A stretch of 64,000 nucleotides of DNA, taken from assembly GCA_019746095.1 (NCBI GenBank), contig JAIESL010000057.1, forward strand, positions 1 through 64,000, read 5' to 3'. Positions 1 through 64,000 of this stretch are shown one piece after another (the first letter of the stretch is position 1; each line of letters starts with the position of its first letter). The position numbers and the translations under genes were made by a program. The notes under the pieces are model-generated. The model made no database searches, was not told where the DNA came from, and worked only from the letters and a program-made list of their open reading frames with translations. Source of the stretch: Caulobacteraceae bacterium (GTDB lineage Bacteria > Pseudomonadota > Alphaproteobacteria > Caulobacterales > Caulobacteraceae).

Positions 1-57
1 ACGCCTCAGCTAAAAGGCCGGTCCGATTCCGGTCGGACCGCCACAATCGCGAGCGCA

Positions 58-525
58 ATGCCCGAGACCCCCGTCCTCTACGTCCTGAACGGCCCGAACC
101 TCAACCTGCTTGGGGTGCGCGAGCCCGACATCTACGGACATGAGACCCTCGCCGACGTCCAGGCCCAGTGCGAACGGGCGGCCGACGGTGCCCAGGTGGT
201 CTTCCGCCAGACCAATCACGAGGGCGAACTGATCGACCAGGTCCATGAGGCCCGCGAAAAGGCCTCGGCCCTGGTCATCAATGCCGCCGGCTATACCCAC
301 ACCTCGGTGGCCCTGCTGGACGCGCTCAGGACGCTGACGATCCCGATCGTCGAATGCCACCTGTCCAACCCGGCGTCGCGCGAGCGCTTCCGTCATCGCT
401 CCTATGTCTCGCCGGTTGCCGCCGGCGTGGTTTCGGGCTTCGGCCCATTCAGCTACGAACTGGCCGTGAAGGCCGCTCTGCGACTGGCGCGGGAACACCG
501 CCCTGCCGCCGACCGTTCGGTTTAA
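58..525 (+). CDS. aroQ: 3-dehydroquinate dehydratase, type II
   Basis: ORF 155 aa; '[19 protein letters not shown]' and '[31 protein letters not shown]' typical of type II DHQase; upstream of accBC. Confidence 0.96.
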
Positions 526-544
526 AAGGTAACAAGAGGCTCCC

Positions 545-1063
545 ATGGCCGAATCCAAGACGACCGCCCCCCGGCTCAAGAACGAAGCCGAGATCGACAC
601 CACCCTGGTGCGGTCGCTGGCCGACATCCTGAACGACACCTCCCTCACCGAGATCGAGGTGGAACGCGGTGAACTTCGCATCCGCGTCGCCCGCGAACTG
701 GTGGCCGCCCCGGTCATGCAATATGCCGCCGCCCCGGCCCCGGTCGCCCATGCGCCTGCCGCCGCTCCGGCCACCGCCGCCCCGGCCGCCATGCCGTCCG
801 ATCCCGCCACCATCGTCGCCAAAAAGGGCGAAGAGGTGAAGTCGCCGATGGTCGGCACCGTCTATCTGCAGGCCTCCCCGGAAGCCCCGCCCTTCATCGC
901 CGTCGGCGACAAGGTCAAGAAGGGCCAGACCCTGCTGATCATCGAGGCCATGAAGACCATGAACCCGATCCAGGCCCCGCGTGACGGCGTCGTGGTCGAG
1001 GTCCTGGTCGGCGACGCCCAGCCGGTCGAGTTCGGCGAACCCCTCGTCCTGCTCGAGGCCTGA
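545..1063 (+). CDS. accB: acetyl-CoA carboxylase biotin carboxyl carrier protein
   Basis: C-terminal biotinyl motif '[11 protein letters not shown]'; Ala/Pro linker; followed by accC. Confidence 0.96.
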
Positions 1064-1070
1064 GACGGCC

Positions 1071-2423
1071 ATGTTCACCAAGGTCCTGATCGCCAACCGC
1101 GGCGAAATCGCCCTGCGGATTCACCGTGCCTGCAAGGAGATGGGCATCTCCACCGTCGCAGTGCACTCCGAGGCTGACCGCGGTGCCATGTGGGTCCGGC
1201 TGGCCGACGAGAGCGTCTGTATCGGCCCGGCGCCCGCCGCCAAGAGCTATCTGAACATCCCCTCGATCATCGCAGCGGCCGAGATCACCGGGGCCCAGGC
1301 CATTCACCCCGGCTACGGCTTCCTGTCCGAGAACGCCCGCTTCGCCGAGATCGTCGAGGCCCACGGCATGACCTTCATCGGTCCCAAGCCCGAGCATATC
1401 CGGGTCATGGGCGACAAGATCACGGCCAAACAGACGGTGCTGGAAGCCGGCATCCCCTGCGTGCCCGGCTCGGCCGGCGAGGTCGAGACCATCGAGGACG
1501 CCATCGCGGCTTCGAAGACCATCGGCTTCCCCCTGATCGTCAAGGCTGCCGCCGGCGGCGGCGGGCGCGGCATGAAGGTCGCCCTGACCGCCGACGATCT
1601 GGTCGAGGCCGTCCAGACCGCCCAGTCCGAGGCCACCGCCGCCTTCGGCAACGGTGCCGTCTATATGGAGCGCTATCTCCAGAAGCCGCGCCACATCGAG
1701 CTTCAGGTCGTCGCCGACAGCCACGGCAATGTCGTCCACCTCGGCGAGCGCGACTGTTCGCTGCAGCGCCGCCACCAGAAGATCCTCGAGGAAGCCCCCT
1801 CGCCCGCCCTGTCGGCGGCCGAGCGTGTCGCCATCGGCGAGACGGTCAACAAGGCCATCGCCGCCATCGGCTACCTCGGCGTCGGTACCATCGAATTCCT
1901 CTGGGAAGACGGCGAGTTCTTCTTCATCGAGATGAACACCCGCCTCCAGGTCGAGCACCCGGTGACGGAAATGATCACGGGCGTCGATCTGGTTCGCGAG
2001 CAGATCCGCATCGCTGCCGGCCTGCCCCTGTCCTTCACCCAGGCGGATGTGAAATTCACCGGCCACTCGATCGAGTGCCGGATCAACGCCGAGAACGCCG
2101 AGACCTTCACCCCCTCGCCCGGCACGATCACCTCCTTCCACGCCCCGGGCGGCCTGGGCGTCCGTCTGGATAGCGCCATCTACGCCGGCTATTCGATCCC
2201 GCCCTATTACGACAGCCTGATCGGCAAGCTGATCGTCCACGGCCGCGATCGCGAGGAATGCATCGCCCGCCTGAAGCGCAGTCTGAACGAGATGGTCGTC
2301 GGCGGTATCGACACCACCATTCCCCTGTTCCAGAAGCTGCTGCAGGAGCCCGACATCCTGTCCGGTGACTACGACATCCACTGGCTCGAAAACTGGGCCA
2401 AACGCCAGAAGGGCGAGGCCTGA
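1071..2423 (+). CDS. accC: acetyl-CoA carboxylase biotin carboxylase subunit
   Basis: [26 protein letters not shown]...; '[12 protein letters not shown]' ATP-grasp; '[24 protein letters not shown]'; ATG at 1071 inside the longer track ORF. Confidence 0.97.
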
Positions 2424-3115
2424 GCGACCCGGGCTTCAGCGCCGGCGGACCCTTCGGCGGCTTCGGTCCCGACGAACTGCTGAACTGCTACGCCACCGGC
2501 GTCTTTCCGATGGGGGAGGCCCGCGACGATCCGCGGATCTTCCTCGTCGAGCCCGACCAGCGCGGCATCATCCCGCTCGACGGCTTCCACGTCCCGACCC
2601 GGCTCAGGCGCACCGTCCGCGCCGACGGCGTCACGGTCCGGGTCGACACCGCCTTCGACGCCGTCCTCGACGCCTGCGCCGCCTCCGGCCCGGGCCGGGA
2701 GGAAAGCTGGATCAATGCCCCCATCCGCCGGCTCTACATCGAGCTGAACGCCCGCGGTCAGGCCCACAGTATCGAATGCTGGCGCGACGAGACCCTCGTC
2801 GGCGGCCTCTATGGCGTCACCCTGGGCGGGGCCTTCTTCGGCGAAAGCATGTTCAGCCGCGAGCGCGACGCCTCGAAGATCGCCCTCGTCCATCTCGTCG
2901 CCCGGCTGAGGCGCGGCGGCTGGCGGCTGCTGGACACCCAGTTCCTCACCGGCCACCTCAGCCAGTTCGGCGCGATCGAAATACCCAGGATCGCCTATCT
3001 CAAGCGCCTGCAGACGGCCCGGCCGCTAAGGCCCAATATGCGTTCGCTGTTCGAGCCGATGACTGGTTCGGAGGCGCTGTTCTACGCCTTGCAGCCGACG
3101 ATCCAGGCGTCATAG
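2420..3115 (+). CDS. aat: leucyl/phenylalanyl-tRNA--protein transferase
   Basis: '[18 protein letters not shown]' then '[32 protein letters not shown]'; conserved residues lie upstream of the ATG at 2510, so the start is probably CTG 2420 overlapping the accC stop. Confidence 0.88.
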
Positions 3116-3732
3116 ATCGGATGCTGCAGGCCACTGACAGCCGGCGAGGACGCGAACATCCAGCCCCGGAAGATCTGCCTCGGCTCACTGACCTGGATCA
3201 CACCCCGCGGCTGCAGGCTGACTTCCAGATAGGCGACCGCGTCCGACACCTGTTCGTCCGAGCCGGAAACCTCACAGGCGCGGGCCGTAATGATCAGGGT
3301 CTTCTCGAACCGGACCGGACGCCCGCCGACCTCGACCTCGAATCGCATCGATTCGGCCGTGATCTTGTCGATGGCCTCGACGATGGCGACGCGACGGCGT
3401 TGACGGCGCGAGGGCGCAGCCGGGGCCTCGGCACGGGCCGGTGCCTCTTCCGCCTTCTCTTCGCCCTCGGTCGTTTCCTCCGCCCCGTCCACAGCGACGG
3501 GAACATCAGGGGCCTGTGCGACCGGCGTGGTCTGCCCGACAGCCCCTTCGGGCGCAGGCTCAACGGCCGGGGTCGTCACCGCCGGCGAGGCCTGCCGGTT
3601 CAACGCCGCCGTGGAATCCTGGATGGGAACGGCGTCCTGGGGCAGGTCATTGATCGCAGAAGCCAGCACCCCGCCGGAAGCCAGCAGCGCCGCCGCCGTC
3701 ACACCGGCCAGGATGGACCCGCGAACCTTCAT
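3082..3732 (-). CDS. DUF2155 domain-containing protein with N-terminal signal/anchor
   Basis: '[20 protein letters not shown]...[11 protein letters not shown]...[31 protein letters not shown]' resembles the DUF2155 C-terminus; start at MKVRGSIL. Confidence 0.82.
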
Positions 3733-4148
3733 TCTGGACGCCAGGCTTCGTAGTCGCCGGTCGCCGGCGGCCGGACACCGTCCGCAGCCAGCGAACCCTT
3801 CGGCCGCCACGCCATCGGTGTGCCCGTCAGATTGGGCAGATGGTCCTCTTCCCACGACCGGCGCGGAAGAGGCTGATCCGTCGGCAGGTCATCGTAGGTG
3901 TAGTGGAGCCAGCCATGCCAGTCCGGCGGCACCTTCGAGGCGTCAGCATAGCCGTTGTAGGTCACCCAGCGGCGGCGGCGACCATCATAGCTGGAACGAT
4001 CCCGGGACAGGTAATAGCGATTGCCGAACTCATCTGTCCCCACATGCTCGCCGCGTTTGGCGATCGTGAAGAAGGTGCCGATGGTGGCACCGCTGGTCCA
4101 GCCGAAAATCCTGCCTAGCACGTCGGAAATCCACTCACGTTCGGTCAT
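3729..4148 (-). CDS. NADH:ubiquinone oxidoreductase accessory subunit, NDUFA12 family
   Basis: 'GEHVGTDEFGNRYY...RRRRWVTYNGYADASKVPPDWHGWLHYTYDDLPTD' NDUFA12/B17.2 signature; start at MTEREW. Confidence 0.92.
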   Translation of the reverse strand: MTEREWISDVLGRIFGWTSGATIGTFFTIAKRGEHVGTDEFGNRYYLSRDRSSYDGRRRRWVTYNGYADASKVPPDWHGWLHYTYDDLPTDQPLPRRSWEEDHLPNLTGTPMAWRPKGSLAADGVRPPATGDYEAWRPE

Positions 4149-4324
4149 CCGGCGGGGTCCGGGACACGGCAGCATCATAGAAAGCGCCACGGCCCGCGTC
4201 CAGCACCCCGCGATCCTGGACCAACTCAACATCTTGGGGGTAACCGACCTGCAACACGCCAGATTTATTGCTGGACCCCGGATAGGCCGCTAACCTCAAA
4301 GAAAGGTCACGTCGAGATTGCCGT

Positions 4325-6730
4325 ATGCGGTTTCCCTTCGCTTCTCTCGCCGCCGAGATGCACCGCCCAACTCGCGAGGTCGAGCGCGCGGACCGGATCG
4401 TCTCCGTGCGCGCACCCGCAGCCTGGACGGACGTACAGGTCGAAGCCTGGCTGGACTGGGCCGACTCCGAAGACCTTGCCGCGGATGGTGAAGACCCGCT
4501 TTCAGAGGCCGCCATAGCCTGGTGCCGGCGACTTTCCCCGAGTCGGGCCGAAACCCTGGCTGCGACCCTGATCCTGGGGATGGCCACCCCGGCCCGAACA
4601 ACCGCAATCGCACCTGGCCAGACGAACCTGTCCGAACCCGATGCAGCGCGACGCCTTCGGGCAGACGCGGCCCTTCACCGGGCTGAACGCCTCTCGGCGG
4701 GAGCCCTCGCAGCGATGACCGCAGCCCTCGGACATGTGTCCGATGCTGTCACTCGCTGCGAAGGATCGCCTCTCGATTGCGCGGATCCCTCGCGCAACCC
4801 GGCCCTGGCGCGCGCCGCACTCGCGGCGCGCAAGACCGGGGCCGCCGACGCCGACCTCAACCGGGCCATGCAGGGAGAGCGGTTAGACGTCGGTTTTCGG
4901 CCCACGCCCCCCTCCTCCCTCAAATTGGCGATCGCCGACCGTGCCATGATCGCTTCCGGCGCGCCCGAGGCGCTTCTGGCCGCCGAAGTCGCCATGGATG
5001 GCCACCTCATTCTCGCCTTCGACCCGACTACCGCCGAGGCAGTTTCGCAGTCGGAGGAGGCACCCGGAATCCTTCTGTCCCTGCCTTCTCTTGCGCAGGC
5101 CTTCGGATCCGGTTTTGACGCCGCGCTCAGCGAGCTTGCGAGTCTCTGGACGGCCGCGATCACGGATGGCGGTGCCGAAATGGTGGCGATCGGGCTCGGC
5201 GGACTGAGTGACCATTTGCTGACGACATCCGATCCGATCGACCTGACCCGCGCCAGGCAAATCGGAGAGCATGTTCGGGCCGCAGCGGGTGAGGTCCCGG
5301 TGGCGCTTTTCGTAGACGATGCGGAGGCCGCCCTACGACTGGGCCTGTCGCGCCTTTCGGTCCTCGAAGGCTGGCAGACCGTAGACGGCGAGGTCGCCCA
5401 GCGCCTGCGCCCCGCCCTGGCCGTCGCGATCCAGCGGAGCGGCGGCGAAGTCGAAGCGGCCGAGCGTCACCTGTTCGGACGGCGGACCTTGATCGATGCG
5501 CCGGGGGTGAACCACTCCGCCTTGCGGGCGAAGGGCTTCACCGATGTGGAGTTGGACGCCCTCGAACAGGCTCTGGCGGAAGTCAGCCGCCTGGACGATG
5601 CCTTCCAGCCGTCAATGCTGGACTCCGGCTTCATGCGAGATGTGCTCGGATTTGAAGGCGTTGCGCACGATATCCTTTCACAACTCGGCTTTTCCGGCCC
5701 GGACATCGCCGCTGCCGAAGCCTGGGCGGTTGGGCATGGTGATCTGGCAGGATGGGACGGCGTCCCCGACCCGCTTTCGGCCATCCTCTCCGACCCCGAC
5801 GCGTTCGAGGCCAGCGTTCGCGCCGAACTGGACTCCGTCAGCGCGATCCCGGACCTGACCCCGGTGATGCTCGACTGGCGAGCCACGGCAGCCCAGGCCG
5901 CTAGGCTGCTGTCTGACGCAGCAAGAGAAGGGCACCGCGCCATTCGGTTGCTGCGTGCCGCTCCGCCTGCCGGCCCTCTGCTCGACCTGACAGAGCCTGA
6001 ACCAGCGCCCCGGGTGCGTCGGTGGGAGCCAGAGGCGAAAGCGGTCGAGCGCGTCGTCGAAAAGGTCGTCGAACGCGAGCGCACCCGTCGCAAACTGCCC
6101 GACCGCCGCAAGGGCTACATCCAGAAAGCCGCTGTCGGTGGACACAAGGTCTACATCCACACCGGCGAGTACGAGGACGGTGAGCTCGGCGAGATATTCA
6201 TCGACATGCACAAGGAAGGTGCCGCCTTCCGGTCGCTGATGAACAATTTCGCCATCGCGATCTCCATAGGACTGCAGTACGGCGTGCCCCTGGACGAGTT
6301 TGTCGATGCCTTCGTCTTCACCCGCTTTGAGCCGGCCGGGACGGTGACGGGGAACGATTCAATCAAGTCGGCGACCTCGATCCTGGACTACATTTTCCGT
6401 GAGCTCGGCGTCTCCTATCTGGACCGGCATGAACTGGCCAACGTCGCACCCGACCCCTTGAGCGCCAACGGACTCGGGATGCTGGAGGGCGAGGGCGATA
6501 CCCCCGAAGCCGTGCCGGCTGCCCGGTTCATATCCAAGGGCTTCGCGCGCGGCGCAGCACCGGACAATCTGGTGGTTCTGCCCTTCGGACAAAGGCGCGA
6601 GACCCCGATAACGCCCCAGGCAGCCACCGAGGCAGTTGCCTGCCCCGCCTGCGGCGACTTCTCGCTCCAGCAGCGCGGCGCAGGATGGATTTGCGACACC
6701 TGCGGCGCAGCACCGTCGATGCAGGGTTGA
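4325..6730 (+). CDS. NrdJ-like (B12-dependent ribonucleotide reductase-related) protein with TSCPD-type C-terminus and zinc ribbon; central region without cysteines
   Basis: 801 aa; '[79 protein letters not shown]...[26 protein letters not shown]' matches NrdJ C-terminal region; CPACG...CDTCG ribbon. Confidence 0.82.
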
Positions 6731-6795
6731 TCAACGAATTCGTGGCACGATGACGTCGATCGGGTCCTGCCCGGCACGAAGACCGGAGCCCCGCC

Positions 6796-7287
6796 ATGAA
6801 GCCGATCCTCACCGCAGTCACTGCCGTCGCACTCGTCGCCGTCGGCCTGCCGGCGGTCGCCCAGAACGCCGGTCAGATCGCCCGTGTACGTGGCGGTTCG
6901 AGTTGCGCCGGCTGCAATCTGTTCCAGGCCGCCCTGTCCGGGCTGGAAGTCCGCGGCCTCGATCTCTCGGGCGCAAGACTGCGTCAGGCGGATCTGAGCC
7001 TTGCGGTCATGAATCGAACCCGGTTCTCCAACGCCGACCTGCGGGACGTTGAGGCCTATGGCGGAGTCTTTTCCGGCTCCAGCTTTTCGGGTGCCAACCT
7101 GACCAACGCGAATTTCGTTGGCGCCTATCTGGAGGGTGCTGCCTTTTCTGGCGCGACCCTGACCGGGGTCAATTTCTCGGGCGCGACGCTGCGGCGCGCG
7201 ACAGGTCTGACCCAGGCCCGGCTGAACCAGGCTTGCGGCGATGAGGCGACGCAATTGCCGGGCGGGCTCTCCATTCCGGCCTGCTAG
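6796..7287 (+). CDS. secreted pentapeptide-repeat protein
   Basis: signal peptide; A(D/N)LxX-type repeats ('FSGANLTNANFVGAYLEGAAFSGATLTGVNFSGATL'); CxxC near N-terminus and terminal Cys. Confidence 0.88.
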   Translation: MKPILTAVTAVALVAVGLPAVAQNAGQIARVRGGSSCAGCNLFQAALSGLEVRGLDLSGARLRQADLSLAVMNRTRFSNADLRDVEAYGGVFSGSSFSGANLTNANFVGAYLEGAAFSGATLTGVNFSGATLRRATGLTQARLNQACGDEATQLPGGLSIPAC

Positions 7288-7350
7288 CGGCACCCGGACC
7301 TTACACCGAATTAAGTAGGGCTTGTCGTTGTTTGAGGTCATGAAAGGCTT

Positions 7351-8268
7351 GTGAAACAGGTTGCCAAGCCCCTCTTCCGTCGTCTCCCGACCGCCGCCCT
7401 CGCCCTCGGTGCCGCGTTGGCGGCCGTTGGCATGGCGGGCGCAGCCCGCGCCGAAAGCCAGATGCAGTTCCAGTTCCAGGACCGCGACGTCGCCCGGATG
7501 GTCTCGCTGGGCGGAACCTGCCACCGCTGCGAGCTTTCCGGCCGGGACCTGACCGGCGCGGCCTTCACCGGCGCGGTCTTCACCAACGCCACCCTGGTAG
7601 GAGCCAATCTGCGCGGCGCAGAACTGGTGGGTTCGAACTTCTCGGGCAGTGACTTCAGCCGAGCCGACCTGTCCGGCGCGGAAATGGTGGGAGCCAATTT
7701 CACCGGAGCCAATTTCTCCGGTGCCGACCTCTCGGGTGCCGAAGCCATGGGCGCGACCCTTGTGAGGGTGCGACTGGCGGGAGCTAATCTTTCCGGGATC
7801 ACGCTGAACGGTGCCAATCTGAACAGCGCTGTCATGACCGGTGCAGACCTCAGCGCGGCGGAGATGAACGCTGTGACCCTGGCGAACGTCAACGCCCGCT
7901 CGGCGAGCTTCTCCGACGCAGAGATCGCCATGTCGAACCTGTCGAACGGCGACTTCCGTTCCGCCAGCTTCAGCGATGCGACCCTGAACGGGGCGCGGCT
8001 GACCGGCGGACGGTTCGGGGGTGCCGATTTCGGCGGGGCCTCGATGAACCGCACCGACATCCGGGGCACCGACCTGTCCGGAGCCGGTGGTCTCACCCAG
8101 GCCCAGATCAGCCAGGCGTGCGGCGACTCCGCGACCCGCCTTCCTGGCCGCCTGACCGTCCGCGTCTGCCGTGGAGTCAGCGTCGTGCGGGTCGCCCCGC
8201 CTGCGGCGCCGGCACCCCCGGTCCCGCCGCGCTCGCGGAATGTGGTCGTCGCCAGCGCCGACCGCTGA
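7351..8268 (+). CDS. secreted pentapeptide-repeat protein
   Basis: GTG start; many A(D/N)L(S/T)G repeats; same N- and C-terminal cysteine caps as the upstream paralogue. Confidence 0.88.
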   Translation: MKQVAKPLFRRLPTAALALGAALAAVGMAGAARAESQMQFQFQDRDVARMVSLGGTCHRCELSGRDLTGAAFTGAVFTNATLVGANLRGAELVGSNFSGSDFSRADLSGAEMVGANFTGANFSGADLSGAEAMGATLVRVRLAGANLSGITLNGANLNSAVMTGADLSAAEMNAVTLANVNARSASFSDAEIAMSNLSNGDFRSASFSDATLNGARLTGGRFGGADFGGASMNRTDIRGTDLSGAGGLTQAQISQACGDSATRLPGRLTVRVCRGVSVVRVAPPAAPAPPVPPRSRNVVVASADR

Positions 8269-8277
8269 CGTCCGTCG

Positions 8278-10059
8278 TCAGACCTTGAGCGGCAAGGCCG
8301 CGCGGATGTGCAGCTCCTTGTACTGACGTTCGGCCGCGTCTGACGGCGCGCTCATCAGCAGATCCTGGCCCTGCTGGTTCAGCGGGAAAGCGATGACCTC
8401 GCGGATCGCGACCTGGTTGGCCAGCAGCATGACGATCCGGTCGATGCCGGGAGCCAGGCCGCCGTGCGGCGGCGCGCCATAGCGGAAGGCGTTGAGCATG
8501 CCACCGAACTGGTCCTCGACGACCGAGGCGTCGTAGCCGGCGATCTCGAAGGCCTTGAGCATGATGTCGGCCTTGTGGTTCCGGATCGCGCCGGAGCACA
8601 GCTCATAGCCGTTGCAGACGATGTCGTACTGGTAGGCAAGGATGTCGAGCGGGTCCTTGGTGGTCAGGGCCTCCATCTCGCCCTGCGGCATCGAGAAAGG
8701 GTTGTGGGAGAAGTCGACCTTCTTCTCCTCCTCGCTCCACTCGAACATCGGGAAGTCGACGATCCAGCAGAATTTGAACTCGTCATCCGAGATCAGGTTC
8801 AGGTCCTGGCCCAGTTTGGTGCGGGCGTTGCCGGCGAATTTGTAGAAGACGGACGGGTCACCGGCGGCGAAGAAGGCCGCGTCGCCCTTGCCCATACCGA
8901 GGGACTTCATCAGGGCGTCAGTGGCCTCGGCCCCAAGGTTCTTGGCGATCGGACCGCCCCAGCTGCCCTGGTCCTCGGACCAGAAGATATAGCCGAGGCC
9001 CGGTTGGCCCTCGCCTTGGGCCCAGGAGTTCATCCGGTCGCAGAAGGCCCGCGATCCGCCGGTCGGGGCGGGAATGGCCCAGACAGCGTTCTTCGCATCC
9101 GCGCCGAGGATCTTGTTGAACAGGCCGAAGCCGCCGTCGCGGAAATGGTCCGAGACGTCCTTCATCTCGATCGGGTTGCGCAGGTCCGGCTTGTCGGTGC
9201 CGAACATCGCGATGCTCTCGCGGTAGGGAATGCGGACGAAGGGATAGGGATCGACCGTCTTGCCGTCGGCGAACTCCTCGAACACACCGTGCATGACGGG
9301 CTCGATGGCGGCGAAGACGTCTTCCTGGGTAACGAAGCTCATCTCGACGTCGAGCTGGTAGAATTCCAGCGACCGGTCAGCCCGCAGGTCCTCGTCGCGG
9401 AAGCAGGGGGCGATCTGGAAATAGCGGTCGAAGCCCGAGACCATGAGCAGCTGTTTGAACTGCTGCGGAGCCTGCGGCAGGGCGTAGAATTTGCCCGGAT
9501 GCAGGCGCGACGGCACCAGGAAGTCACGCGCGCCTTCCGGCGACGAGGCCGTCAGGATCGGGGTCTGGTACTCGAGAAAGCCTTGCTGAACCATCCGCTG
9601 GCGGATCGAGGAGATCACGCGCGAGCGCAGGACGATGTTCCTGTGCAGGGTCTCACGGCGCAGGTCGAGGTAGCGGTGTTTGAGGCGGATTTCCTCGGGA
9701 TACTCGGGCTCGCCGAAGACCGGCAGCGGCAGTTCGGCGGCTTCGGACAGGACCTCCACGCCGGTGACACGCAGTTCGATCTCCCCGGTCGGCAGATTGG
9801 CGTTGATCACCGAAGCCTCGCGGGCCACCACCTCGCCGTCGACACGGATGACGCTCTCGGCCCGCAGACGCTCGACAGCCTCGAAACCCGGCGTCTCGGG
9901 GTGCAGGACCAGCTGGGTCAGGCCGTAGTGATCGCGCAGGTCGATGAACAGAAGGCCGCCGTGGTCGCGCTTGCGGTGGACCCAGCCGGACAGGCGGACA
10001 TTCGAACCCGCATCGGTCAAACGGAGGGCGCCGCAGGTATGGGAGCGGTAGGCGTGCAT
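8278..10059 (-). CDS. aspS: aspartyl-tRNA synthetase
   Basis: [46 protein letters not shown]; '[10 protein letters not shown]'; '[17 protein letters not shown]' class II motif 3. Confidence 0.97.
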
Positions 10060-10326
10060 GGTCGGTTCGTCTTGGATTACAGGCCGCAAGGGGCGCAATT
10101 CGGGAGCGCGGAAGGGCGCATCATCGCCCCGGAAAGTCAAGGTTTGCGGGCCTCACAGGGGTCAAAAGACACGACCCGTCCGAAAATCCCGAAAAGCTGT
10201 CCTGTCGATACATTCGCCCCTTCGCCGCGCTGTTGATCAACCGAGGCTAGCGGGCCCCTGCGTCAGGATCGGACACAGGCGGGTTTTTGGCGGCCTGACA
10301 CGCGACTTTCGGGGCGGGAATGCCGC

Positions 10327-10368
10327 ATCGGGGATCGGGAAGACGCGGAAGATCGGGGTCGGGAAGAC
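10327..10368. repeat. short direct repeat in the divergent aspS/hda intergenic region
   Basis: ATCGGGGATCGGGAAGAC (10327-10344) and ATCGGGGTCGGGAAGAC (10352-10368), one base deleted. Confidence 0.7.
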
Positions 10369-10435
10369 AGCCGGTGCGTCCACAGGCACGTGACCTTGTC
10401 CACGGGCGTGCGAGCCGTCCCGTTCCGCGTCTGCT

Positions 10436-11131
10436 ATGAGGAAGGCCATGACTGCCCGCCCCTCGCCCGCCGACCAGATGCGACTGCCGTTGCAGCGTGA
10501 CCTGCCCGACGGAGCAGAGGGCTTCGTTGTGTCCGACTGCAACCGGGCGGCGGTCGAGGCGCTGGCGGACTGGCCCAATCTGATTGGCGGCGTCATGGCG
10601 ATCTGCGGACCGGCGGGCTGCGGCAAGAGCCGGCTGGGGCAGATCTGGGCCGAGCGGGTCGGGGCGGTGGCCGTCCAGGGTGCCGAGGCAGCGCTGATCG
10701 ATCCGATGGAGCTGGACGGACGGCCGGTGCTGCTGGACCCGGCGCGGGACGTCGACGAGGAGACCCTGTTCCACCTGATCAACCTGGCCCAGGCACCGGG
10801 CGGAGCCCTGTTGCTGGTCGCACGATCGGCGCCGTCGAGCTGGGACGCCACCCTGCCCGACCTGCGCTCGCGGCTGGACGCGGTCATAAGTGTTCCGGTG
10901 GAGGTTCCCGACGACGCCGTCCTGTCGGCCATGCTGGAGGCCCGGTTCGCCGAGCGCGGCATCCGTCCGCAGAAGGATGTGGTGCCCTATCTGCTGAGAC
11001 GGATCGACCGGTCAGCCGCCGCCGCCGCGGAGGTCGTGGAACGGCTGGATGCGATGCACAGGCCGGTGACCCGGGCGCTGGCACGGCAGGTGGTCGAGGG
11101 GGCTGAGCCGAGCGGGGAGCTGTTTGATTAG
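10436..11131 (+). CDS. hdaA: DnaA-related regulatory ATPase (Hda/HdaA family)
   Basis: Short DnaA AAA+ homologue; 'CGPAGCGKSRLGQIW' P-loop; N-terminal 'QMRLPL' beta-clamp-binding-like motif; no DNA-binding domain IV. Confidence 0.8.
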   Translation: MRKAMTARPSPADQMRLPLQRDLPDGAEGFVVSDCNRAAVEALADWPNLIGGVMAICGPAGCGKSRLGQIWAERVGAVAVQGAEAALIDPMELDGRPVLLDPARDVDEETLFHLINLAQAPGGALLLVARSAPSSWDATLPDLRSRLDAVISVPVEVPDDAVLSAMLEARFAERGIRPQKDVVPYLLRRIDRSAAAAAEVVERLDAMHRPVTRALARQVVEGAEPSGELFD

Positions 11132-11155
11132 ACTTCCTTGTCCGCCGTTCACCCC

Positions 11156-11288
11156 CGTCATCCTCGGGCTTGACCCCAGGATCAGACGTTGGGGTCGCTG
11201 GATATCCGGGACGGCCCTCGGGACGTTGCCCCATCGTGACGACGCCGCACCGGACAGTCTGATCCTCGGGTCAAGCCCGAGGATGACG
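11156..11288. repeat. REP/BIME-like inverted repeat pair
   Basis: CGTCATCCTCGGGCTTGACCCCAGGATCAGAC (11156-11187) is complementary, 31 of 32 positions, to GTCTGATCCTCGGGTCAAGCCCGAGGATGACG (11257-11288). Confidence 0.9.
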
Positions 11289-11338
11289 GCCTGGAGATTG
11301 GCTGTTGGCAACAAGGCTCGGCGGCGCGGGGCCCCTCC

Positions 11339-11379
11339 ACCACGCTTCGCGTGGTCCCCCTCCCCGCGCAGCGGGGAGG
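11339..11379. repeat. tandem short hairpins in the convergent hdaA/gatB intergenic region
   Basis: ACCACGC-TTC-GCGTGGT (11339-11355) and CCTCCCCGC-GCA-GCGGGGAGG (11359-11379). Confidence 0.85.
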
Positions 11380-11395
11380 AGACGCCGAGCGAGCC

Positions 11396-12901
11396 CTAAA
11401 GCCCCAGCTTGGCCTTCAGGATGTCATTGACGGCGGCCGGGTTGGCCTTGCCGCCGGTGGCCTTCATGACCTGGCCGACGAACCAGCCGAGGGACTGGGG
11501 CTTTTCGGCGACGGCGGCAGCCTTGTCGGGATTGGCGGCGATGATCTCGTCGATTGCCTTTTCGATCGCGCCGGTGTCGGTGACCTGCTTCAGACCGTGC
11601 TTTTCGACGACCTCGGCGGGCGAGCCCTCGCCGTTCCAGACGTGGTCGAAGACCTCCTTGGCAATCTTGGAGGAGATGACATTGGTCTCGATCAGCTCGA
11701 CCAGCTGGGCGACGTGGGCGGCCGGTAGTGGGTTCTCGCTGAAGTCCTTGCCGTCGGCGGCCAGGCGGGCGGAGACCTCATTGGTCACCCAGTTGGACAC
11801 CAGTTTCGCATCACGCCCCCTGGCGGCGGCTTCGAAATAGTCGGCCTTGGCCTGTTCCGAGATCAGCACCACGGCATCGTATTGCGACAGGCCATAGTCG
11901 GCCATCAGGCGGCGGCGCTTGGCGTCCGGCAGTTCCGGCAGATGGGCCTTGATGTCGTCGATCCAGGCCTGCTCCAGCTCCAGCGGCAGCAGGTCGGGGT
12001 CGGGGAAGTAGCGATAGTCCATCGCCTCTTCCTTGGACCGCATCGAGCGGGTCTCGCCGGCCGTCGGGTCATAGAGGCGGGTCTCCTGGGTGACGGAGCC
12101 GCCGTCCTCGAGGATCTCGATCTGGCGCCGGGCCTCATAGTTGATGGCCTGGGAGATGAAGCGGAAGGAGTTGACGTTCTTGATCTCGCAGCGCGTGCCC
12201 AGGTGGCTGAAGTCGCCGGTCGCCTTGTATTTGGCGTACTGGCCCTCGCGGCAGACCGAGACGTTCACGTCGGCCCGCAGATTGCCCTTCTCCATGTCGC
12301 CGTCACAGGTGCCCAGATAGATCAGGATGGTTCTGATCTTCTTGACGTAAGCCACGGCTTCTTCAGGAGAACGAATGTCCGGACGCGACACGATCTCCAT
12401 CAGGGCCGTGCCTGCGCGATTCAGGTCGACGTAGGATTCAGTCGGCGACAGGTCGTGGATCAGCTTGCCCGCGTCCTGCTCCAGATGCAGGCGCTCGATA
12501 CCGACGTTGAAGAAGGAGCCGTCCTCGGCCTCGACCTCAACGACGCCCTCGCCAACGATGGGGAAATAGAGCTGGCTGATCTGATAGCCGGTCGGCAGGT
12601 CGGGGTAGAAATAGTTCTTCCGGTCAAACTGGCTGCGCCTGTTGATCTGCGCATTGAGGCCCAGGCCGGTGCGCACGGCCTGTTCGACGCAGTATCTGTT
12701 CAGCGTCGGCAGCATGCCCGGGAAGCCCGCGTCGACCAGCGACACCTGCTCGTTCGGCCCGGCGCCGAAGCCGACGGCCGCGCCCGAGAACAGCTTGGCC
12801 TTCGAGGCCACCTGGGCGTGGATTTCAAGGCCCATGACGATTTCCCAGGCGCCGGTGCGGCCCTGGATGAGTTTGGAAGGGGTGGTGGCTGTGTCAGTCA
12901 T
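11396..12901 (-). CDS. gatB: aspartyl/glutamyl-tRNA amidotransferase subunit B
   Basis: '[13 protein letters not shown]', '[15 protein letters not shown]', '[21 protein letters not shown]'; C-terminal YqeY-like tail. Confidence 0.97.
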
Positions 12902-12998
12902 GGCCCTGTCCTAGCGTCCAGTCAGCCGCGAGGAAAGTTCCGGTCTTGAGAGCGTCACGAAAAGCCGCTTAGCTGGCCGCTCAAATCAGGAAAAACAC

Positions 12999-13325
12999 AT
13001 GCCCAAACTCGCTGCCGCCCTCGCCTCGATCGCCCTCGCCGCCGTCGCGGGCACCGCCCTGGCCCAGACCCAGACGCCGCCCCCGGCCGCACCGGCTCCG
13101 GCCACCGCCCGTCCGACCATCGCCAGCCCGATCAAGGATCTGATCGCCAACAGCCAGACCCGCGCGGTGCTTGAGAAGCATCTGCCCGGCGTGTCGCAAC
13201 ACCCCGCCCTGCCGCAGTTCCAGAACATGACCCTGGCCCAGGTGGCTCCGGTTTCCCAAGGGGCCGTTACGCCGGAGATCATCGCCGCGATCGACGCAGA
13301 CCTGAAAGCCCTGCCGGCCGCCTAG
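12999..13325 (+). CDS. small secreted hypothetical protein
   Basis: 108 aa with signal peptide MPKLAAALASIALAAVAGTALAQ. Confidence 0.7.
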   Translation: MPKLAAALASIALAAVAGTALAQTQTPPPAAPAPATARPTIASPIKDLIANSQTRAVLEKHLPGVSQHPALPQFQNMTLAQVAPVSQGAVTPEIIAAIDADLKALPAA

Positions 13326-13335
13326 GACTTCCGAT

Positions 13336-13359
13336 TCCCTCTCCCTGACGGGAGAGGGA
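13336..13359 (+). terminator. intrinsic-terminator-like hairpin
   Basis: TCCCTCTCCC-TGAC-GGGAGAGGGA, perfect 10-bp stem, directly after the stop at 13325; weak T tract. Confidence 0.6.
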
Positions 13360-13613
13360 TCCCTTCCTGACCATGACGTTTCCGGCCGGGACACAAGTCC
13401 GGCCGCCTGTTGCCGCTTGCTCGCGACCCGGAACGGCCTTGCCATGTCCCGCGCAATGACGGGGTCCCTCGGCGCAGCCCGGGACGGGTTCCTTGACCCC
13501 AGCCGGACCGGGCCGGTGCATGGCGCATTTGGTCGCATTGCCGCACCGGGAAAACACGGTCGAGACTCCGCGGACAGTTCCTCAACCCGATCCGGTCCGG
13601 AGACAGCCGCCAG

Positions 13614-15212
13614 ATGACCCGAAGCCCTCGTTCGCTTGCCGTTTCCGTGGCCGTCCTGGCCGCTGCCCTGACCCTCACCCTGCCGGGTGCCGCAGCCGCC
13701 CAGGCCGCAGCGGTGCCGGTGCGGACCGTGAGTTTTGCCGACACTCCGGGCGAGGCCCGCGGAACCCTGGTCCTGCCCCTGGGATCGGCCGGCGATCTGG
13801 CGGGCCGTGGCAGCGGGCTCGACGAGGGGACAAGGCTCGCTGTCGAACGGGCTATCGCCTCGGCGGACTTCAGCTTCCGTGCGCGCCAGACCCTGACGCT
13901 GCGTGGCATCGGCAGCTGGGACCGGATTCTGCTGGTCGGTGTCGGAGACGGCTCGAACGCGGATGAAACCCAATGGGCCGGCGCCGTCGCGGGGCGGACA
14001 CTGCTGGGCGAAGACGGCCCAGTCACCGTCCTCGCCGGCGGCCTTCCGGCCGGGCGGGCGGCCGCCTTCGCGACGGGGATGGGCATCGGCCACTACCGTT
14101 CCGATCTTTACAGCAGCACCCGGACCGGGGCGGCTCCGGCCGGCTCCCTGACCGTGGTGACCGACCAGGGTGCCGCGGCGCGCACGGAGTTCGAAGGACG
14201 TGGGGCAGGCCTTGTCGCGGCCATGACCTGGACCCGCGACATCAGCAATGAGCCGGCCAATGTGGTGTACCCGGAGACCTTCGTCGAACGCACCCGGACG
14301 GCCTTCGCCGGCCTTCGCGGGGTAACGATCGAGGTTCTGGATGTCCCGGCCATGGAGCGGCTGGGCATGGGCGCGCTGCTGGGTGTCGGACGGGGTTCGG
14401 AACGTCCGCCGCGGCTGCTGGTCGTGCGCTATCGCGGGGCCGGCGCGCCCGAGGGCGGCCCCATCGCCCTGGTCGGCAAGGGGATCACCTTCGACAGCGG
14501 CGGCATCTCGATCAAGCCCTCCGCCAATATGGGCAATATGAAGATGGACATGTCCGGGGCCGCCGCCGTGGTCGGCACCACCCTGGCCCTCGCCCGGTCA
14601 GGCGCGCCGGTCAATGTGGTGGCTGTGGCCGCCCTGGCCGAGAACATGCCCGACGGGGCCGCCATCCGCCCCGGCGACGTCCTGACGGCCATGAACGGCA
14701 AGACCATCGAGATCATCTCGACCGATGCCGAGGGCCGACTGGTCCTCGCCGATGCCTTCGTCTGGATTGAGCGCAACCTGAACCCGTCGGCGGTGGTGGA
14801 TGTCGCCACCTTGACCGGAGCGGTCGGCGGGGCCCTGGGCGATGACTATGCCGGCCTGTTCAGCCGCCACGACGCCCTGGCGGACCAGATCGAGGCCGCC
14901 GCCGACGCCACCGGCGAGGATGTCTGGCGCCTGCCCCTCCACCCCAGCTATGCGCAGGATACGGCTTCCACCATCGCCGACATCAAGAACTCGGGCGAAG
15001 GCGGGGCGGGGGCCGGGACCGGCGCCTGGTTCCTCGGCGAATTCCTCAGCCGCGACATCCCCTGGGCCCATCTGGACATCGCCAACATGGCCTATGGCGG
15101 GCCCAGCGACTGGAAGCCCGCCGGTTCGGCCGGCTATGGCGTAAGGCTGCTGGAACAGTTCGTCCGCGACTTCACCCCGGTCGCCCGGGGACCCGGCAAC
15201 GCGGGGCACTGA
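13614..15212 (+). CDS. secreted leucyl aminopeptidase (peptidase family M17)
   Basis: Signal peptide; 'VGKGITFDSGGISIKPSANMGNMKMDMSGAAAV', 'NTDAEGR'-like 'STDAEGRLVLADA', 'ATLTGA'. Confidence 0.92.
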   Translation: MTRSPRSLAVSVAVLAAALTLTLPGAAAAQAAAVPVRTVSFADTPGEARGTLVLPLGSAGDLAGRGSGLDEGTRLAVERAIASADFSFRARQTLTLRGIGSWDRILLVGVGDGSNADETQWAGAVAGRTLLGEDGPVTVLAGGLPAGRAAAFATGMGIGHYRSDLYSSTRTGAAPAGSLTVVTDQGAAARTEFEGRGAGLVAAMTWTRDISNEPANVVYPETFVERTRTAFAGLRGVTIEVLDVPAMERLGMGALLGVGRGSERPPRLLVVRYRGAGAPEGGPIALVGKGITFDSGGISIKPSANMGNMKMDMSGAAAVVGTTLALARSGAPVNVVAVAALAENMPDGAAIRPGDVLTAMNGKTIEIISTDAEGRLVLADAFVWIERNLNPSAVVDVATLTGAVGGALGDDYAGLFSRHDALADQIEAAADATGEDVWRLPLHPSYAQDTASTIADIKNSGEGGAGAGTGAWFLGEFLSRDIPWAHLDIANMAYGGPSDWKPAGSAGYGVRLLEQFVRDFTPVARGPGNAGH

Positions 15213-15242
15213 AGCCCTCGACGCCCGCGAGAAACGGAGTCG

Positions 15243-16721
15243 CTACCACCACTTCTCCGGCCGGGCCACAAACCCGGCCGCGTCTTCCAGCGCGCTGGCG
15301 ACCTGGAAGACCGTCGCCTCGTCCAGCGCCTTGCCGATGACCTGAAGACCCAGCGGCAAACCGCCCTTGTCGAGGCCGGCGGGGACCGAAATGCCCGGCA
15401 GGCCGGCGAGGTTGGCGGTGACGGTGAAGATGTCGTTCAGGTACATCTGCAGCGGATCGATCTGCTTGTCGCCGAGAGCGAAGGCCGCCGATGGCGTGGA
15501 AGGCGTCAGGATGGCGTCCACCCGGTCCCAGACGGCGTCGAAATCCATGGCGATGCGGCGGCGGACCTTGAGGGCGCGGACATAGTAGGCGTCATAGAAG
15601 CCGGCCGAGAGGACATAGGCCCCGATGGTCAGGCGGCGCTGGACCTCCTTGCCGAAACCTTCGGCGCGGCTGGTCTCATAGAGGTCCGCAAGGCTGGTCG
15701 TGCCCTCGGCGCGGTGGCCGAAACGCATGCCGTCGTAGCGGGCCAGGTTGGACGAGGCCTCGGCCGGGGCGATGATGTAATAGGCCGGCAGGGCGTATCT
15801 GGTGTGCGGCAGGCTGATCTCGACGATCTCGGCCCCGCCGGCCTTGAGCCAGGCCACGCCCTGGTCCCACAGGGCCTGGATCTCGGCAGGCATGCCGTCG
15901 ACGACATATTCCTTGGGCACGCCGATGCGCAGACCCTTGACGCCCTTGTTCAGGGACCGGGTCCAGTCGGGCGTCTCGACGTCGAGGCTGGTGGCGTCCT
16001 TCGCATCCCAGGAGCACATCGAGCGCAGCAGGATGGCGGCGTCCTCGACCGTCTTGGTGATCGGGCCGGCCTGGTCCAGCGAACTGGCGAAGGCGACCAT
16101 GCCGAAGCGGCTGGCGCGGCCGTAGGTGGGCTTGATCCCGACCGTGCCGGTGAAGGCCGCAGGCTGGCGGATCGAGCCGCCGGTATCGGAGGCGGTGGCG
16201 GCGAGGCAGAGGTCGCCGGCGACGGCCGAAGCCGAGCCGCCGGAACTACCGCCAGGCGTCAGGTCTGCGTTGGATGTCGTTGATTTCCATGGATTCACGA
16301 CCGGGCCGAACGCCGAGGTCTCGTTGGACGAGCCCATGGCGAACTCGTCCATGTTGAGCTTGCCCAGCATGACCGCGCCGTCGCGCCACAGATTGGCGGT
16401 GACGGTGGACTCATAGGGCGGGACGAAGCCGCGCAGCATGTTCGAGCCGGCGGTGGTCTGGACGCCGTCGGTGCAGAACAGGTCCTTGATCCCCAGCGGC
16501 GCGCCTTCAAGAGCACCGCCCTCGCCCTTCGCCAGCCGGGCGTCGGAGGCGCGGGCCATGGCGAGGGCCTTGTCCGTGGTCTGGACCACGAAGGCGTTCA
16601 GGCGCGGATTGGCGGCGTCGATATTGGCGACGAAGGCCCGGGTGATTTCCTCGGACGAGAAGTCGCGGGCCTTGAGGCCATCCAGGGCGGCCTTGAGCGT
16701 GAGTTTGGTCAGGTCGGACAT
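15243..16721 (-). CDS. gatA: glutamyl-tRNA(Gln) amidotransferase subunit A
   Basis: Amidase signature '[46 protein letters not shown]'. Confidence 0.97.
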
Positions 16722-16722
16722 G

Positions 16723-17010
16723 CTATTCGACCACCTTGGGCACGACGAAGAAGCCGTCGGCGGCGCGCGGGGCGTTGCCGAGGACGTCAGCGACCTTGTC
16801 TCCGTCGGTGACCACGTCGTCGCGCAGGCGCATCGGCTGGGCCACGTTGGAGGTCATGGGCTCGACGCCGGCGACGTCGACCTCATTGAGCTGTTCGATC
16901 CAGGCGAGGATGCCGTTCAGCTCGGCGGCGAGCGGCTCCAGCCGGTCTTCCGGGGTCTTGATACGGGCGAGGTGCGCCACACGGCGCACGGTCGCGGCGT
17001 CGATGGCCAT
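16723..17010 (-). CDS. gatC: aspartyl/glutamyl-tRNA amidotransferase subunit C
   Basis: [17 protein letters not shown]...[23 protein letters not shown]; upstream of gatA. Confidence 0.95.
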
Positions 17011-17081
17011 GCGGCCCTCCAATGCGAAACCAGAACGCGCGGGATTAGCGTTCCAGCCCCGGTTTCACAAGGATTCTGACG

Positions 17082-17600
17082 CTACTGTGCGGGTGTGACC
17101 GTCACAGTGGCCGGGACAGCGCCATCCGCGCCCTGCGCCCAGCCGACAATGATGCGCCGGGTGCGGCTGCCGATATTGCCGGTGGCCTCGTCCATGGTGC
17201 GCTCATTGATCTCCAGGTCGACCCGGCCCGGTGCCTCGGAGAGGACGCGGTATTCGAGGAAATCGCCGATGCGGAAGACCCGCCAGCCCTCGGCCGGTGA
17301 ATCGAAGAAGGCCACATGGGTGTAGAGGCCGTTCATGGCGGGATCGCCGCCAGCCGTCCCGAACAGTTTGACCGTGCTGTCCCCCTGACGGGTGAGTTCG
17401 GTCAATTCGACCACGGCGGCAGCCCATTGCTGGCCCTCGGTGGCGTCGGGCTGAAGCGTTGCGGCCGGGCCGGCAGCGGTCAGGGGGGCGGCAGGTGCCG
17501 GGGCCGCCTGTTCGGCGTGAATGGCGACCTTGCGGCTCTCGACCTGCGCATCGCATGCGGCAAGTCCAAGAAAGGCGACCAGGAAGGTGACTGGCTTCAT
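17082..17600 (-). CDS. putative lipoprotein of unknown function
   Basis: MKPVTFLVAFLGLAACDAQ lipobox; in-frame alternative start at 17615. Confidence 0.7.
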   Translation of the reverse strand: MKPVTFLVAFLGLAACDAQVESRKVAIHAEQAAPAPAAPLTAAGPAATLQPDATEGQQWAAAVVELTELTRQGDSTVKLFGTAGGDPAMNGLYTHVAFFDSPAEGWRVFRIGDFLEYRVLSEAPGRVDLEINERTMDEATGNIGSRTRRIIVGWAQGADGAVPATVTVTPAQ

Positions 17601-17672
17601 CGGAGGTTTCCCCATCAACGATACGCCACCTTGCACTTTGACAGGGCGGCCCGCCAGTCCTACCGCCACAGC

Positions 17673-18137
17673 GTGACAGTTCTATCGCTCGAAGATCTCG
17701 CCGCCTCCACCCTGCCTGGCACGCCCTGGCTGGGGCTGGACCTCGGCGAGAAGACCATCGGCGTGGCCGTAAGCGACACGACGCGGATGATCGCCAGCCC
17801 GCTGTCGCTGGTCCGCAAGACGAAATTCACTGACGACGCCCATGCGGTGCTCAAGCTGATGGACGGGCGCAAGGCGTCCGGGCTGGTCATCGGCCTGCCG
17901 CTGAACATGGACGGGACCGAAGGGCCACGGGCCCAGTCGTGCCGGGCCTTCGCCCGCAATCTCCAGCGCATCCGCGCCGTGCCCTGCGCCTTCCAGGACG
18001 AGCGGCTGTCGACCAGCGCGGTCGAGCGATTCCTGATCGAGGAACTGGACCTCAACCGCAAGCGCCGCGCCAATGTGGTTGATCGCACCGCCGCCGCCTG
18101 GATCCTGCAGGGCGCGCTGGACCGGCTCAGGGCATGA
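17673..18137 (+). CDS. ruvX: putative pre-16S rRNA nuclease (RuvX/YqgF)
   Basis: GTG start; 'WLGLDLGEKTIGVAVSDTTRMIASPL', 'VIGLPLNMDGTEGPRAQ', 'DERLSTSAVERFL'. Confidence 0.93.
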   Translation: MTVLSLEDLAASTLPGTPWLGLDLGEKTIGVAVSDTTRMIASPLSLVRKTKFTDDAHAVLKLMDGRKASGLVIGLPLNMDGTEGPRAQSCRAFARNLQRIRAVPCAFQDERLSTSAVERFLIEELDLNRKRRANVVDRTAAAWILQGALDRLRA

Positions 18138-19054
18138 CCGCCCTGCTCACCGGCATTGTCCCGGTCTTCGCCATGATCGCCCTCGGCTGGGGGCTGAAAT
18201 GGCGGACCTTCCTGGACGATGACGGCTGGAGAGCGGTCGAGCGGCTGACCTATTTCGCCTTCTATCCGGCCTTTCTGATCCCGGCGGTCTGGCGCGCGGA
18301 CTTCGCCGGCGGCGCGGCCGGGCCGGTGGCCCTGGCAACCGTGGCCGTCGCCCTGACCGTGGCCCTGCTGACGGTGCTGGCCAAGCCGATGCTGCGGATT
18401 ACCGATCCCGCCTTCACCAGCGTCTTCCAGGGTGTGATCCGTTGGAACGGCTTCGTCTTCCTGCCGGTCGCCGGCGCCGTATTCGGCGAACAGGGACTGG
18501 GGATTGCGGCCGTGGCCTTCGGGGTGCTGGCACCGGCCCTGAATGTGGTCTGTGTGCTGGTCCTGGCGCGGTGGGGTGCAGGCCAGGGCGGAGGCTGGCG
18601 GCTGGCCGTTTCGTCGCTCGCCCGCAATCCGATCATCTGGGCGTGCGGAACCGGTGCGGCGCTCAATCTTACCGGCGTGCCCAGGCCCGATCTTCTGATG
18701 GGGGTGTTCGACCTTATGGGGCCCGGCGCGATCGCCCTGGGTCTGATTACGGCCGGGGCAGGCCTTAGCTTCCGCTATGCGGCGTCGCGCCCGGTGTTGA
18801 TGCTGACGGTGACGGTGATCAAGCTGGTCATCCTGCCGTTGGGGATGTTCTGGCTGGCCGGGGTGCTGGGCGGTGACCGGATGGCGCAGGGGCTGGCCCT
18901 GCTGGCCGGGGCCTCGCCGGGGGCCGCGGCCAGCTATGTCATGGCGCGGCAGATGGGCGGCGACGCGCCCCTGATGGCAGGGGTCGTGGCCCTGACCACG
19001 GTGGTCAGCGCCTTCACCATTCCGATCCTGCTGGCACTGCTCGGCTATATCTGA
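18134..19054 (+). CDS. AEC family transporter
   Basis: Multiple hydrophobic segments, auxin efflux carrier-like; '[51 protein letters not shown]'. Confidence 0.87.
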
Positions 19055-19116
19055 GCACAGGAACTCGGCACGGACGGCTTCCGTTCCGCCGCACACGGCC
19101 CTATAGGCGGGCCTCG

Positions 19117-20100
19117 ATGAGCCAGGCTGCCGCACTCACCGATCTGATTCTCGAGCGGCTGGCGCCGTTCCCGCGCAGCCATTTCCTGTCCGCCGGCGAT
19201 CTCAACGCCGCGACCACCCCGCCCCTGCTCGACCTGGCCGACGCCTTCGTCGACTTCAATCGCCAGTCCTCGAAGTCATTGGACCTGATGCGCGGGCGCA
19301 CGGTCATGAACCTGTTCTTCGAGAATTCGACCCGGACCAGCGCCTCGTTCGAGATCGCCGCCAAGCGTCTGGGGGCCGATGTGACGGCCCTGTCGCCCCG
19401 CACCTCCTCCACCGCCAAGGGCGAGACCCTGATCGACACCGCGGCGACGCTGAACGCCATGAAGCCGGATGTGCTGGTGGTGCGCCACGGAGCCTCAGGC
19501 GCCGCGGCCCTGCTGGCGCAGAAGGTCGGCTGCGCGGTGGTCAATGCGGGCGACGGTCGGCATGAGCATCCGACCCAGGCCCTGCTCGACCTGTTGAGCC
19601 TGCGCCGGGCGTTCGGCGATGTCGGCGGGCTGACGGTCGCCATCTGCGGCGACATCGCCCACAGCCGGGTGGCGCGGTCCAATGTCTCGATGCTGTCGAT
19701 GATGGGCGCACGGGTGCGGCTGATCGGGCCGCCGACCCTGGTGCCCGGCGACGCCGATCGCTGGGGCTGCGAGGTCTTCCACGACATGCGCGAAGGCCTG
19801 CGAGGCTGCGACGTCGTGATGATGCTGCGCCTGCAGCTCGAACGGATGGAGGGCGCACTGGTGCCCTCGACCCGGGAGTATTTCCGCTTCTGGGGACTGG
19901 ACCGAGAGAAGCTGTCCTGGGCTAATCCGGGTGCCAAGGTGATGCATCCCGGGCCGATGAACCGCGGGGTCGAGATCGACTCTGATGTGGCCGACGATCT
20001 GACCGTCTCCCTGATCCAGGACCAGGTCGAGATGGGTGTTGCGGCACGGATGGCCGTGCTGGCCGCCCTGTCGGCGCGGCTGGATGGAGCGACGTCATGA
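19117..20100 (+). CDS. pyrB: aspartate carbamoyltransferase catalytic subunit
   Basis: '[22 protein letters not shown]', '[15 protein letters not shown]', '[14 protein letters not shown]'. Confidence 0.97.
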
Positions 20101-21383
20101 GTGCGATCGCCATCCTGAACGCACGTCTGCTGGACCCCGCGACCGACTATGACGGTCCCGGCGCGGTGCTGGTCGAGGACGGGCGGATTACGGAAGTCAT
20201 CCGCGGCGGCGGCGCGGTCGCTCCGGCGGGGGTCACGGTCATCGACGCCGGCGGCCTGTGCCTGTCACCCGGCCTGATCGATATCCGGGTCAAGACCGGT
20301 GAGCCCGGTGCCGAGCCCAAGGAGACGCTGAAGTCCGCCAGCCTGTCCGCCGCAGCCGGCGGGGTCACCACCATCGTCATCCAGCCGGACACCGATCCGG
20401 CCATCGACGACCCGGCGATGATTGAATTCATCCTGCGGCGCGGCGCGGCGCTGGAACTGGTCAATGTGCGCGCGGCGGGTGCGGCGACCAAGGCCCGCGA
20501 CGGTGTCCACATGGCCGAAATCGGCCTGATGGACGAGGCCGGCGCGCTGTATTTCACCGACGTCGACCGGGTCATCGCCAACACCCGCACCCTGCAGCGG
20601 GTGATGAGCTATGCGGCAGCCTTCAATGCCCTGATCTCGTGCCGTCCGGCCGATCCCTGGCTGAGTGAAGGGGCCGTGGCCACCTCCGGCGAACTGGCCA
20701 CCCGGCTGGGCCTGGCCTCGGCGCCCGCCATTGCCGAACGGATCCAGCTGGAACGCGATCTGGCGCTGGTCGAGCAGACCGGCGCGCGCTTCCTCGTGGA
20801 CCAGATTTCCACCGAAGGCGCCCTGGCGACCCTGGCACGGGCCCGGGCCAAGGGGCTGGAGGTCGCCGCCTCGGTGTCGATCAACCACCTGTGCTTCAAC
20901 GAGATCGACATCGGCGACTATCGGACCTTCTACCGGCTCGATCCGCCGCTCCGGCCCGAGAGCGACCGGCAGGCGCTGATCGAGGCGGTGCGCGACGGTT
21001 TGATCGACGCCATCACCTCGGCCCACGCTCCCGCCCCCGCCGAGGACAAGCGTCGGCCCTTCGCCGAGGCGACGCCGGGCGCAGTCGGGCTCGAGACCCT
21101 GCTGCCGGCGTCCCTGACGCTGCATCATGAGGACGGGCTGGAACTGCTCGACATCCTGCGACCCCTGACCCAGGGACCCGCGGCCCTGCTGGGGCTGGAC
21201 GCCGGTGTTCTGTCCGTCGGAGCCCCGGCGGACCTGATCCTGTTTGACGCCGGCGCACCGGTGGTGGTCGATGCCGGCGCGCTGAAGTCCAAGTCCAAGA
21301 ACTCGCCGTTCGACGGCCGGCGATTGCAGGGCAAGGTCTTGCTCACCATCGTCGGCGGACGCATCGTCCACGACACACGTTAA
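20097..21383 (+). CDS. dihydroorotase-like protein, probably non-catalytic (PyrC'/PyrX type)
   Basis: Dihydroorotase fold motifs (GEPGxExKETL..[31 protein letters not shown]) but the metal-binding HxH is replaced by R-V-K; 4-nt overlap with pyrB. Confidence 0.88.
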
Positions 21384-21397
21384 GAGGGACGAATCAC

Positions 21398-22039
21398 TTG
21401 CAGGATCTGGTCGGACCCGCTCTCGCGACACTCGCGCTCGCCGCGGTGGGCGGATACCTGCTGGGCTCCATCCCGTTCGGCGTGATCCTGACCCGTCTGG
21501 CGACGGGCGAGGATGTCCGCAGCATCGGCTCGGGCAATATCGGCGCGACCAACGTCCTGCGGACCGGGCGCAAGGACCTGGCCCTGGCCACCCTGATCCT
21601 CGACGCCGGCAAGGGCGCTGTGGCCTTCCTGATCGCCCAGGCCCTGTTCCCCGGTGTGCCGGCCATGGCCGCCGTCGCGGGTGGCGCGGCCTTTCTCGGT
21701 CACCTGTTCCCGGTCTGGCTCGGCTTCAAGGGCGGCAAGGGCGTGGCAACCTTCTTCGGCCTGCTGCTGGCCGCGGCCTGGCCGCTGGGCCTGATGGCCG
21801 GTGCGACCTGGCTGCTCGTGGCGATCCTGTTCCGGATGTCATCGTTTGCCGCCCTCATCGCCGCCGTGGCGGCCCCGCTGCTGGCCCTGCTGCCCCTGCC
21901 CCTGATGGGCTTGCCCGCGTCAGGCCCCGTGCTTGCCCTCTCGGTCGCGATGGCAGGTCTGATCTGGCTGCGCCATCATGAGAACATTGCCCGCATCCTC
22001 AAGGGGACCGAACCGCGGATAGGGGCGAAGAAGGGGTGA
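21398..22039 (+). CDS. plsY: glycerol-3-phosphate acyltransferase
   Basis: TTG start; 'GYLLGSIPFGVI', 'IGSGNIGATNVLRTG', 'GFKGGKGVATFFG'. Confidence 0.95.
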   Translation: MQDLVGPALATLALAAVGGYLLGSIPFGVILTRLATGEDVRSIGSGNIGATNVLRTGRKDLALATLILDAGKGAVAFLIAQALFPGVPAMAAVAGGAAFLGHLFPVWLGFKGGKGVATFFGLLLAAAWPLGLMAGATWLLVAILFRMSSFAALIAAVAAPLLALLPLPLMGLPASGPVLALSVAMAGLIWLRHHENIARILKGTEPRIGAKKG

Positions 22040-23127
22040 CCCTCCCGGACGCAGAGCGTTTCGCGCGCCTGCGTCTGGCGCGGACCGAGCAGATCGGTCC
22101 GGTGACCTTCAGCCAGCTGCTGGAGCGGTTCGGTTCGGCGCAGCGGGCCCTCGAGGCCCTGCCAGATTTTGTCCGGCGCGGTGGAGCAAACGGACATGCC
22201 GTGCCGCCGGTCGAGCAAATCGAGGCCGAGCTGGACGCCGGCAACCGGGCCGGTGCCCGGCTGATCATTCTCGGCGATGCGGACTATCCCGGGATGCTGG
22301 CGGCGGTCGATCCGCCACCGCCCCTGCTGTGGACGCTGGGAGATACCGGGCTGATGGCGCGGCCCTGCATCGCCCTGGTCGGGGCCCGGATCGCTTCGGC
22401 CGGGGGGCAGCGCATCGCGCGCGGCCTGGCACAGCAGCTGGGTGAGGCCGGCCATGTCGTGGTGTCAGGACTGGCCCGCGGCATCGATGGCGCCGCCCAC
22501 ACCGGAGCCCTGCCGACCGGAACCGTGGCGGTGCTGGGTGGCGGGGTGGATGACATCTATCCGCCCGACAATGCCGACCTCTATGCGCAGATCACCGAAC
22601 AGGGCTGCGTCGTCTCGGAGAGCCCGATGGGGGCACGGGCGCAGGCGAGGGACTTCCCGCGCCGCAATCGCATCATCTCGGGCCTTTCGCGCGGGGTGAT
22701 CGTGGTCGAGGCGGAGCTGAGGTCCGGCTCCCTGATCACCGCGCGGCTGGCCGCGGAACAGGGCCGCGATGTCTTTGCCGTGCCGGGATCGCCGCTCGAC
22801 CCCCGCTCACGTGGCCCCAATGAACTCCTGCGGCAGGGCGCGATCCTGTGCGAGGGACTGGAGGATGTGGAGCGGGCCTTCAACACCCTGCGAACCCTGC
22901 GTGAACCCGGGCCCACCAATCCCTTCGACGGTGCGCCGGACGACATCGAGGCCGCAGTGATCGAACAGGTCGCGGCCCTGCTGCCTCCCGTCCCGACGCC
23001 GCGTGACGAGCTGGCCCGGGCGCTCGGCCTGCCGATCGGCACGGTGGCGGCCGCCCTGCTGGAGCTCAGTCTGGCGGGACGAGCCGAGCTTCTGCCGGGT
23101 GGTCTGGCTGCGGCGCAATCACCCTGA
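22036..23127 (+). CDS. dprA: DNA processing protein DprA
   Basis: 'ALVGARIASAGGQRIARGLAQQLGEAGHVVVSGLARGIDGAAH', 'FPRRNRIISGLSRGVIVVEAELRSGSLITARLAAEQGRDVFAVPG'. Confidence 0.96.
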   Translation: MTLPDAERFARLRLARTEQIGPVTFSQLLERFGSAQRALEALPDFVRRGGANGHAVPPVEQIEAELDAGNRAGARLIILGDADYPGMLAAVDPPPPLLWTLGDTGLMARPCIALVGARIASAGGQRIARGLAQQLGEAGHVVVSGLARGIDGAAHTGALPTGTVAVLGGGVDDIYPPDNADLYAQITEQGCVVSESPMGARAQARDFPRRNRIISGLSRGVIVVEAELRSGSLITARLAAEQGRDVFAVPGSPLDPRSRGPNELLRQGAILCEGLEDVERAFNTLRTLREPGPTNPFDGAPDDIEAAVIEQVAALLPPVPTPRDELARALGLPIGTVAAALLELSLAGRAELLPGGLAAAQSP

Positions 23128-23208
23128 ATTCCAGCGCCGATTGACAGCGGCGCTCGCGCCAACCACGTTCCGCCCCCTTTCCGAGCCCGCGCAAGGCCCC
23201 CTCCCCGC

Positions 23209-25830
23209 ATGAACCTCGTCGTCGTCGAGAGCCCCGCAAAGGCCAAGACCATCAACAAATACCTGGGCCCGGACTTCACCGTCCTGGCGTCCTATGGCCA
23301 CGTCCGGGACCTGCCGTCGAAGGACGGCTCGGTCCTGCCCGACGACGACTTCGCCATGAGCTGGGAAGTCGACGTCCGCGCCTCGAAGCGGATGTCGGAG
23401 ATCGCCGAGGCTGCCAAGAAGGCCGACCGCGTCATCCTCGCCACCGACCCCGACCGCGAGGGGGAGGCGATCAGCTGGCACGTGCTGGAGATCCTGACGA
23501 AGAAGAAGGCGCTCAAGGATACGGCCGTCGAACGGGTCACCTTCAACGCCATCACCAAATCGGCCGTGCTGGAGGCCATGGCCAATCCGCGTCAGCTGGA
23601 TATGGAACTGGTCGAGGCCTATCTGGCTCGCCGCGCACTGGACTATCTGGTGGGCTTCACCCTGTCGCCCGTGCTCTGGCGCAAGCTGCCGGGTGCCCGC
23701 TCGGCCGGACGGGTGCAGTCGGTGGCCCTGCGCATCGTCGTCGACCGCGAGATGGAGATCGAGGCCTTCCGTGCGGCGGAATACTGGTCGGTCGAGGCCG
23801 ATCTGGCCGCCGACAGCCCGCCCTTCACCACCCGGCTGGTCAAGCACGCGGGCAAGCGGGTGCAGCGGCTGGACATCACGTCCGAGGCCATGGCCAATGC
23901 TGCGCGCGACGCCATCAGGGCCGGCAGCTTCACCATCAAGTCGATCGAGAAGAAGCCGGTCAAGCGCAGCCCCTCGCCGCCCTTCACCACCTCGACCCTG
24001 CAGCAGGAGGCCGCGCGCAAGCTCGGCTTCACCGCCCAGCGGACCATGCAGGCGGCGCAGAAACTGTATGAGGGCGTCGACGATACGGGCGGCCTGATCT
24101 CCTATATGCGGACCGACGGCCTGTCGGTCAGCCCCGAGGGTATCGCCCAGGCCCGTGAGGTCATCAGCGACCGGTTCGGTCCGGCCTACGTCCCGGAGCA
24201 ACCGCGATACTACAAGACCAAGGTCAAGAACGCCCAGGAAGCGCACGAAGCGATCCGGCCGACCAACCTGGCGCGCCATCCGGACAGCCTCCGGCTCGAG
24301 GGCGACCTGTCGCGGCTCTATGAGCTGATCTGGAAACGGATGATCGCCAGCCAGATGGAGTCTGCCCGGCTGGACCGGACCACGGTCGACGTCGAGACTC
24401 CGGACGGCCAGACCGGCCTGCGCGCCACCGGCCAGATCGTGGCCTTCGACGGCTTCATCGCCGTCTATGAAGAGAGCCGCGACGACAAGCCCAAGGACGG
24501 CGTCGACGACGAGGATGACACCACCCGCCTGCCCGCGCTGAAGGAAGGCGCCGTGGCGAAGGTGGAGGCCATCCGCACCGACCAGCATTTCACCGAGCCG
24601 CCCCCGCGCTTCTCGGAAGCGACCCTGGTCAAGAAGCTGGAAGAGCTCGGCATCGGCCGGCCGTCGACCTATGCCTCGATCCTGACCACCCTGCGCGACC
24701 GGGAATATGTCCGCATGGACAAGAACCGGTTCATTCCCGAGGACAACGGTCGGCTGGTCACGGCCTTCCTGGAACAGTTCTTCACCCAGTGGGTCCAGTA
24801 CGATTTCACCGCGGCGCTGGAGACCCGGCTGGATGAGGTGTCGGCCGGGGATCTCGACTGGAAGGTCGTGCTGCGTGACTTCTGGAGCCAGTTGAAGCCG
24901 GCCACGGACGCCGTCACCGCCCGTCAGGGCGTGATCGATGAGCTGGACACGGCGATCGGGCCCTTCCTGTTCCCCGACAAGGGCGACGGGACGGACGCGC
25001 GCCTGTGCCCCCTGTGCAAACAGGGCCGGCTGCACCTGAAGGCCAGCTTCAAGATGAAGTCGTCCTTCATCGGCTGCTCCAACTATCCGGAGTGCCGCTA
25101 TACGCGCGGCTTCGGCGCCGCGACGGGAGTCGAGGACGGCGGCGACCGTGACCTGGGCGTCGATCCCGTGACCGGTGCGCCGGTGGCGCTGAAGATCGGA
25201 CGGTTCGGCCCCTATGTGGAAACGACCGTGGCCGGCGAGGAGAAGCCGAAGCGGTCCTCCCTGCCCAAGGGCTGGTCGCCTGCGACCTTGGCACTGGAAC
25301 AGGCGCTGCGCCTGCTGGCCCTGCCACGCGAGGTCGGGATCCATCCGGAGGACGGCAAGCCGATCTCGGCGGGCCTCGGCCGTTACGGGCCGTTCGTGCT
25401 GCACGCCGGGACCTATGCCAATGTCGCCGACATCGATGAGGTGTTCGACATCGGCCTGAACCGTGCCGTGGTGCTGCTGGCCGAGAAGCGGGCCGGCAAA
25501 TTCGCGGGCCGCGGGGCGGCGACGGCGCCGTTGAAGGACCTCGGAGCCCACCCGGAGACGGGCGAGCCGGTGCACGTCATGGCCGGCCGGTTCGGCCCCT
25601 ATGTGAAGTCGGGCAAGGTCAATGCGACCCTGCCCAAGGGCACGGCGCCGGAGGAGATGACGATGGAGATCGCCGTGCCGCTGCTGGCGGCTCGCGCGGC
25701 CGCCGCTCCGGCCAAGGGCAAGAAGGCACCCGCCAGGAAGGCAGCGGCTCCGAAGGCGGCAGCAAAGAAGCCGGCGGCGAAGAAGAATCCGGCCGCGAAG
25801 AAGCCCGCGGCCAAAAAGGCTCCGGCCTAG
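23209..25830 (+). CDS. topA: DNA topoisomerase I with Lys/Ala-rich C-terminal tail
   Basis: 'MNLVVVESPAKAKTINKYLG', 'SAGRVQSVALRIVV', 'ISYMRTDGLSVSPEG', zinc-finger CPLC...CSNYPEC; K/A/P-rich tail. Confidence 0.97.
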   Translation: MNLVVVESPAKAKTINKYLGPDFTVLASYGHVRDLPSKDGSVLPDDDFAMSWEVDVRASKRMSEIAEAAKKADRVILATDPDREGEAISWHVLEILTKKKALKDTAVERVTFNAITKSAVLEAMANPRQLDMELVEAYLARRALDYLVGFTLSPVLWRKLPGARSAGRVQSVALRIVVDREMEIEAFRAAEYWSVEADLAADSPPFTTRLVKHAGKRVQRLDITSEAMANAARDAIRAGSFTIKSIEKKPVKRSPSPPFTTSTLQQEAARKLGFTAQRTMQAAQKLYEGVDDTGGLISYMRTDGLSVSPEGIAQAREVISDRFGPAYVPEQPRYYKTKVKNAQEAHEAIRPTNLARHPDSLRLEGDLSRLYELIWKRMIASQMESARLDRTTVDVETPDGQTGLRATGQIVAFDGFIAVYEESRDDKPKDGVDDEDDTTRLPALKEGAVAKVEAIRTDQHFTEPPPRFSEATLVKKLEELGIGRPSTYASILTTLRDREYVRMDKNRFIPEDNGRLVTAFLEQFFTQWVQYDFTAALETRLDEVSAGDLDWKVVLRDFWSQLKPATDAVTARQGVIDELDTAIGPFLFPDKGDGTDARLCPLCKQGRLHLKASFKMKSSFIGCSNYPECRYTRGFGAATGVEDGGDRDLGVDPVTGAPVALKIGRFGPYVETTVAGEEKPKRSSLPKGWSPATLALEQALRLLALPREVGIHPEDGKPISAGLGRYGPFVLHAGTYANVADIDEVFDIGLNRAVVLLAEKRAGKFAGRGAATAPLKDLGAHPETGEPVHVMAGRFGPYVKSGKVNATLPKGTAPEEMTMEIAVPLLAARAAAAPAKGKKAPARKAAAPKAAAKKPAAKKNPAAKKPAAKKAPA

Positions 25831-26246
25831 GGCTTCAGCAGCCGGTCTCTCGCCGCATTGAGGCGGGAGGCGAGGCCTTCGGTGCCGCCCTGATCAGGGT
25901 GGGCCCGCCCCATCAACCGCTTCCAGGCGGCGTTGATCTCCTGCGGCGTGGCGGCGGCGGTAACGCCGAGCAAGGACCGGGCCTCGGCCGCGCTCATGGC
26001 TTCGCCATGCGGAACCACGATCCGCTGCCGCGAGGCGACGGTCAGCCAGAGGCCCGCGCCGGCCAAGCCCACCGCCGGAAGCCAGGCACCACGGAATGCC
26101 AGAAGCACCCCGGCACCGATCAGAACCGCACTGAAGAGGGTGGCGGCGACCCGCCACTGGGCCCGACCGCGTCGTTCGCTGTGTCGACCCAGCCGGATCA
26201 GGGCCCAGACGGCTATGGCGCCCAGGACCAGCCAGGAGAGGCTCAA
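25827..26246 (-). CDS. membrane-anchored DnaJ-domain protein
   Basis: N-terminal TM segments; C-terminal 'ARSLLGVTAAATPQEINAAWKRLMGRAHPDQGGTEGLASRLNAARDRLL'. Confidence 0.85.
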   Translation of the reverse strand: MSLSWLVLGAIAVWALIRLGRHSERRGRAQWRVAATLFSAVLIGAGVLLAFRGAWLPAVGLAGAGLWLTVASRQRIVVPHGEAMSAAEARSLLGVTAAATPQEINAAWKRLMGRAHPDQGGTEGLASRLNAARDRLLKP

Positions 26247-26250
26247 GGGG

Positions 26251-27090
26251 TCACGCCGCCGCGTCCAGGGGGGCGTCGAGGGCGCTGCCGTCCAGCCCGA
26301 GAGCCAGCATCAGATTGCGCATCTCCTGTCGCGCCGCGACATGGGCCAGGGAGACGGCGACGGGCCGGACCTCATTGGACAGGTCAGCGACCGTCAGGCC
26401 GAACGGGAAGAGTTCGCGATAGATGACCCGGTCGCGCAGGCCGGGCCCGATGCGGAAGCCGACCCGGCGGGACAGCTTCTCCATCCGGTCCTCGAGCCGC
26501 TGCCGGTTGCGGGCGGCCGCAACAGCCATGCGATTCACCACCACGATCCAGTCGATCGTGGCCTGGCGGCCCTCGGTAATGGCCCGGTGCTTACGGGCCT
26601 CCCAGACGCTCTCGGAATAGATCGAGGGCTTGAGCAGATCGAGGGTGACCGGGTCGATCTGACCCAGCAGGTCGAAGTCGACGAAGCTGTCGTTCATCGG
26701 GGTGACGATCTGGTCGGCCAGGCCATGGGCGGTGCGCGACAGCAGGGTGTCGCCGCCGGGGGTGTCGATCAGAATGACGTCGGCCTCAGCGCGGGCCTGG
26801 GCCATGGCGGCGGTGAAACGGGCCAGTTGTTCCTGCTCGTCGGCCTTGGCCAGTGCCTTGCCGTCGCCGAGGTCGGGCTCGAACGGCATGGGAAGGGTGT
26901 GATTGTTGCCGGCCATCCAGCCGGCGCGATTGGCGAAGAACTTGGACATCGACCGCTGACGCAGGTCCAGATCGATGATGGCCACACGCCGGCCCGCGTG
27001 AAGCAGGCCACAGACGATGTGGATGGCGAGCGTGGACTTGCCCGCCCCACCCTTTTCGTTACCGACGACGATGACCGCAGGGTCAGCCAT
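26251..27090 (-). CDS. mipZ: division-plane positioning ParA-like ATPase MipZ
   Basis: 'VIVVGNEKGGAGKSTLAIHIVCGLLHAGRRVAIIDLDLRQRSMSKFFANRAGWM'; deviant Walker A; size and motifs as in MipZ. Confidence 0.95.
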   Translation of the reverse strand: MADPAVIVVGNEKGGAGKSTLAIHIVCGLLHAGRRVAIIDLDLRQRSMSKFFANRAGWMAGNNHTLPMPFEPDLGDGKALAKADEQEQLARFTAAMAQARAEADVILIDTPGGDTLLSRTAHGLADQIVTPMNDSFVDFDLLGQIDPVTLDLLKPSIYSESVWEARKHRAITEGRQATIDWIVVVNRMAVAAARNRQRLEDRMEKLSRRVGFRIGPGLRDRVIYRELFPFGLTVADLSNEVRPVAVSLAHVAARQEMRNLMLALGLDGSALDAPLDAAA

Positions 27091-27118
27091 GGATGTTCAC
27101 GCCTTTCGGGCGGCCGCC

Positions 27119-27151
27119 GACTCAGACAAGCGACCGTGGGCACACAGAATC
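27119..27151. promoter_or_regulatory. two GANTC (CcrM-type) motifs upstream of mipZ
   Basis: GACTC at 27119-27123 and GAATC at 27147-27151, within ~60 bp of the mipZ start codon. Confidence 0.55.
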
Positions 27152-27208
27152 GCGTCCGGGAGCACCGACGTCAACGACCGTCTGGAAGGCGACTGTGGAT
27201 GTCGGGTC

Positions 27209-27859
27209 TCAAGCGACCCGATTGCACCATGGATCCGCGATCCCGGCGGCGGCACAGACCGCGGCCGCGCCGGTGGAGGGGGTGGCGACCTTGAGACGGG
27301 TCAGGCGGCGACCATCGACCTCGACCGTCTCATAGACGGGCGACAGGCCGCTCAGGGACCGGGCAGCCGGGCCTGACTTGAGCCGGGCCCAGGCGGAACG
27401 GGCCGCGGCCTCGCTGGAATAGGCCCCGAGCTGAACCAGGCCGCGTCCCCCGCGGGAGGGGGACACCGCGGGCGGTGCGATGACCGGGCGCAGGCCGGCC
27501 CGGGCCGAGGCGGAGTCCACGCGCGCCGAAACCTGTTGCACCACGGCGTCAGCCACGGCCGGGGCAGCAGCAGCCACGAGCCGGGGGGCGGCGCGCTCAA
27601 CGGCGGAGTCGAGCCCGTCGCGGGCGTCCCACAGGGCATGCGGGTCCATCACTTCCACCCGCAGGGCCGGACGCAGGCCCGCCTCTGCGGCCGTGCGGCG
27701 CGGCGCGACTGAGGAGGTGTGCCCCTCCAGATCGATGGCGGCGACGGCGTTCGCCAGGCTTTCGAAACGGTTCGGATCGCTGTCGACCATGCCGCAGCTG
27801 TTCAGGCCGACGGCCGCGACAAGCACGACGACTGGACGAATGATCTGGCTGGACCTCAT
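27209..27859 (-). CDS. SPOR domain-containing putative lipoprotein
   Basis: 'VVLVAAVGLNSCG' lipobox-like; C-terminal 'GLVQLGAYSSEAAARSAWARLKSG...PVYETVEVDGRRLTRLKVA' SPOR repeat. Confidence 0.85.
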   Translation of the reverse strand: MRSSQIIRPVVVLVAAVGLNSCGMVDSDPNRFESLANAVAAIDLEGHTSSVAPRRTAAEAGLRPALRVEVMDPHALWDARDGLDSAVERAAPRLVAAAAPAVADAVVQQVSARVDSASARAGLRPVIAPPAVSPSRGGRGLVQLGAYSSEAAARSAWARLKSGPAARSLSGLSPVYETVEVDGRRLTRLKVATPSTGAAAVCAAAGIADPWCNRVA

Positions 27860-27934
27860 AAGCCGATACTGGCACGGCAAGATTTGCCGCCCGGTTCACA
27901 ATCAGGCTTAAGCCGGAAGGTTAATCCGTTCATC

Positions 27935-28807
27935 ATGGCAGAGACCGCTACCCTTCCCGTTGCGCGAACCATTGCGGCCCTGCGCCAGACCGTTGCCGAC
28001 TGGCGGCGACAAGGGCTCAGCGTAGGGTTCGTCCCGACCATGGGGGCGCTGCACGAGGGCCATCTGACCCTGGTACGCGAGGCCGGTGAGCGGGCTGACC
28101 GGGTCGTGGCGAGTGTGTTCGTCAACCCGACCCAGTTCGCCGCGCACGAGGATCTGGGGACCTATCCGAGGCAGGAGGCACGCGACGCGGAGCTTCTGGC
28201 CGGGGCCGGCTGCGACCTGCTGTTCGCGCCGTCGGTGGAGGAGATGTATCCGGCGGGTGCCACCACAACCATCAGCGTCGGCGGGCCGGCCGAGGGGCTG
28301 GAGGGCGAGTTTCGCCCCCGGATGTTCGGCGGCGTGGCCCTGGTGGTCGCCAAATTGCTGAACCAGGTCCAGGCGGATGTGGCCGTGTTCGGGGAAAAGG
28401 ACTGGCAGCAGTTGATGGTCGTCCGGCGTCTGGTTCGCGACCTCGACCTTCCGACCGTGATCATCGGCTCGCCAACCATGCGCGACGGCCACGGCCTCGC
28501 CCTGTCTTCCCGCAATGCCTATCTGTCCGAGACGGAACTGGAGACCGCTAGAGGGCTGAACGGCGTTCTGGCCGAGGCTGCGGCGGCGGCAGCGTCAGGC
28601 ATAAGGCTGGACAGGGTGGAACAGGACGCCCGCGCGGCGCTGCTGCGGGCCGGGTTCAGCCACGTGGACTATGTCGCCGTCCGACGCGCCGACGACCTGT
28701 GCATCTTCGCCGACGGCATCGTGGATGCACCCGGGCGGATCCTGGCCGCCGCATGGCTGGGGCGCACGCGGCTCATCGACAATATGGCGGTCGCCGCGCC
28801 GGCCTGA
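27935..28807 (+). CDS. panC: pantothenate synthetase
   Basis: 'VGFVPTMGALHEGHLTLVREA', 'VFVNPTQF', 'VFGEKDWQQLMVVRRLVRDL', 'RDGHGLALSSRNAYL'. Confidence 0.97.
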   Translation: MAETATLPVARTIAALRQTVADWRRQGLSVGFVPTMGALHEGHLTLVREAGERADRVVASVFVNPTQFAAHEDLGTYPRQEARDAELLAGAGCDLLFAPSVEEMYPAGATTTISVGGPAEGLEGEFRPRMFGGVALVVAKLLNQVQADVAVFGEKDWQQLMVVRRLVRDLDLPTVIIGSPTMRDGHGLALSSRNAYLSETELETARGLNGVLAEAAAAAASGIRLDRVEQDARAALLRAGFSHVDYVAVRRADDLCIFADGIVDAPGRILAAAWLGRTRLIDNMAVAAPA

Positions 28808-28816
28808 CGCCGGCCC

Positions 28817-30514
28817 TCAGGCCAATTTCAGATCCATGACCCCGCCGATCCATTCGATGCGCGACCGGCGACGGGCCTCGGCAGATGCGGCCGCATTGCC
28901 GAGGGCGGCTTCGGCCTCGGCCAGCACGAAATAGCTGTAGGGGTCGTTGGGCCAGTCCTCGATCAGTTCCAGCACCTTGGCCCGGGCCCCGGCCGCGTCG
29001 CCCTTCATCAGCAGGGCGGCCGCCAGGCTGCGGCGGGTCGGATACCAGACGATCGGCGGATCACCGCCCTCCTCGCCCTGCCCCTGGATCGCCGCCGCGC
29101 GCGCATAGGCGGCGACGGCCGCATCGGTATCACCGGCGATCATCGCCGCACGCCCTTCCAGCACCCGCTGGGACAGTTCGGTGAAGTCGCGTCGCTCAGC
29201 CGCCATCGGTCCCGAGGCGAAGGAGGGATCGGTGCGAAGGGTCTTGATCGCCTCGGCTTCGGCACGGACCGCCGCCGCGTCACCCGCCCGCGCCGCCGCC
29301 TCGCCCCGGGCATAGTGCCAGCTGACGCGCAGCATCGGATGGCTGGCCGCGGGCTCGGCCAGGGCCGCCACCTGCTCCGGCGCACCGAACCGGCCGAAGA
29401 TGGCATAGGCATTATTGGCGACCATCTGCCGCCACAGATTGTCCGCCGGAATGTCGGGATAGGTCTCGAGGAACCATTCGGCGAGCTTCAGCCCCTCCTC
29501 GGCCCCGCCGGCCATCAGGGCCCCGCCCATGCCGAAATGGATGTTGTGACCATGCAGCGGCATGCCGGGCACGCCGCCGGGCGGACGGGCGAGGCTGTCG
29601 TATCTCAGGTCCAGAGCCACCGCATTGACGTTGGACATCATGGCGTCGCGGTAGCGGCCGACCCGATAGAAGGTGTGCGACGGCATATGCACCAGATGGC
29701 TGGCACCGGGGGCCAGGGCCGCGAGCCGCTCGCCATAGGGAATGGCCTTGTGCGGATCGTCCGACCATTCGGTCAGGTGGATATAGAGATGGATTGCACC
29801 GGGATCGTCCGGCGCTGCCGCCAACGCCTGTTCGAGGAGCCCCATCGCCCGGGTGATGCCGGGGTCCTTGGCCTTGCCGTCCTCATCCCACCATTCGTCC
29901 GCCTTGAGCATCCAGGCGTCGGCGGTGATGGCAGCGACCGTGATGTCGGACGGGTTGTGGCGGGCAATCCGGTCCATCGCCTGGGCGAAGCGCCGGTCAC
30001 GGGTTCCTCTGACGCCGGAATAGCGCTGGACGAGGGCGTCGATCATCTGGCGCTGCATCGGCGAGGCGCGACGCGCCAGGCGACGGGCGTCACGGGCCGC
30101 CTTGAGCGCGGCGGCCTGGCTGTCGTCATCATTGCCGCCGCCGTTGAGGTTGGGGCCCAGCGCCCAGGCCTCGCCCCATGCACACATGCCGCAGGTCGGA
30201 TCGAGCAGCCGCGCCTTGCGGAAGGCCCGGACCGATTCCTTGTGCTCGAAGGCCCAGCGCAGCCGGACGCCGTGGTTGAACCAGGCCTGTGCCTCCGGAA
30301 CGGCCGTATCGACGGCGAAACCGCCGGTTCCGAACCCGTCCACCATGACCATGTCGGCCACGGGTGTGCCCGTATTGGCCGAGACTGCGGGGCCGCAGAC
30401 CTGGGGCCGTTCAATCCGGTCGAGCGCCGCGCGCTCCGCGGTCGCATCGGCGACAGCGGCGGGGCCGATCAGGGAAACCGTCAGGGCGACGCCGGCCAGA
30501 AGAAGTCTACGCAT
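28817..30514 (-). CDS. secreted TPR-repeat protein
   Basis: Signal peptide MRRLLLAGVALTVSLIGPAAVADA; 'AWFNHGVRLRWAFEHKESVRAFRKARLLDPTCGMCAWGEAWALGPN'. Confidence 0.85.
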   Translation of the reverse strand: MRRLLLAGVALTVSLIGPAAVADATAERAALDRIERPQVCGPAVSANTGTPVADMVMVDGFGTGGFAVDTAVPEAQAWFNHGVRLRWAFEHKESVRAFRKARLLDPTCGMCAWGEAWALGPNLNGGGNDDDSQAAALKAARDARRLARRASPMQRQMIDALVQRYSGVRGTRDRRFAQAMDRIARHNPSDITVAAITADAWMLKADEWWDEDGKAKDPGITRAMGLLEQALAAAPDDPGAIHLYIHLTEWSDDPHKAIPYGERLAALAPGASHLVHMPSHTFYRVGRYRDAMMSNVNAVALDLRYDSLARPPGGVPGMPLHGHNIHFGMGGALMAGGAEEGLKLAEWFLETYPDIPADNLWRQMVANNAYAIFGRFGAPEQVAALAEPAASHPMLRVSWHYARGEAAARAGDAAAVRAEAEAIKTLRTDPSFASGPMAAERRDFTELSQRVLEGRAAMIAGDTDAAVAAYARAAAIQGQGEEGGDPPIVWYPTRRSLAAALLMKGDAAGARAKVLELIEDWPNDPYSYFVLAEAEAALGNAAASAEARRRSRIEWIGGVMDLKLA

Positions 30515-30579
30515 GAACGGGCCCTCCCCGGCCCTCGCAGCCACCTTGGCCTGAAAGCAGGCGATCGCCAAGGTCGGGT

Positions 30580-30927
30580 TCAGCCGCAGCGGACCTGCTC
30601 AACGATTCCGGTCTGATCGTTGAAAAAGATGTTCAGGCGGTGGGGTGAATAGTCCTGGGTGACCGGACAGGTCGTGCAGGTGACCCTTCGGCTCACGACA
30701 TCCACCGGGACCGGGATCTCGGTCCTCGGCTTGCCGACCAGCCATTGCAGTTCACCGGCCCGGCAGATGTCAGCGGTCGGACTGGAGGGGCGGGAGCCCG
30801 TCGGCGGATTGATCTGCGCCTGCTCGATCGTGCGCGGCGCGGAGGCCTCGGGGGCGGGCGTCGAACAGGCCGCCAGGGCCAGCAGGGCGATCAGGCCGCC
30901 TTTTCCCAGCGCCCTTCCGGAGACTGT
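30580..30927 (-). CDS. putative peptidase inhibitor I78-family lipoprotein
   Basis: GTG start; 'LALAACSTPAPEA' lipobox; 'LQWLVGKPRTEIPVP...HRLNIFFNDQTGIVEQVRCG' I78-like. Confidence 0.77.
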   Translation of the reverse strand, partial: TVSGRALGKGGLIALLALAACSTPAPEASAPRTIEQAQINPPTGSRPSSPTADICRAGELQWLVGKPRTEIPVPVDVVSRRVTCTTCPVTQDYSPHRLNIFFNDQTGIVEQVRCG

Positions 30928-31352
30928 TTCCAGTAGGCCAGGGCCGCGCCCGCATCCTTCAGCGTCTTCCACCGGACACGCGCGCCCGACAGTGCCGCCT
31001 CGTCCCGTCCGTCGAAGATGATGAAGCATCGGTCGAAGCCTTTCGTGTCGCCCAGTTCTGAACCGTCCACAATGAACAGCGCCTGAGCGCCGTTCGGATT
31101 CTCAAGTGATTCGGTCAGAAGAATGGGCTGCCGCGCGGCCTCGGGGTCCGACGCCCGGCCATGCGCCAGAAAGCTGTCATCGCGCCAGGTCCAAAGCCGC
31201 TCGTCGATCTCGTCGAGCAGGCGAGGGTCAGCGGCGCGCACCAGCGCCCGCCACCCCCGCTCACGCGTCTTTTCCATCAGGCCGGGCAACACCTCGTCCA
31301 GGGTCGACCGCTCGAGGTGGTAGAACCAGATTTCGGGCTTGGCGTCAGACAC
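30891..31352 (-). CDS. holC: DNA polymerase III chi subunit
   Basis: 'IWFYHLERSTLDEVLPGLMEKTRERGWRALVRA', 'LDERLWTW'-like 'IDERLWTWRDDSFLAHG'; upstream of an M17 aminopeptidase transcribed in the same direction. Confidence 0.92.
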   Translation of the reverse strand: MSDAKPEIWFYHLERSTLDEVLPGLMEKTRERGWRALVRAADPRLLDEIDERLWTWRDDSFLAHGRASDPEAARQPILLTESLENPNGAQALFIVDGSELGDTKGFDRCFIIFDGRDEAALSGARVRWKTLKDAGAALAYWKQSPEGRWEKAA

Positions 31353-31374
31353 CCGGCTCTACCTTTTCAGAGAC

Positions 31375-32850
31375 TTAAGACTCGTAGTTGTCGGCGACCA
31401 TCCGGTCGAGCGTACGAACGCCCCAGCCGACGGCACCGTCCGGAACGGTCGGACTGCGGCTGTCCTTGACCCAGGCGGTCGGGGCGATGTCGATATGCGC
31501 CCAGGGCGTGCCGTTGGTGAAACGCTGCAGGAACAGGGCGGCCGTGATGGAGCCGCCCGCGCGACCGTTGCCGGTGTTCTTCACATCGGCGATCGGGGTG
31601 TCGATGTGGCGCTCGTAGAAGGCCGGGATCGGCATGCGCCAGGCGTTCTCGCCGACCTTGGGACCCGCCGCGAGGAAGTTGTCGGCCAGTTCGTCGGAAT
31701 TGGAGAAGACCCCGGCGTACTCGAACCCGAGGGCCACGATCATCGCCCCGGTCAGGGTGGCCAGATCGAGCATGAATTTCGGCTTGAACCGGTCCTGGGT
31801 GTACCAGAGGCAGTCAGCGAGAACGAGACGACCCTCGGCGTCGGTGTTGAGGATCTCGACCGACTGGCCCGACAGCGACATGACGACATCGCCCGGACGC
31901 TGGGCGTTTCCATCGGGCATGTTCTCGACCAGGCCGATGACGCCGACCGCATTGACCCTGGCCTTGCGGCCCGCGAGCGCATGCATCAGGCCGACCACGG
32001 CGGCCGAGCCCCCCATGTCCCACTTCATCTCTTCCATGCCGTCGGCCGGCTTGATCGAGATGCCGCCGGTGTCGAAGGTCACGCCCTTGCCGACGAAGGC
32101 GATCGGCTGATCGCCCTTGGTGCCGCCGTTCCATTTCAGGATGACGACCTGGCTGTCGCGGACACTCCCCTGGCCGACGGCCAGCAGGGTGCGGAAGCCG
32201 AGCTTCTCAAGCTCCTTCTCGCCCAGAACCTCGACCTCAAGGCCCAGCTTTTCGAGCGCCTTCACACGCTTCGCATACTCTTCCGGATAGAGGACGTTGG
32301 CCGGCTCGGCGACGAGGTCACGCGCGAACTCGACCGCAGTGGCGACCGCGGCATGGTCGGCCCAGGCGGCCTCGGCCGCCTTCAGGTCCCCGGTGACGAT
32401 CTGGATGGTCTCGATCGACGGCGTCTTCTCGGGCTTGAGCGTGGTGCGGTATTTCAGGAACCGGTAGCTGGCCAGGCGGGCCGCAAAGGCCGCGCGGGCG
32501 GCCTGATCGGCCGAAAGATGCGAGGCATCGATGGTCAGGGCCTTCGCGCCCGACAGCTTGACCGCATGGTAGGCGGCACCGGCGGCGGTCTCGAGCGCGA
32601 GATCATCAAACTTGCCCGACTCGCCCGCGCCGCTGAGCAGGATGGTGCCCGCATCGACTCCGGCCGGCGCGACGATGGTCAGGGTGCTGTTCGAACCGCC
32701 GGTAAATCGGCCGGCGGCCATCGCCTTCGTCAGGGCGCCGGAGGTCGCGGTGTCGAGCTGGGGTCCCGTGCCGGAAAGAACACGGCCTTCGTGGACCAGG
32801 ACAGCCAACACCTCTGCGGCGCTCGCGGACGAGACGAATTCGATCTTCAT
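31375..32850 (-). CDS. pepA: leucyl aminopeptidase (M17)
   Basis: 'VGKGVTFDTGGISIKPADGMEEMKWDMGGSAAVVG', 'NTDAEGRLVLADCLWY'. Confidence 0.96.
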   Translation of the reverse strand: MKIEFVSSASAAEVLAVLVHEGRVLSGTGPQLDTATSGALTKAMAAGRFTGGSNSTLTIVAPAGVDAGTILLSGAGESGKFDDLALETAAGAAYHAVKLSGAKALTIDASHLSADQAARAAFAARLASYRFLKYRTTLKPEKTPSIETIQIVTGDLKAAEAAWADHAAVATAVEFARDLVAEPANVLYPEEYAKRVKALEKLGLEVEVLGEKELEKLGFRTLLAVGQGSVRDSQVVILKWNGGTKGDQPIAFVGKGVTFDTGGISIKPADGMEEMKWDMGGSAAVVGLMHALAGRKARVNAVGVIGLVENMPDGNAQRPGDVVMSLSGQSVEILNTDAEGRLVLADCLWYTQDRFKPKFMLDLATLTGAMIVALGFEYAGVFSNSDELADNFLAAGPKVGENAWRMPIPAFYERHIDTPIADVKNTGNGRAGGSITAALFLQRFTNGTPWAHIDIAPTAWVKDSRSPTVPDGAVGWGVRTLDRMVADNYES

Positions 32851-32963
32851 TTACTGCTCCCGCCGGGTGATACGCCCCGGCTCTGTGTCGATGGTGTAAG
32901 CGCACGCGGTTTCAACGGTGCGGTCGGGTGTGTATTAGATGCGCTCCCTCGCCGCCGCCTGCA

Positions 32964-34118
32964 ATGCGCGATTTCCTTCGAAACATGACACTGATTCAAG
33001 GCTATCTTTTTCGCCAGATCGGGCGGCCCGTGGTGGCCGCCTGCGCTGCGCTGGCCGGAATCGGTATTCTGAGCCAGAGCCTCGACCAGCTCGAGGTCAT
33101 CGTTGAGCGGGGCCAGAGCGTCTGGGTCATGGTCAAGCTGACCCTGCTGGCCGTGCCGCAACTGCTGGCCGTCATCATTCCCATCGGCCTGTTCGTCGGG
33201 GCCCTCATCGCCTTGACCCGGTTGCAGCGGGAACAGGAACTGACCGCAGTCTTCGCTTCGGGCGTCACGCGCTGGTCGGCGATTCGCCCCGCCGTGTGGA
33301 TCGCGATCATCGCGGCCCTGTTGACCCTGGTCATTACCACCGTCGGGCAACCCTGGGCCCAGCGGCAGTCGCGGGCCGAGGCCTTTGCGGTCCGCACCGA
33401 CCTTGCGGCCGTTCTGGTCGAGGAGGGCGAATTCGTCCGCGGCCCGAGCGGTCTGACCGTCTATGTCCAGCAGATCGAACAGAACGGCCTGCTCAAGAAT
33501 CTGTTCGTCTACATGCTGGATGGCGACGACGCGGTGACCTGGGATGCCGCCGAGGCACGGTTCGGGCGCATCGACGGCCGGCCCGTCCTGACCATGGTGA
33601 ACGCCTCGACGACCCGCTATTCCAGCCGGGGCGTGCTGACCTACGGCTCCTTTGCCCAGACCGTGGTTGATCTGTCGCCCTATGCGGCCGTGACGGACAG
33701 GGTCCGGTACAAGCCGACGGACCTGTATCTGACCCAGTTGTTCAATCCTTCGCCGGGCGATCTCGAACGGGTCGGGTCGGCTGGCGAGCTCATGGCTGAA
33801 GGGCATCTGCGATTGTCCGCCCCCTTCTATGCCCTGATGGCCATGGCCCTGGCACTGACAGCCATCATCGGCGGGCCGTTCAGCCGGACCGGCTACGGCT
33901 CCCGAATCGCCCAGGCCGCGGCCGCCTTCCTGATCATCCGCGTCGCCGGCTACGGCATTGTCTCGGCCAGCGCCTGGAACAGCTGGCTGAACGTCTTCCA
34001 GTATCTTCTCCCGATCGTGGCGACGGCCATCGCCCTGAGACTGCTGTTCCGGGCGCTGAAACCTCGGCGGCGTCAGGACCGGCCGTTCCTCGAACAGTTG
34101 AAGGCGCGTTTCGCATGA
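32964..34118 (+). CDS. lptF: LPS export ABC transporter permease LptF
   Basis: 'GYLFRQIGRPVVAACAALAGIGILSQSLDQLEVIVERG', six-TM YjgP/YjgQ family; followed by lptG with 4-nt overlap. Confidence 0.93.
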   Translation: MRDFLRNMTLIQGYLFRQIGRPVVAACAALAGIGILSQSLDQLEVIVERGQSVWVMVKLTLLAVPQLLAVIIPIGLFVGALIALTRLQREQELTAVFASGVTRWSAIRPAVWIAIIAALLTLVITTVGQPWAQRQSRAEAFAVRTDLAAVLVEEGEFVRGPSGLTVYVQQIEQNGLLKNLFVYMLDGDDAVTWDAAEARFGRIDGRPVLTMVNASTTRYSSRGVLTYGSFAQTVVDLSPYAAVTDRVRYKPTDLYLTQLFNPSPGDLERVGSAGELMAEGHLRLSAPFYALMAMALALTAIIGGPFSRTGYGSRIAQAAAAFLIIRVAGYGIVSASAWNSWLNVFQYLLPIVATAIALRLLFRALKPRRRQDRPFLEQLKARFA

Positions 34119-35245
34119 CCGGCCGCGCGCCCCTTTCGGTGCCCGGGCTGAGGCTTGGCCGGATCGAACGCTATGTGCTGGTGCAGCAGGCCAGATCGCT
34201 GGGCCTCGCCCTGGGGGTGATCGCGGCGCTGATCATGCTGATCGATTTCGTCGAGATCTCGCGGGGTGTCGGCTCGGACGTTGACCTGTCGGGGATCCGC
34301 ATCCTTGGCCTGATGCTGCTGAAGTCGCCGCAGGTGATCATCCAGTTGCTGCCGTTCGTCTTTCTGTTCGGAACGCTGGCAGCCTTTGTCGGGCTGAACC
34401 GGCGAAGCGAGTTGATCGCCATGCGGGCGGCAGGGGTTTCGGCCTGGCGGTTCGTGCTGCCGGCGGCAGGCGCGGCCCTCATGCTCGGGATCATCACCGT
34501 CACCGCCCTGGGCCCGCTGGCGGCCTCCGCCGACGGCCTGTTCCAGCGTGAAAGAGCCCGGCTTTCCGGATCTGCCGCGGGCGCGGAAGCCAGCCAGACG
34601 GTCTGGATCCGTGAGGGCGACGACACCCGCCAGATGGTGATCCGGGCCGAGCGCCAGGACCGGTCCAGGGCGCGGCTGCTGGACGTGACCTTCTTCATCT
34701 ACACCAACGACGGCCGGGGCATGCGGACCTTCTCCGAGCGGATCGACGCCGACTCGGCCTCACTGTCGAACGGCAGTTGGCGGCTCGTCGATGCGGTTGG
34801 GGCCGAGATCGGCCAGCGCGCAGTCCGCTATGCCACCCTCGACCTCCCCTCCAGCCTGGCCGATGAAGAGGCGTTCGAACGCTTCGCCCGACCGCAGGCG
34901 ACCTCCTTCTGGTCCCTGCCGGCCCAGGTGGAGCGGGTCGAGGCCGCGGGCTTTTCTTCCACCGCCTATCGCCTTCGCCTGCAGCAGTTGCTGGCGACGC
35001 CCCTGATGTTTGCGGCCATGTCGATCCTCGCCGCGGCCTTCTCGCTGCGGCTGATGCGGTTGGGCGACCTGGCCAGGATGAGCGTGGCCGCCGTGGTGCT
35101 GGGATTTGCCTTCTTCTTCGTCAACCAGGCCGCATCGGCCTTCGGAACGGCTGAGGTGATCCCGCCCTGGCTGGCGGCCTGGCTGCCGCCCTTGCTCACG
35201 GCGCTCGCCGCCTTCACCTTGCTGTTCTATACCGAAGACGGCTAA
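34115..35245 (+). CDS. lptG: LPS export ABC transporter permease LptG
   Basis: 'IERYVLVQQARSLGLALGVIAALIMLIDFVEISRG', YjgP/YjgQ family. Confidence 0.93.
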   Translation: MTGRAPLSVPGLRLGRIERYVLVQQARSLGLALGVIAALIMLIDFVEISRGVGSDVDLSGIRILGLMLLKSPQVIIQLLPFVFLFGTLAAFVGLNRRSELIAMRAAGVSAWRFVLPAAGAALMLGIITVTALGPLAASADGLFQRERARLSGSAAGAEASQTVWIREGDDTRQMVIRAERQDRSRARLLDVTFFIYTNDGRGMRTFSERIDADSASLSNGSWRLVDAVGAEIGQRAVRYATLDLPSSLADEEAFERFARPQATSFWSLPAQVERVEAAGFSSTAYRLRLQQLLATPLMFAAMSILAAAFSLRLMRLGDLARMSVAAVVLGFAFFFVNQAASAFGTAEVIPPWLAAWLPPLLTALAAFTLLFYTEDG

Positions 35246-35279
35246 GCGAACCGGCCCACCCGTCCATACGCCCTCCAGA

Positions 35280-37721
35280 GTGATTTCCTGCATGCAGCGT
35301 GTCCGCCGCGCGCCCGATTTGGGAGCCTTGCGCTACCGGCTCCTGGCCGGTGCGGCCGCAATCGCGCTGGTCTCGTCGGCGGGTACGGCACAGGCACAGC
35401 AGGCACCGGTCGCCCCCGCACCCGTGCAGCCCTCTGCGGACGGGCTGCCGGCCGAAGCGGTCTATATCGAAGCAGATTCCGCCGCGCGGACCGGCGATGT
35501 GATCGCAGCGGAATCCGCCGGTGCCGATCGTGTTCTGGCCCGCTTCCGCGACGCGACCCTCCGCGCCGGTGCCGTCACCTATGACCTCGGCCTCGGCATT
35601 GCCACGGCGGACCGCCGCGTCGAGTTCACGGATCCCGAGGGCAATGTCGTCTTCGCCAGCCATCTGGAACTTGATTCGGACCTTCGCGCGGGCGCGGCCG
35701 TCGATTTCGCCACGCGTTTCCGCAACGGTGCCAGCCTGCTGGCCGCCACGGCGGTGCGCCGGAGCGAGAAGGTCAACGAGCTCAACTACGCCCTCTTCAC
35801 GCCCTGCCCGATCTGCGACGCCGACGGAAATCCGACAGAGCCGAGCATCGCCATCCAGGCGGAGAAGGTGGTGCAGGATGAGGCCCTGCGCGCGATCCTG
35901 TATCGCAATGCCGTGTTCCGGGTTGGCGGCGTGCCGGTGTTCTACATGCCGTTCTTTGCCCACCCCGATCCGACGGTCGTGCGGGCCTCGGGCTTCCTGG
36001 TGCCGATCCCCAGCTATGACGAGGGCCGCGGCCTGAGCCTTGAGATGCCCTATCTCCGGGTCATTTCGCCGTCCGAGGACTGGCTGATCAGCCCGCAGTT
36101 CAACACCGACGTAGCGCCCTTGCTGAATCTGCAATGGCGCCGTCGCCTGACCGACGGCCTGATCGTCGCGCGCGGGGGCTACACAAACGAACGCAGCTTC
36201 GGCGATTTCGACCTTGACGGTGACGGCGACGCCGAGAGCAACGTCAAATACGGCGACCGCACCAGCCGCAGCTATCTCCTGAGCCATGGCCGGTTCGATC
36301 CGGACGGCCCCTGGCGCTGGGGCTTCACCGCCGAGTGGGTGTCGGATAAGACCCTGTTCGACCGTTACGACATCCGTGACCCATACCAGGACAACGGTCT
36401 CTACTACGGCGACCAGCGCCGGCTGATCACCCAGCTCTATGCCGAGCGGCAGACCAACCGGTCCTATGTCTCGGTTGCCGCCTTCGCCCTGCAGAGCCTG
36501 CGGGTCACCCGCTTCGATCCCGTCACGCCGGCCTTGAACGAGTTCGAGGCGGACGGTGCCCTGCCCCTGGTGGCCCCGCTGATCGAGGCTCGGTGGGAGC
36601 CGTCCGGACCGGTTCTCGGCGGCCGCCTGCGTCTGCGCGGCTCGGCGGTCTCCCTGTATCGGGATGACTATGTCGGCGGCCCGGTGCTGCGTCCCGAAAT
36701 CATCCCGTCCGGGCCGACGCTCGGCCTGCCCGGCATCGACAGTCGTCGGGTCTCGGGCCAGGCCGAATGGCGCCGAGCCCTGGTCTCGCCCCTCGGCGTG
36801 CGGTGGGAGCCCTTCATCGACGTTCGCGCCGACATCTATTCGGTCGGTGACCTCCCGCCGATGCTTGGACAGGACAGCAAAGCCATACCGCGGGGCCGCG
36901 CCACCGCCGGGCTCGACATCAGCTATCCCCTCTACCGCCGGGTGAGCCCGGACGCCGATCTGGTCCTTGAGCCGATGGCCCAGTTTTCGGCATCGACCGG
37001 ATCAGACCTCGATCCGCGCATCCCGAACGAGGACAGCCAGACCCTGGAACTGGACGAAAGCTCCCTGTTCCGGATCGACCGCTTCCCCGGCTATGACCTG
37101 AGCGAAGGCGGGACGCGCCTGACCCTCGGGACCCGGGCCACCCTGCGCTGGGATGCGGGCCGGCAGGCCAGCCTGTTCATCGGCCGCAGCTATCGCGCCG
37201 ATGAGGAACCGGCCTTCCTGACCCCGATCCCCGACGCACCGGCGCAACTCTATGACCCGACCGGCCTGGCCGGCCAGTCGTCCGACTGGGTCGTACAGGG
37301 CAGTTTTTCGCCGTCGGACCGGATCCGCGGCTGGGGCCACGCCACGATCGACTCCTCGGGGGAAACCCGGCGGGCCGAGGCGGCCGTGGACGGGCGCTGG
37401 GGGCGCCGGAACCAGGCGACGGTCAGCTACATCGTCGATCGCTCCAATCCCCTCGCCGGGCCGCTCAATCGCAACTACGAATTCGTGCAACTGGCCGGCC
37501 AGCAGTTTGTCTATGGCAATTGGGGTGTCGCCGTCACAGGCATCGCCGATCTGGAACGGGACATCATCACCCGCTCGGAAGTCGGCCTCCTGTTCGACGA
37601 CGACTGCTTCCGCTTCGAGATCGGTTATCGGCGTGACAACACCCGGGTGCGTCCGACCGGACCATCCGAAGGGGTCTATGTGCGCCTAAACCTCGCCACT
37701 TTCGGCGGTACAGGGTATTGA
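35280..37721 (+). CDS. lptD: LPS assembly outer membrane protein LptD
   Basis: Signal sequence, OstA-like N-terminus, 'CPICDADG...PSIAIQAEKVVQDE..ILYRNAVFRVGGVPVFYMPFFAHPDPTVVRASGFLVP', beta-barrel ending 'VYVRLNLATFGGTGY'. Confidence 0.95.
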   Translation: MISCMQRVRRAPDLGALRYRLLAGAAAIALVSSAGTAQAQQAPVAPAPVQPSADGLPAEAVYIEADSAARTGDVIAAESAGADRVLARFRDATLRAGAVTYDLGLGIATADRRVEFTDPEGNVVFASHLELDSDLRAGAAVDFATRFRNGASLLAATAVRRSEKVNELNYALFTPCPICDADGNPTEPSIAIQAEKVVQDEALRAILYRNAVFRVGGVPVFYMPFFAHPDPTVVRASGFLVPIPSYDEGRGLSLEMPYLRVISPSEDWLISPQFNTDVAPLLNLQWRRRLTDGLIVARGGYTNERSFGDFDLDGDGDAESNVKYGDRTSRSYLLSHGRFDPDGPWRWGFTAEWVSDKTLFDRYDIRDPYQDNGLYYGDQRRLITQLYAERQTNRSYVSVAAFALQSLRVTRFDPVTPALNEFEADGALPLVAPLIEARWEPSGPVLGGRLRLRGSAVSLYRDDYVGGPVLRPEIIPSGPTLGLPGIDSRRVSGQAEWRRALVSPLGVRWEPFIDVRADIYSVGDLPPMLGQDSKAIPRGRATAGLDISYPLYRRVSPDADLVLEPMAQFSASTGSDLDPRIPNEDSQTLELDESSLFRIDRFPGYDLSEGGTRLTLGTRATLRWDAGRQASLFIGRSYRADEEPAFLTPIPDAPAQLYDPTGLAGQSSDWVVQGSFSPSDRIRGWGHATIDSSGETRRAEAAVDGRWGRRNQATVSYIVDRSNPLAGPLNRNYEFVQLAGQQFVYGNWGVAVTGIADLERDIITRSEVGLLFDDDCFRFEIGYRRDNTRVRPTGPSEGVYVRLNLATFGGTGY

Positions 37722-37820
37722 CGCAGCGACGGGCGCTGACGGCCGCGCTGCCCAGGGGTATGCGGTCCGCAAATCCGGAACAGAATCCGGACCAGCACCG
37801 CTTGAGGAATCAGGACTGAC

Positions 37821-39158
37821 ATGGGTTTGCAGCGTTACATGACGGGCGTGGCGATCGCCGCCCTCCTGGCCGGTCAGGCCATGGCCCAGACCGCGCCTCC
37901 GGCACAGCCGGCGGCCGCCGGCACCTTGAATCCCGCCGCCGAGGCCGCCCCGGCCGCCCCCCCGGCCGCACCGGCGTTCCAGATGTCGGACGGCATCCTG
38001 GCCACGGTCAATGACAGTGTCATCACCGGGTTCGACCTCCGCCAGCGCATGTTGCTGGTGATCGCCATGACCCAGGTCCAGCCGACTCCGGAGAACATCC
38101 CGGCCATCCAGCAGCAGGCCCTGAACGCCCTCGTGGACGAGCGGCTGCAGGTCCAGGAGCTGGCCAAGTACGAAGACCTCGTCGTCAGCGACCAGGAGGT
38201 TGAGGCGGAAATCGCTTCCATGGCCCAGGAGGTCGGTGCCTCGCCCCAGGCCTATGTCGAATTCCTGGCCCAGGGCGGCATCCGCCCCACAACCCTGCGC
38301 GAACAGGTCCGGACCCAGATCGGCTGGTCGCAGCTGGTCGGGGGGCGCTTCCAGAGCCGGGCCCGCGTCAGCCGGGCCGCCGTCAACGCTGCCCTGCGGC
38401 AGGTGTCCGAAGCCGCCACGAAGAAGCAGTATCTGATCGGCGAAATCTATATCGAGTCCGCCCGCGTCGGCGGCCAGCAGGCGGCGCTGAACGGTGCCAA
38501 CCAACTGGTACAGCAGATGGTCCAGGGCGCACCCTTCCAGGCCGTGGCACAGCAGTTTTCCGCAGCTCCGTCGGCCACGCGCGGTGGTGACGCCGGCTGG
38601 GTTGTGGAAGGCACCATGCAGCCGGCCTTGCAGCAGGCCCTTGACCAGCTCGCCGTCGGACAGCTGTCGCGGCCGATCCCGGTCGATGGCGGCGTCTACA
38701 TCATCTACATGCGCGACAAGCGCGACGGGGCTTCGGCCAGTCTGGTGCAGATCAAGCAGGTGATGATCGAGCTGCCGGAAACGGCCACCGACTCCGATGT
38801 GGCCGCGGCAACCCAGCGGCTGGAGGCCCTGCGGCCGCAGCTCTCCTGCGACAGCATGCTGGCCCGCGCGACGTCCGAACAGGGTCTGCTCGGCGCCGAT
38901 CTGGGCGAGGCCGATGTGCAGAACCTGGCCCCGCAGTTCCAGCAGGTCGCCCGCTCGGCGGAGGTCGGCTCGGTGAGCACGCCGGTGCGCACCCCGCTGG
39001 GTGTCCACCTGCTGGGCGTCTGCGGTCGCCGCGTCGGCGGCACCGAGGCCCCGAATCCGCAGGAAATCGAGAACACCCTGTTCCGTGCCAACCTCGCCAC
39101 CCTCGGCCGCCGCTACATGCGCGACCTGCGCGAGGACGCCCTTATCGAGTACAAGTGA
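37821..39158 (+). CDS. surA: SurA-type peptidylprolyl isomerase/chaperone
   Basis: Signal peptide; 'GILATVNDSVITGFDLRQRM', 'ALNALVDERLQVQELAK', parvulin-like segments; downstream of lptD. Confidence 0.92.
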   Translation: MGLQRYMTGVAIAALLAGQAMAQTAPPAQPAAAGTLNPAAEAAPAAPPAAPAFQMSDGILATVNDSVITGFDLRQRMLLVIAMTQVQPTPENIPAIQQQALNALVDERLQVQELAKYEDLVVSDQEVEAEIASMAQEVGASPQAYVEFLAQGGIRPTTLREQVRTQIGWSQLVGGRFQSRARVSRAAVNAALRQVSEAATKKQYLIGEIYIESARVGGQQAALNGANQLVQQMVQGAPFQAVAQQFSAAPSATRGGDAGWVVEGTMQPALQQALDQLAVGQLSRPIPVDGGVYIIYMRDKRDGASASLVQIKQVMIELPETATDSDVAAATQRLEALRPQLSCDSMLARATSEQGLLGADLGEADVQNLAPQFQQVARSAEVGSVSTPVRTPLGVHLLGVCGRRVGGTEAPNPQEIENTLFRANLATLGRRYMRDLREDALIEYK

Positions 39159-40171
39159 TGACCGTCGGCACCGCGCCGCTGGCCCTGTCCATGGGCGAGC
39201 CGGCGGGCGTGGGGCCGGAAATCATCGCCCGGGCCTGGGCCGCCCTGAGAGCCGAAGGTCCGGCCTTTGTCATCATCGGCGACGCGGCCCTGCTGCGAAC
39301 TCAGGGACAGCCGGTTGAAACGGTCCTGTCCGCCGCTGAGGCCCCCGCCGTCTTCGGCCGGGCCATCCCGGTGCTCGACAGCCCCCTGCCCGCCGCCGTG
39401 ACGCCCGGCCGGCCCGAGCCGGCCAATGCCGGCGCCGTGGCCGACTGGATCGAGCAGGCGGTGAACCTCGCCCTCTCCGGCGAGGCGTCGGGCGTCGTCA
39501 CGGCTCCCATCGCCAAGGCCCCCCTCTATGCCGCCGGCTTCCGCTTTCCCGGCCATACGGAGTTCATCGCCGAACTGACCGCCGACGTTCCATTCGCCGG
39601 GACGCGCGGCCCGGTGATGATGCTGACCGCGCGGGACCTGAGAGCCTGTCTCGTGACCATCCATACGCCGCTGGCCGAGGTGCCCGAACTGGTCACAGCC
39701 GAGCGCGTCTGCCGCACCGCCCGGGTCGTCCATGAGGCGATGCGACGCGATTTCGGCCTCGCAGCCCCCCGCCTGGCCCTGGCCGCCCTGAACCCCCATG
39801 CGGGCGAGAGCGGCTCGATCGGCCTGGAGGAGATCGAGGTGCTGATCCCCGCCGCCAGGGCCCTGCGCGAAGAGGGCATCGCCATCTCGGACCCCAGGCC
39901 CGCCGACACCCTGTTCCACGACGAGGCGCGGGCGACCTATGACGCGGTCCTGTGCCTGTACCACGACCAGGCCCTGATCCCGGTCAAGACGCTGGACTTC
40001 TGGGGCGGGGTCAACACGACCCTGGGCCTGCCGGTGATCCGCACCTCACCCGACCACGGCACCGGCTTCGACATCGCCGGCAGGGGCATTGCACGGGCCG
40101 ACAGCCTGATCGCGGCGATCCGGCTGGCGGGAACGATGGCGGCCGCGCGCGCGAGAGTGATTAGTGGTTAG
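39155..40171 (+). CDS. pdxA: 4-hydroxythreonine-4-phosphate dehydrogenase
   Basis: 'LALSMGEPAGVGPEIIARAW', 'YHDQALIPVKTLDFWGGVNTTLGLPVIRTSPDHGTGFDIAGRG'. Confidence 0.96.
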   Translation: MMTVGTAPLALSMGEPAGVGPEIIARAWAALRAEGPAFVIIGDAALLRTQGQPVETVLSAAEAPAVFGRAIPVLDSPLPAAVTPGRPEPANAGAVADWIEQAVNLALSGEASGVVTAPIAKAPLYAAGFRFPGHTEFIAELTADVPFAGTRGPVMMLTARDLRACLVTIHTPLAEVPELVTAERVCRTARVVHEAMRRDFGLAAPRLALAALNPHAGESGSIGLEEIEVLIPAARALREEGIAISDPRPADTLFHDEARATYDAVLCLYHDQALIPVKTLDFWGGVNTTLGLPVIRTSPDHGTGFDIAGRGIARADSLIAAIRLAGTMAAARARVISG

Positions 40172-40269
40172 TGGTTAGTGGCTGGCCGACGCCGGGGCGA
40201 TGGCACGGTCCGCGCCGCCCTTCCGCTGGCGTCGAGGCCGCAATCACTATCCACTAACCACTCACCACT
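40156..40269. repeat. heptad-periodic inverted-repeat element, copy 1
   Basis: AGTG at 40156/40163/40170/40177 and CACT at 40245/40252/40259/40266, exact 7-nt spacing; arms complementary. Confidence 0.85.
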
Positions 40270-40290
40270 TCTCCCGGCTATGACACACCG

Positions 40291-41172
40291 GTGAACCCCT
40301 CCGACCTCCCCTCCCTTCGCGAAACCCTCGACGCCCACGGCCTGCTGGCGAAGAAGAGTTTCGGCCAGCATTTCCTGCTGGACCTGAATGTCACCCGCAA
40401 GATCGTGCGGCTGGCCGGACCGTTCGGGGGGCGGGCCGTAATCGAGGTCGGTCCCGGTCCCGGCGGCCTGACCCGCGCCCTGCTGGAGAGCGACGCCGGC
40501 AAGGTGGTGCTGGTCGAGAAGGATCCGCGCTTCCTGCCCCTGCTGGCCGAGCTGGACGACGGATCCGGACGGCTGGCCGTGATCGAGGCCGACGCCCTGA
40601 AGGTGCGCGAGGCCGAGCTGGTCGAGGGACCGGCCCATGTGGTGTCCAACCTGCCCTACAATGTCGGCACGCCCCTGCTGATCAAATGGCTGACGGGGCC
40701 CTGGACGCCGCACGCCCTGACCCTGATGTTCCAGAAGGAGGTCGCCGAGCGGATCGTCGCGGCGCCCGGGGACGACGCCTATGGCCGGCTGGCCGTCATC
40801 GCCCAGGCGGTGTGCGAGGCCCGGCTGGTCATGCACCTGCCCGCCGCCGCCTTCACCCCCCCGCCCAAGGTGGCCAGCGCCGTCGTGCATCTGGTCCCGC
40901 GCGAGGACCGGCCGGAGCGGACCCTGCTGACAGCGCTGGAACGGGTCACGGCGGCAGCCTTCGGCCAGAGGCGCAAGATGCTGCGCTCGAGCCTGAAGAC
41001 GCTGGGCGGTGCCGACCTGTGCGAGGCGGCCGGGCTGGAAGCCGATGTCCGGGCGGAAGTGGTCGACGGGGCCGGCTTCCTGCGGCTGGCCCGCGCGGTG
41101 GCCGGCCAGCCGGTCGAACGCCCCGGCGCCGAGGGGGACGGCGTCACCCTCGTCCGGCGCAAGCGGACCTGA
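40291..41172 (+). CDS. rsmA: 16S rRNA (adenine1518/1519-N6)-dimethyltransferase
   Basis: GTG start; 'KKSFGQHFLLDLNVTRKIV', 'IEVGPGPGGLTRALLE', 'VVSNLPYNVGTPLLIKWL'. Confidence 0.97.
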   Translation: MNPSDLPSLRETLDAHGLLAKKSFGQHFLLDLNVTRKIVRLAGPFGGRAVIEVGPGPGGLTRALLESDAGKVVLVEKDPRFLPLLAELDDGSGRLAVIEADALKVREAELVEGPAHVVSNLPYNVGTPLLIKWLTGPWTPHALTLMFQKEVAERIVAAPGDDAYGRLAVIAQAVCEARLVMHLPAAAFTPPPKVASAVVHLVPREDRPERTLLTALERVTAAAFGQRRKMLRSSLKTLGGADLCEAAGLEADVRAEVVDGAGFLRLARAVAGQPVERPGAEGDGVTLVRRKRT

Positions 41173-41263
41173 GCGGGGGCCGGGCTCCGTAATAGTCCTC
41201 GGTAGTCGGCAACCGCAGCCCCGGCGTAGCGTTCACAGGCCCCTGAAGGACTGGAGACGCCCG

Positions 41264-41662
41264 ATGATCATTTCCCCCGGAACCCTCGTGGCCGTCGTCG
41301 ACGGCGAGAAGCTGGCACTGTTCGAAAACACCGGACATCTGTCGATCAGCCTGACGCCCCGGGCGATGCCGCACGTGGCCGAGCGTGCCTCGGGGACGGC
41401 CGGACATACGTCCAGCAGCGCCAATCCCGACAATGACACCCAGGCCGAGGACGGTTTCGCCATGGGCGTCGCCGAGGTGCTGAACCGGCTGGTCCTCGAC
41501 CACAAGGTCGAAAGCCTGCTGGTCATTGCCGCGCCCCGGACCCTGGGTCAGTTGCGCAAGGGCTGGCACAAGGAGACCGCGGCGCGGGTGGTCGGCGAGA
41601 TCGCCAAGGACCTGACCGGGCATTCCCCGGACCAGATCGCGGCGGCGATTCACAAGGCGTAG
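41264..41662 (+). CDS. host attachment protein-like family protein
   Basis: 'LVAVVDGEKLALFENTG', 'LVIAAPRTLGQLRKGWHKETAARVVGEIAKDLTGHSPDQIAAAI' typical of this family. Confidence 0.85.
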   Translation: MIISPGTLVAVVDGEKLALFENTGHLSISLTPRAMPHVAERASGTAGHTSSSANPDNDTQAEDGFAMGVAEVLNRLVLDHKVESLLVIAAPRTLGQLRKGWHKETAARVVGEIAKDLTGHSPDQIAAAIHKA

Positions 41663-41697
41663 GCGCTTCCGGCCGGAGCCGGGAAGGACCGGCCCCC

Positions 41698-42339
41698 TCA
41701 GACCGCCTCGTTCAGCAGGGTGTCCTTGTAGGCCTGGACCCAGATGTTGCGGAAACGGCGGCTGCGCTCGGCGTGGTAGATGTGCGCCAGCTCGGCATAG
41801 CTGCGGTCGAAGTCGTCGTTGACGAGGACATAGTCGAAGTCGCCGCAGTGCTCGATCTCGCCCTTGGCGTTGTGGATGCGGCGTTCGATGACCTCGTCGG
41901 CATCCTGCGACCGGGTGACCAGGCGACGACGGAGTTCCTCGAGGCTGGGCGGCAGGATGAAGACGCGGACGGCGTCCTCCGGGCATTTTTCCGCAATGTC
42001 CCGGGCCCCCTGCCAGTCGATGTCGAACAGGACGTCGCGCCCCTCGGACAGGGCCCGTTCGATCGGGGCGCGGGGGCTGCCGTAGCGGGCCCCGTGGACG
42101 TCGGCCCATTCGAGGAAGGCATCGGCGTCGATCAGGCGCTGGAATTCCTCGGCGTCGACGTAATGATAGTCGCGGTCGGCGACCTCGCCGGGCCGGATGC
42201 CGCGGGTGGTCATGGAGATGGACAGCTCCAGCCCGCCGTGGTCGGCCATCAGGCGGCGGCACAGGCTGGTCTTGCCCGCCCCCGAGGGGCTGGCCACGAT
42301 CAGCATCACACCGCGGCGGGGGTGGCGTTCACTCGACAT
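41698..42339 (-). CDS. gmk: guanylate kinase
   Basis: 'MLIVASPSGAGKTSLCRRLM', 'SISMTTRGIRPGEVADRDYHYVDAEEF'. Confidence 0.97.
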   Translation of the reverse strand: MSSERHPRRGVMLIVASPSGAGKTSLCRRLMADHGGLELSISMTTRGIRPGEVADRDYHYVDAEEFQRLIDADAFLEWADVHGARYGSPRAPIERALSEGRDVLFDIDWQGARDIAEKCPEDAVRVFILPPSLEELRRRLVTRSQDADEVIERRIHNAKGEIEHCGDFDYVLVNDDFDRSYAELAHIYHAERSRRFRNIWVQAYKDTLLNEAV

Positions 42340-43213
42340 TCTGGACCTGTTCGCGCAGCTGTTCGATCACGGCCTTGAGCTCGAGGCCGATTCCGGTGAG
42401 CGGGGTCGTAGCCGATTTCGAGCAGAGGGTGTTCGCCTCCCTCATGAATTCCTGCATCAGGAAGTCGAGTTTCCGCCCGGCGGGGGGTTGCTGCAACAGG
42501 GCCCGGGCCGAGGAAACGTGGGCGGTGAGCCGGTCCAGCTCCTCGCGGACATCGGCCTTGGTCGCAAGAGAGGCGGCCTCGAGGAATATCCGGTCCTCGA
42601 GCCCGGGCGCGTCGGGGGCCAGTTCGCTCATGCGGCGAGCGAAACGCTCGCGGATCGCGGCGGTCTGTGCGGTGGCTTCCGTCTCGGCCGCGGCGGTCAG
42701 GGCGGCGATCCGGTCGATGAAGTCGGTGACCACCGGCAGGAGCTGGGAACCCTCGCGCTCCCGGAACAGTTTCAGGGCGTCCAGAGCCTGGTCGATCGAG
42801 GCGGCCATGGCGGCCTCGACGGCGGCGTGGCCCTCGGGGTCGTCGACCACTTCGGGGGCCTCCAGCACCCCGCGCAGGGACAGCAGTCCGTCGGCGGACG
42901 GCGGGGTCGCCCCCTCCTCCGCCAACTGGTTGGCCAGAACCAGATAGCGGGCGAGGATGTCCTGATTGACCTTGAGCGCAGCCGCACCCGGATCGGCGCG
43001 CTTGGCCTGGATACCGAGGGTGACCTGACCGCGGCTGAGCCGGGCCTGGGCGGCGCTCTTGGCATGGCGCTCGAGGCTGTCAAAGCCCGGCGGGCCGCGG
43101 AAGCGGACCTCCAGGTTGCGGCCGTTGACCGAGCGGGCCTCGACCGACCAGCTCCAGTCCTCTGCCGCGCCGTCGGCCCGACCGAAGCCGGTCATGCCGG
43201 AGATGACGCTCAT
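42329..43213 (-). CDS. yicC: YicC family endoribonuclease-like protein
   Basis: 'MTGFGRA', 'SVEARSVNGRNLEVRFRGP', C-terminal 'GRKLDFLMQEFMREANTLCSKS'. Confidence 0.95.
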   Translation of the reverse strand: MSVISGMTGFGRADGAAEDWSWSVEARSVNGRNLEVRFRGPPGFDSLERHAKSAAQARLSRGQVTLGIQAKRADPGAAALKVNQDILARYLVLANQLAEEGATPPSADGLLSLRGVLEAPEVVDDPEGHAAVEAAMAASIDQALDALKLFREREGSQLLPVVTDFIDRIAALTAAAETEATAQTAAIRERFARRMSELAPDAPGLEDRIFLEAASLATKADVREELDRLTAHVSSARALLQQPPAGRKLDFLMQEFMREANTLCSKSATTPLTGIGLELKAVIEQLREQVQNVE

Positions 43214-44313
43214 CCGGCGGGGGCCGGGGCGGGCACGGTGATCACGCGGGCACCGGGAGGAACGGCCGTGCCGGCGGGCTCGGCCGGCGCGGGGACGGGC
43301 TCCGGCGGCAGACCCGCCCGACGTCGCTCGATCTCGCGCCAGCGGGCCACATTGGCGAGGTGCTCCTCATAGGTCCGGGCAAAGGCGTGGCCGCCCGAGC
43401 CGTCGGCGACGAAGAAGATGTCGGACGTCGACGGCGGGTTCAGCACGGCGGCGACGGCATCGCGGCCGGGGTTGGAAATGGCGGTCGGGGGCAGGCCGTC
43501 GATCTGATAGGTGTTCCACGGATTGGGCCGGTCCAGCTCGGACCGCCTCAGGCCCCGGCGAAGCGGCACACCCTTGGTGAGGCCGTATTCGATCGTGGGA
43601 TCGCTCTCCAGACGCATGCCGGTCCGGAGACGGTTGGTGAAGACGGCGGCGACGCGGGGGCGTTCAGCGGCGAGACCGGTCTCCTTCTCGACGATAGAGG
43701 CCAGGATCATGGCCTCCTCGGGGGTCCGCACGACGGTGGCGGGACCGCGGGCGGCCCAGAGGCGGGCGAGGTTCTCGTCCCGGGCCCGGCGCATGCGGGC
43801 GATGACCGAGGAGCGGGTGTCGCCACGGCTGATCTCATAGGTGTCGGGCCAGAGACTGGCCTCCTCGGGAATGGCGTCGATGGTCCCCGTCAGAATGGTC
43901 TGTTTGTTCAGGATCTCGACCGCCTGGGCCGAGGACCAGCCTTCCGGCAGGGTGACGTAGTGGCGGACCACCCGGCCCTGGACCAGCAGGACCAGGACGG
44001 AGCGGAGCGAGGCCTTGCTCGGCACCTCATATTCGCCCGCACGCAGCTTGCGGTCGGCCCCCGTCAGGGTGGCGGCGGCCTTGAACATGTCGGTCGAGCG
44101 GATCACCCCGGCCGACTTCAGGGTGGCGGCGATGGCGCTGACCCCGGCCCCGCTGGGCAGGCTGATGACGGTCGACTCACCCTCGCGCGCCGCCGGGCCG
44201 GGCGCGTAGAAGACACTCCAGGCCGCGATCAGGGCGATGATCAGGAAGGTGCTGAAGGTCGCCGTGGCGGCCAGAAAGGCGGTCTTTCGACCCGAGAGCG
44301 GTGCCTTCGACAT
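43210..44313 (-). CDS. mltG: endolytic transglycosylase MltG
   Basis: 'LPSGAGVSAIAATLKSAGVI', 'ILASIVEKETGLAAERPRVAAVFTNRLRTGMRLESDPTIEYG', 'NTYQIDGLPPTAISNPGRDAV'. Confidence 0.96.
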   Translation of the reverse strand: MSKAPLSGRKTAFLAATATFSTFLIIALIAAWSVFYAPGPAAREGESTVISLPSGAGVSAIAATLKSAGVIRSTDMFKAAATLTGADRKLRAGEYEVPSKASLRSVLVLLVQGRVVRHYVTLPEGWSSAQAVEILNKQTILTGTIDAIPEEASLWPDTYEISRGDTRSSVIARMRRARDENLARLWAARGPATVVRTPEEAMILASIVEKETGLAAERPRVAAVFTNRLRTGMRLESDPTIEYGLTKGVPLRRGLRRSELDRPNPWNTYQIDGLPPTAISNPGRDAVAAVLNPPSTSDIFFVADGSGGHAFARTYEEHLANVARWREIERRRAGLPPEPVPAPAEPAGTAVPPGARVITVPAPAPAG

Positions 44314-45593
44314 CAGCCGACCTTCCGGAAGAGGATCGAGGCATTGGTGCCGCCGAAGCCGAAACTGTTGGACATGGCCACGTCGATTTCCATCGGCTGA
44401 CCCTTGCCGCGCACGAGGTTCAGCGCGGTTTCCCGCTCCGGATTGTCGAGGTTGATGGTCGGCGGGGCGATCTGGTCCCGAATGGCCAGGATGCAGAAAA
44501 TCGCCTCAATGGCCCCGGCAGCCCCCAGCAGGTGGCCGGTCATCGACTTGGTCGAGGACAGGGCGACATTGGGGGCGTGGTCGCCCATCAGCTTCTCGAT
44601 CGCGCCGGCCTCGATCCAGTCGGCCATGGTCGAGGTGCCGTGAGCATTGACGTAGTCGATGTCGGCGGCGGTGAGCCCCGCCCGCTTCACCGCCATCTGC
44701 ATGGCGCGATAGCCGCCGTCACCGTCCTCGGCCGGGGCGGTGATGTGATAGGCGTCGCCGCTCATGCCGTAGCCGACGACCTCGGCATAGATGGTCGCAC
44801 CGCGCGCCCTGGCGTGCTCGTACTCTTCCAGCACCACAATGCCGGCCCCCTCGCCCATGACGAAGCCCGAGTGGTCCTTGTCCCAGGGGCGCGAGGCCTT
44901 TTCGGGCGCGTCATTATAGGCGGTGCAAAGGGCCTTGCAGGCGAGGAAGCCGGCGATGCCGATGGGGACGATGGAGCTCTCGGCCCCGCCCGCCACCATG
45001 ACGTCGGCGTCGTCCATCATGATCATCCGGGCCGCATCGCCGATGGCATGGGCACCGGTGGCGCAGGCGGTGACGACGGAGTGATTCGGGCCCTTGAGGC
45101 CGTGACGGATCGAGATCTGGCCCGAGGTCAGATTGATCAGGGCCGAGGGGATGAAGAAGGGGCTGACCCGGCGCGGGCCCTGCTCCTTGAGGATGACGGC
45201 GGTGTCGGCGATGGGGCCCAGCCCACCGATGCCGGAGCCGACCATGACGCCGGTCCGCTCGCGCTGCTCCTCGGTCTCGGGCTTCCAGCCGGCGTCGGCC
45301 AGGGCCTCGTCGGCGGCGGCGATGGCATAGACGATGAAGTCATCGACGCGTTTGCGGTCCTTGGGCGACATGACCTGTTCATGGTCGAACACGCCCGGCT
45401 GGCCGGGAGCCCCGCCGCCGCGGCCGTCGACCGACGGAATCTCGCCCGCAATGGTGCAGCCGAAGCCCTCGGTGTCGAAATTGGTGATCGGGCCGATGCC
45501 CGACCGCCCCTCGAGGATGCCCTTCCAGTTATGCTCCACGCCCCAGCCGAGGGGGGTGAGCAGACCGAGGCCGGTGACGACGACACGGCGCAT
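44313..45593 (-). CDS. fabF: beta-ketoacyl-ACP synthase II
   Basis: 'RRVVVTGLGLLTPLG', active site 'TACATGAHAIGDA', 'NAHGTSTMADWIEAGAI'. Confidence 0.97.
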   Translation of the reverse strand: MRRVVVTGLGLLTPLGWGVEHNWKGILEGRSGIGPITNFDTEGFGCTIAGEIPSVDGRGGGAPGQPGVFDHEQVMSPKDRKRVDDFIVYAIAAADEALADAGWKPETEEQRERTGVMVGSGIGGLGPIADTAVILKEQGPRRVSPFFIPSALINLTSGQISIRHGLKGPNHSVVTACATGAHAIGDAARMIMMDDADVMVAGGAESSIVPIGIAGFLACKALCTAYNDAPEKASRPWDKDHSGFVMGEGAGIVVLEEYEHARARGATIYAEVVGYGMSGDAYHITAPAEDGDGGYRAMQMAVKRAGLTAADIDYVNAHGTSTMADWIEAGAIEKLMGDHAPNVALSSTKSMTGHLLGAAGAIEAIFCILAIRDQIAPPTINLDNPERETALNLVRGKGQPMEIDVAMSNSFGFGGTNASILFRKVG

Positions 45594-45631
45594 GAGCGCT
45601 CCTCGTTAGAGAATCCAGACCACAAACAGTA

Positions 45632-45675
45632 ATGGCCGCCGGGCGGCCCCGCTAGGGGCGCGCCACGGCGGCCAT
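45632..45675. repeat. intercistronic hairpin between acpP and fabF
   Basis: ATGGCCGCC (45632-45640) pairs with GGCGGCCAT (45667-45675); GC-rich inner stem. Confidence 0.75.
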
Positions 45676-45701
45676 CAAAGCCGTATCGAAAGCGGCAGCG
45701 A

Positions 45702-45941
45702 TCAGCCGGCCAGCTTCTCGTCGATGAACTTCACGGCGTCGCCGACCGTCTGGATGTGCTCGGCGGCGTCGTCCGGGATTTCGATGTCGAATTCTTCCTC
45801 GAAGGCCATGACCAGTTCGACGTTGTCGAGCGAGTCAGCGCCCAGGTCGTCGATGAAGCTGGCCTTTTCAACGACCTTCTCCGGATCGGCGTCCAGGTGG
45901 TCGATGACGATCTTGCGGACGCGTTCCAGGGTATCGGACAT
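45702..45941 (-). CDS. acpP: acyl carrier protein
   Basis: '[45 protein letters not shown]'; start at MSDTLERV. Confidence 0.97.
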
Positions 45942-46139
45942 GGGAGTCTCTGCTTTAAGGGCCGCACGGGCCGCGTTGTCTCTGTCTTGCCGTATGACGA
46001 CGGCGACGGCTGCGCAAGTGCTGAACACAGACTCGGGCGAACCATCCAACCGGGGTTTAGCACGGCGGCACCGGCTGGAAACAGTCTCGCGACAGCTTTG
46101 CGCCGTCAGGACTGCCCGCCCGGCGGCCGCGTGCGGGCC

Positions 46140-46880
46140 CTAGATCATCGCCATGCCGCCGTTCACATGCAGGGTCTGGCCCGTGACATAGGCGGCTTCG
46201 TCCGAGGACAGATAGACGGCCGCGGCGGCGATCTCGTCGCCCGTGCCCAGCCGGCCGGCGGGGATGTTCTTCAGGATGGTCTCGCGCTGGGTCTCGTTCA
46301 GCACGTCGGTCATCGGCGAGGCGATGAAGCCCGGGGCGATACAGTTCACGGTAATGCCGCGCGAGCCGACTTCCTGCGCCAGCGACTTGGAGAAGCCGAT
46401 CATCCCGGCCTTGGAGGCGGCGTAGTTGGTCTGGCCCGGGTTACCGGTGACGCCGACGACGGAGGTGATGCCGATGATCCGGCCCGAGCGGCGCTTCATC
46501 ATCCCCTTCATGGCGGCGCGCGAGAGGCGGAAATAGCTCTCGAGGTTGACGCGGATGACGTCCTGGAAGTCCTCGTCCTTCATCCGCATCAGCAGGCCGT
46601 CCTTCGTGATGCCGGCGTTGGCGACGAGGATGTCGAGCGGGGCACCAGCGGCTTCCTCGGCCCGGGCCAGCAGGCCGTCGACCGACTCAGGGTCCGACAG
46701 ATTGGCGGCAGCGACGAAGGCGCGCGCGCCGAGTTCCCCGGCCAGCTCCTGCAGCACCGCCTCGCGGGTGCCGGACAGGACGACGGTCGCGCCCTGGGCA
46801 TGCAGGGCCCGGGCGATGGCCCCGCCGATGCCGCCGGTCGCGCCGGTCACGAGGGCGGTCTTGCCGGTGAGATTGAACAT
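46140..46880 (-). CDS. fabG: 3-oxoacyl-ACP reductase
   Basis: SDR motifs 'TGATGGIG', 'NAGITKDGLLMRMKDEDF', 'YAASKAGMIGFSKSLAQEVGSRGITVNCIAPGFI'. Confidence 0.97.
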   Translation of the reverse strand: MFNLTGKTALVTGATGGIGGAIARALHAQGATVVLSGTREAVLQELAGELGARAFVAAANLSDPESVDGLLARAEEAAGAPLDILVANAGITKDGLLMRMKDEDFQDVIRVNLESYFRLSRAAMKGMMKRRSGRIIGITSVVGVTGNPGQTNYAASKAGMIGFSKSLAQEVGSRGITVNCIAPGFIASPMTDVLNETQRETILKNIPAGRLGTGDEIAAAAVYLSSDEAAYVTGQTLHVNGGMAMI

Positions 46881-46896
46881 GAGAGGGCTCCGGAGG

Positions 46897-47018
46897 AGTG
46901 AGGAGTGACGAGTGGTCAGTGATCAGTGATTGGTGATTAGTGAACGAAGCAGCGTGGCCGGTGAAGGCGGATTGGAGAGCGGGTGGACGCCCCAGCCAAT
47001 CACTGGCCACGAACCACT
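46897..47018. repeat. heptad-periodic inverted-repeat element, copy 2
   Basis: (A/G)GTG at 46897/46904/46911/46918/46925/46932/46939 and CAC at 47001/47008/47015, exact 7-nt spacing. Confidence 0.83.
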
Positions 47019-47962
47019 CAAAGCGACTTCGCGAACGCTTCCAGGTCTTCCGGCGTGTTCAGCGACAGGCTCTCGGCGTCCGGCGCGATCCGTTTGGCCA
47101 TGCCGGCCAGGACCTTGCCCGAGCCGATCTCGGCGAAGCGGGTCACGCCGCCCTCGCCGGCCATCCATTCCATGCTCTCGCGCCAGCGGACGCGGCCAGT
47201 GACCTGTTCGACCAGCAGGCGGCGCAGGACCTCGGGGTCGGTCTCGGGGCGCGCCGTGACATTGGCGACGACGGCGACCGAGGGGGCGACGATGGTCGCG
47301 GAGCCGAGCGCCGTGGCCATTTCGTCGGCGGCGGGCTGCATCAGCGGGCAGTGGAAGGGGGCCGAGACGTTCAGGGGAATGGCGCGGGCACCCAGTTCCT
47401 TGGCCTTTTCGATGGCCCGGTCGACGGCGGCCTTGTCGCCCGAGATGACGATGTTGCCGGCGTTGTTGTCATTGGCGACGACACAGACGCCGACCTCGGA
47501 GCCCGCCGCCGCCGCGGCCTCAGCCAGGGCCAGGTCGGTCTTCGGCCCGATCAACGAGGCCATGGCGCCGCGGCCCACGGGCACGGCACGCTGCATGGCC
47601 TGGCCGCGCAGCTTCAGCAGGCGGGCGGTGTCGGCCAGGGTGATCGAACCGGCGGCGCACAGGGCCGAATACTCGCCCAGCGAATGGCCGGCGACAAAGC
47701 CCGCGCGGCTGACATCGACGCCGAACTCGACCTTGAGAACACGCGCGGCGGCCAGCGACACGGCCATCAGGGCGGGCTGGGCGTTCTCGGTCAGGGTCAG
47801 CTGGTCCTCGGGGCCCTCGCGCATCAGGACCGACAGCTTCTGACCGAGAGCCTCGTCGATCTCGGCATAGACCTCACGCGCCGAGGCGAAGGCGTCAGCG
47901 AGCGCAACCCCCATGCCGACCGACTGGCTGCCTTGTCCGGGGAACAGCAGGGCGAGGGTCAT
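47018..47962 (-). CDS. fabD: malonyl CoA-ACP transacylase
   Basis: 'LLFPGQGSQSVGMG', 'GHSLGEYSALCAAG', 'VSAPFHCPLMQPAADEM'. Confidence 0.97.
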   Translation of the reverse strand: MTLALLFPGQGSQSVGMGVALADAFASAREVYAEIDEALGQKLSVLMREGPEDQLTLTENAQPALMAVSLAAARVLKVEFGVDVSRAGFVAGHSLGEYSALCAAGSITLADTARLLKLRGQAMQRAVPVGRGAMASLIGPKTDLALAEAAAAAGSEVGVCVVANDNNAGNIVISGDKAAVDRAIEKAKELGARAIPLNVSAPFHCPLMQPAADEMATALGSATIVAPSVAVVANVTARPETDPEVLRRLLVEQVTGRVRWRESMEWMAGEGGVTRFAEIGSGKVLAGMAKRIAPDAESLSLNTPEDLEAFAKSL

Positions 47963-48007
47963 GTCAGGTCTCCGGCAGCGTTGAATCGAGCCGGAGGGGT
48001 AGGACGA

Positions 48008-49972
48008 TCAGGCCGCAGGGGCAAGACGGGCGATCGTGGTCCGGCGGGGGGTGAAGTCCAGACGGGCGATCTCCCGAATGCGACCGCCCTCCTCCCGGCC
48101 CTCGACCAGTTCATAACCCATCAGGGCGAAGACGCGGCCGCGCAGGAAGATCGGGCGGGACGCGCCATACCAGTCGATGCAGGAGACGCGACAGAAATCC
48201 TCCCGTCCGGTGCCTCCAGTGGACAGGGCCCCGAGCGCCGCCAGCGAGCCGGGGCCGCGACGCAAGAACAGCATGTCGACGCCGCCCCTGGTCGGCTGAC
48301 GACGCGAATCCAGCGCCACGAAACGCTCCATCGGAAGGCCCAGCAGCCCCTCCGCGGCGCCCCGCTCATCGGGACGGAAGAAGAACCCGTGACTGCGGCC
48401 CTCGGACTCGCCGGCGTTCGGTACGGCGTAGCGCGCACCGAGTTCGGGCCGCCTCCCGTTCAGCTCGATGGCGGTCAGCGTCAGGGCCTGATTGCCGCTG
48501 GTGACGATCAGGGCGTCAGAGCCGAGCGCCTCGATACGACTGACCGGCGTTGCCAGGTCGAAGGTCCGCGTCCGGCCGTCGTCGACCCGCATGGTCAGAA
48601 GGACGCCGCCGCGCTCATCCTCGCCATCCGCCGATGGGCGAACCGCAGCGTAGAGCAGATGATCGCCCACGAAGCGGTTGTGTCGCTGCCAGCCGTCCCG
48701 GGGCAGGTTGGGAAGGGTGCGGTAGTCACCGGGGCGCGCGGTGCCGGATCCGTCGCCGAAGCGAGACAGCGGCAGGCTGAGCAGGGCCACACTCCCCTCC
48801 CGCGTTTCGCGATCCCACATGGCGTCGCCGCCACCGTCGGACTGGACCACGACCTCGAGACGGCCGCGTTGCCTGTCTTCGCGGAACGAGAACTGATCCA
48901 GAGGGGTGCCCGAGGCCCGGACCGCCTGTGGCCGCCCGCCGTCCAGGGGCATGCGATAGACGCTGGCCGGCGGACGGCTGTTCGGCGCGGGGTCGCGGAC
49001 CCAGGTCGTCGTCCAGAAATAGATGGCCTCGGGCGAGACGTAGAAGGTGCGCGACTCCGGCCCGAGGATGGCGGTCGCCTGACAGTCCAGCCGCGGTGCG
49101 GTCAGGTCGCAGCGGGTCACCGAATGCAGGGCATTGAGATCGGGATCGGAAGGCCGGGCCCGGGAATCGATGAAGACATCCTCCGGCCTCGCAAGCACCT
49201 CGGTCGTTCGCGGCCGACCGGGCGTCTCGTCAGTCAGCGCCGGCAAGACCGCCATCGGATCCTCGACCTGCCAGAGATAACGGACGTTGTAGAGGACCAG
49301 CTCATCGCCGATCAGGCGCGAGGCGTAGTTCTCGGCCGAAAAATAGTCGCTGGCGCGCAGGCGGTAGGCGTCCTCGAAGCTGAGCTGCCCTTCGGGAGAG
49401 AGGCGGAAGCGGAGAATCTCCGTGCCCTGCGTCTCATAGCTGTAGCCGATGACCACGACCCGGTCGCCAACCACCAGCATCTCGTCGTACCAGGATCCGT
49501 CCCAGGCGGTCTTCGGGGCCGGCGCACCCGGCGGCGGGACGTCGATAGAGTCGACGGCCCGAAGTCCGCCCGCCGTCGAAAGCGTGAACAGCCGGCCACG
49601 CCGCAGCACCACGAGATAGTCGCCGTTCGCCTTGACGATCCCGCCTTCGTCGACGCCCGTCTCCTGGACGTTGGTGATGGAGTCGCCGGCCGTTTCGGCG
49701 GCGGCATCGGCCGCCGGGACCATCATGGCCGGTGAGGCGACCTCCATCGACACGGCGTCGTCGCTGAACTGGCCGCGCATCTGCGCCGCGATGGCGGCCT
49801 CGCGCTGGCGGAAGAAGGCGCGGAACTGGTCTTCGGAAGCGAAGGCCGGAAGCCCCTCCGCCGAGACCACAGGCCGGAAAGGGCTGGCCGTACCGACGGC
49901 GGCGCAGACGCCGACCAGGGCCGCGAGCCCGAGCGACAGGGGACCGACATGGCGTTTCAGGATCGCGAGCAT
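48008..49972 (-). CDS. secreted beta-propeller domain-containing protein
   Basis: N-terminal hydrophobic segment; 'TNVQETGVDEGGIVKANGDYLVVLRRGRLFTL' as in the secreted beta-propeller family. Confidence 0.83.
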   Translation of the reverse strand: MLAILKRHVGPLSLGLAALVGVCAAVGTASPFRPVVSAEGLPAFASEDQFRAFFRQREAAIAAQMRGQFSDDAVSMEVASPAMMVPAADAAAETAGDSITNVQETGVDEGGIVKANGDYLVVLRRGRLFTLSTAGGLRAVDSIDVPPPGAPAPKTAWDGSWYDEMLVVGDRVVVIGYSYETQGTEILRFRLSPEGQLSFEDAYRLRASDYFSAENYASRLIGDELVLYNVRYLWQVEDPMAVLPALTDETPGRPRTTEVLARPEDVFIDSRARPSDPDLNALHSVTRCDLTAPRLDCQATAILGPESRTFYVSPEAIYFWTTTWVRDPAPNSRPPASVYRMPLDGGRPQAVRASGTPLDQFSFREDRQRGRLEVVVQSDGGGDAMWDRETREGSVALLSLPLSRFGDGSGTARPGDYRTLPNLPRDGWQRHNRFVGDHLLYAAVRPSADGEDERGGVLLTMRVDDGRTRTFDLATPVSRIEALGSDALIVTSGNQALTLTAIELNGRRPELGARYAVPNAGESEGRSHGFFFRPDERGAAEGLLGLPMERFVALDSRRQPTRGGVDMLFLRRGPGSLAALGALSTGGTGREDFCRVSCIDWYGASRPIFLRGRVFALMGYELVEGREEGGRIREIARLDFTPRRTTIARLAPAA

Positions 49973-50045
49973 TCCGAAGTCCCCCGAGCTTGGACCTTGA
50001 CGGATGAACGGCTCGAACTGTGGCCATCCTGAGGTGGAATACCGG

Positions 50046-51452
50046 CTAGAACAGCACGCCGGGGTTCATGATCCGGTGGGGGTCGATGGCGGCGCGGACG
50101 GCCTGCATGGTCCGGATTTCCAACGGCGACTTGTAGCGCCGGGCCTCTTCCGTCTTGAGGCGGCCGAGGCCGTGTTCGGCGGAGATGGAGCCGTCGTAGC
50201 GGGCGACGATGTCGTGGACGATCTGCGAACCTTCCTCCCAGCGCGCCAGGAAGGCCGGGCGGTCGCCGCCGACAGGGCAGAGCACGTCATAGTGGAGATT
50301 GCCGTCGCCGACGTGGCCGAAGGCGCTGACCCGGGCACCGGGATGGAAGCGTTCCACGGCGGCGGTGGCTTCCTCGAGAAATTCGGCGATGCGAGAGAGC
50401 GGGACGGAGACATCGTGCTTCCAGCCGCCGCCCTCGGGCTTCTGGGCGGCGGACTGTTCCTCGCGCACCTTCCAGAAGGCGGCACGCTGGGCGTCGTTCT
50501 GGGCGATGGCGGCATCGTTGATCAGGCCGGTCTCGAAGGCATGGGTCAGCAGCCGCTCCATGGCCGCGTCGGCCGCGCCGGGCTCGCCCGAGACCAGTTC
50601 GATCAGGACGTACCAGGGCGGCGTCGAGTCCAGCGGCTCGCGGGTGTCGGGGATGTTGGCGAGGACGAAGCCCATGCCGATCCGCTTCATCAGTTCGAAG
50701 GCCTCGACCCCGCCGCCGGTCTCGGCCTTGGCGCGGGCCAGAAGTTCGATAGCGGCCGCGGGTGCATCCAGCCCGACCATGGCGGTGGCGCGGCTGCGCA
50801 TGACCGGGAACAGTTTCAGGGTCGCGGCGGTGACCACGCCGAGCGTGCCCTCGGCCCCGATCAGCAGCTGTTTCAGGTCATAGCCGGTGTTGTCCTTGCG
50901 CAGGCGCTTCAGGCCGTTGAAGACCTCGCCGTCCGGCATCACCGCCTCAATGCCCAGCACCAGGTCGCGCATCATGCCGTAGCGGAGCACCGCGGTTCCG
51001 CCGGCATTGGTCGAGATGACCCCGCCGATGGTGGCCGTGCCCTCGGCGGCCAGGCTGAGCGGAAACAGCCTATCGGCGGCCGTGGCGGCCTGTTGCGCCT
51101 CCAGAAGGGTGATCCCGGCCTCGACGGTCATGGCGTCGTCCAGCGGGGTCACATCGCGCACGGCGCGCAGCCTGCGGGTCGAGAGCAGGACCTCGCCGAA
51201 GGGAATCTGGCCGCCGACCAGGCCGGTGTCGCCGCCCTGGGGCACGATGGCGACACGATGTTCGGCACAGACGCGGACGGCCGCGGCCACCTGGGCGGTC
51301 GAACGCGGCGTCAGCATCAGCGGCGTATGGCCCTGCCAGCGATTGCGCCACTCGGTCAGCCAGGGCGCGATCTCGGCCGGATCCTCGGTCCAGCCGCCCT
51401 CGCCGAGAGCGGATTTCAGGGCGGCAAGCGCGGCAGGCGAAGGAGCGGTCAT
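50046..51452 (-). CDS. FAD-linked oxidase (D-2-hydroxyacid/D-lactate/D-2-hydroxyglutarate dehydrogenase family)
   Basis: 'VAIVPQGGDTGLVGGQIP', 'GGVISTNAGGTAVLRYGMMRDLVLGIEAVMPDG', 'FGHVGDGNLHYDVLCP', 'SAEHGLGRLKTEEARRYKSP'. Confidence 0.92.
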   Translation of the reverse strand: MTAPSPAALAALKSALGEGGWTEDPAEIAPWLTEWRNRWQGHTPLMLTPRSTAQVAAAVRVCAEHRVAIVPQGGDTGLVGGQIPFGEVLLSTRRLRAVRDVTPLDDAMTVEAGITLLEAQQAATAADRLFPLSLAAEGTATIGGVISTNAGGTAVLRYGMMRDLVLGIEAVMPDGEVFNGLKRLRKDNTGYDLKQLLIGAEGTLGVVTAATLKLFPVMRSRATAMVGLDAPAAAIELLARAKAETGGGVEAFELMKRIGMGFVLANIPDTREPLDSTPPWYVLIELVSGEPGAADAAMERLLTHAFETGLINDAAIAQNDAQRAAFWKVREEQSAAQKPEGGGWKHDVSVPLSRIAEFLEEATAAVERFHPGARVSAFGHVGDGNLHYDVLCPVGGDRPAFLARWEEGSQIVHDIVARYDGSISAEHGLGRLKTEEARRYKSPLEIRTMQAVRAAIDPHRIMNPGVLF

Positions 51453-51508
51453 GCAGGCCTTGTCTCAAAGTCATGGACGCGGCGAAAGGGCCAAGCCACG
51501 GTTGTCGG

Positions 51509-51919
51509 ATGAGCCCGCCCCTTCCCACCCCCGTCCCCGCCGTCGGCGTCGTCTGTCTGCGCGGCGATTCGGTGCTGCTGATCCGGCGCGGGACGCCGCC
51601 GCGTCAGGGCGAGTGGAGCCTGCCCGGCGGGCGCATCGAGCCCGGCGAACGGGCGGTGGAGGCCGCCCTGCGGGAACTGCGCGAGGAAACCGGGGTCGAG
51701 GCCGAGATCACGGGTCTGATCGACGTGGTCGACGGCCTGTTTCCCGACGCAGGGCGGCACTATGTGCTAATCGACTATGCGGCCCGCTGGCTGTCGGGTG
51801 AGCCGGTGGCGGGGGATGACGCTGCCGAGGCGCGGTTCGTGGCCCTGGATGAAGTCGAGGCCCTGGTCGACTGGTCCGAGACGCGCCGGATCATCCGGAT
51901 GGCCGCCGCCGCGCGCTGA
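51509..51919 (+). CDS. NUDIX hydrolase
   Basis: Nudix box 'GGRIEPGERAVEAALRELREETGVEAE'. Confidence 0.94.
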   Translation: MSPPLPTPVPAVGVVCLRGDSVLLIRRGTPPRQGEWSLPGGRIEPGERAVEAALRELREETGVEAEITGLIDVVDGLFPDAGRHYVLIDYAARWLSGEPVAGDDAAEARFVALDEVEALVDWSETRRIIRMAAAAR

Positions 51920-52013
51920 GCGACCCGGATTACGCCGATGTCATCTATGCCGCAGCCGGTTTCTGTGGCGCAGCGGCCACAGGGTGCTAACCTGTCCGGG
52001 ACAGGGAGATATC

Positions 52014-53030
52014 ATGGACACGTCGCTTCTCTTCACGGTCGCACTGGTGGTGCTGGCCTTTGTGCTGCTGTTCAGTGTGGTCAAGATCGTGCCCCAGGGC
52101 CGCGAGATGACCGTCGAACGGTTCGGCAAATACACCCGGACCCTCAGCCCCGGCATCAGCATCCTCACGCCCTTCGTCGAGCGCATCGGGCGGCGCATGA
52201 ATATGATGGAGCAAGTTCTTGATGTGCCTCAGCAAGAGGTGATCACCAAGGACAATGCCATGGTCAAGGTGGACGCCATTGTCTTCATCCAGGTGATGGA
52301 GGCCTCGGCCGCCGCCTACCGGATCGAGAACCTGCCCTATGCCATCACCCAGCTGTGCTCGACCAATCTGCGCACCGTGGTCGGTTCGATGGAGCTGGAC
52401 GAGGTGCTGTTCCAGCGCGACTCGATCAACTCGCGCCTGCTGACCGTGATCGATGCGGCGACCGAGCCCTGGGGCGTCAAGGTCAACCGGATCGAGATCA
52501 AGGACCTGACCCCGCCGGCCGACATCACCAATGCCATGGCCCGCCAGATGAAGGCCGAGCGCGAGCGCCGCGCCGTCATCACCGAGGCCGACGGCGAGAA
52601 ACAGGCCGCCATCGCCCGCGCCGAGGGGGCCAAGCAGGCTGCCATTCTGGAAGCCGAGGGCCGCCGCGAAGCCGCCTTCCGCGACGCCGAGGCCCGCGAA
52701 CGTGAAGCCGAGGCCGAGGCCAAGGCGACCGCCATGGTGTCCCAGGCCATCGCGGCCGGCGACGTCAATGCCATCAACTATTTCGTGGCCCAGAAATACG
52801 TCGAGGCCTTCGCCGAACTGGCCCGCAATCCGACGGCCAAGACGGTCATCGTCCCGGCGGAGATGTCCGGCCTGGTCGGCACCATCGCCGGCCTGGGCGA
52901 GCTGGTCGGCCTGGCCAGGGAACAGCAGCAGGGCCGCAGCGACGTCCGCCGCGACGCCGTGCCGACGGCACCCGCCCCGGCCCGGACAACCCCGCCGCGC
53001 CCGCCCCGTCCCTCCGTCCCGAGGACCTGA
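52014..53030 (+). CDS. SPFH/Band 7 (stomatin/QmcA-like) membrane protein
   Basis: N-terminal TM; 'VKIVPQGREMTVERFGKYTRTLSPGISILTPFVERIG'; A/E/R-rich coiled coil; paired with NfeD. Confidence 0.93.
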   Translation: MDTSLLFTVALVVLAFVLLFSVVKIVPQGREMTVERFGKYTRTLSPGISILTPFVERIGRRMNMMEQVLDVPQQEVITKDNAMVKVDAIVFIQVMEASAAAYRIENLPYAITQLCSTNLRTVVGSMELDEVLFQRDSINSRLLTVIDAATEPWGVKVNRIEIKDLTPPADITNAMARQMKAERERRAVITEADGEKQAAIARAEGAKQAAILEAEGRREAAFRDAEAREREAEAEAKATAMVSQAIAAGDVNAINYFVAQKYVEAFAELARNPTAKTVIVPAEMSGLVGTIAGLGELVGLAREQQQGRSDVRRDAVPTAPAPARTTPPRPPRPSVPRT

Positions 53031-53033
53031 CCC

Positions 53034-53492
53034 ATGGACGTCCTGACTGACCTGCACGCTGCCCAGCCGTTCTGGATCTGGCTGGCCCTCGGCGTGCTGC
53101 TGCTGGCGGTCGAAGCGGCCTTTTCGACCGAGTGGCTGTTGTGGCCGGCGGTTTCGGCCGGGGTTGTGGCCGTGGTCACGGCGCTCGGCCTGCCGCTGGG
53201 CCTTGCCGGTGAGGTGGCCCTGTTCGCCGCCCTGACCGTAGCCGCGACCCTGCTGTCGCGCCGGCTGATCCAGCGGGTCAATCCGTCGGACGCACCGGAC
53301 ATCAATGCCCGCGACACCCGGCTGATCGGCCAGCGGGCCCAGGTGGTCCAGGGCTTCGTCGACGGCCGCGGCCGGGTCTTCGTCTCGGGCGCCGAATGGG
53401 TCGCCGAGATCGAGGGCGCGGCCCCGGCTGCAGGCGAGAGCGTGATCGTCGAAGGCATGGACGGGCCGAAACTGAAGGTGCGGGCCGCCTAG
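53034..53492 (+). CDS. NfeD family protein
   Basis: TM segments then OB-fold-like '[29 protein letters not shown]...[18 protein letters not shown]'. Confidence 0.92.
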
Positions 53493-53929
53493 CCGCGCAT
53501 AGCCTCGATTCCGCGATTGGCCAGGTGGTCAGCACGTTCGTTGAGCTCATGGCCGGCATGGCCCTTGACCCAGTGCCATTTCACCTCGTGCCGGGCGCGG
53601 GCGGCGTCGAGGCGTTTCCACAGGTCCTCGTTCTTGACCGGCTTCTTCTCGGCCGTCTTCCAGCCGCGCGCCTTCCACGGCCCGATCCATTTGGTGATGC
53701 CGTCCATGACGTAGCGGCTGTCGGTGTGCAGATCGACGCGGCACGGCCGGGTCAGGGCCTCGAGCGCCATTATGGCCCCCATCAGCTCCATGCGGTTGTT
53801 GGTGGTCAGGGGCTCGCCGCCGCACAGTTCCTTTTCGTGACCGCCACCGGTCTGCAGGATCGCGCCCCAGCCGCCGGGGCCGGGATTGCCCTTGCAGGCA
53901 CCATCGGTGTGGATGATCACGTGACTCAT
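53489..53929 (-). CDS. rnhA: ribonuclease HI
   Basis: '[22 protein letters not shown]', '[16 protein letters not shown]', '[15 protein letters not shown]', '[18 protein letters not shown]'. Confidence 0.97.
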
Positions 53930-54033
53930 GCGCGCCTCCTAACAGGTTCGCTTGGCGTCGCGCCACCGAACCGCCTATATGCGATGCAAGTGTTTGAACG
54001 GGCCGCGCACCGGCCCGAACGAGGAGACGGTTC

Positions 54034-54252
54034 GTGGGTACTATCAGCATCTGGCACTGGGCCCTGGTCGCCATCGTCGCCCTGCTGCTGTTCGGCGGGC
54101 GCGGCAAGCTGTCGGGCCTGATGGGCGACGCAGCCAAGGGCATCAAGGCGTTCAAGGACGGCCTCAAGGACACCGATTCGGACAAGCCGTCGGACGAGCG
54201 GGCGGGTGCCCTGCCCCGGACCAACGCCGAAAAAGAAGACCAGAAATCGTAA
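54034..54252 (+). CDS. tatA: Sec-independent translocase TatA
   Basis: GTG start; '[43 protein letters not shown]'. Confidence 0.95.
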
Positions 54253-54281
54253 GCCCCGCATTGACGTCGGAGACCTGACGG

Positions 54282-54803
54282 ATGGGTGGCCTCGGCCCCG
54301 GTATCGGCGGCTTTGAAATCCTCGTGATCGGCATCGTGGCCCTGCTTGTGGTGGGGCCAAAGGATTTGCCGTTGCTGATGCGCAAGATCGGCAAGGTGAT
54401 GGCCCGCGCCCGGGCCATGGCCAATGATTTCCGCTCGAGCTTCGACGAGATGGCGCGCCAGTCCGAACTGGATGAGCTGCGCAAGGAGGTGCAGGCGCTG
54501 CGCACCGGCCAGGGCATCGTCCCGCTGGGGGCCGAGGCCGAGGCCGCCTTCCGTGAAATCCGCGACGACCTGAACCGGCCGCTGGACGAGCCCGTCATGT
54601 TGGCCGCCCCGGACGAATGGCCCGACACCCCGCCGGTGATGACGCCGCTCGACCCCGTGGCGGCGCCCACGCCGAAAGCCCCGGTCAAGGCCGCGACCAA
54701 ATCCCGCAAGTCACCGGCGAAGGCGGGTGACGCCCCGGCGGTCTCCCGCAAGACCGCCAGCGGCACCGCGCGGTCCGCCCGTTCGAGGAAGGGCGAGCTG
54801 TGA
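54282..54803 (+). CDS. tatB: Sec-independent translocase TatB
   Basis: 'GIGGFEILVIGIVALLVVGPKDLPLLMRKIGKVMARARAMANDFRSSFDEMARQ'. Confidence 0.95.
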   Translation: MGGLGPGIGGFEILVIGIVALLVVGPKDLPLLMRKIGKVMARARAMANDFRSSFDEMARQSELDELRKEVQALRTGQGIVPLGAEAEAAFREIRDDLNRPLDEPVMLAAPDEWPDTPPVMTPLDPVAAPTPKAPVKAATKSRKSPAKAGDAPAVSRKTASGTARSARSRKGEL

Positions 54804-55684
54804 GCCGGCACGAGGCCGACGAGGCCGAGATCGAGGCGTCACGCGCGCCCCTGATGGATCACCTGATCGAGTTGCGCGGGCGGCTGGTGATCTGCGTGGT
54901 CGCCTTCATCCTCGCCTTCTTCGTCTGTTTCGCCTTCGCCGAGCCGTTGTACATCTTCCTCGTGAAGCCGTTTGCGGCGGCCGCGGCCTTCCACCAGGCG
55001 GTGGGGCCCCATGGCCACGTCTCGCCACTGGACCTGATCATGGGCACGGCCGGGCTGATGCCCCTGCCCGGCGTCGACGGCCAGACGGTCAATCTGATCT
55101 ACACAGCGCCGCTGGAAATCCTGTTCACCAAGATGAAGCTGGCCGGCTTCGGAGCCATTGTCCTGGCCTTCCCGGTCCTCGCCTGGCAGCTCTACCGGTT
55201 CGTGGCCCCGGGCCTCTACCGGAATGAAAAGGGGGCCTTCCTGCCCTTCCTGGTGGCGGCGCCCCTGCTGTTCACCCTGGGGGCCGCGCTGGTCTATTTC
55301 GTCATGCTGCCGTTCGTCATGTGGTTCTCCCTGAGCCAGCAGATCACCGGCGGCGGCGTCTCGGCCGCCCTGCTGCCCAAGGTGTCGGACTATCTGAATC
55401 TGGTCACCGCCCTGATCCTGGCCTTCGGCCTGTGCTTCCAGCTGCCGGTGGTGATGACCCTGCTGGGTCTGGCCGGGATGATTTCCTCCCGGCTGATGGC
55501 CGAGGGTCGCCGCTATGCGATCATGGCCGTGGTCGTGGTCGCCGCCGTGGTGACACCGCCCGATCCGATCAGCCAGATCATGCTCGCCATACCCCTGGTG
55601 CTGCTCTACGAAGTTTCTATCTGGTGTGTGCGGCTGATCGAACTGCGGCGCAAGAAGGCGGATGCGGCCGAGGGCCTGGCCTGA
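54800..55684 (+). CDS. tatC: Sec-independent translocase TatC
   Basis: 'MDHLIELRGRLVICVVAFILAFFVCFAFAEPLY', 'PVVMTLLGLAGMISSRLMAEGRRYAIMAVVVVAAVVTPPDPISQ'. Confidence 0.97.
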   Translation: MSRHEADEAEIEASRAPLMDHLIELRGRLVICVVAFILAFFVCFAFAEPLYIFLVKPFAAAAAFHQAVGPHGHVSPLDLIMGTAGLMPLPGVDGQTVNLIYTAPLEILFTKMKLAGFGAIVLAFPVLAWQLYRFVAPGLYRNEKGAFLPFLVAAPLLFTLGAALVYFVMLPFVMWFSLSQQITGGGVSAALLPKVSDYLNLVTALILAFGLCFQLPVVMTLLGLAGMISSRLMAEGRRYAIMAVVVVAAVVTPPDPISQIMLAIPLVLLYEVSIWCVRLIELRRKKADAAEGLA

Positions 55685-55752
55685 GCCGCGGGCCCACCGG
55701 AACCTCCAGAGAGCGTGGCCGTTTGCATCGGGTTCCCTTCAGGAGTCCGAGC

Positions 55753-56025
55753 ATGATCACCGCCCATCGCCTCATCAGCGTCGTCGCCCTCGGCGCCGTC
55801 GCCTTCGCCACCGCGGCCTGCACCCCGGCAGACAACACCGCCGACCGCGCCACGGAGACGACCATCGTCGAGACCCGGGAAGTCCCGGCCGCCCCGATCG
55901 TGATCGAGCGCGAGGTCGCTGTCCCCTCGCCTCCCGTGGTCATCGAAAGCGACCGCCGCGAGGGCGACACCACGACCGTGCGCGCGGGCTCGAATGGCCT
56001 CGAGGTCGAGACGACCAACCGCTAA
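55753..56025 (+). CDS. small putative lipoprotein
   Basis: MITAHRLISVVALGAVAFATAACTPADN lipobox; 90 aa, E/V/R-rich. Confidence 0.72.
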   Translation: MITAHRLISVVALGAVAFATAACTPADNTADRATETTIVETREVPAAPIVIEREVAVPSPPVVIESDRREGDTTTVRAGSNGLEVETTNR

Positions 56026-56040
56026 GGGGCAGAAAGCCAT

Positions 56041-56079
56041 AAAGAAAACGGCGCCGGACAGTTTCCCGTCCGGCGCCGT
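56041..56079. terminator. bidirectional intrinsic terminator between convergent genes
   Basis: ACGGCGCCGGAC (56048-56059) / GTCCGGCGCCGT (56068-56079), 12-bp perfect stem; A-rich left flank gives a U tract for the minus-strand glnA transcript. Confidence 0.85.
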
Positions 56080-56103
56080 CCTTCGTTCAGCCTCAGCCGC
56101 CGA

Positions 56104-57510
56104 TCAGCAGCTGTAGTACATGTCGAATTCGACCGGGTGCGGGTGCAGTTGCAGGCGCATCACCTCTTCCATCTTCAGCTCGATATAGCTGTCGATGAAG
56201 TCGTCATCCATGACGCCGCCCTTCTTGAGGAAGGCGCGGTCCTGGTCGAGGTTGTCGAGTGCTTCCTTCAGCGAGCCGCAGACCTCGGGGATCGAGCCGC
56301 GCTCTTCCGGCGGCAGGTCGTAGAGGTTCTTGTCGGCCGGCGCGCCCGGATCGATGCGGTTCTCGATCCCGTCGAGGCCGGCCATCAGCAGGGCGACGAA
56401 GGTCAGATAGGGGTTGCCCATCGGATCGGGGAAGCGGGCTTCGATCCGCTTGGCCTTCGGCGAATTGACCCACGGAATACGGATCGAGGCCGAGCGGTTG
56501 CGCGACGAATAGGCCAGTTTGACCGGGGCTTCATAGCCGGGGACCAGCCGCTTGTAGGAGTTGGTGGTCGAGTTGGCGAAGGCGTTGATGGCCTTGGCGT
56601 GTTTGATGATGCCGCCGATGTACCAGAGACAGAGGTCCGACAGGCCGGCGTATTTGTCACCCGCGAACAGCGGCTTGCCGTCACGCCAGATCGACTGGTG
56701 CACATGCATGCCCGAGCCGTTGTCGCCGAAGGTCGGCTTGGCCATGAAGGTCGCCGACTTGCCGTAGGCGGCGGCGACGTTGTGGATGACGTATTTGTAG
56801 AGCTGCAGGCGGTCGGCCATGGTCAGCAGGTCGCTGAACCTGAGGCCCAGTTCGTGCTGGGCCGGGGCGACCTCGTGGTGGTGCTTCTCGGGCTGCATGC
56901 CCAGATCGCGCATCACGCCCAGCATCTCGCCGCGCAGGTCCTGGGCGCTGTCGGTCGGGTTGACCGGGAAATAGCCGCCCTTGTGCGTCGGGCGGTGGCC
57001 CATATTGCCTTCGGAATACTCGGCACCCGTATTGGCCGGCAGTTCGATGGAATCGTAGGTGTAGCCCGTGTCGTGCGGGGCCGTGCTCCAGCGCACGTCG
57101 TCGAAGATGAAGAACTCGGCTTCCGGACCGAAGAATACGGTGTCGCCCACGCCAGACGACTGGACATAGGCCAGGGCCTTCTTGGCCATCGAGCGGCTGT
57201 CGCGGTTGTAGGGCTCGCCGGTATCCGGGTTCAGCACGTCGCAGAACAGGAACAGGGTGGTCTGCTGGTAGAACGGATCGATCCAGAAGCCGTTCAGGTC
57301 CGGCTTGAGCAGCATGTCGGACTCATTGATCGCCTTCCAGCCGGCGATCGAGGAACCGTCGAACATCGTCCCCTCTTCGAGGAACTCCTCATCGACCAGG
57401 TCGATGTCGAAGGTGACGTGCTGCATCCGACCCTTGGTGTCGGTGAAACGGAGATCGACGTATTTTACGTCCTTCTCCTTGATCTCCTTGAGAATCTTGC
57501 CGGCGCTCAT
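56104..57510 (-). CDS. glnA: type I glutamine synthetase (GSI, adenylylatable)
   Basis: '[18 protein letters not shown]', '[18 protein letters not shown]', 'NLYDLPPEE' adenylylation site. Confidence 0.97.
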
Positions 57511-57540
57511 GTCTGATGGGTCCTGTCTGGCGGGGGAGGA

Positions 57541-57572
57541 AGAAAAACGGCCGCGCCTTGCGGAGCGGCCGG
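57541..57572 (-). terminator. intrinsic terminator/attenuator-like hairpin between glnB and glnA
   Basis: Minus strand reads CGGCCGC-TCCGCAAGGC-GCGGCCG-TTTTTCTT. Confidence 0.8.
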
Positions 57573-57584
57573 ACGAAGGTGGGG

Positions 57585-58880
<1,296 letters not shown>

Positions 58881-58945
58881 TTACGACGGTTCAATTCGTC
58901 ACCGAACCAGCCTATCTCCACGGCTCCCCTGCCGGAGCCGCCGTC

Positions 58946-59713
58946 TTGTTGATCGTCCTGTCCCCGGCCAAGCGGCTGGATTTCACCGAAGCCGACCCCG
59001 CCCTGCCCGCGAGTGAGCGCCGTTTCCTCGAGGATACGGCATCCCTGGCGCGGACCGCGCGCGCCCGCTCCGTGTCCGAGCTGCGCCAGCTGATGGGGAT
59101 CTCCGACGATCTGGCGCGACTGAACCGCGAGCGGTTCCAGGCCTTCGACCCGGACTCCCTGGACGGGGTGCAGGCGGTGCTCGCCTTTGCAGGCGACGTC
59201 TATGAGGGGCTGGGCGCGCGCGAGCTGGACGCGGCGTCGCTGGGGTGGGCCCAGGACCATGTGCGCATCCTGTCGGGTCTGTACGGCCTGCTGCGGCCCC
59301 TGGACCGCATCCAGCCCTACAGGCTGGAGATGGGCACGCGGCTGAAGACCCGGCGTGGGTCCAGCCTGTACGACTTCTGGGGCGACCGCCTCTCGGCCTG
59401 CCTGAACGCCGATGCCGAGGGTCAGGGCCGGCGCACGGTGGTGAACCTCGCCAGCCAGGAATATTTCGGGGCCATCGACGCCCGGGCGCTGAAGCTGCCG
59501 GTGGTGACGCCGCAGTTCCGGGAATCGAAGGACGGCGAGAGCCGGATCATCTCCTTCTTCGCCAAGAAGGCCCGCGGCGGCATGACCCGGTTCGCCATCG
59601 ATGAGCGGATCGAGAAGGCTGAGGACCTCAAGGCCTTCGATCGCGACGGCTACCGTTTTGACAAGGCGGCCTCGAGCGAGACAGAGTGGATATTCAGCAG
59701 ATCGGGAAATTAA
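58946..59713 (+). CDS. yaaA: YaaA family peroxide stress protein
   Basis: TTG start; 'LIVLSPAKRLDF', 'AFAGDVYEGLGARELD', 'ILSGLYGLLRPLDRIQPYRLEMGTRL'. Confidence 0.95.
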   Translation: MLIVLSPAKRLDFTEADPALPASERRFLEDTASLARTARARSVSELRQLMGISDDLARLNRERFQAFDPDSLDGVQAVLAFAGDVYEGLGARELDAASLGWAQDHVRILSGLYGLLRPLDRIQPYRLEMGTRLKTRRGSSLYDFWGDRLSACLNADAEGQGRRTVVNLASQEYFGAIDARALKLPVVTPQFRESKDGESRIISFFAKKARGGMTRFAIDERIEKAEDLKAFDRDGYRFDKAASSETEWIFSRSGN

Positions 59714-59784
59714 TCCCGACTGTCGCCTTCGCAACAGCGAACAGCTAGGCTGGCGACACCAGACTGACAGACGGACGAGACCCC

Positions 59785-60633
59785 ATGTTCCAATGGCCCA
59801 AACGCGGCGACGGCTCCGAGACAGCCAGAGAGCCTTTCCGCGACATCGGCGACCTGAAGGGCCAGGTGGCGGTGATCTCGGGCTCGACCTCCGGCATCGG
59901 CCTGGCCTTCGCCCGTGCCATCGCCTCACGCGGCGGCGATGTGGTCCTGAACGGCCTCGGCGACCCCTCCGAGATCGAGCGTACCCGGTCTGAGCTGGAG
60001 GCCAGCTGCGGCGTGCAGGTGCGCTACCACGCGGCCAACATGCTGCGCGGCGACGAAGTCGCGGACATGGTGGCCTATGGAAAGCATCAGCTGGGCCGGG
60101 TCGACATCCTGATCAACAATGCCGGCATCCAGCATGTCGAGGCGGTGGAGAAATTCCCGTCCGACAAATGGGAACAGATCATCGCCATCAACCTGTCCTC
60201 GACCTTCTACGCCACCCGGGCAGCCATACCGATCATGAAGGCGCAGGGGCGCGGGCGGATCATCAATGTCGCCTCGGCCCATGGTCTGGTCGCGAGCCCG
60301 TTCAAATCGGCCTATGTGGCGGCCAAGCACGGTGTTCTCGGCTTCACCAAGACGGTGGCGCTGGAAGTGGCGCAGGACAACATCACCTGCAACGCCATCT
60401 GCCCCGGCTTTGTCGAGACGCCCATCGTCGAAAAGCAGATCGCCGACCAGGCCCGAACGCGCGGGATGTCGAAGGAGACGGTGCTCAAGGACATCATCCT
60501 CGGCTCCCAGCCGACCAAGCGGTTCGTCACCACTGACGAACTGACCGGGATGATGCTCTATCTGGTCAGCGACCTCGGGGCCTCGGCCAACGGGGCCAGC
60601 TTCTCGATCGACGGCGGCTGGACGGCGCAGTGA
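59785..60633 (+). CDS. bdhA: 3-hydroxybutyrate dehydrogenase
   Basis: SDR; 'SGSTSGIGLAFARAIASRGGDVVLNGLGD', 'NNAGIQHVEAVEKFPSDKWEQIIAINLSSTF', 'AICPGFVETPIVEKQI'. Confidence 0.93.
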   Translation: MFQWPKRGDGSETAREPFRDIGDLKGQVAVISGSTSGIGLAFARAIASRGGDVVLNGLGDPSEIERTRSELEASCGVQVRYHAANMLRGDEVADMVAYGKHQLGRVDILINNAGIQHVEAVEKFPSDKWEQIIAINLSSTFYATRAAIPIMKAQGRGRIINVASAHGLVASPFKSAYVAAKHGVLGFTKTVALEVAQDNITCNAICPGFVETPIVEKQIADQARTRGMSKETVLKDIILGSQPTKRFVTTDELTGMMLYLVSDLGASANGASFSIDGGWTAQ

Positions 60634-61190
60634 GCCCTGGCCCTGATCTCAGGGCAGGCTCTGCGCTTTCGGCGCCGGACGGCACCGTCCGGATCATTGC
60701 CAGTACCCTCGAGACCCTGGATGCAGAGGAAGACGGCGGCCCGGCCCTGGCGCGCGCATTGAAGGTGGCAGACCCGCTCAGCTGGCCGCCGGAACATAAC
60801 GACGCCTCGACCCGCGACTGGATGCGGTCGCTGATCCGTGACCATCCGAACCGCCCGGGCTGGGGCAGCTGGTATATCCTGGCCAACGGCCGGCCGGTGG
60901 GTATCTGCGGCTACAGGGGTCCACCGGACGATTCAGGCTGCGTCGAAATCGGCTATTCGGTTGTCGAAGGCGATCAGCGGCAAGGCCATGCCGGCCGGGC
61001 GGTGACCCTGCTGGTCGGGCGGGCATTCGGTGATCCGCAGGTGACCGTGATCGCGGCGCAGACCTTGCCCGCCCTTATCGCTTCACAACGGGTTCTGACC
61101 CGGAAGGGGTTCGTCCTTGCCGGTTCCAGCTTCGATGCCGAGGTCGGCGAAATCCTGCGCTTTGAGCTGAACCGGCCTCAGCCGACATAG
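60630..61190 (+). CDS. GNAT family N-acetyltransferase
   Basis: 'PVGICGYRGPPDDSGCVEIGYSVVEGDQRQGHAGRAVTLLVGRAFGDPQVTVIAAQTLPALIASQRVLTRKGF'. Confidence 0.88.
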   Translation: MSPGPDLRAGSALSAPDGTVRIIASTLETLDAEEDGGPALARALKVADPLSWPPEHNDASTRDWMRSLIRDHPNRPGWGSWYILANGRPVGICGYRGPPDDSGCVEIGYSVVEGDQRQGHAGRAVTLLVGRAFGDPQVTVIAAQTLPALIASQRVLTRKGFVLAGSSFDAEVGEILRFELNRPQPT

Positions 61191-62089
61191 CCCGCCGCCC
61201 GCTTCAGCCGGTCGTTGATCGCCTCGCCGAGACCGGTCGGAGGAATGGGCGACACCGCTATCCCTGACGGCCGCTCGCGGTCGGCCTCGCGCAGCCGGCG
61301 GAACAGGTTGGCGGCCGCCTCGCGCAGGTCACCGGTGGGGCTCAGGCTCCAGCGGGGTTCACCGGTACCGGGGCCGAAGCCGAGCAGGATTTCGCCGTCG
61401 CGCGCCGCTTCCGCCTCGATCCGGACCGGCGCGTCCGGCGCATAGTGCAGGGTCATCCGGCCGGGTGAGCGATGCCCCTCCCCGCCCCGGTCCAGAGGGC
61501 CGACGATGGCCTCGATCTCGTCGCGGGTGACCGAACCGGGGCGCAGCAGGGACACCCGGCCGTCCAGCACTGAGACCACGGTGCTCTCCACCCCGACCGC
61601 GCAGTTCCCGCCGTCGATCACCGCCGCGGCGAAGGCTCCCGTCTCCTCGACCGCATCGGCAAAGGTGGTGGGGCTGGGGCGTCCCGAGCGATTGGCAGAA
61701 GGTGCGACGACCGGGCGGCCGAAAGCGGCGATGACGGCGCGGGCACGGGCATGGCCGGGTACCCGCACGGCAACGCTGTCCAGACCGGCACGGGCCAGGT
61801 CACAGACCCGCTCGCGATCGCGGACCGGGGCCACGATCGTCAGGGGGCCCGGCCAGAAGGCCTCGGCCAGGGCGCGGGCCCGGGCGTCGAACACGGCAAT
61901 GGCCTCGGCCTGAACGGCGTCAGCGACATGGGCGATCAGGGGGTTGAAGCGCGGCCGTCCCTTGGCCTCGAAGATGGCGGCCACGGCCACGGCATTGCCG
62001 GCATCGGCGGCGAGGCCATAGACCGTCTCGGTCGGGAGAATGACCAGTCGGCCGTCGGAAAGCGCACGAACGGCCCCGGCGTCGGACAC
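61178..62089 (-). CDS. L-threonylcarbamoyladenylate synthase (Sua5/TsaC family)
   Basis: 'LVILPTETVYGLAADAGNAVAVAAIFEAKGRPRFNPLIAHV', 'APSANRSGRPSPTTFADAVE', 'LLRPGSVTRDEIEAIVG'; GTG start at 62089 avoids overlap with the upstream gene. Confidence 0.93.
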   Translation of the reverse strand: MSDAGAVRALSDGRLVILPTETVYGLAADAGNAVAVAAIFEAKGRPRFNPLIAHVADAVQAEAIAVFDARARALAEAFWPGPLTIVAPVRDRERVCDLARAGLDSVAVRVPGHARARAVIAAFGRPVVAPSANRSGRPSPTTFADAVEETGAFAAAVIDGGNCAVGVESTVVSVLDGRVSLLRPGSVTRDEIEAIVGPLDRGGEGHRSPGRMTLHYAPDAPVRIEAEAARDGEILLGFGPGTGEPRWSLSPTGDLREAAANLFRRLREADRERPSGIAVSPIPPTGLGEAINDRLKRAAGYVG

Positions 62090-62091
62090 AG

Positions 62092-62673
62092 TCAGCCGCG
62101 CTGCGCCTGAAGCGCCACCCGCACCGTCACCTGTCGTCCGACCAGCCTGTTCCAAGGCCCTGATGTCCCTATGCCGAAATCCGCGCGGTCGAGAGCGAAC
62201 GCACCGGTCAGATGCGCCCGGTCGCCACTGACGCGCAAGTCCACAGGAAAGGTGATCGTCCGGGTCTGGCCCTTGATCGTCACCGCCGCTTCCGCCGTAT
62301 AGCGATCCTCGCCCAGGGGGCGCAGCGCCTGCAGGTCAAGGCGGATGTCGGGATAACGGGCCGAGTCGAGGAAGGCGGGGCCCGTCGCGCGGGAACTCAC
62401 GGCCGCCGGCGACATCTTCAGCGAACGCGACTGAACCACCACCGTCGCCCGGGTGCGGCCCGGACTGTCGGGGTCGAACACCACATCGGCACGCCAGTCC
62501 TCAAAGCGGCCCGTCTGCGAGCCCCCAAAGGCCCGCACGGCCATCTCGATCCGGGATGAGTCCCGCGTGACCGTCCAGGCGGGCGGCACCGCCGCCGCTG
62601 CCGTCAGGAGCAGCAGGCCACAAAGACCTGCAACCCGAAGGGCAAACCGTCCTAATCGCGGCGCGGTATCCAT
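62092..62673 (-). CDS. YceI family protein
   Basis: Signal peptide; 'WTVTRDSSRIEMAVRAFGGSQTGRFEDWRADVVFDPDSPGRTRATVVVQSRSLK'. Confidence 0.9.
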   Translation of the reverse strand: MDTAPRLGRFALRVAGLCGLLLLTAAAAVPPAWTVTRDSSRIEMAVRAFGGSQTGRFEDWRADVVFDPDSPGRTRATVVVQSRSLKMSPAAVSSRATGPAFLDSARYPDIRLDLQALRPLGEDRYTAEAAVTIKGQTRTITFPVDLRVSGDRAHLTGAFALDRADFGIGTSGPWNRLVGRQVTVRVALQAQRG

Positions 62674-63206
62674 GGAATCATCCGGTGAAGGACATTGTCC
62701 TTGTCGACGAACTGATGCTTCAGCGCCGCCAGGACGTGCAGCGCCACCAGCGCATACATACCCTTCATCACCAGTTCGTGCACATCCATCAGCTGCCGCG
62801 ACACGGCACGCCCGCCCTCGATCGGCAGCAGCGGCCAGTTGAACAGGCCGAACCAGCTGATGTCACGGCCCGAGGCCGAGCTGGCCAGCCAGCCGGTCAG
62901 GGGCATGGCAATCAGGGCGACGTAGAAGAGGATGTGGATGCCCTTGGCCAGAAACTTCTCCCAGCCCTTCATCGTCACGGGCATCGGCGGCGCGGGATTG
63001 GCCAGCCGCCAGCCGATCCGGGCCAGGGTGAGGACCAGGACCGTCAGCCCGGCCGCCTTGTGGATCTGGACGAACTCCCGGGAAATGGCCTGCCCCTCCG
63101 TCGCCTCATGCGCAGTGATCAGAAGGACCTGCGACAGGACCATCAGGGCGATGAGCCAGTGAAGGATCACCGAGATGGTGGAATAACGACTGCGGGGCTC
63201 GACCAT
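62652..63206 (-). CDS. cytochrome b561 family protein
   Basis: 'YSTISVILHWLIALMVLSQVLLI', 'QIHKAAGLTVLVLTLARIGWRL', 'HELVMKGMYALVALHVLAALKHQF' with heme His. Confidence 0.93.
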   Translation of the reverse strand: MVEPRSRYSTISVILHWLIALMVLSQVLLITAHEATEGQAISREFVQIHKAAGLTVLVLTLARIGWRLANPAPPMPVTMKGWEKFLAKGIHILFYVALIAMPLTGWLASSASGRDISWFGLFNWPLLPIEGGRAVSRQLMDVHELVMKGMYALVALHVLAALKHQFVDKDNVLHRMIPWIPRRD

Positions 63207-63330
63207 GGGAGGTCTCCTGTATAGGTCACACTTATGGACTAAGTCACAGTGCAGGCCAAGCCCACTTGCGTGCCGTCGCGGCAAGGCGTCAAGAACGTTT
63301 CCCACAAAGCACAACCAGGGCCCTCCGCCG

Positions 63331-64000
63331 ATGACCTACCAAGCGCCTGTCCGTGATCTCGCCTTCACCCTGCAGGCTGTGGCCGGGATCGACCAGGTAG
63401 CGGCCACGGGTGCCTTTCCGGACTATGACGCCGACCTGCTCGGCGCGGTCCTTGAGGCGGCGGCGCAGTTCTCCGAAGGCGTGCTGGCTCCCCTGAACCG
63501 GATCGGCGACCAGAAGGGCTCGACCTTGGTCGACGGGAACGTGACCGCGGCACCGGGCTTTGCCGACGCCTATCGCCAGTTCGCCGAGGGCGGCTGGACC
63601 GGCCTGTCCGCCCCCACCCACGCCGGCGGTCAGCAACTGCCCAAGGCGCTGGAACTGGCGGCCTTTGAGACCGTCCACGCCGCCAACATGGCCTTCGGCC
63701 TTTGTCCCATGCTGTCGCTGGCCGCGATCGAGGCCCTGGAGGCGCACGGGACGCCGTCGCAGAAGGAGATCTATCTGACGAAGCTGGTCTCGGGCGAATG
63801 GACCGGGGCCATGGTCCTGACCGAGCCGCAGGCGGGCTCGGACCTCGGAGCCCTGACCACCACGGCGACGCCGAACGGCGACGGGACCTGGGCCCTCAAC
63901 GGTCAGAAGATCTACATCACCTGGGGCGACCACGACGCGACCGACAACATCGTCCATCTGGTGCTGGCCCGCCTGCCCGACGCACCGCCCGGACCCAAGG
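63331..64000 (+). CDS. acyl-CoA dehydrogenase, 3'-truncated by window end
   Basis: 'MTYQAPVRDLAFTLQAVAGIDQVAA', 'GAMVLTEPQAGSDLGALTTTATPNGDGTWALNGQKIYITWGDHD'. Confidence 0.93.
   Translation, partial: MTYQAPVRDLAFTLQAVAGIDQVAATGAFPDYDADLLGAVLEAAAQFSEGVLAPLNRIGDQKGSTLVDGNVTAAPGFADAYRQFAEGGWTGLSAPTHAGGQQLPKALELAAFETVHAANMAFGLCPMLSLAAIEALEAHGTPSQKEIYLTKLVSGEWTGAMVLTEPQAGSDLGALTTTATPNGDGTWALNGQKIYITWGDHDATDNIVHLVLARLPDAPPGPK

Follow-up and report, generated by a model that had tools for sequence, protein, structure and literature searches.

A class II ribonucleotide reductase gene without catalytic residues in Caulobacterales, very probably retained for its C-terminal TSCPD module

The ribonucleotide reductase (RNR) R1 homologues of betaherpesviruses are catalytically dead and have taken on another role. 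They resemble the protein described here in being an RNR large subunit that has lost catalysis and, in our case probably, been repurposed, but they belong to class I, are viral, have a separate origin and have no TSCPD module. The alphaproteobacterial NrdJ (PRK07562; AdoCbl-dependent; structure 7B9P) shares its locus, its accessory insertions, a TSCPD module and a zinc ribbon with our protein, which is shorter (801 vs. ≈1,220 aa) and lacks the thiyl-radical Cys, the redox pairs and the PTGT loop.

Two other class II systems are useful for comparison. In the split RNR of Pseudomonas aeruginosa, NrdJb consists of an IscU-like domain and a zinc ribbon without a barrel (PMC4520616), an arrangement also seen in the module-only proteins of the alphaproteobacterial family f12 described below. 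NrdJb serves the NrdJa barrel and carries out dithiol exchange, whereas the f12 proteins read have no redox Cys and a class II barrel gene was not found in the family. In NrdJd of S. nassauensis, zinc is bound by Cys920/923/936/939 while Cys933/945 form the shuttle pair (Loderer, 2017; PMC5704485). The four zinc Cys lie at equivalent positions in our protein and the TSCPD/IscU-like part is common to both, but the equivalents of Cys933 and Cys945 are lost and electron transfer is not expected. NrdJd also forms CRD-dependent oligomers with dATP/dGTP (Loderer et al.; PMC5704485). Burnim et al. (2022; PMC9669993) described part of the class II RNR fold as IscU-like, reporting no role for it and suggesting oligomerisation. 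We found no report of a dead NrdJ, or of a function for TSCPD, in the open-access literature.

The window analysed here is a stretch of 64,000 nucleotides from a Caulobacteraceae genome whose named close relatives are Brevundimonas. The gene and its surroundings are as follows.

981–2423, plus strand: accC, ancestral nrdJ neighbour (synteny)
2510–3115, plus strand: aat, ancestral nrdJ neighbour (synteny)
3082–3855, minus strand: DUF2155 protein, ancestral nrdJ neighbour (PF09923; synteny)
3729–4232, minus strand: NDUFA12 homologue, divergently oriented to the dead nrdJ (PF05071; synteny)
4325–6730, plus strand: predicted dead class II RNR (NrdJ) orthologue, 801 aa (ORF; profile-profile alignment with NrdJ)
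4325–4609, plus strand: residues 1–95, remnant of the NrdJ N-terminal region (hhalign)
4706–4882, plus strand: residues 128–186, remnant of a TACO1/YebC_N-like insertion (PF20772 comparison)
4883–5437, plus strand: residues 187–371, decayed barrel in which the NPCSE finger-loop thiyl Cys and the PTGT loop are absent (alignment; Foldseek match to 7B9P)
5438–5764, plus strand: residues 372–480, retained class II accessory insertion, GTLxxAPGxNHxxLxxKGFT... (match to 7B9P residues 710–830; alignment)
6086–6445, plus strand: residues 588–707, near-invariant TSCPD (IscU-like) module (PF12637; 55-sequence alignment; dN/dS ≈0)
6527–6568, plus strand: residues 735–748, post-module motif (invariant columns in alignment A1)
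6641–6703, plus strand: predicted zinc ribbon, CPAC...CDTC (Cys column table compared with Loderer, 2017; PMC5704485)
6796–8268, plus strand: two pentapeptide-repeat genes immediately following the dead gene (synteny)

The first-pass annotation had recognised an NrdJ-like TSCPD region near the C-terminus, and both Pfam and NCBIfam place it there, at nt 6086–6445. TSCPD (PF12637, E = 4e-10) is the only Pfam family matched by the ORF, and the NCBIfam model for B12-dependent RNR, PRK07562, matches with E = 8.6e-99 and 332 bits, below its cut-off of 1737. The count of seven Cys also proved correct, with three early in the protein (residues 67, 145, and 152) and four in the ribbon (773, 776, 790, and 793).

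The same annotation had read decayed NrdJ segments in the N-terminal part, and these are real. Profile-profile comparison with hhalign of 28 dead relatives (alignment A1) and 18 true alphaproteobacterial NrdJs (A2) aligned 832 columns from end to end with probability 100 and E = 4e-151. The NrdJ segment around residues 158–280 (numbering of the NrdJ at locus L065), which includes the first redox Cys, C197, is deleted after residue 95 of the window protein. The AlphaFold model of the window protein has a mean pLDDT of 80, mostly >85 for residues 1–550. The best Foldseek match in the PDB is the class II RNR of R. sphaeroides (7B9P, E = 5.1e-11), and the first 39 matches, significant or not, are all RNR chains. 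The low TM-scores (0.42) are what a truncated barrel would be expected to give. Judged from these alignments, the N-terminal 550 residues are NrdJ minus the catalytic segments, with no foreign domain. Fusion to an unrelated N-terminal domain, with no RNR fold in residues 1–590, is therefore ruled out by hhalign and Foldseek together.

True alphaproteobacterial NrdJ contains an insertion (residues 294–369 of L065) that resembles the N-terminal domain of TACO1/YebC. It matches PF20772 with E = 1.3e-5 in the whole NrdJ and 8.7e-7 as a segment alone, below the Pfam cut-off in both cases, and the YebC/PmpR NCBIfam model with E = 8e-6. The corresponding window segment (4706–4882) alone gives E = 0.087, and the insertion persists in the dead proteins in a decayed state.

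The Cys columns were read from a single alignment that combined 55 catalytic-type NrdJs with 120 dead sequences (175 in all). All 55 true NrdJs have the active-site redox pair, the thiyl Cys and the PTGT loop, as well as six C-terminal Cys wherever the C-terminus is complete and aligned. No member of the dead set (0/120) has the thiyl-radical Cys of the NxCxE finger loop, the PTGT loop or either C-terminal redox Cys, and the active-site redox pair (C197/C485 of L065) is gone as well, with C197 gapped in 120/120 and C485 replaced. The four Cys predicted to bind zinc are all kept in 109 of the 120, including the window protein. The mapping agrees with the earlier claims that the barrel has no catalytic Cys and that the terminal Cys after the ribbon is missing; the redox Cys before the CxxC is missing as well. 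Since the thiyl Cys, both redox pairs and the PTGT loop are all absent, no ribonucleotide-reductase chemistry would be possible, and a zinc ribbon without its shuttle Cys should have a structural role only. The zinc ribbon is lost and the module kept in one Asticcacaulis-like genus (g14; L056, L152–L155, and L159–L161). A pseudoenzyme is a conserved protein that has lost catalysis and serves a non-catalytic role; with its conservation and its lost catalytic residues, the protein is a candidate pseudoenzyme.

Upstream of the dead gene in Caulobacteraceae, Maricaulaceae and Hyphomonadaceae lie accC, aat, DUF2155 and NDUFA12. The same set, whole or in part, is found upstream of true nrdJ in Hyphomicrobiales, Kordiimonas, Pelagibacteraceae and others (L063, L077, L080, L097, L110, L111, and L115). 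The window gene is thus the positional orthologue of nrdJ and, as far as sequence and gene order can tell, decayed in place. As the gene occupies the ancestral nrdJ locus, the enzyme would have died where it stood across most Caulobacterales. The first-pass annotation had taken the gene for a paralogue, a reading that this synteny rules out. Whole-length homology and the shared locus make the protein a member of the class II RNR lineage by descent; its lack of the thiyl Cys, the redox pairs and the PTGT loop and its score below the PRK07562 cut-off set it apart from class II RNR as an enzyme. The pair of pentapeptide-repeat genes, whose first member has a start resembling a signal peptide, adjoins the dead gene in taxa ranging from Brevundimonas to Maricaulis. 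Neither was found beside true nrdJ in the loci seen.

One sequence (L047, positions 1–2119, from Brevundimonas UBA2388) joins an intact NrdJ barrel to a dead-type Brevundimonas tail. It looks like an evolutionary intermediate, but we consider this the less likely reading, because the barrel is nearest (72%) to a Hyphomicrobiales NrdJ and the join lies inside the most conserved DNA. It is more likely an assembly chimera, or otherwise a recombinant.

Relatives of the dead gene with intact frames were found in 109 of 119 Caulobacteraceae genomes, which means that the window ORF is neither a chance ORF nor the product of a local frameshift. This family-wide pattern also disposes of a frameshifted or misassembled true nrdJ, which the first-pass annotation had named as the alternative to be excluded. 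By score, with the 120 dead sequences inspected individually, 200 Caulobacterales genomes divide into 49 with a full or nearly full catalytic-type NrdJ, ∼140 with the dead type and ∼11 with neither. The dead proteins of Caulobacterales form one clade relative to true NrdJ in the longer alignment, with support of 99/97.

Class I NrdB is present in 198 of these 200 genomes, and the two without it carry a full NrdJ. A class I NrdA-type barrel was found in 61/61 Brevundimonas genomes, and in about 14 of them it is accompanied by a class II RNR from another subfamily, short but intact. The genome of the window has both; its short class II RNR (G000:C38, L001) lies on a 7.1 kb contig and has its own Cys-rich tail.

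Selection was estimated as dN/dS by NG86, which gives crude rates, with the module taken as 116 codons (window codons 590–705). Over 15 closely related pairs of dead genes (dS 0.15–2.1) the median dN/dS was 0.000 for the module and 0.16 for the N-terminal part. The module of true NrdJ gave 0.004–0.077, save for a single outlying pair in which one gene is truncated. Between Brevundimonas and Maricaulis the module is 87–88% identical, compared with 75% for accC and 66–67% for aspS. By these comparisons the tail of the dead protein is at least as constrained as that of the live enzyme. The broken frame and relaxed selection of a pseudogene were not seen. Alignment, Foldseek and dN/dS thus agree with the earlier proposal that the protein derives from an RNR, no longer catalyses, and is very strongly constrained in its C-terminal module. 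In dead pairs the synonymous divergence of the module is often clearly lower than that of the N-terminal part, which may reflect the usual dN-dS correlation or an extra constraint at the DNA level.

A class-wide search of Alphaproteobacteria for the module identified two further lineages that have lost catalysis, family f12 and the genome G511 (family f134). Family f12 has streamlined genomes of ∼1.3 Mb, and 27 of 32 have a module match, while no class II barrel was found in any of the 32. The module ORF is typically ∼280 aa, with a few matches cut or of other frame length, and class I NrdA was seen in most of the genomes. The f12 proteins read have a new N-terminus of ∼70 aa followed by the module, the post-module motif and a four-Cys ribbon, and have lost both redox Cys. 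The post-module motif is recognisable in the free-standing module proteins in the module-only alignment too. Where the locus was read (L219–L233 except L232), the gene lies at accC-aat-DUF2155-...-NDUFA12, the old nrdJ locus. Mean identity within f12 is 91% for the module and 44% for the flanks.

In G511 the dead NrdJ is 918 aa long and shows a loss pattern peculiar to it. The two near-identical copies in this genome (L207/L232 and L216; contigs C3 and C13), one of them ended by a contig edge, may have arisen by recent duplication or from the assembly. The module tree places G511 with Oleispirillum (99/94) and f12 with other groups, and a single clade for all non-catalytic proteins is rejected (p-AU 0.013). 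This tree is short (127 columns) and does not separate one loss from several inside Caulobacterales. Comparison of the sequences shows at least three independent losses of catalysis with the module retained.

The reverse case is found in genome G326. Its 902-aa NrdJ (L201/L210; G326:C1:1106544-1108709) has intact catalytic residues and an intact redox ribbon, but the module is lost and the insertions are shortened; no TSCPD module was found elsewhere in the genome. This suggested that the YebC-like insertion, the 372–480 insertion and the module form an inseparable unit, an idea we dropped because G511 keeps the module without the 372–480 insertion and f12 keeps the module alone. Some relatives (G049, G066, G183, and others) have lost the module altogether, and it is therefore not universally essential. 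Module matches in phage and plasmid searches lie inside NrdJ-like genes where annotated.

We conclude that nrdJ very probably decayed in place and was retained for an RNR-independent role of its C-terminal module. Catalysis and module are separable both ways, small genomes have kept the module on its own, and its sequence hardly changes, all of which argues that the module has a function of its own. On balance we favour the view that the TSCPD (IscU-like) module is an autonomous domain whose conserved role in the cell has nothing to do with ribonucleotide reduction. The NrdJ of Alphaproteobacteria would then be bifunctional, and several lineages would have kept the second function only, down to a 280-aa protein at the old nrdJ locus. 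In such a scenario the ancestral alphaproteobacterial nrdJ would have lost catalysis where it stands, with class I NrdAB taking over dNTP supply; the co-occurrence of the genes suggests that catalysis was shut down once class I RNR sufficed. The gene would have been kept for the module, the post-module motif and usually the structural zinc ribbon, and the former barrel in Caulobacterales may now be a mere scaffold and dispensable. The module itself may work by binding, as a scaffold or regulator, to some partner or ligand that all Alphaproteobacteria have. We favour such a scaffold or regulatory role, possibly in nucleotide metabolism. By analogy with a true NrdJ, whose oligomerisation is driven by the CRD, the module probably forms oligomers.

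The main rival is a tie to class I RNR, in which the module would be an accessory or regulatory subunit and adjust the supply of dNTPs by binding to NrdA or NrdB. Class I RNR was present in every dead-protein genome examined and NrdA in most module-only genomes, and the CRD is a part of an RNR that shows dATP/dGTP-dependent oligomerisation in S. nassauensis NrdJd (PMC5704485). But the module is nearly the same in true NrdJ, and the equal constraint there is not accounted for by a partner found only with class I; we consider this explanation a serious one that is nevertheless unlikely to be right.

A module that acts as a so far unrecognised enzyme, or that senses a small ligand, is a little less probable still. 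Such a role would fit its many invariant polar residues (Y11, H20, E28, D40, H42, K43, E44, R49, Q64, N90, D101, R105, and E106 in A3 numbering), but TSCPD domains have no known chemistry and no family beyond TSCPD was matched. The AlphaFold model of the module is weak (pLDDT 68) and gave no significant Foldseek match, with IscU chains appearing only at E ≥ 1.6. Sensing of cobalamin, suggested in the first-pass annotation, is not upheld, as the AdoCbl-binding barrel is largely gone in the window protein and absent in the module-only proteins.

Electron transfer in trans to NrdJ or NrdA, on the model of P. aeruginosa NrdJb, whose IscU-like domain and zinc finger come from a gene other than that of the barrel (PMC4520616; PMC9669993), is highly improbable. 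The two Cys needed for dithiol exchange are lost in 120/120 dead proteins and in the module-only proteins read, no class II barrel that could act as a partner was found in family f12, and the short NrdJ of the window's genome has a Cys-rich tail of its own. Partnership with a true NrdJ, also proposed earlier, is not supported, since a class II RNR is missing from most carriers (in Brevundimonas, about 14 of 61 genomes have one) and from f12. A decaying pseudogene or a sequencing or assembly artefact would account for the loss of all catalytic residues and the fast evolution of the N-terminal part, but can practically be dismissed given intact frames in nearly all genomes, agreement between independent assemblies, a dN/dS of 0.16 in the N-terminal part and ≈0 in the module, and one old clade.

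An RNR-independent role of the module, which we prefer, can be studied apart from dNTP synthesis because module and catalysis are separated in both directions. It also bears on Caulobacter crescentus, where CCNA_01966 has been drawn as a B12-dependent NrdJ (PMC6538847) and named a B12-dependent RNR (PMC5869019). The C. vibrioides control genome contains a TSCPD protein below the PRK07562 cut-off, and a C. vibrioides MAG locus at the accC-aat-aspS site (L061) is of the dead type. We infer that CCNA_01966 is the dead nrdJ gene; the dead type apparently extends across most Caulobacterales, C. crescentus included. CCNA_01966 is thus very probably no working RNR, which changes the B12 and dNTP models of Caulobacter crescentus.
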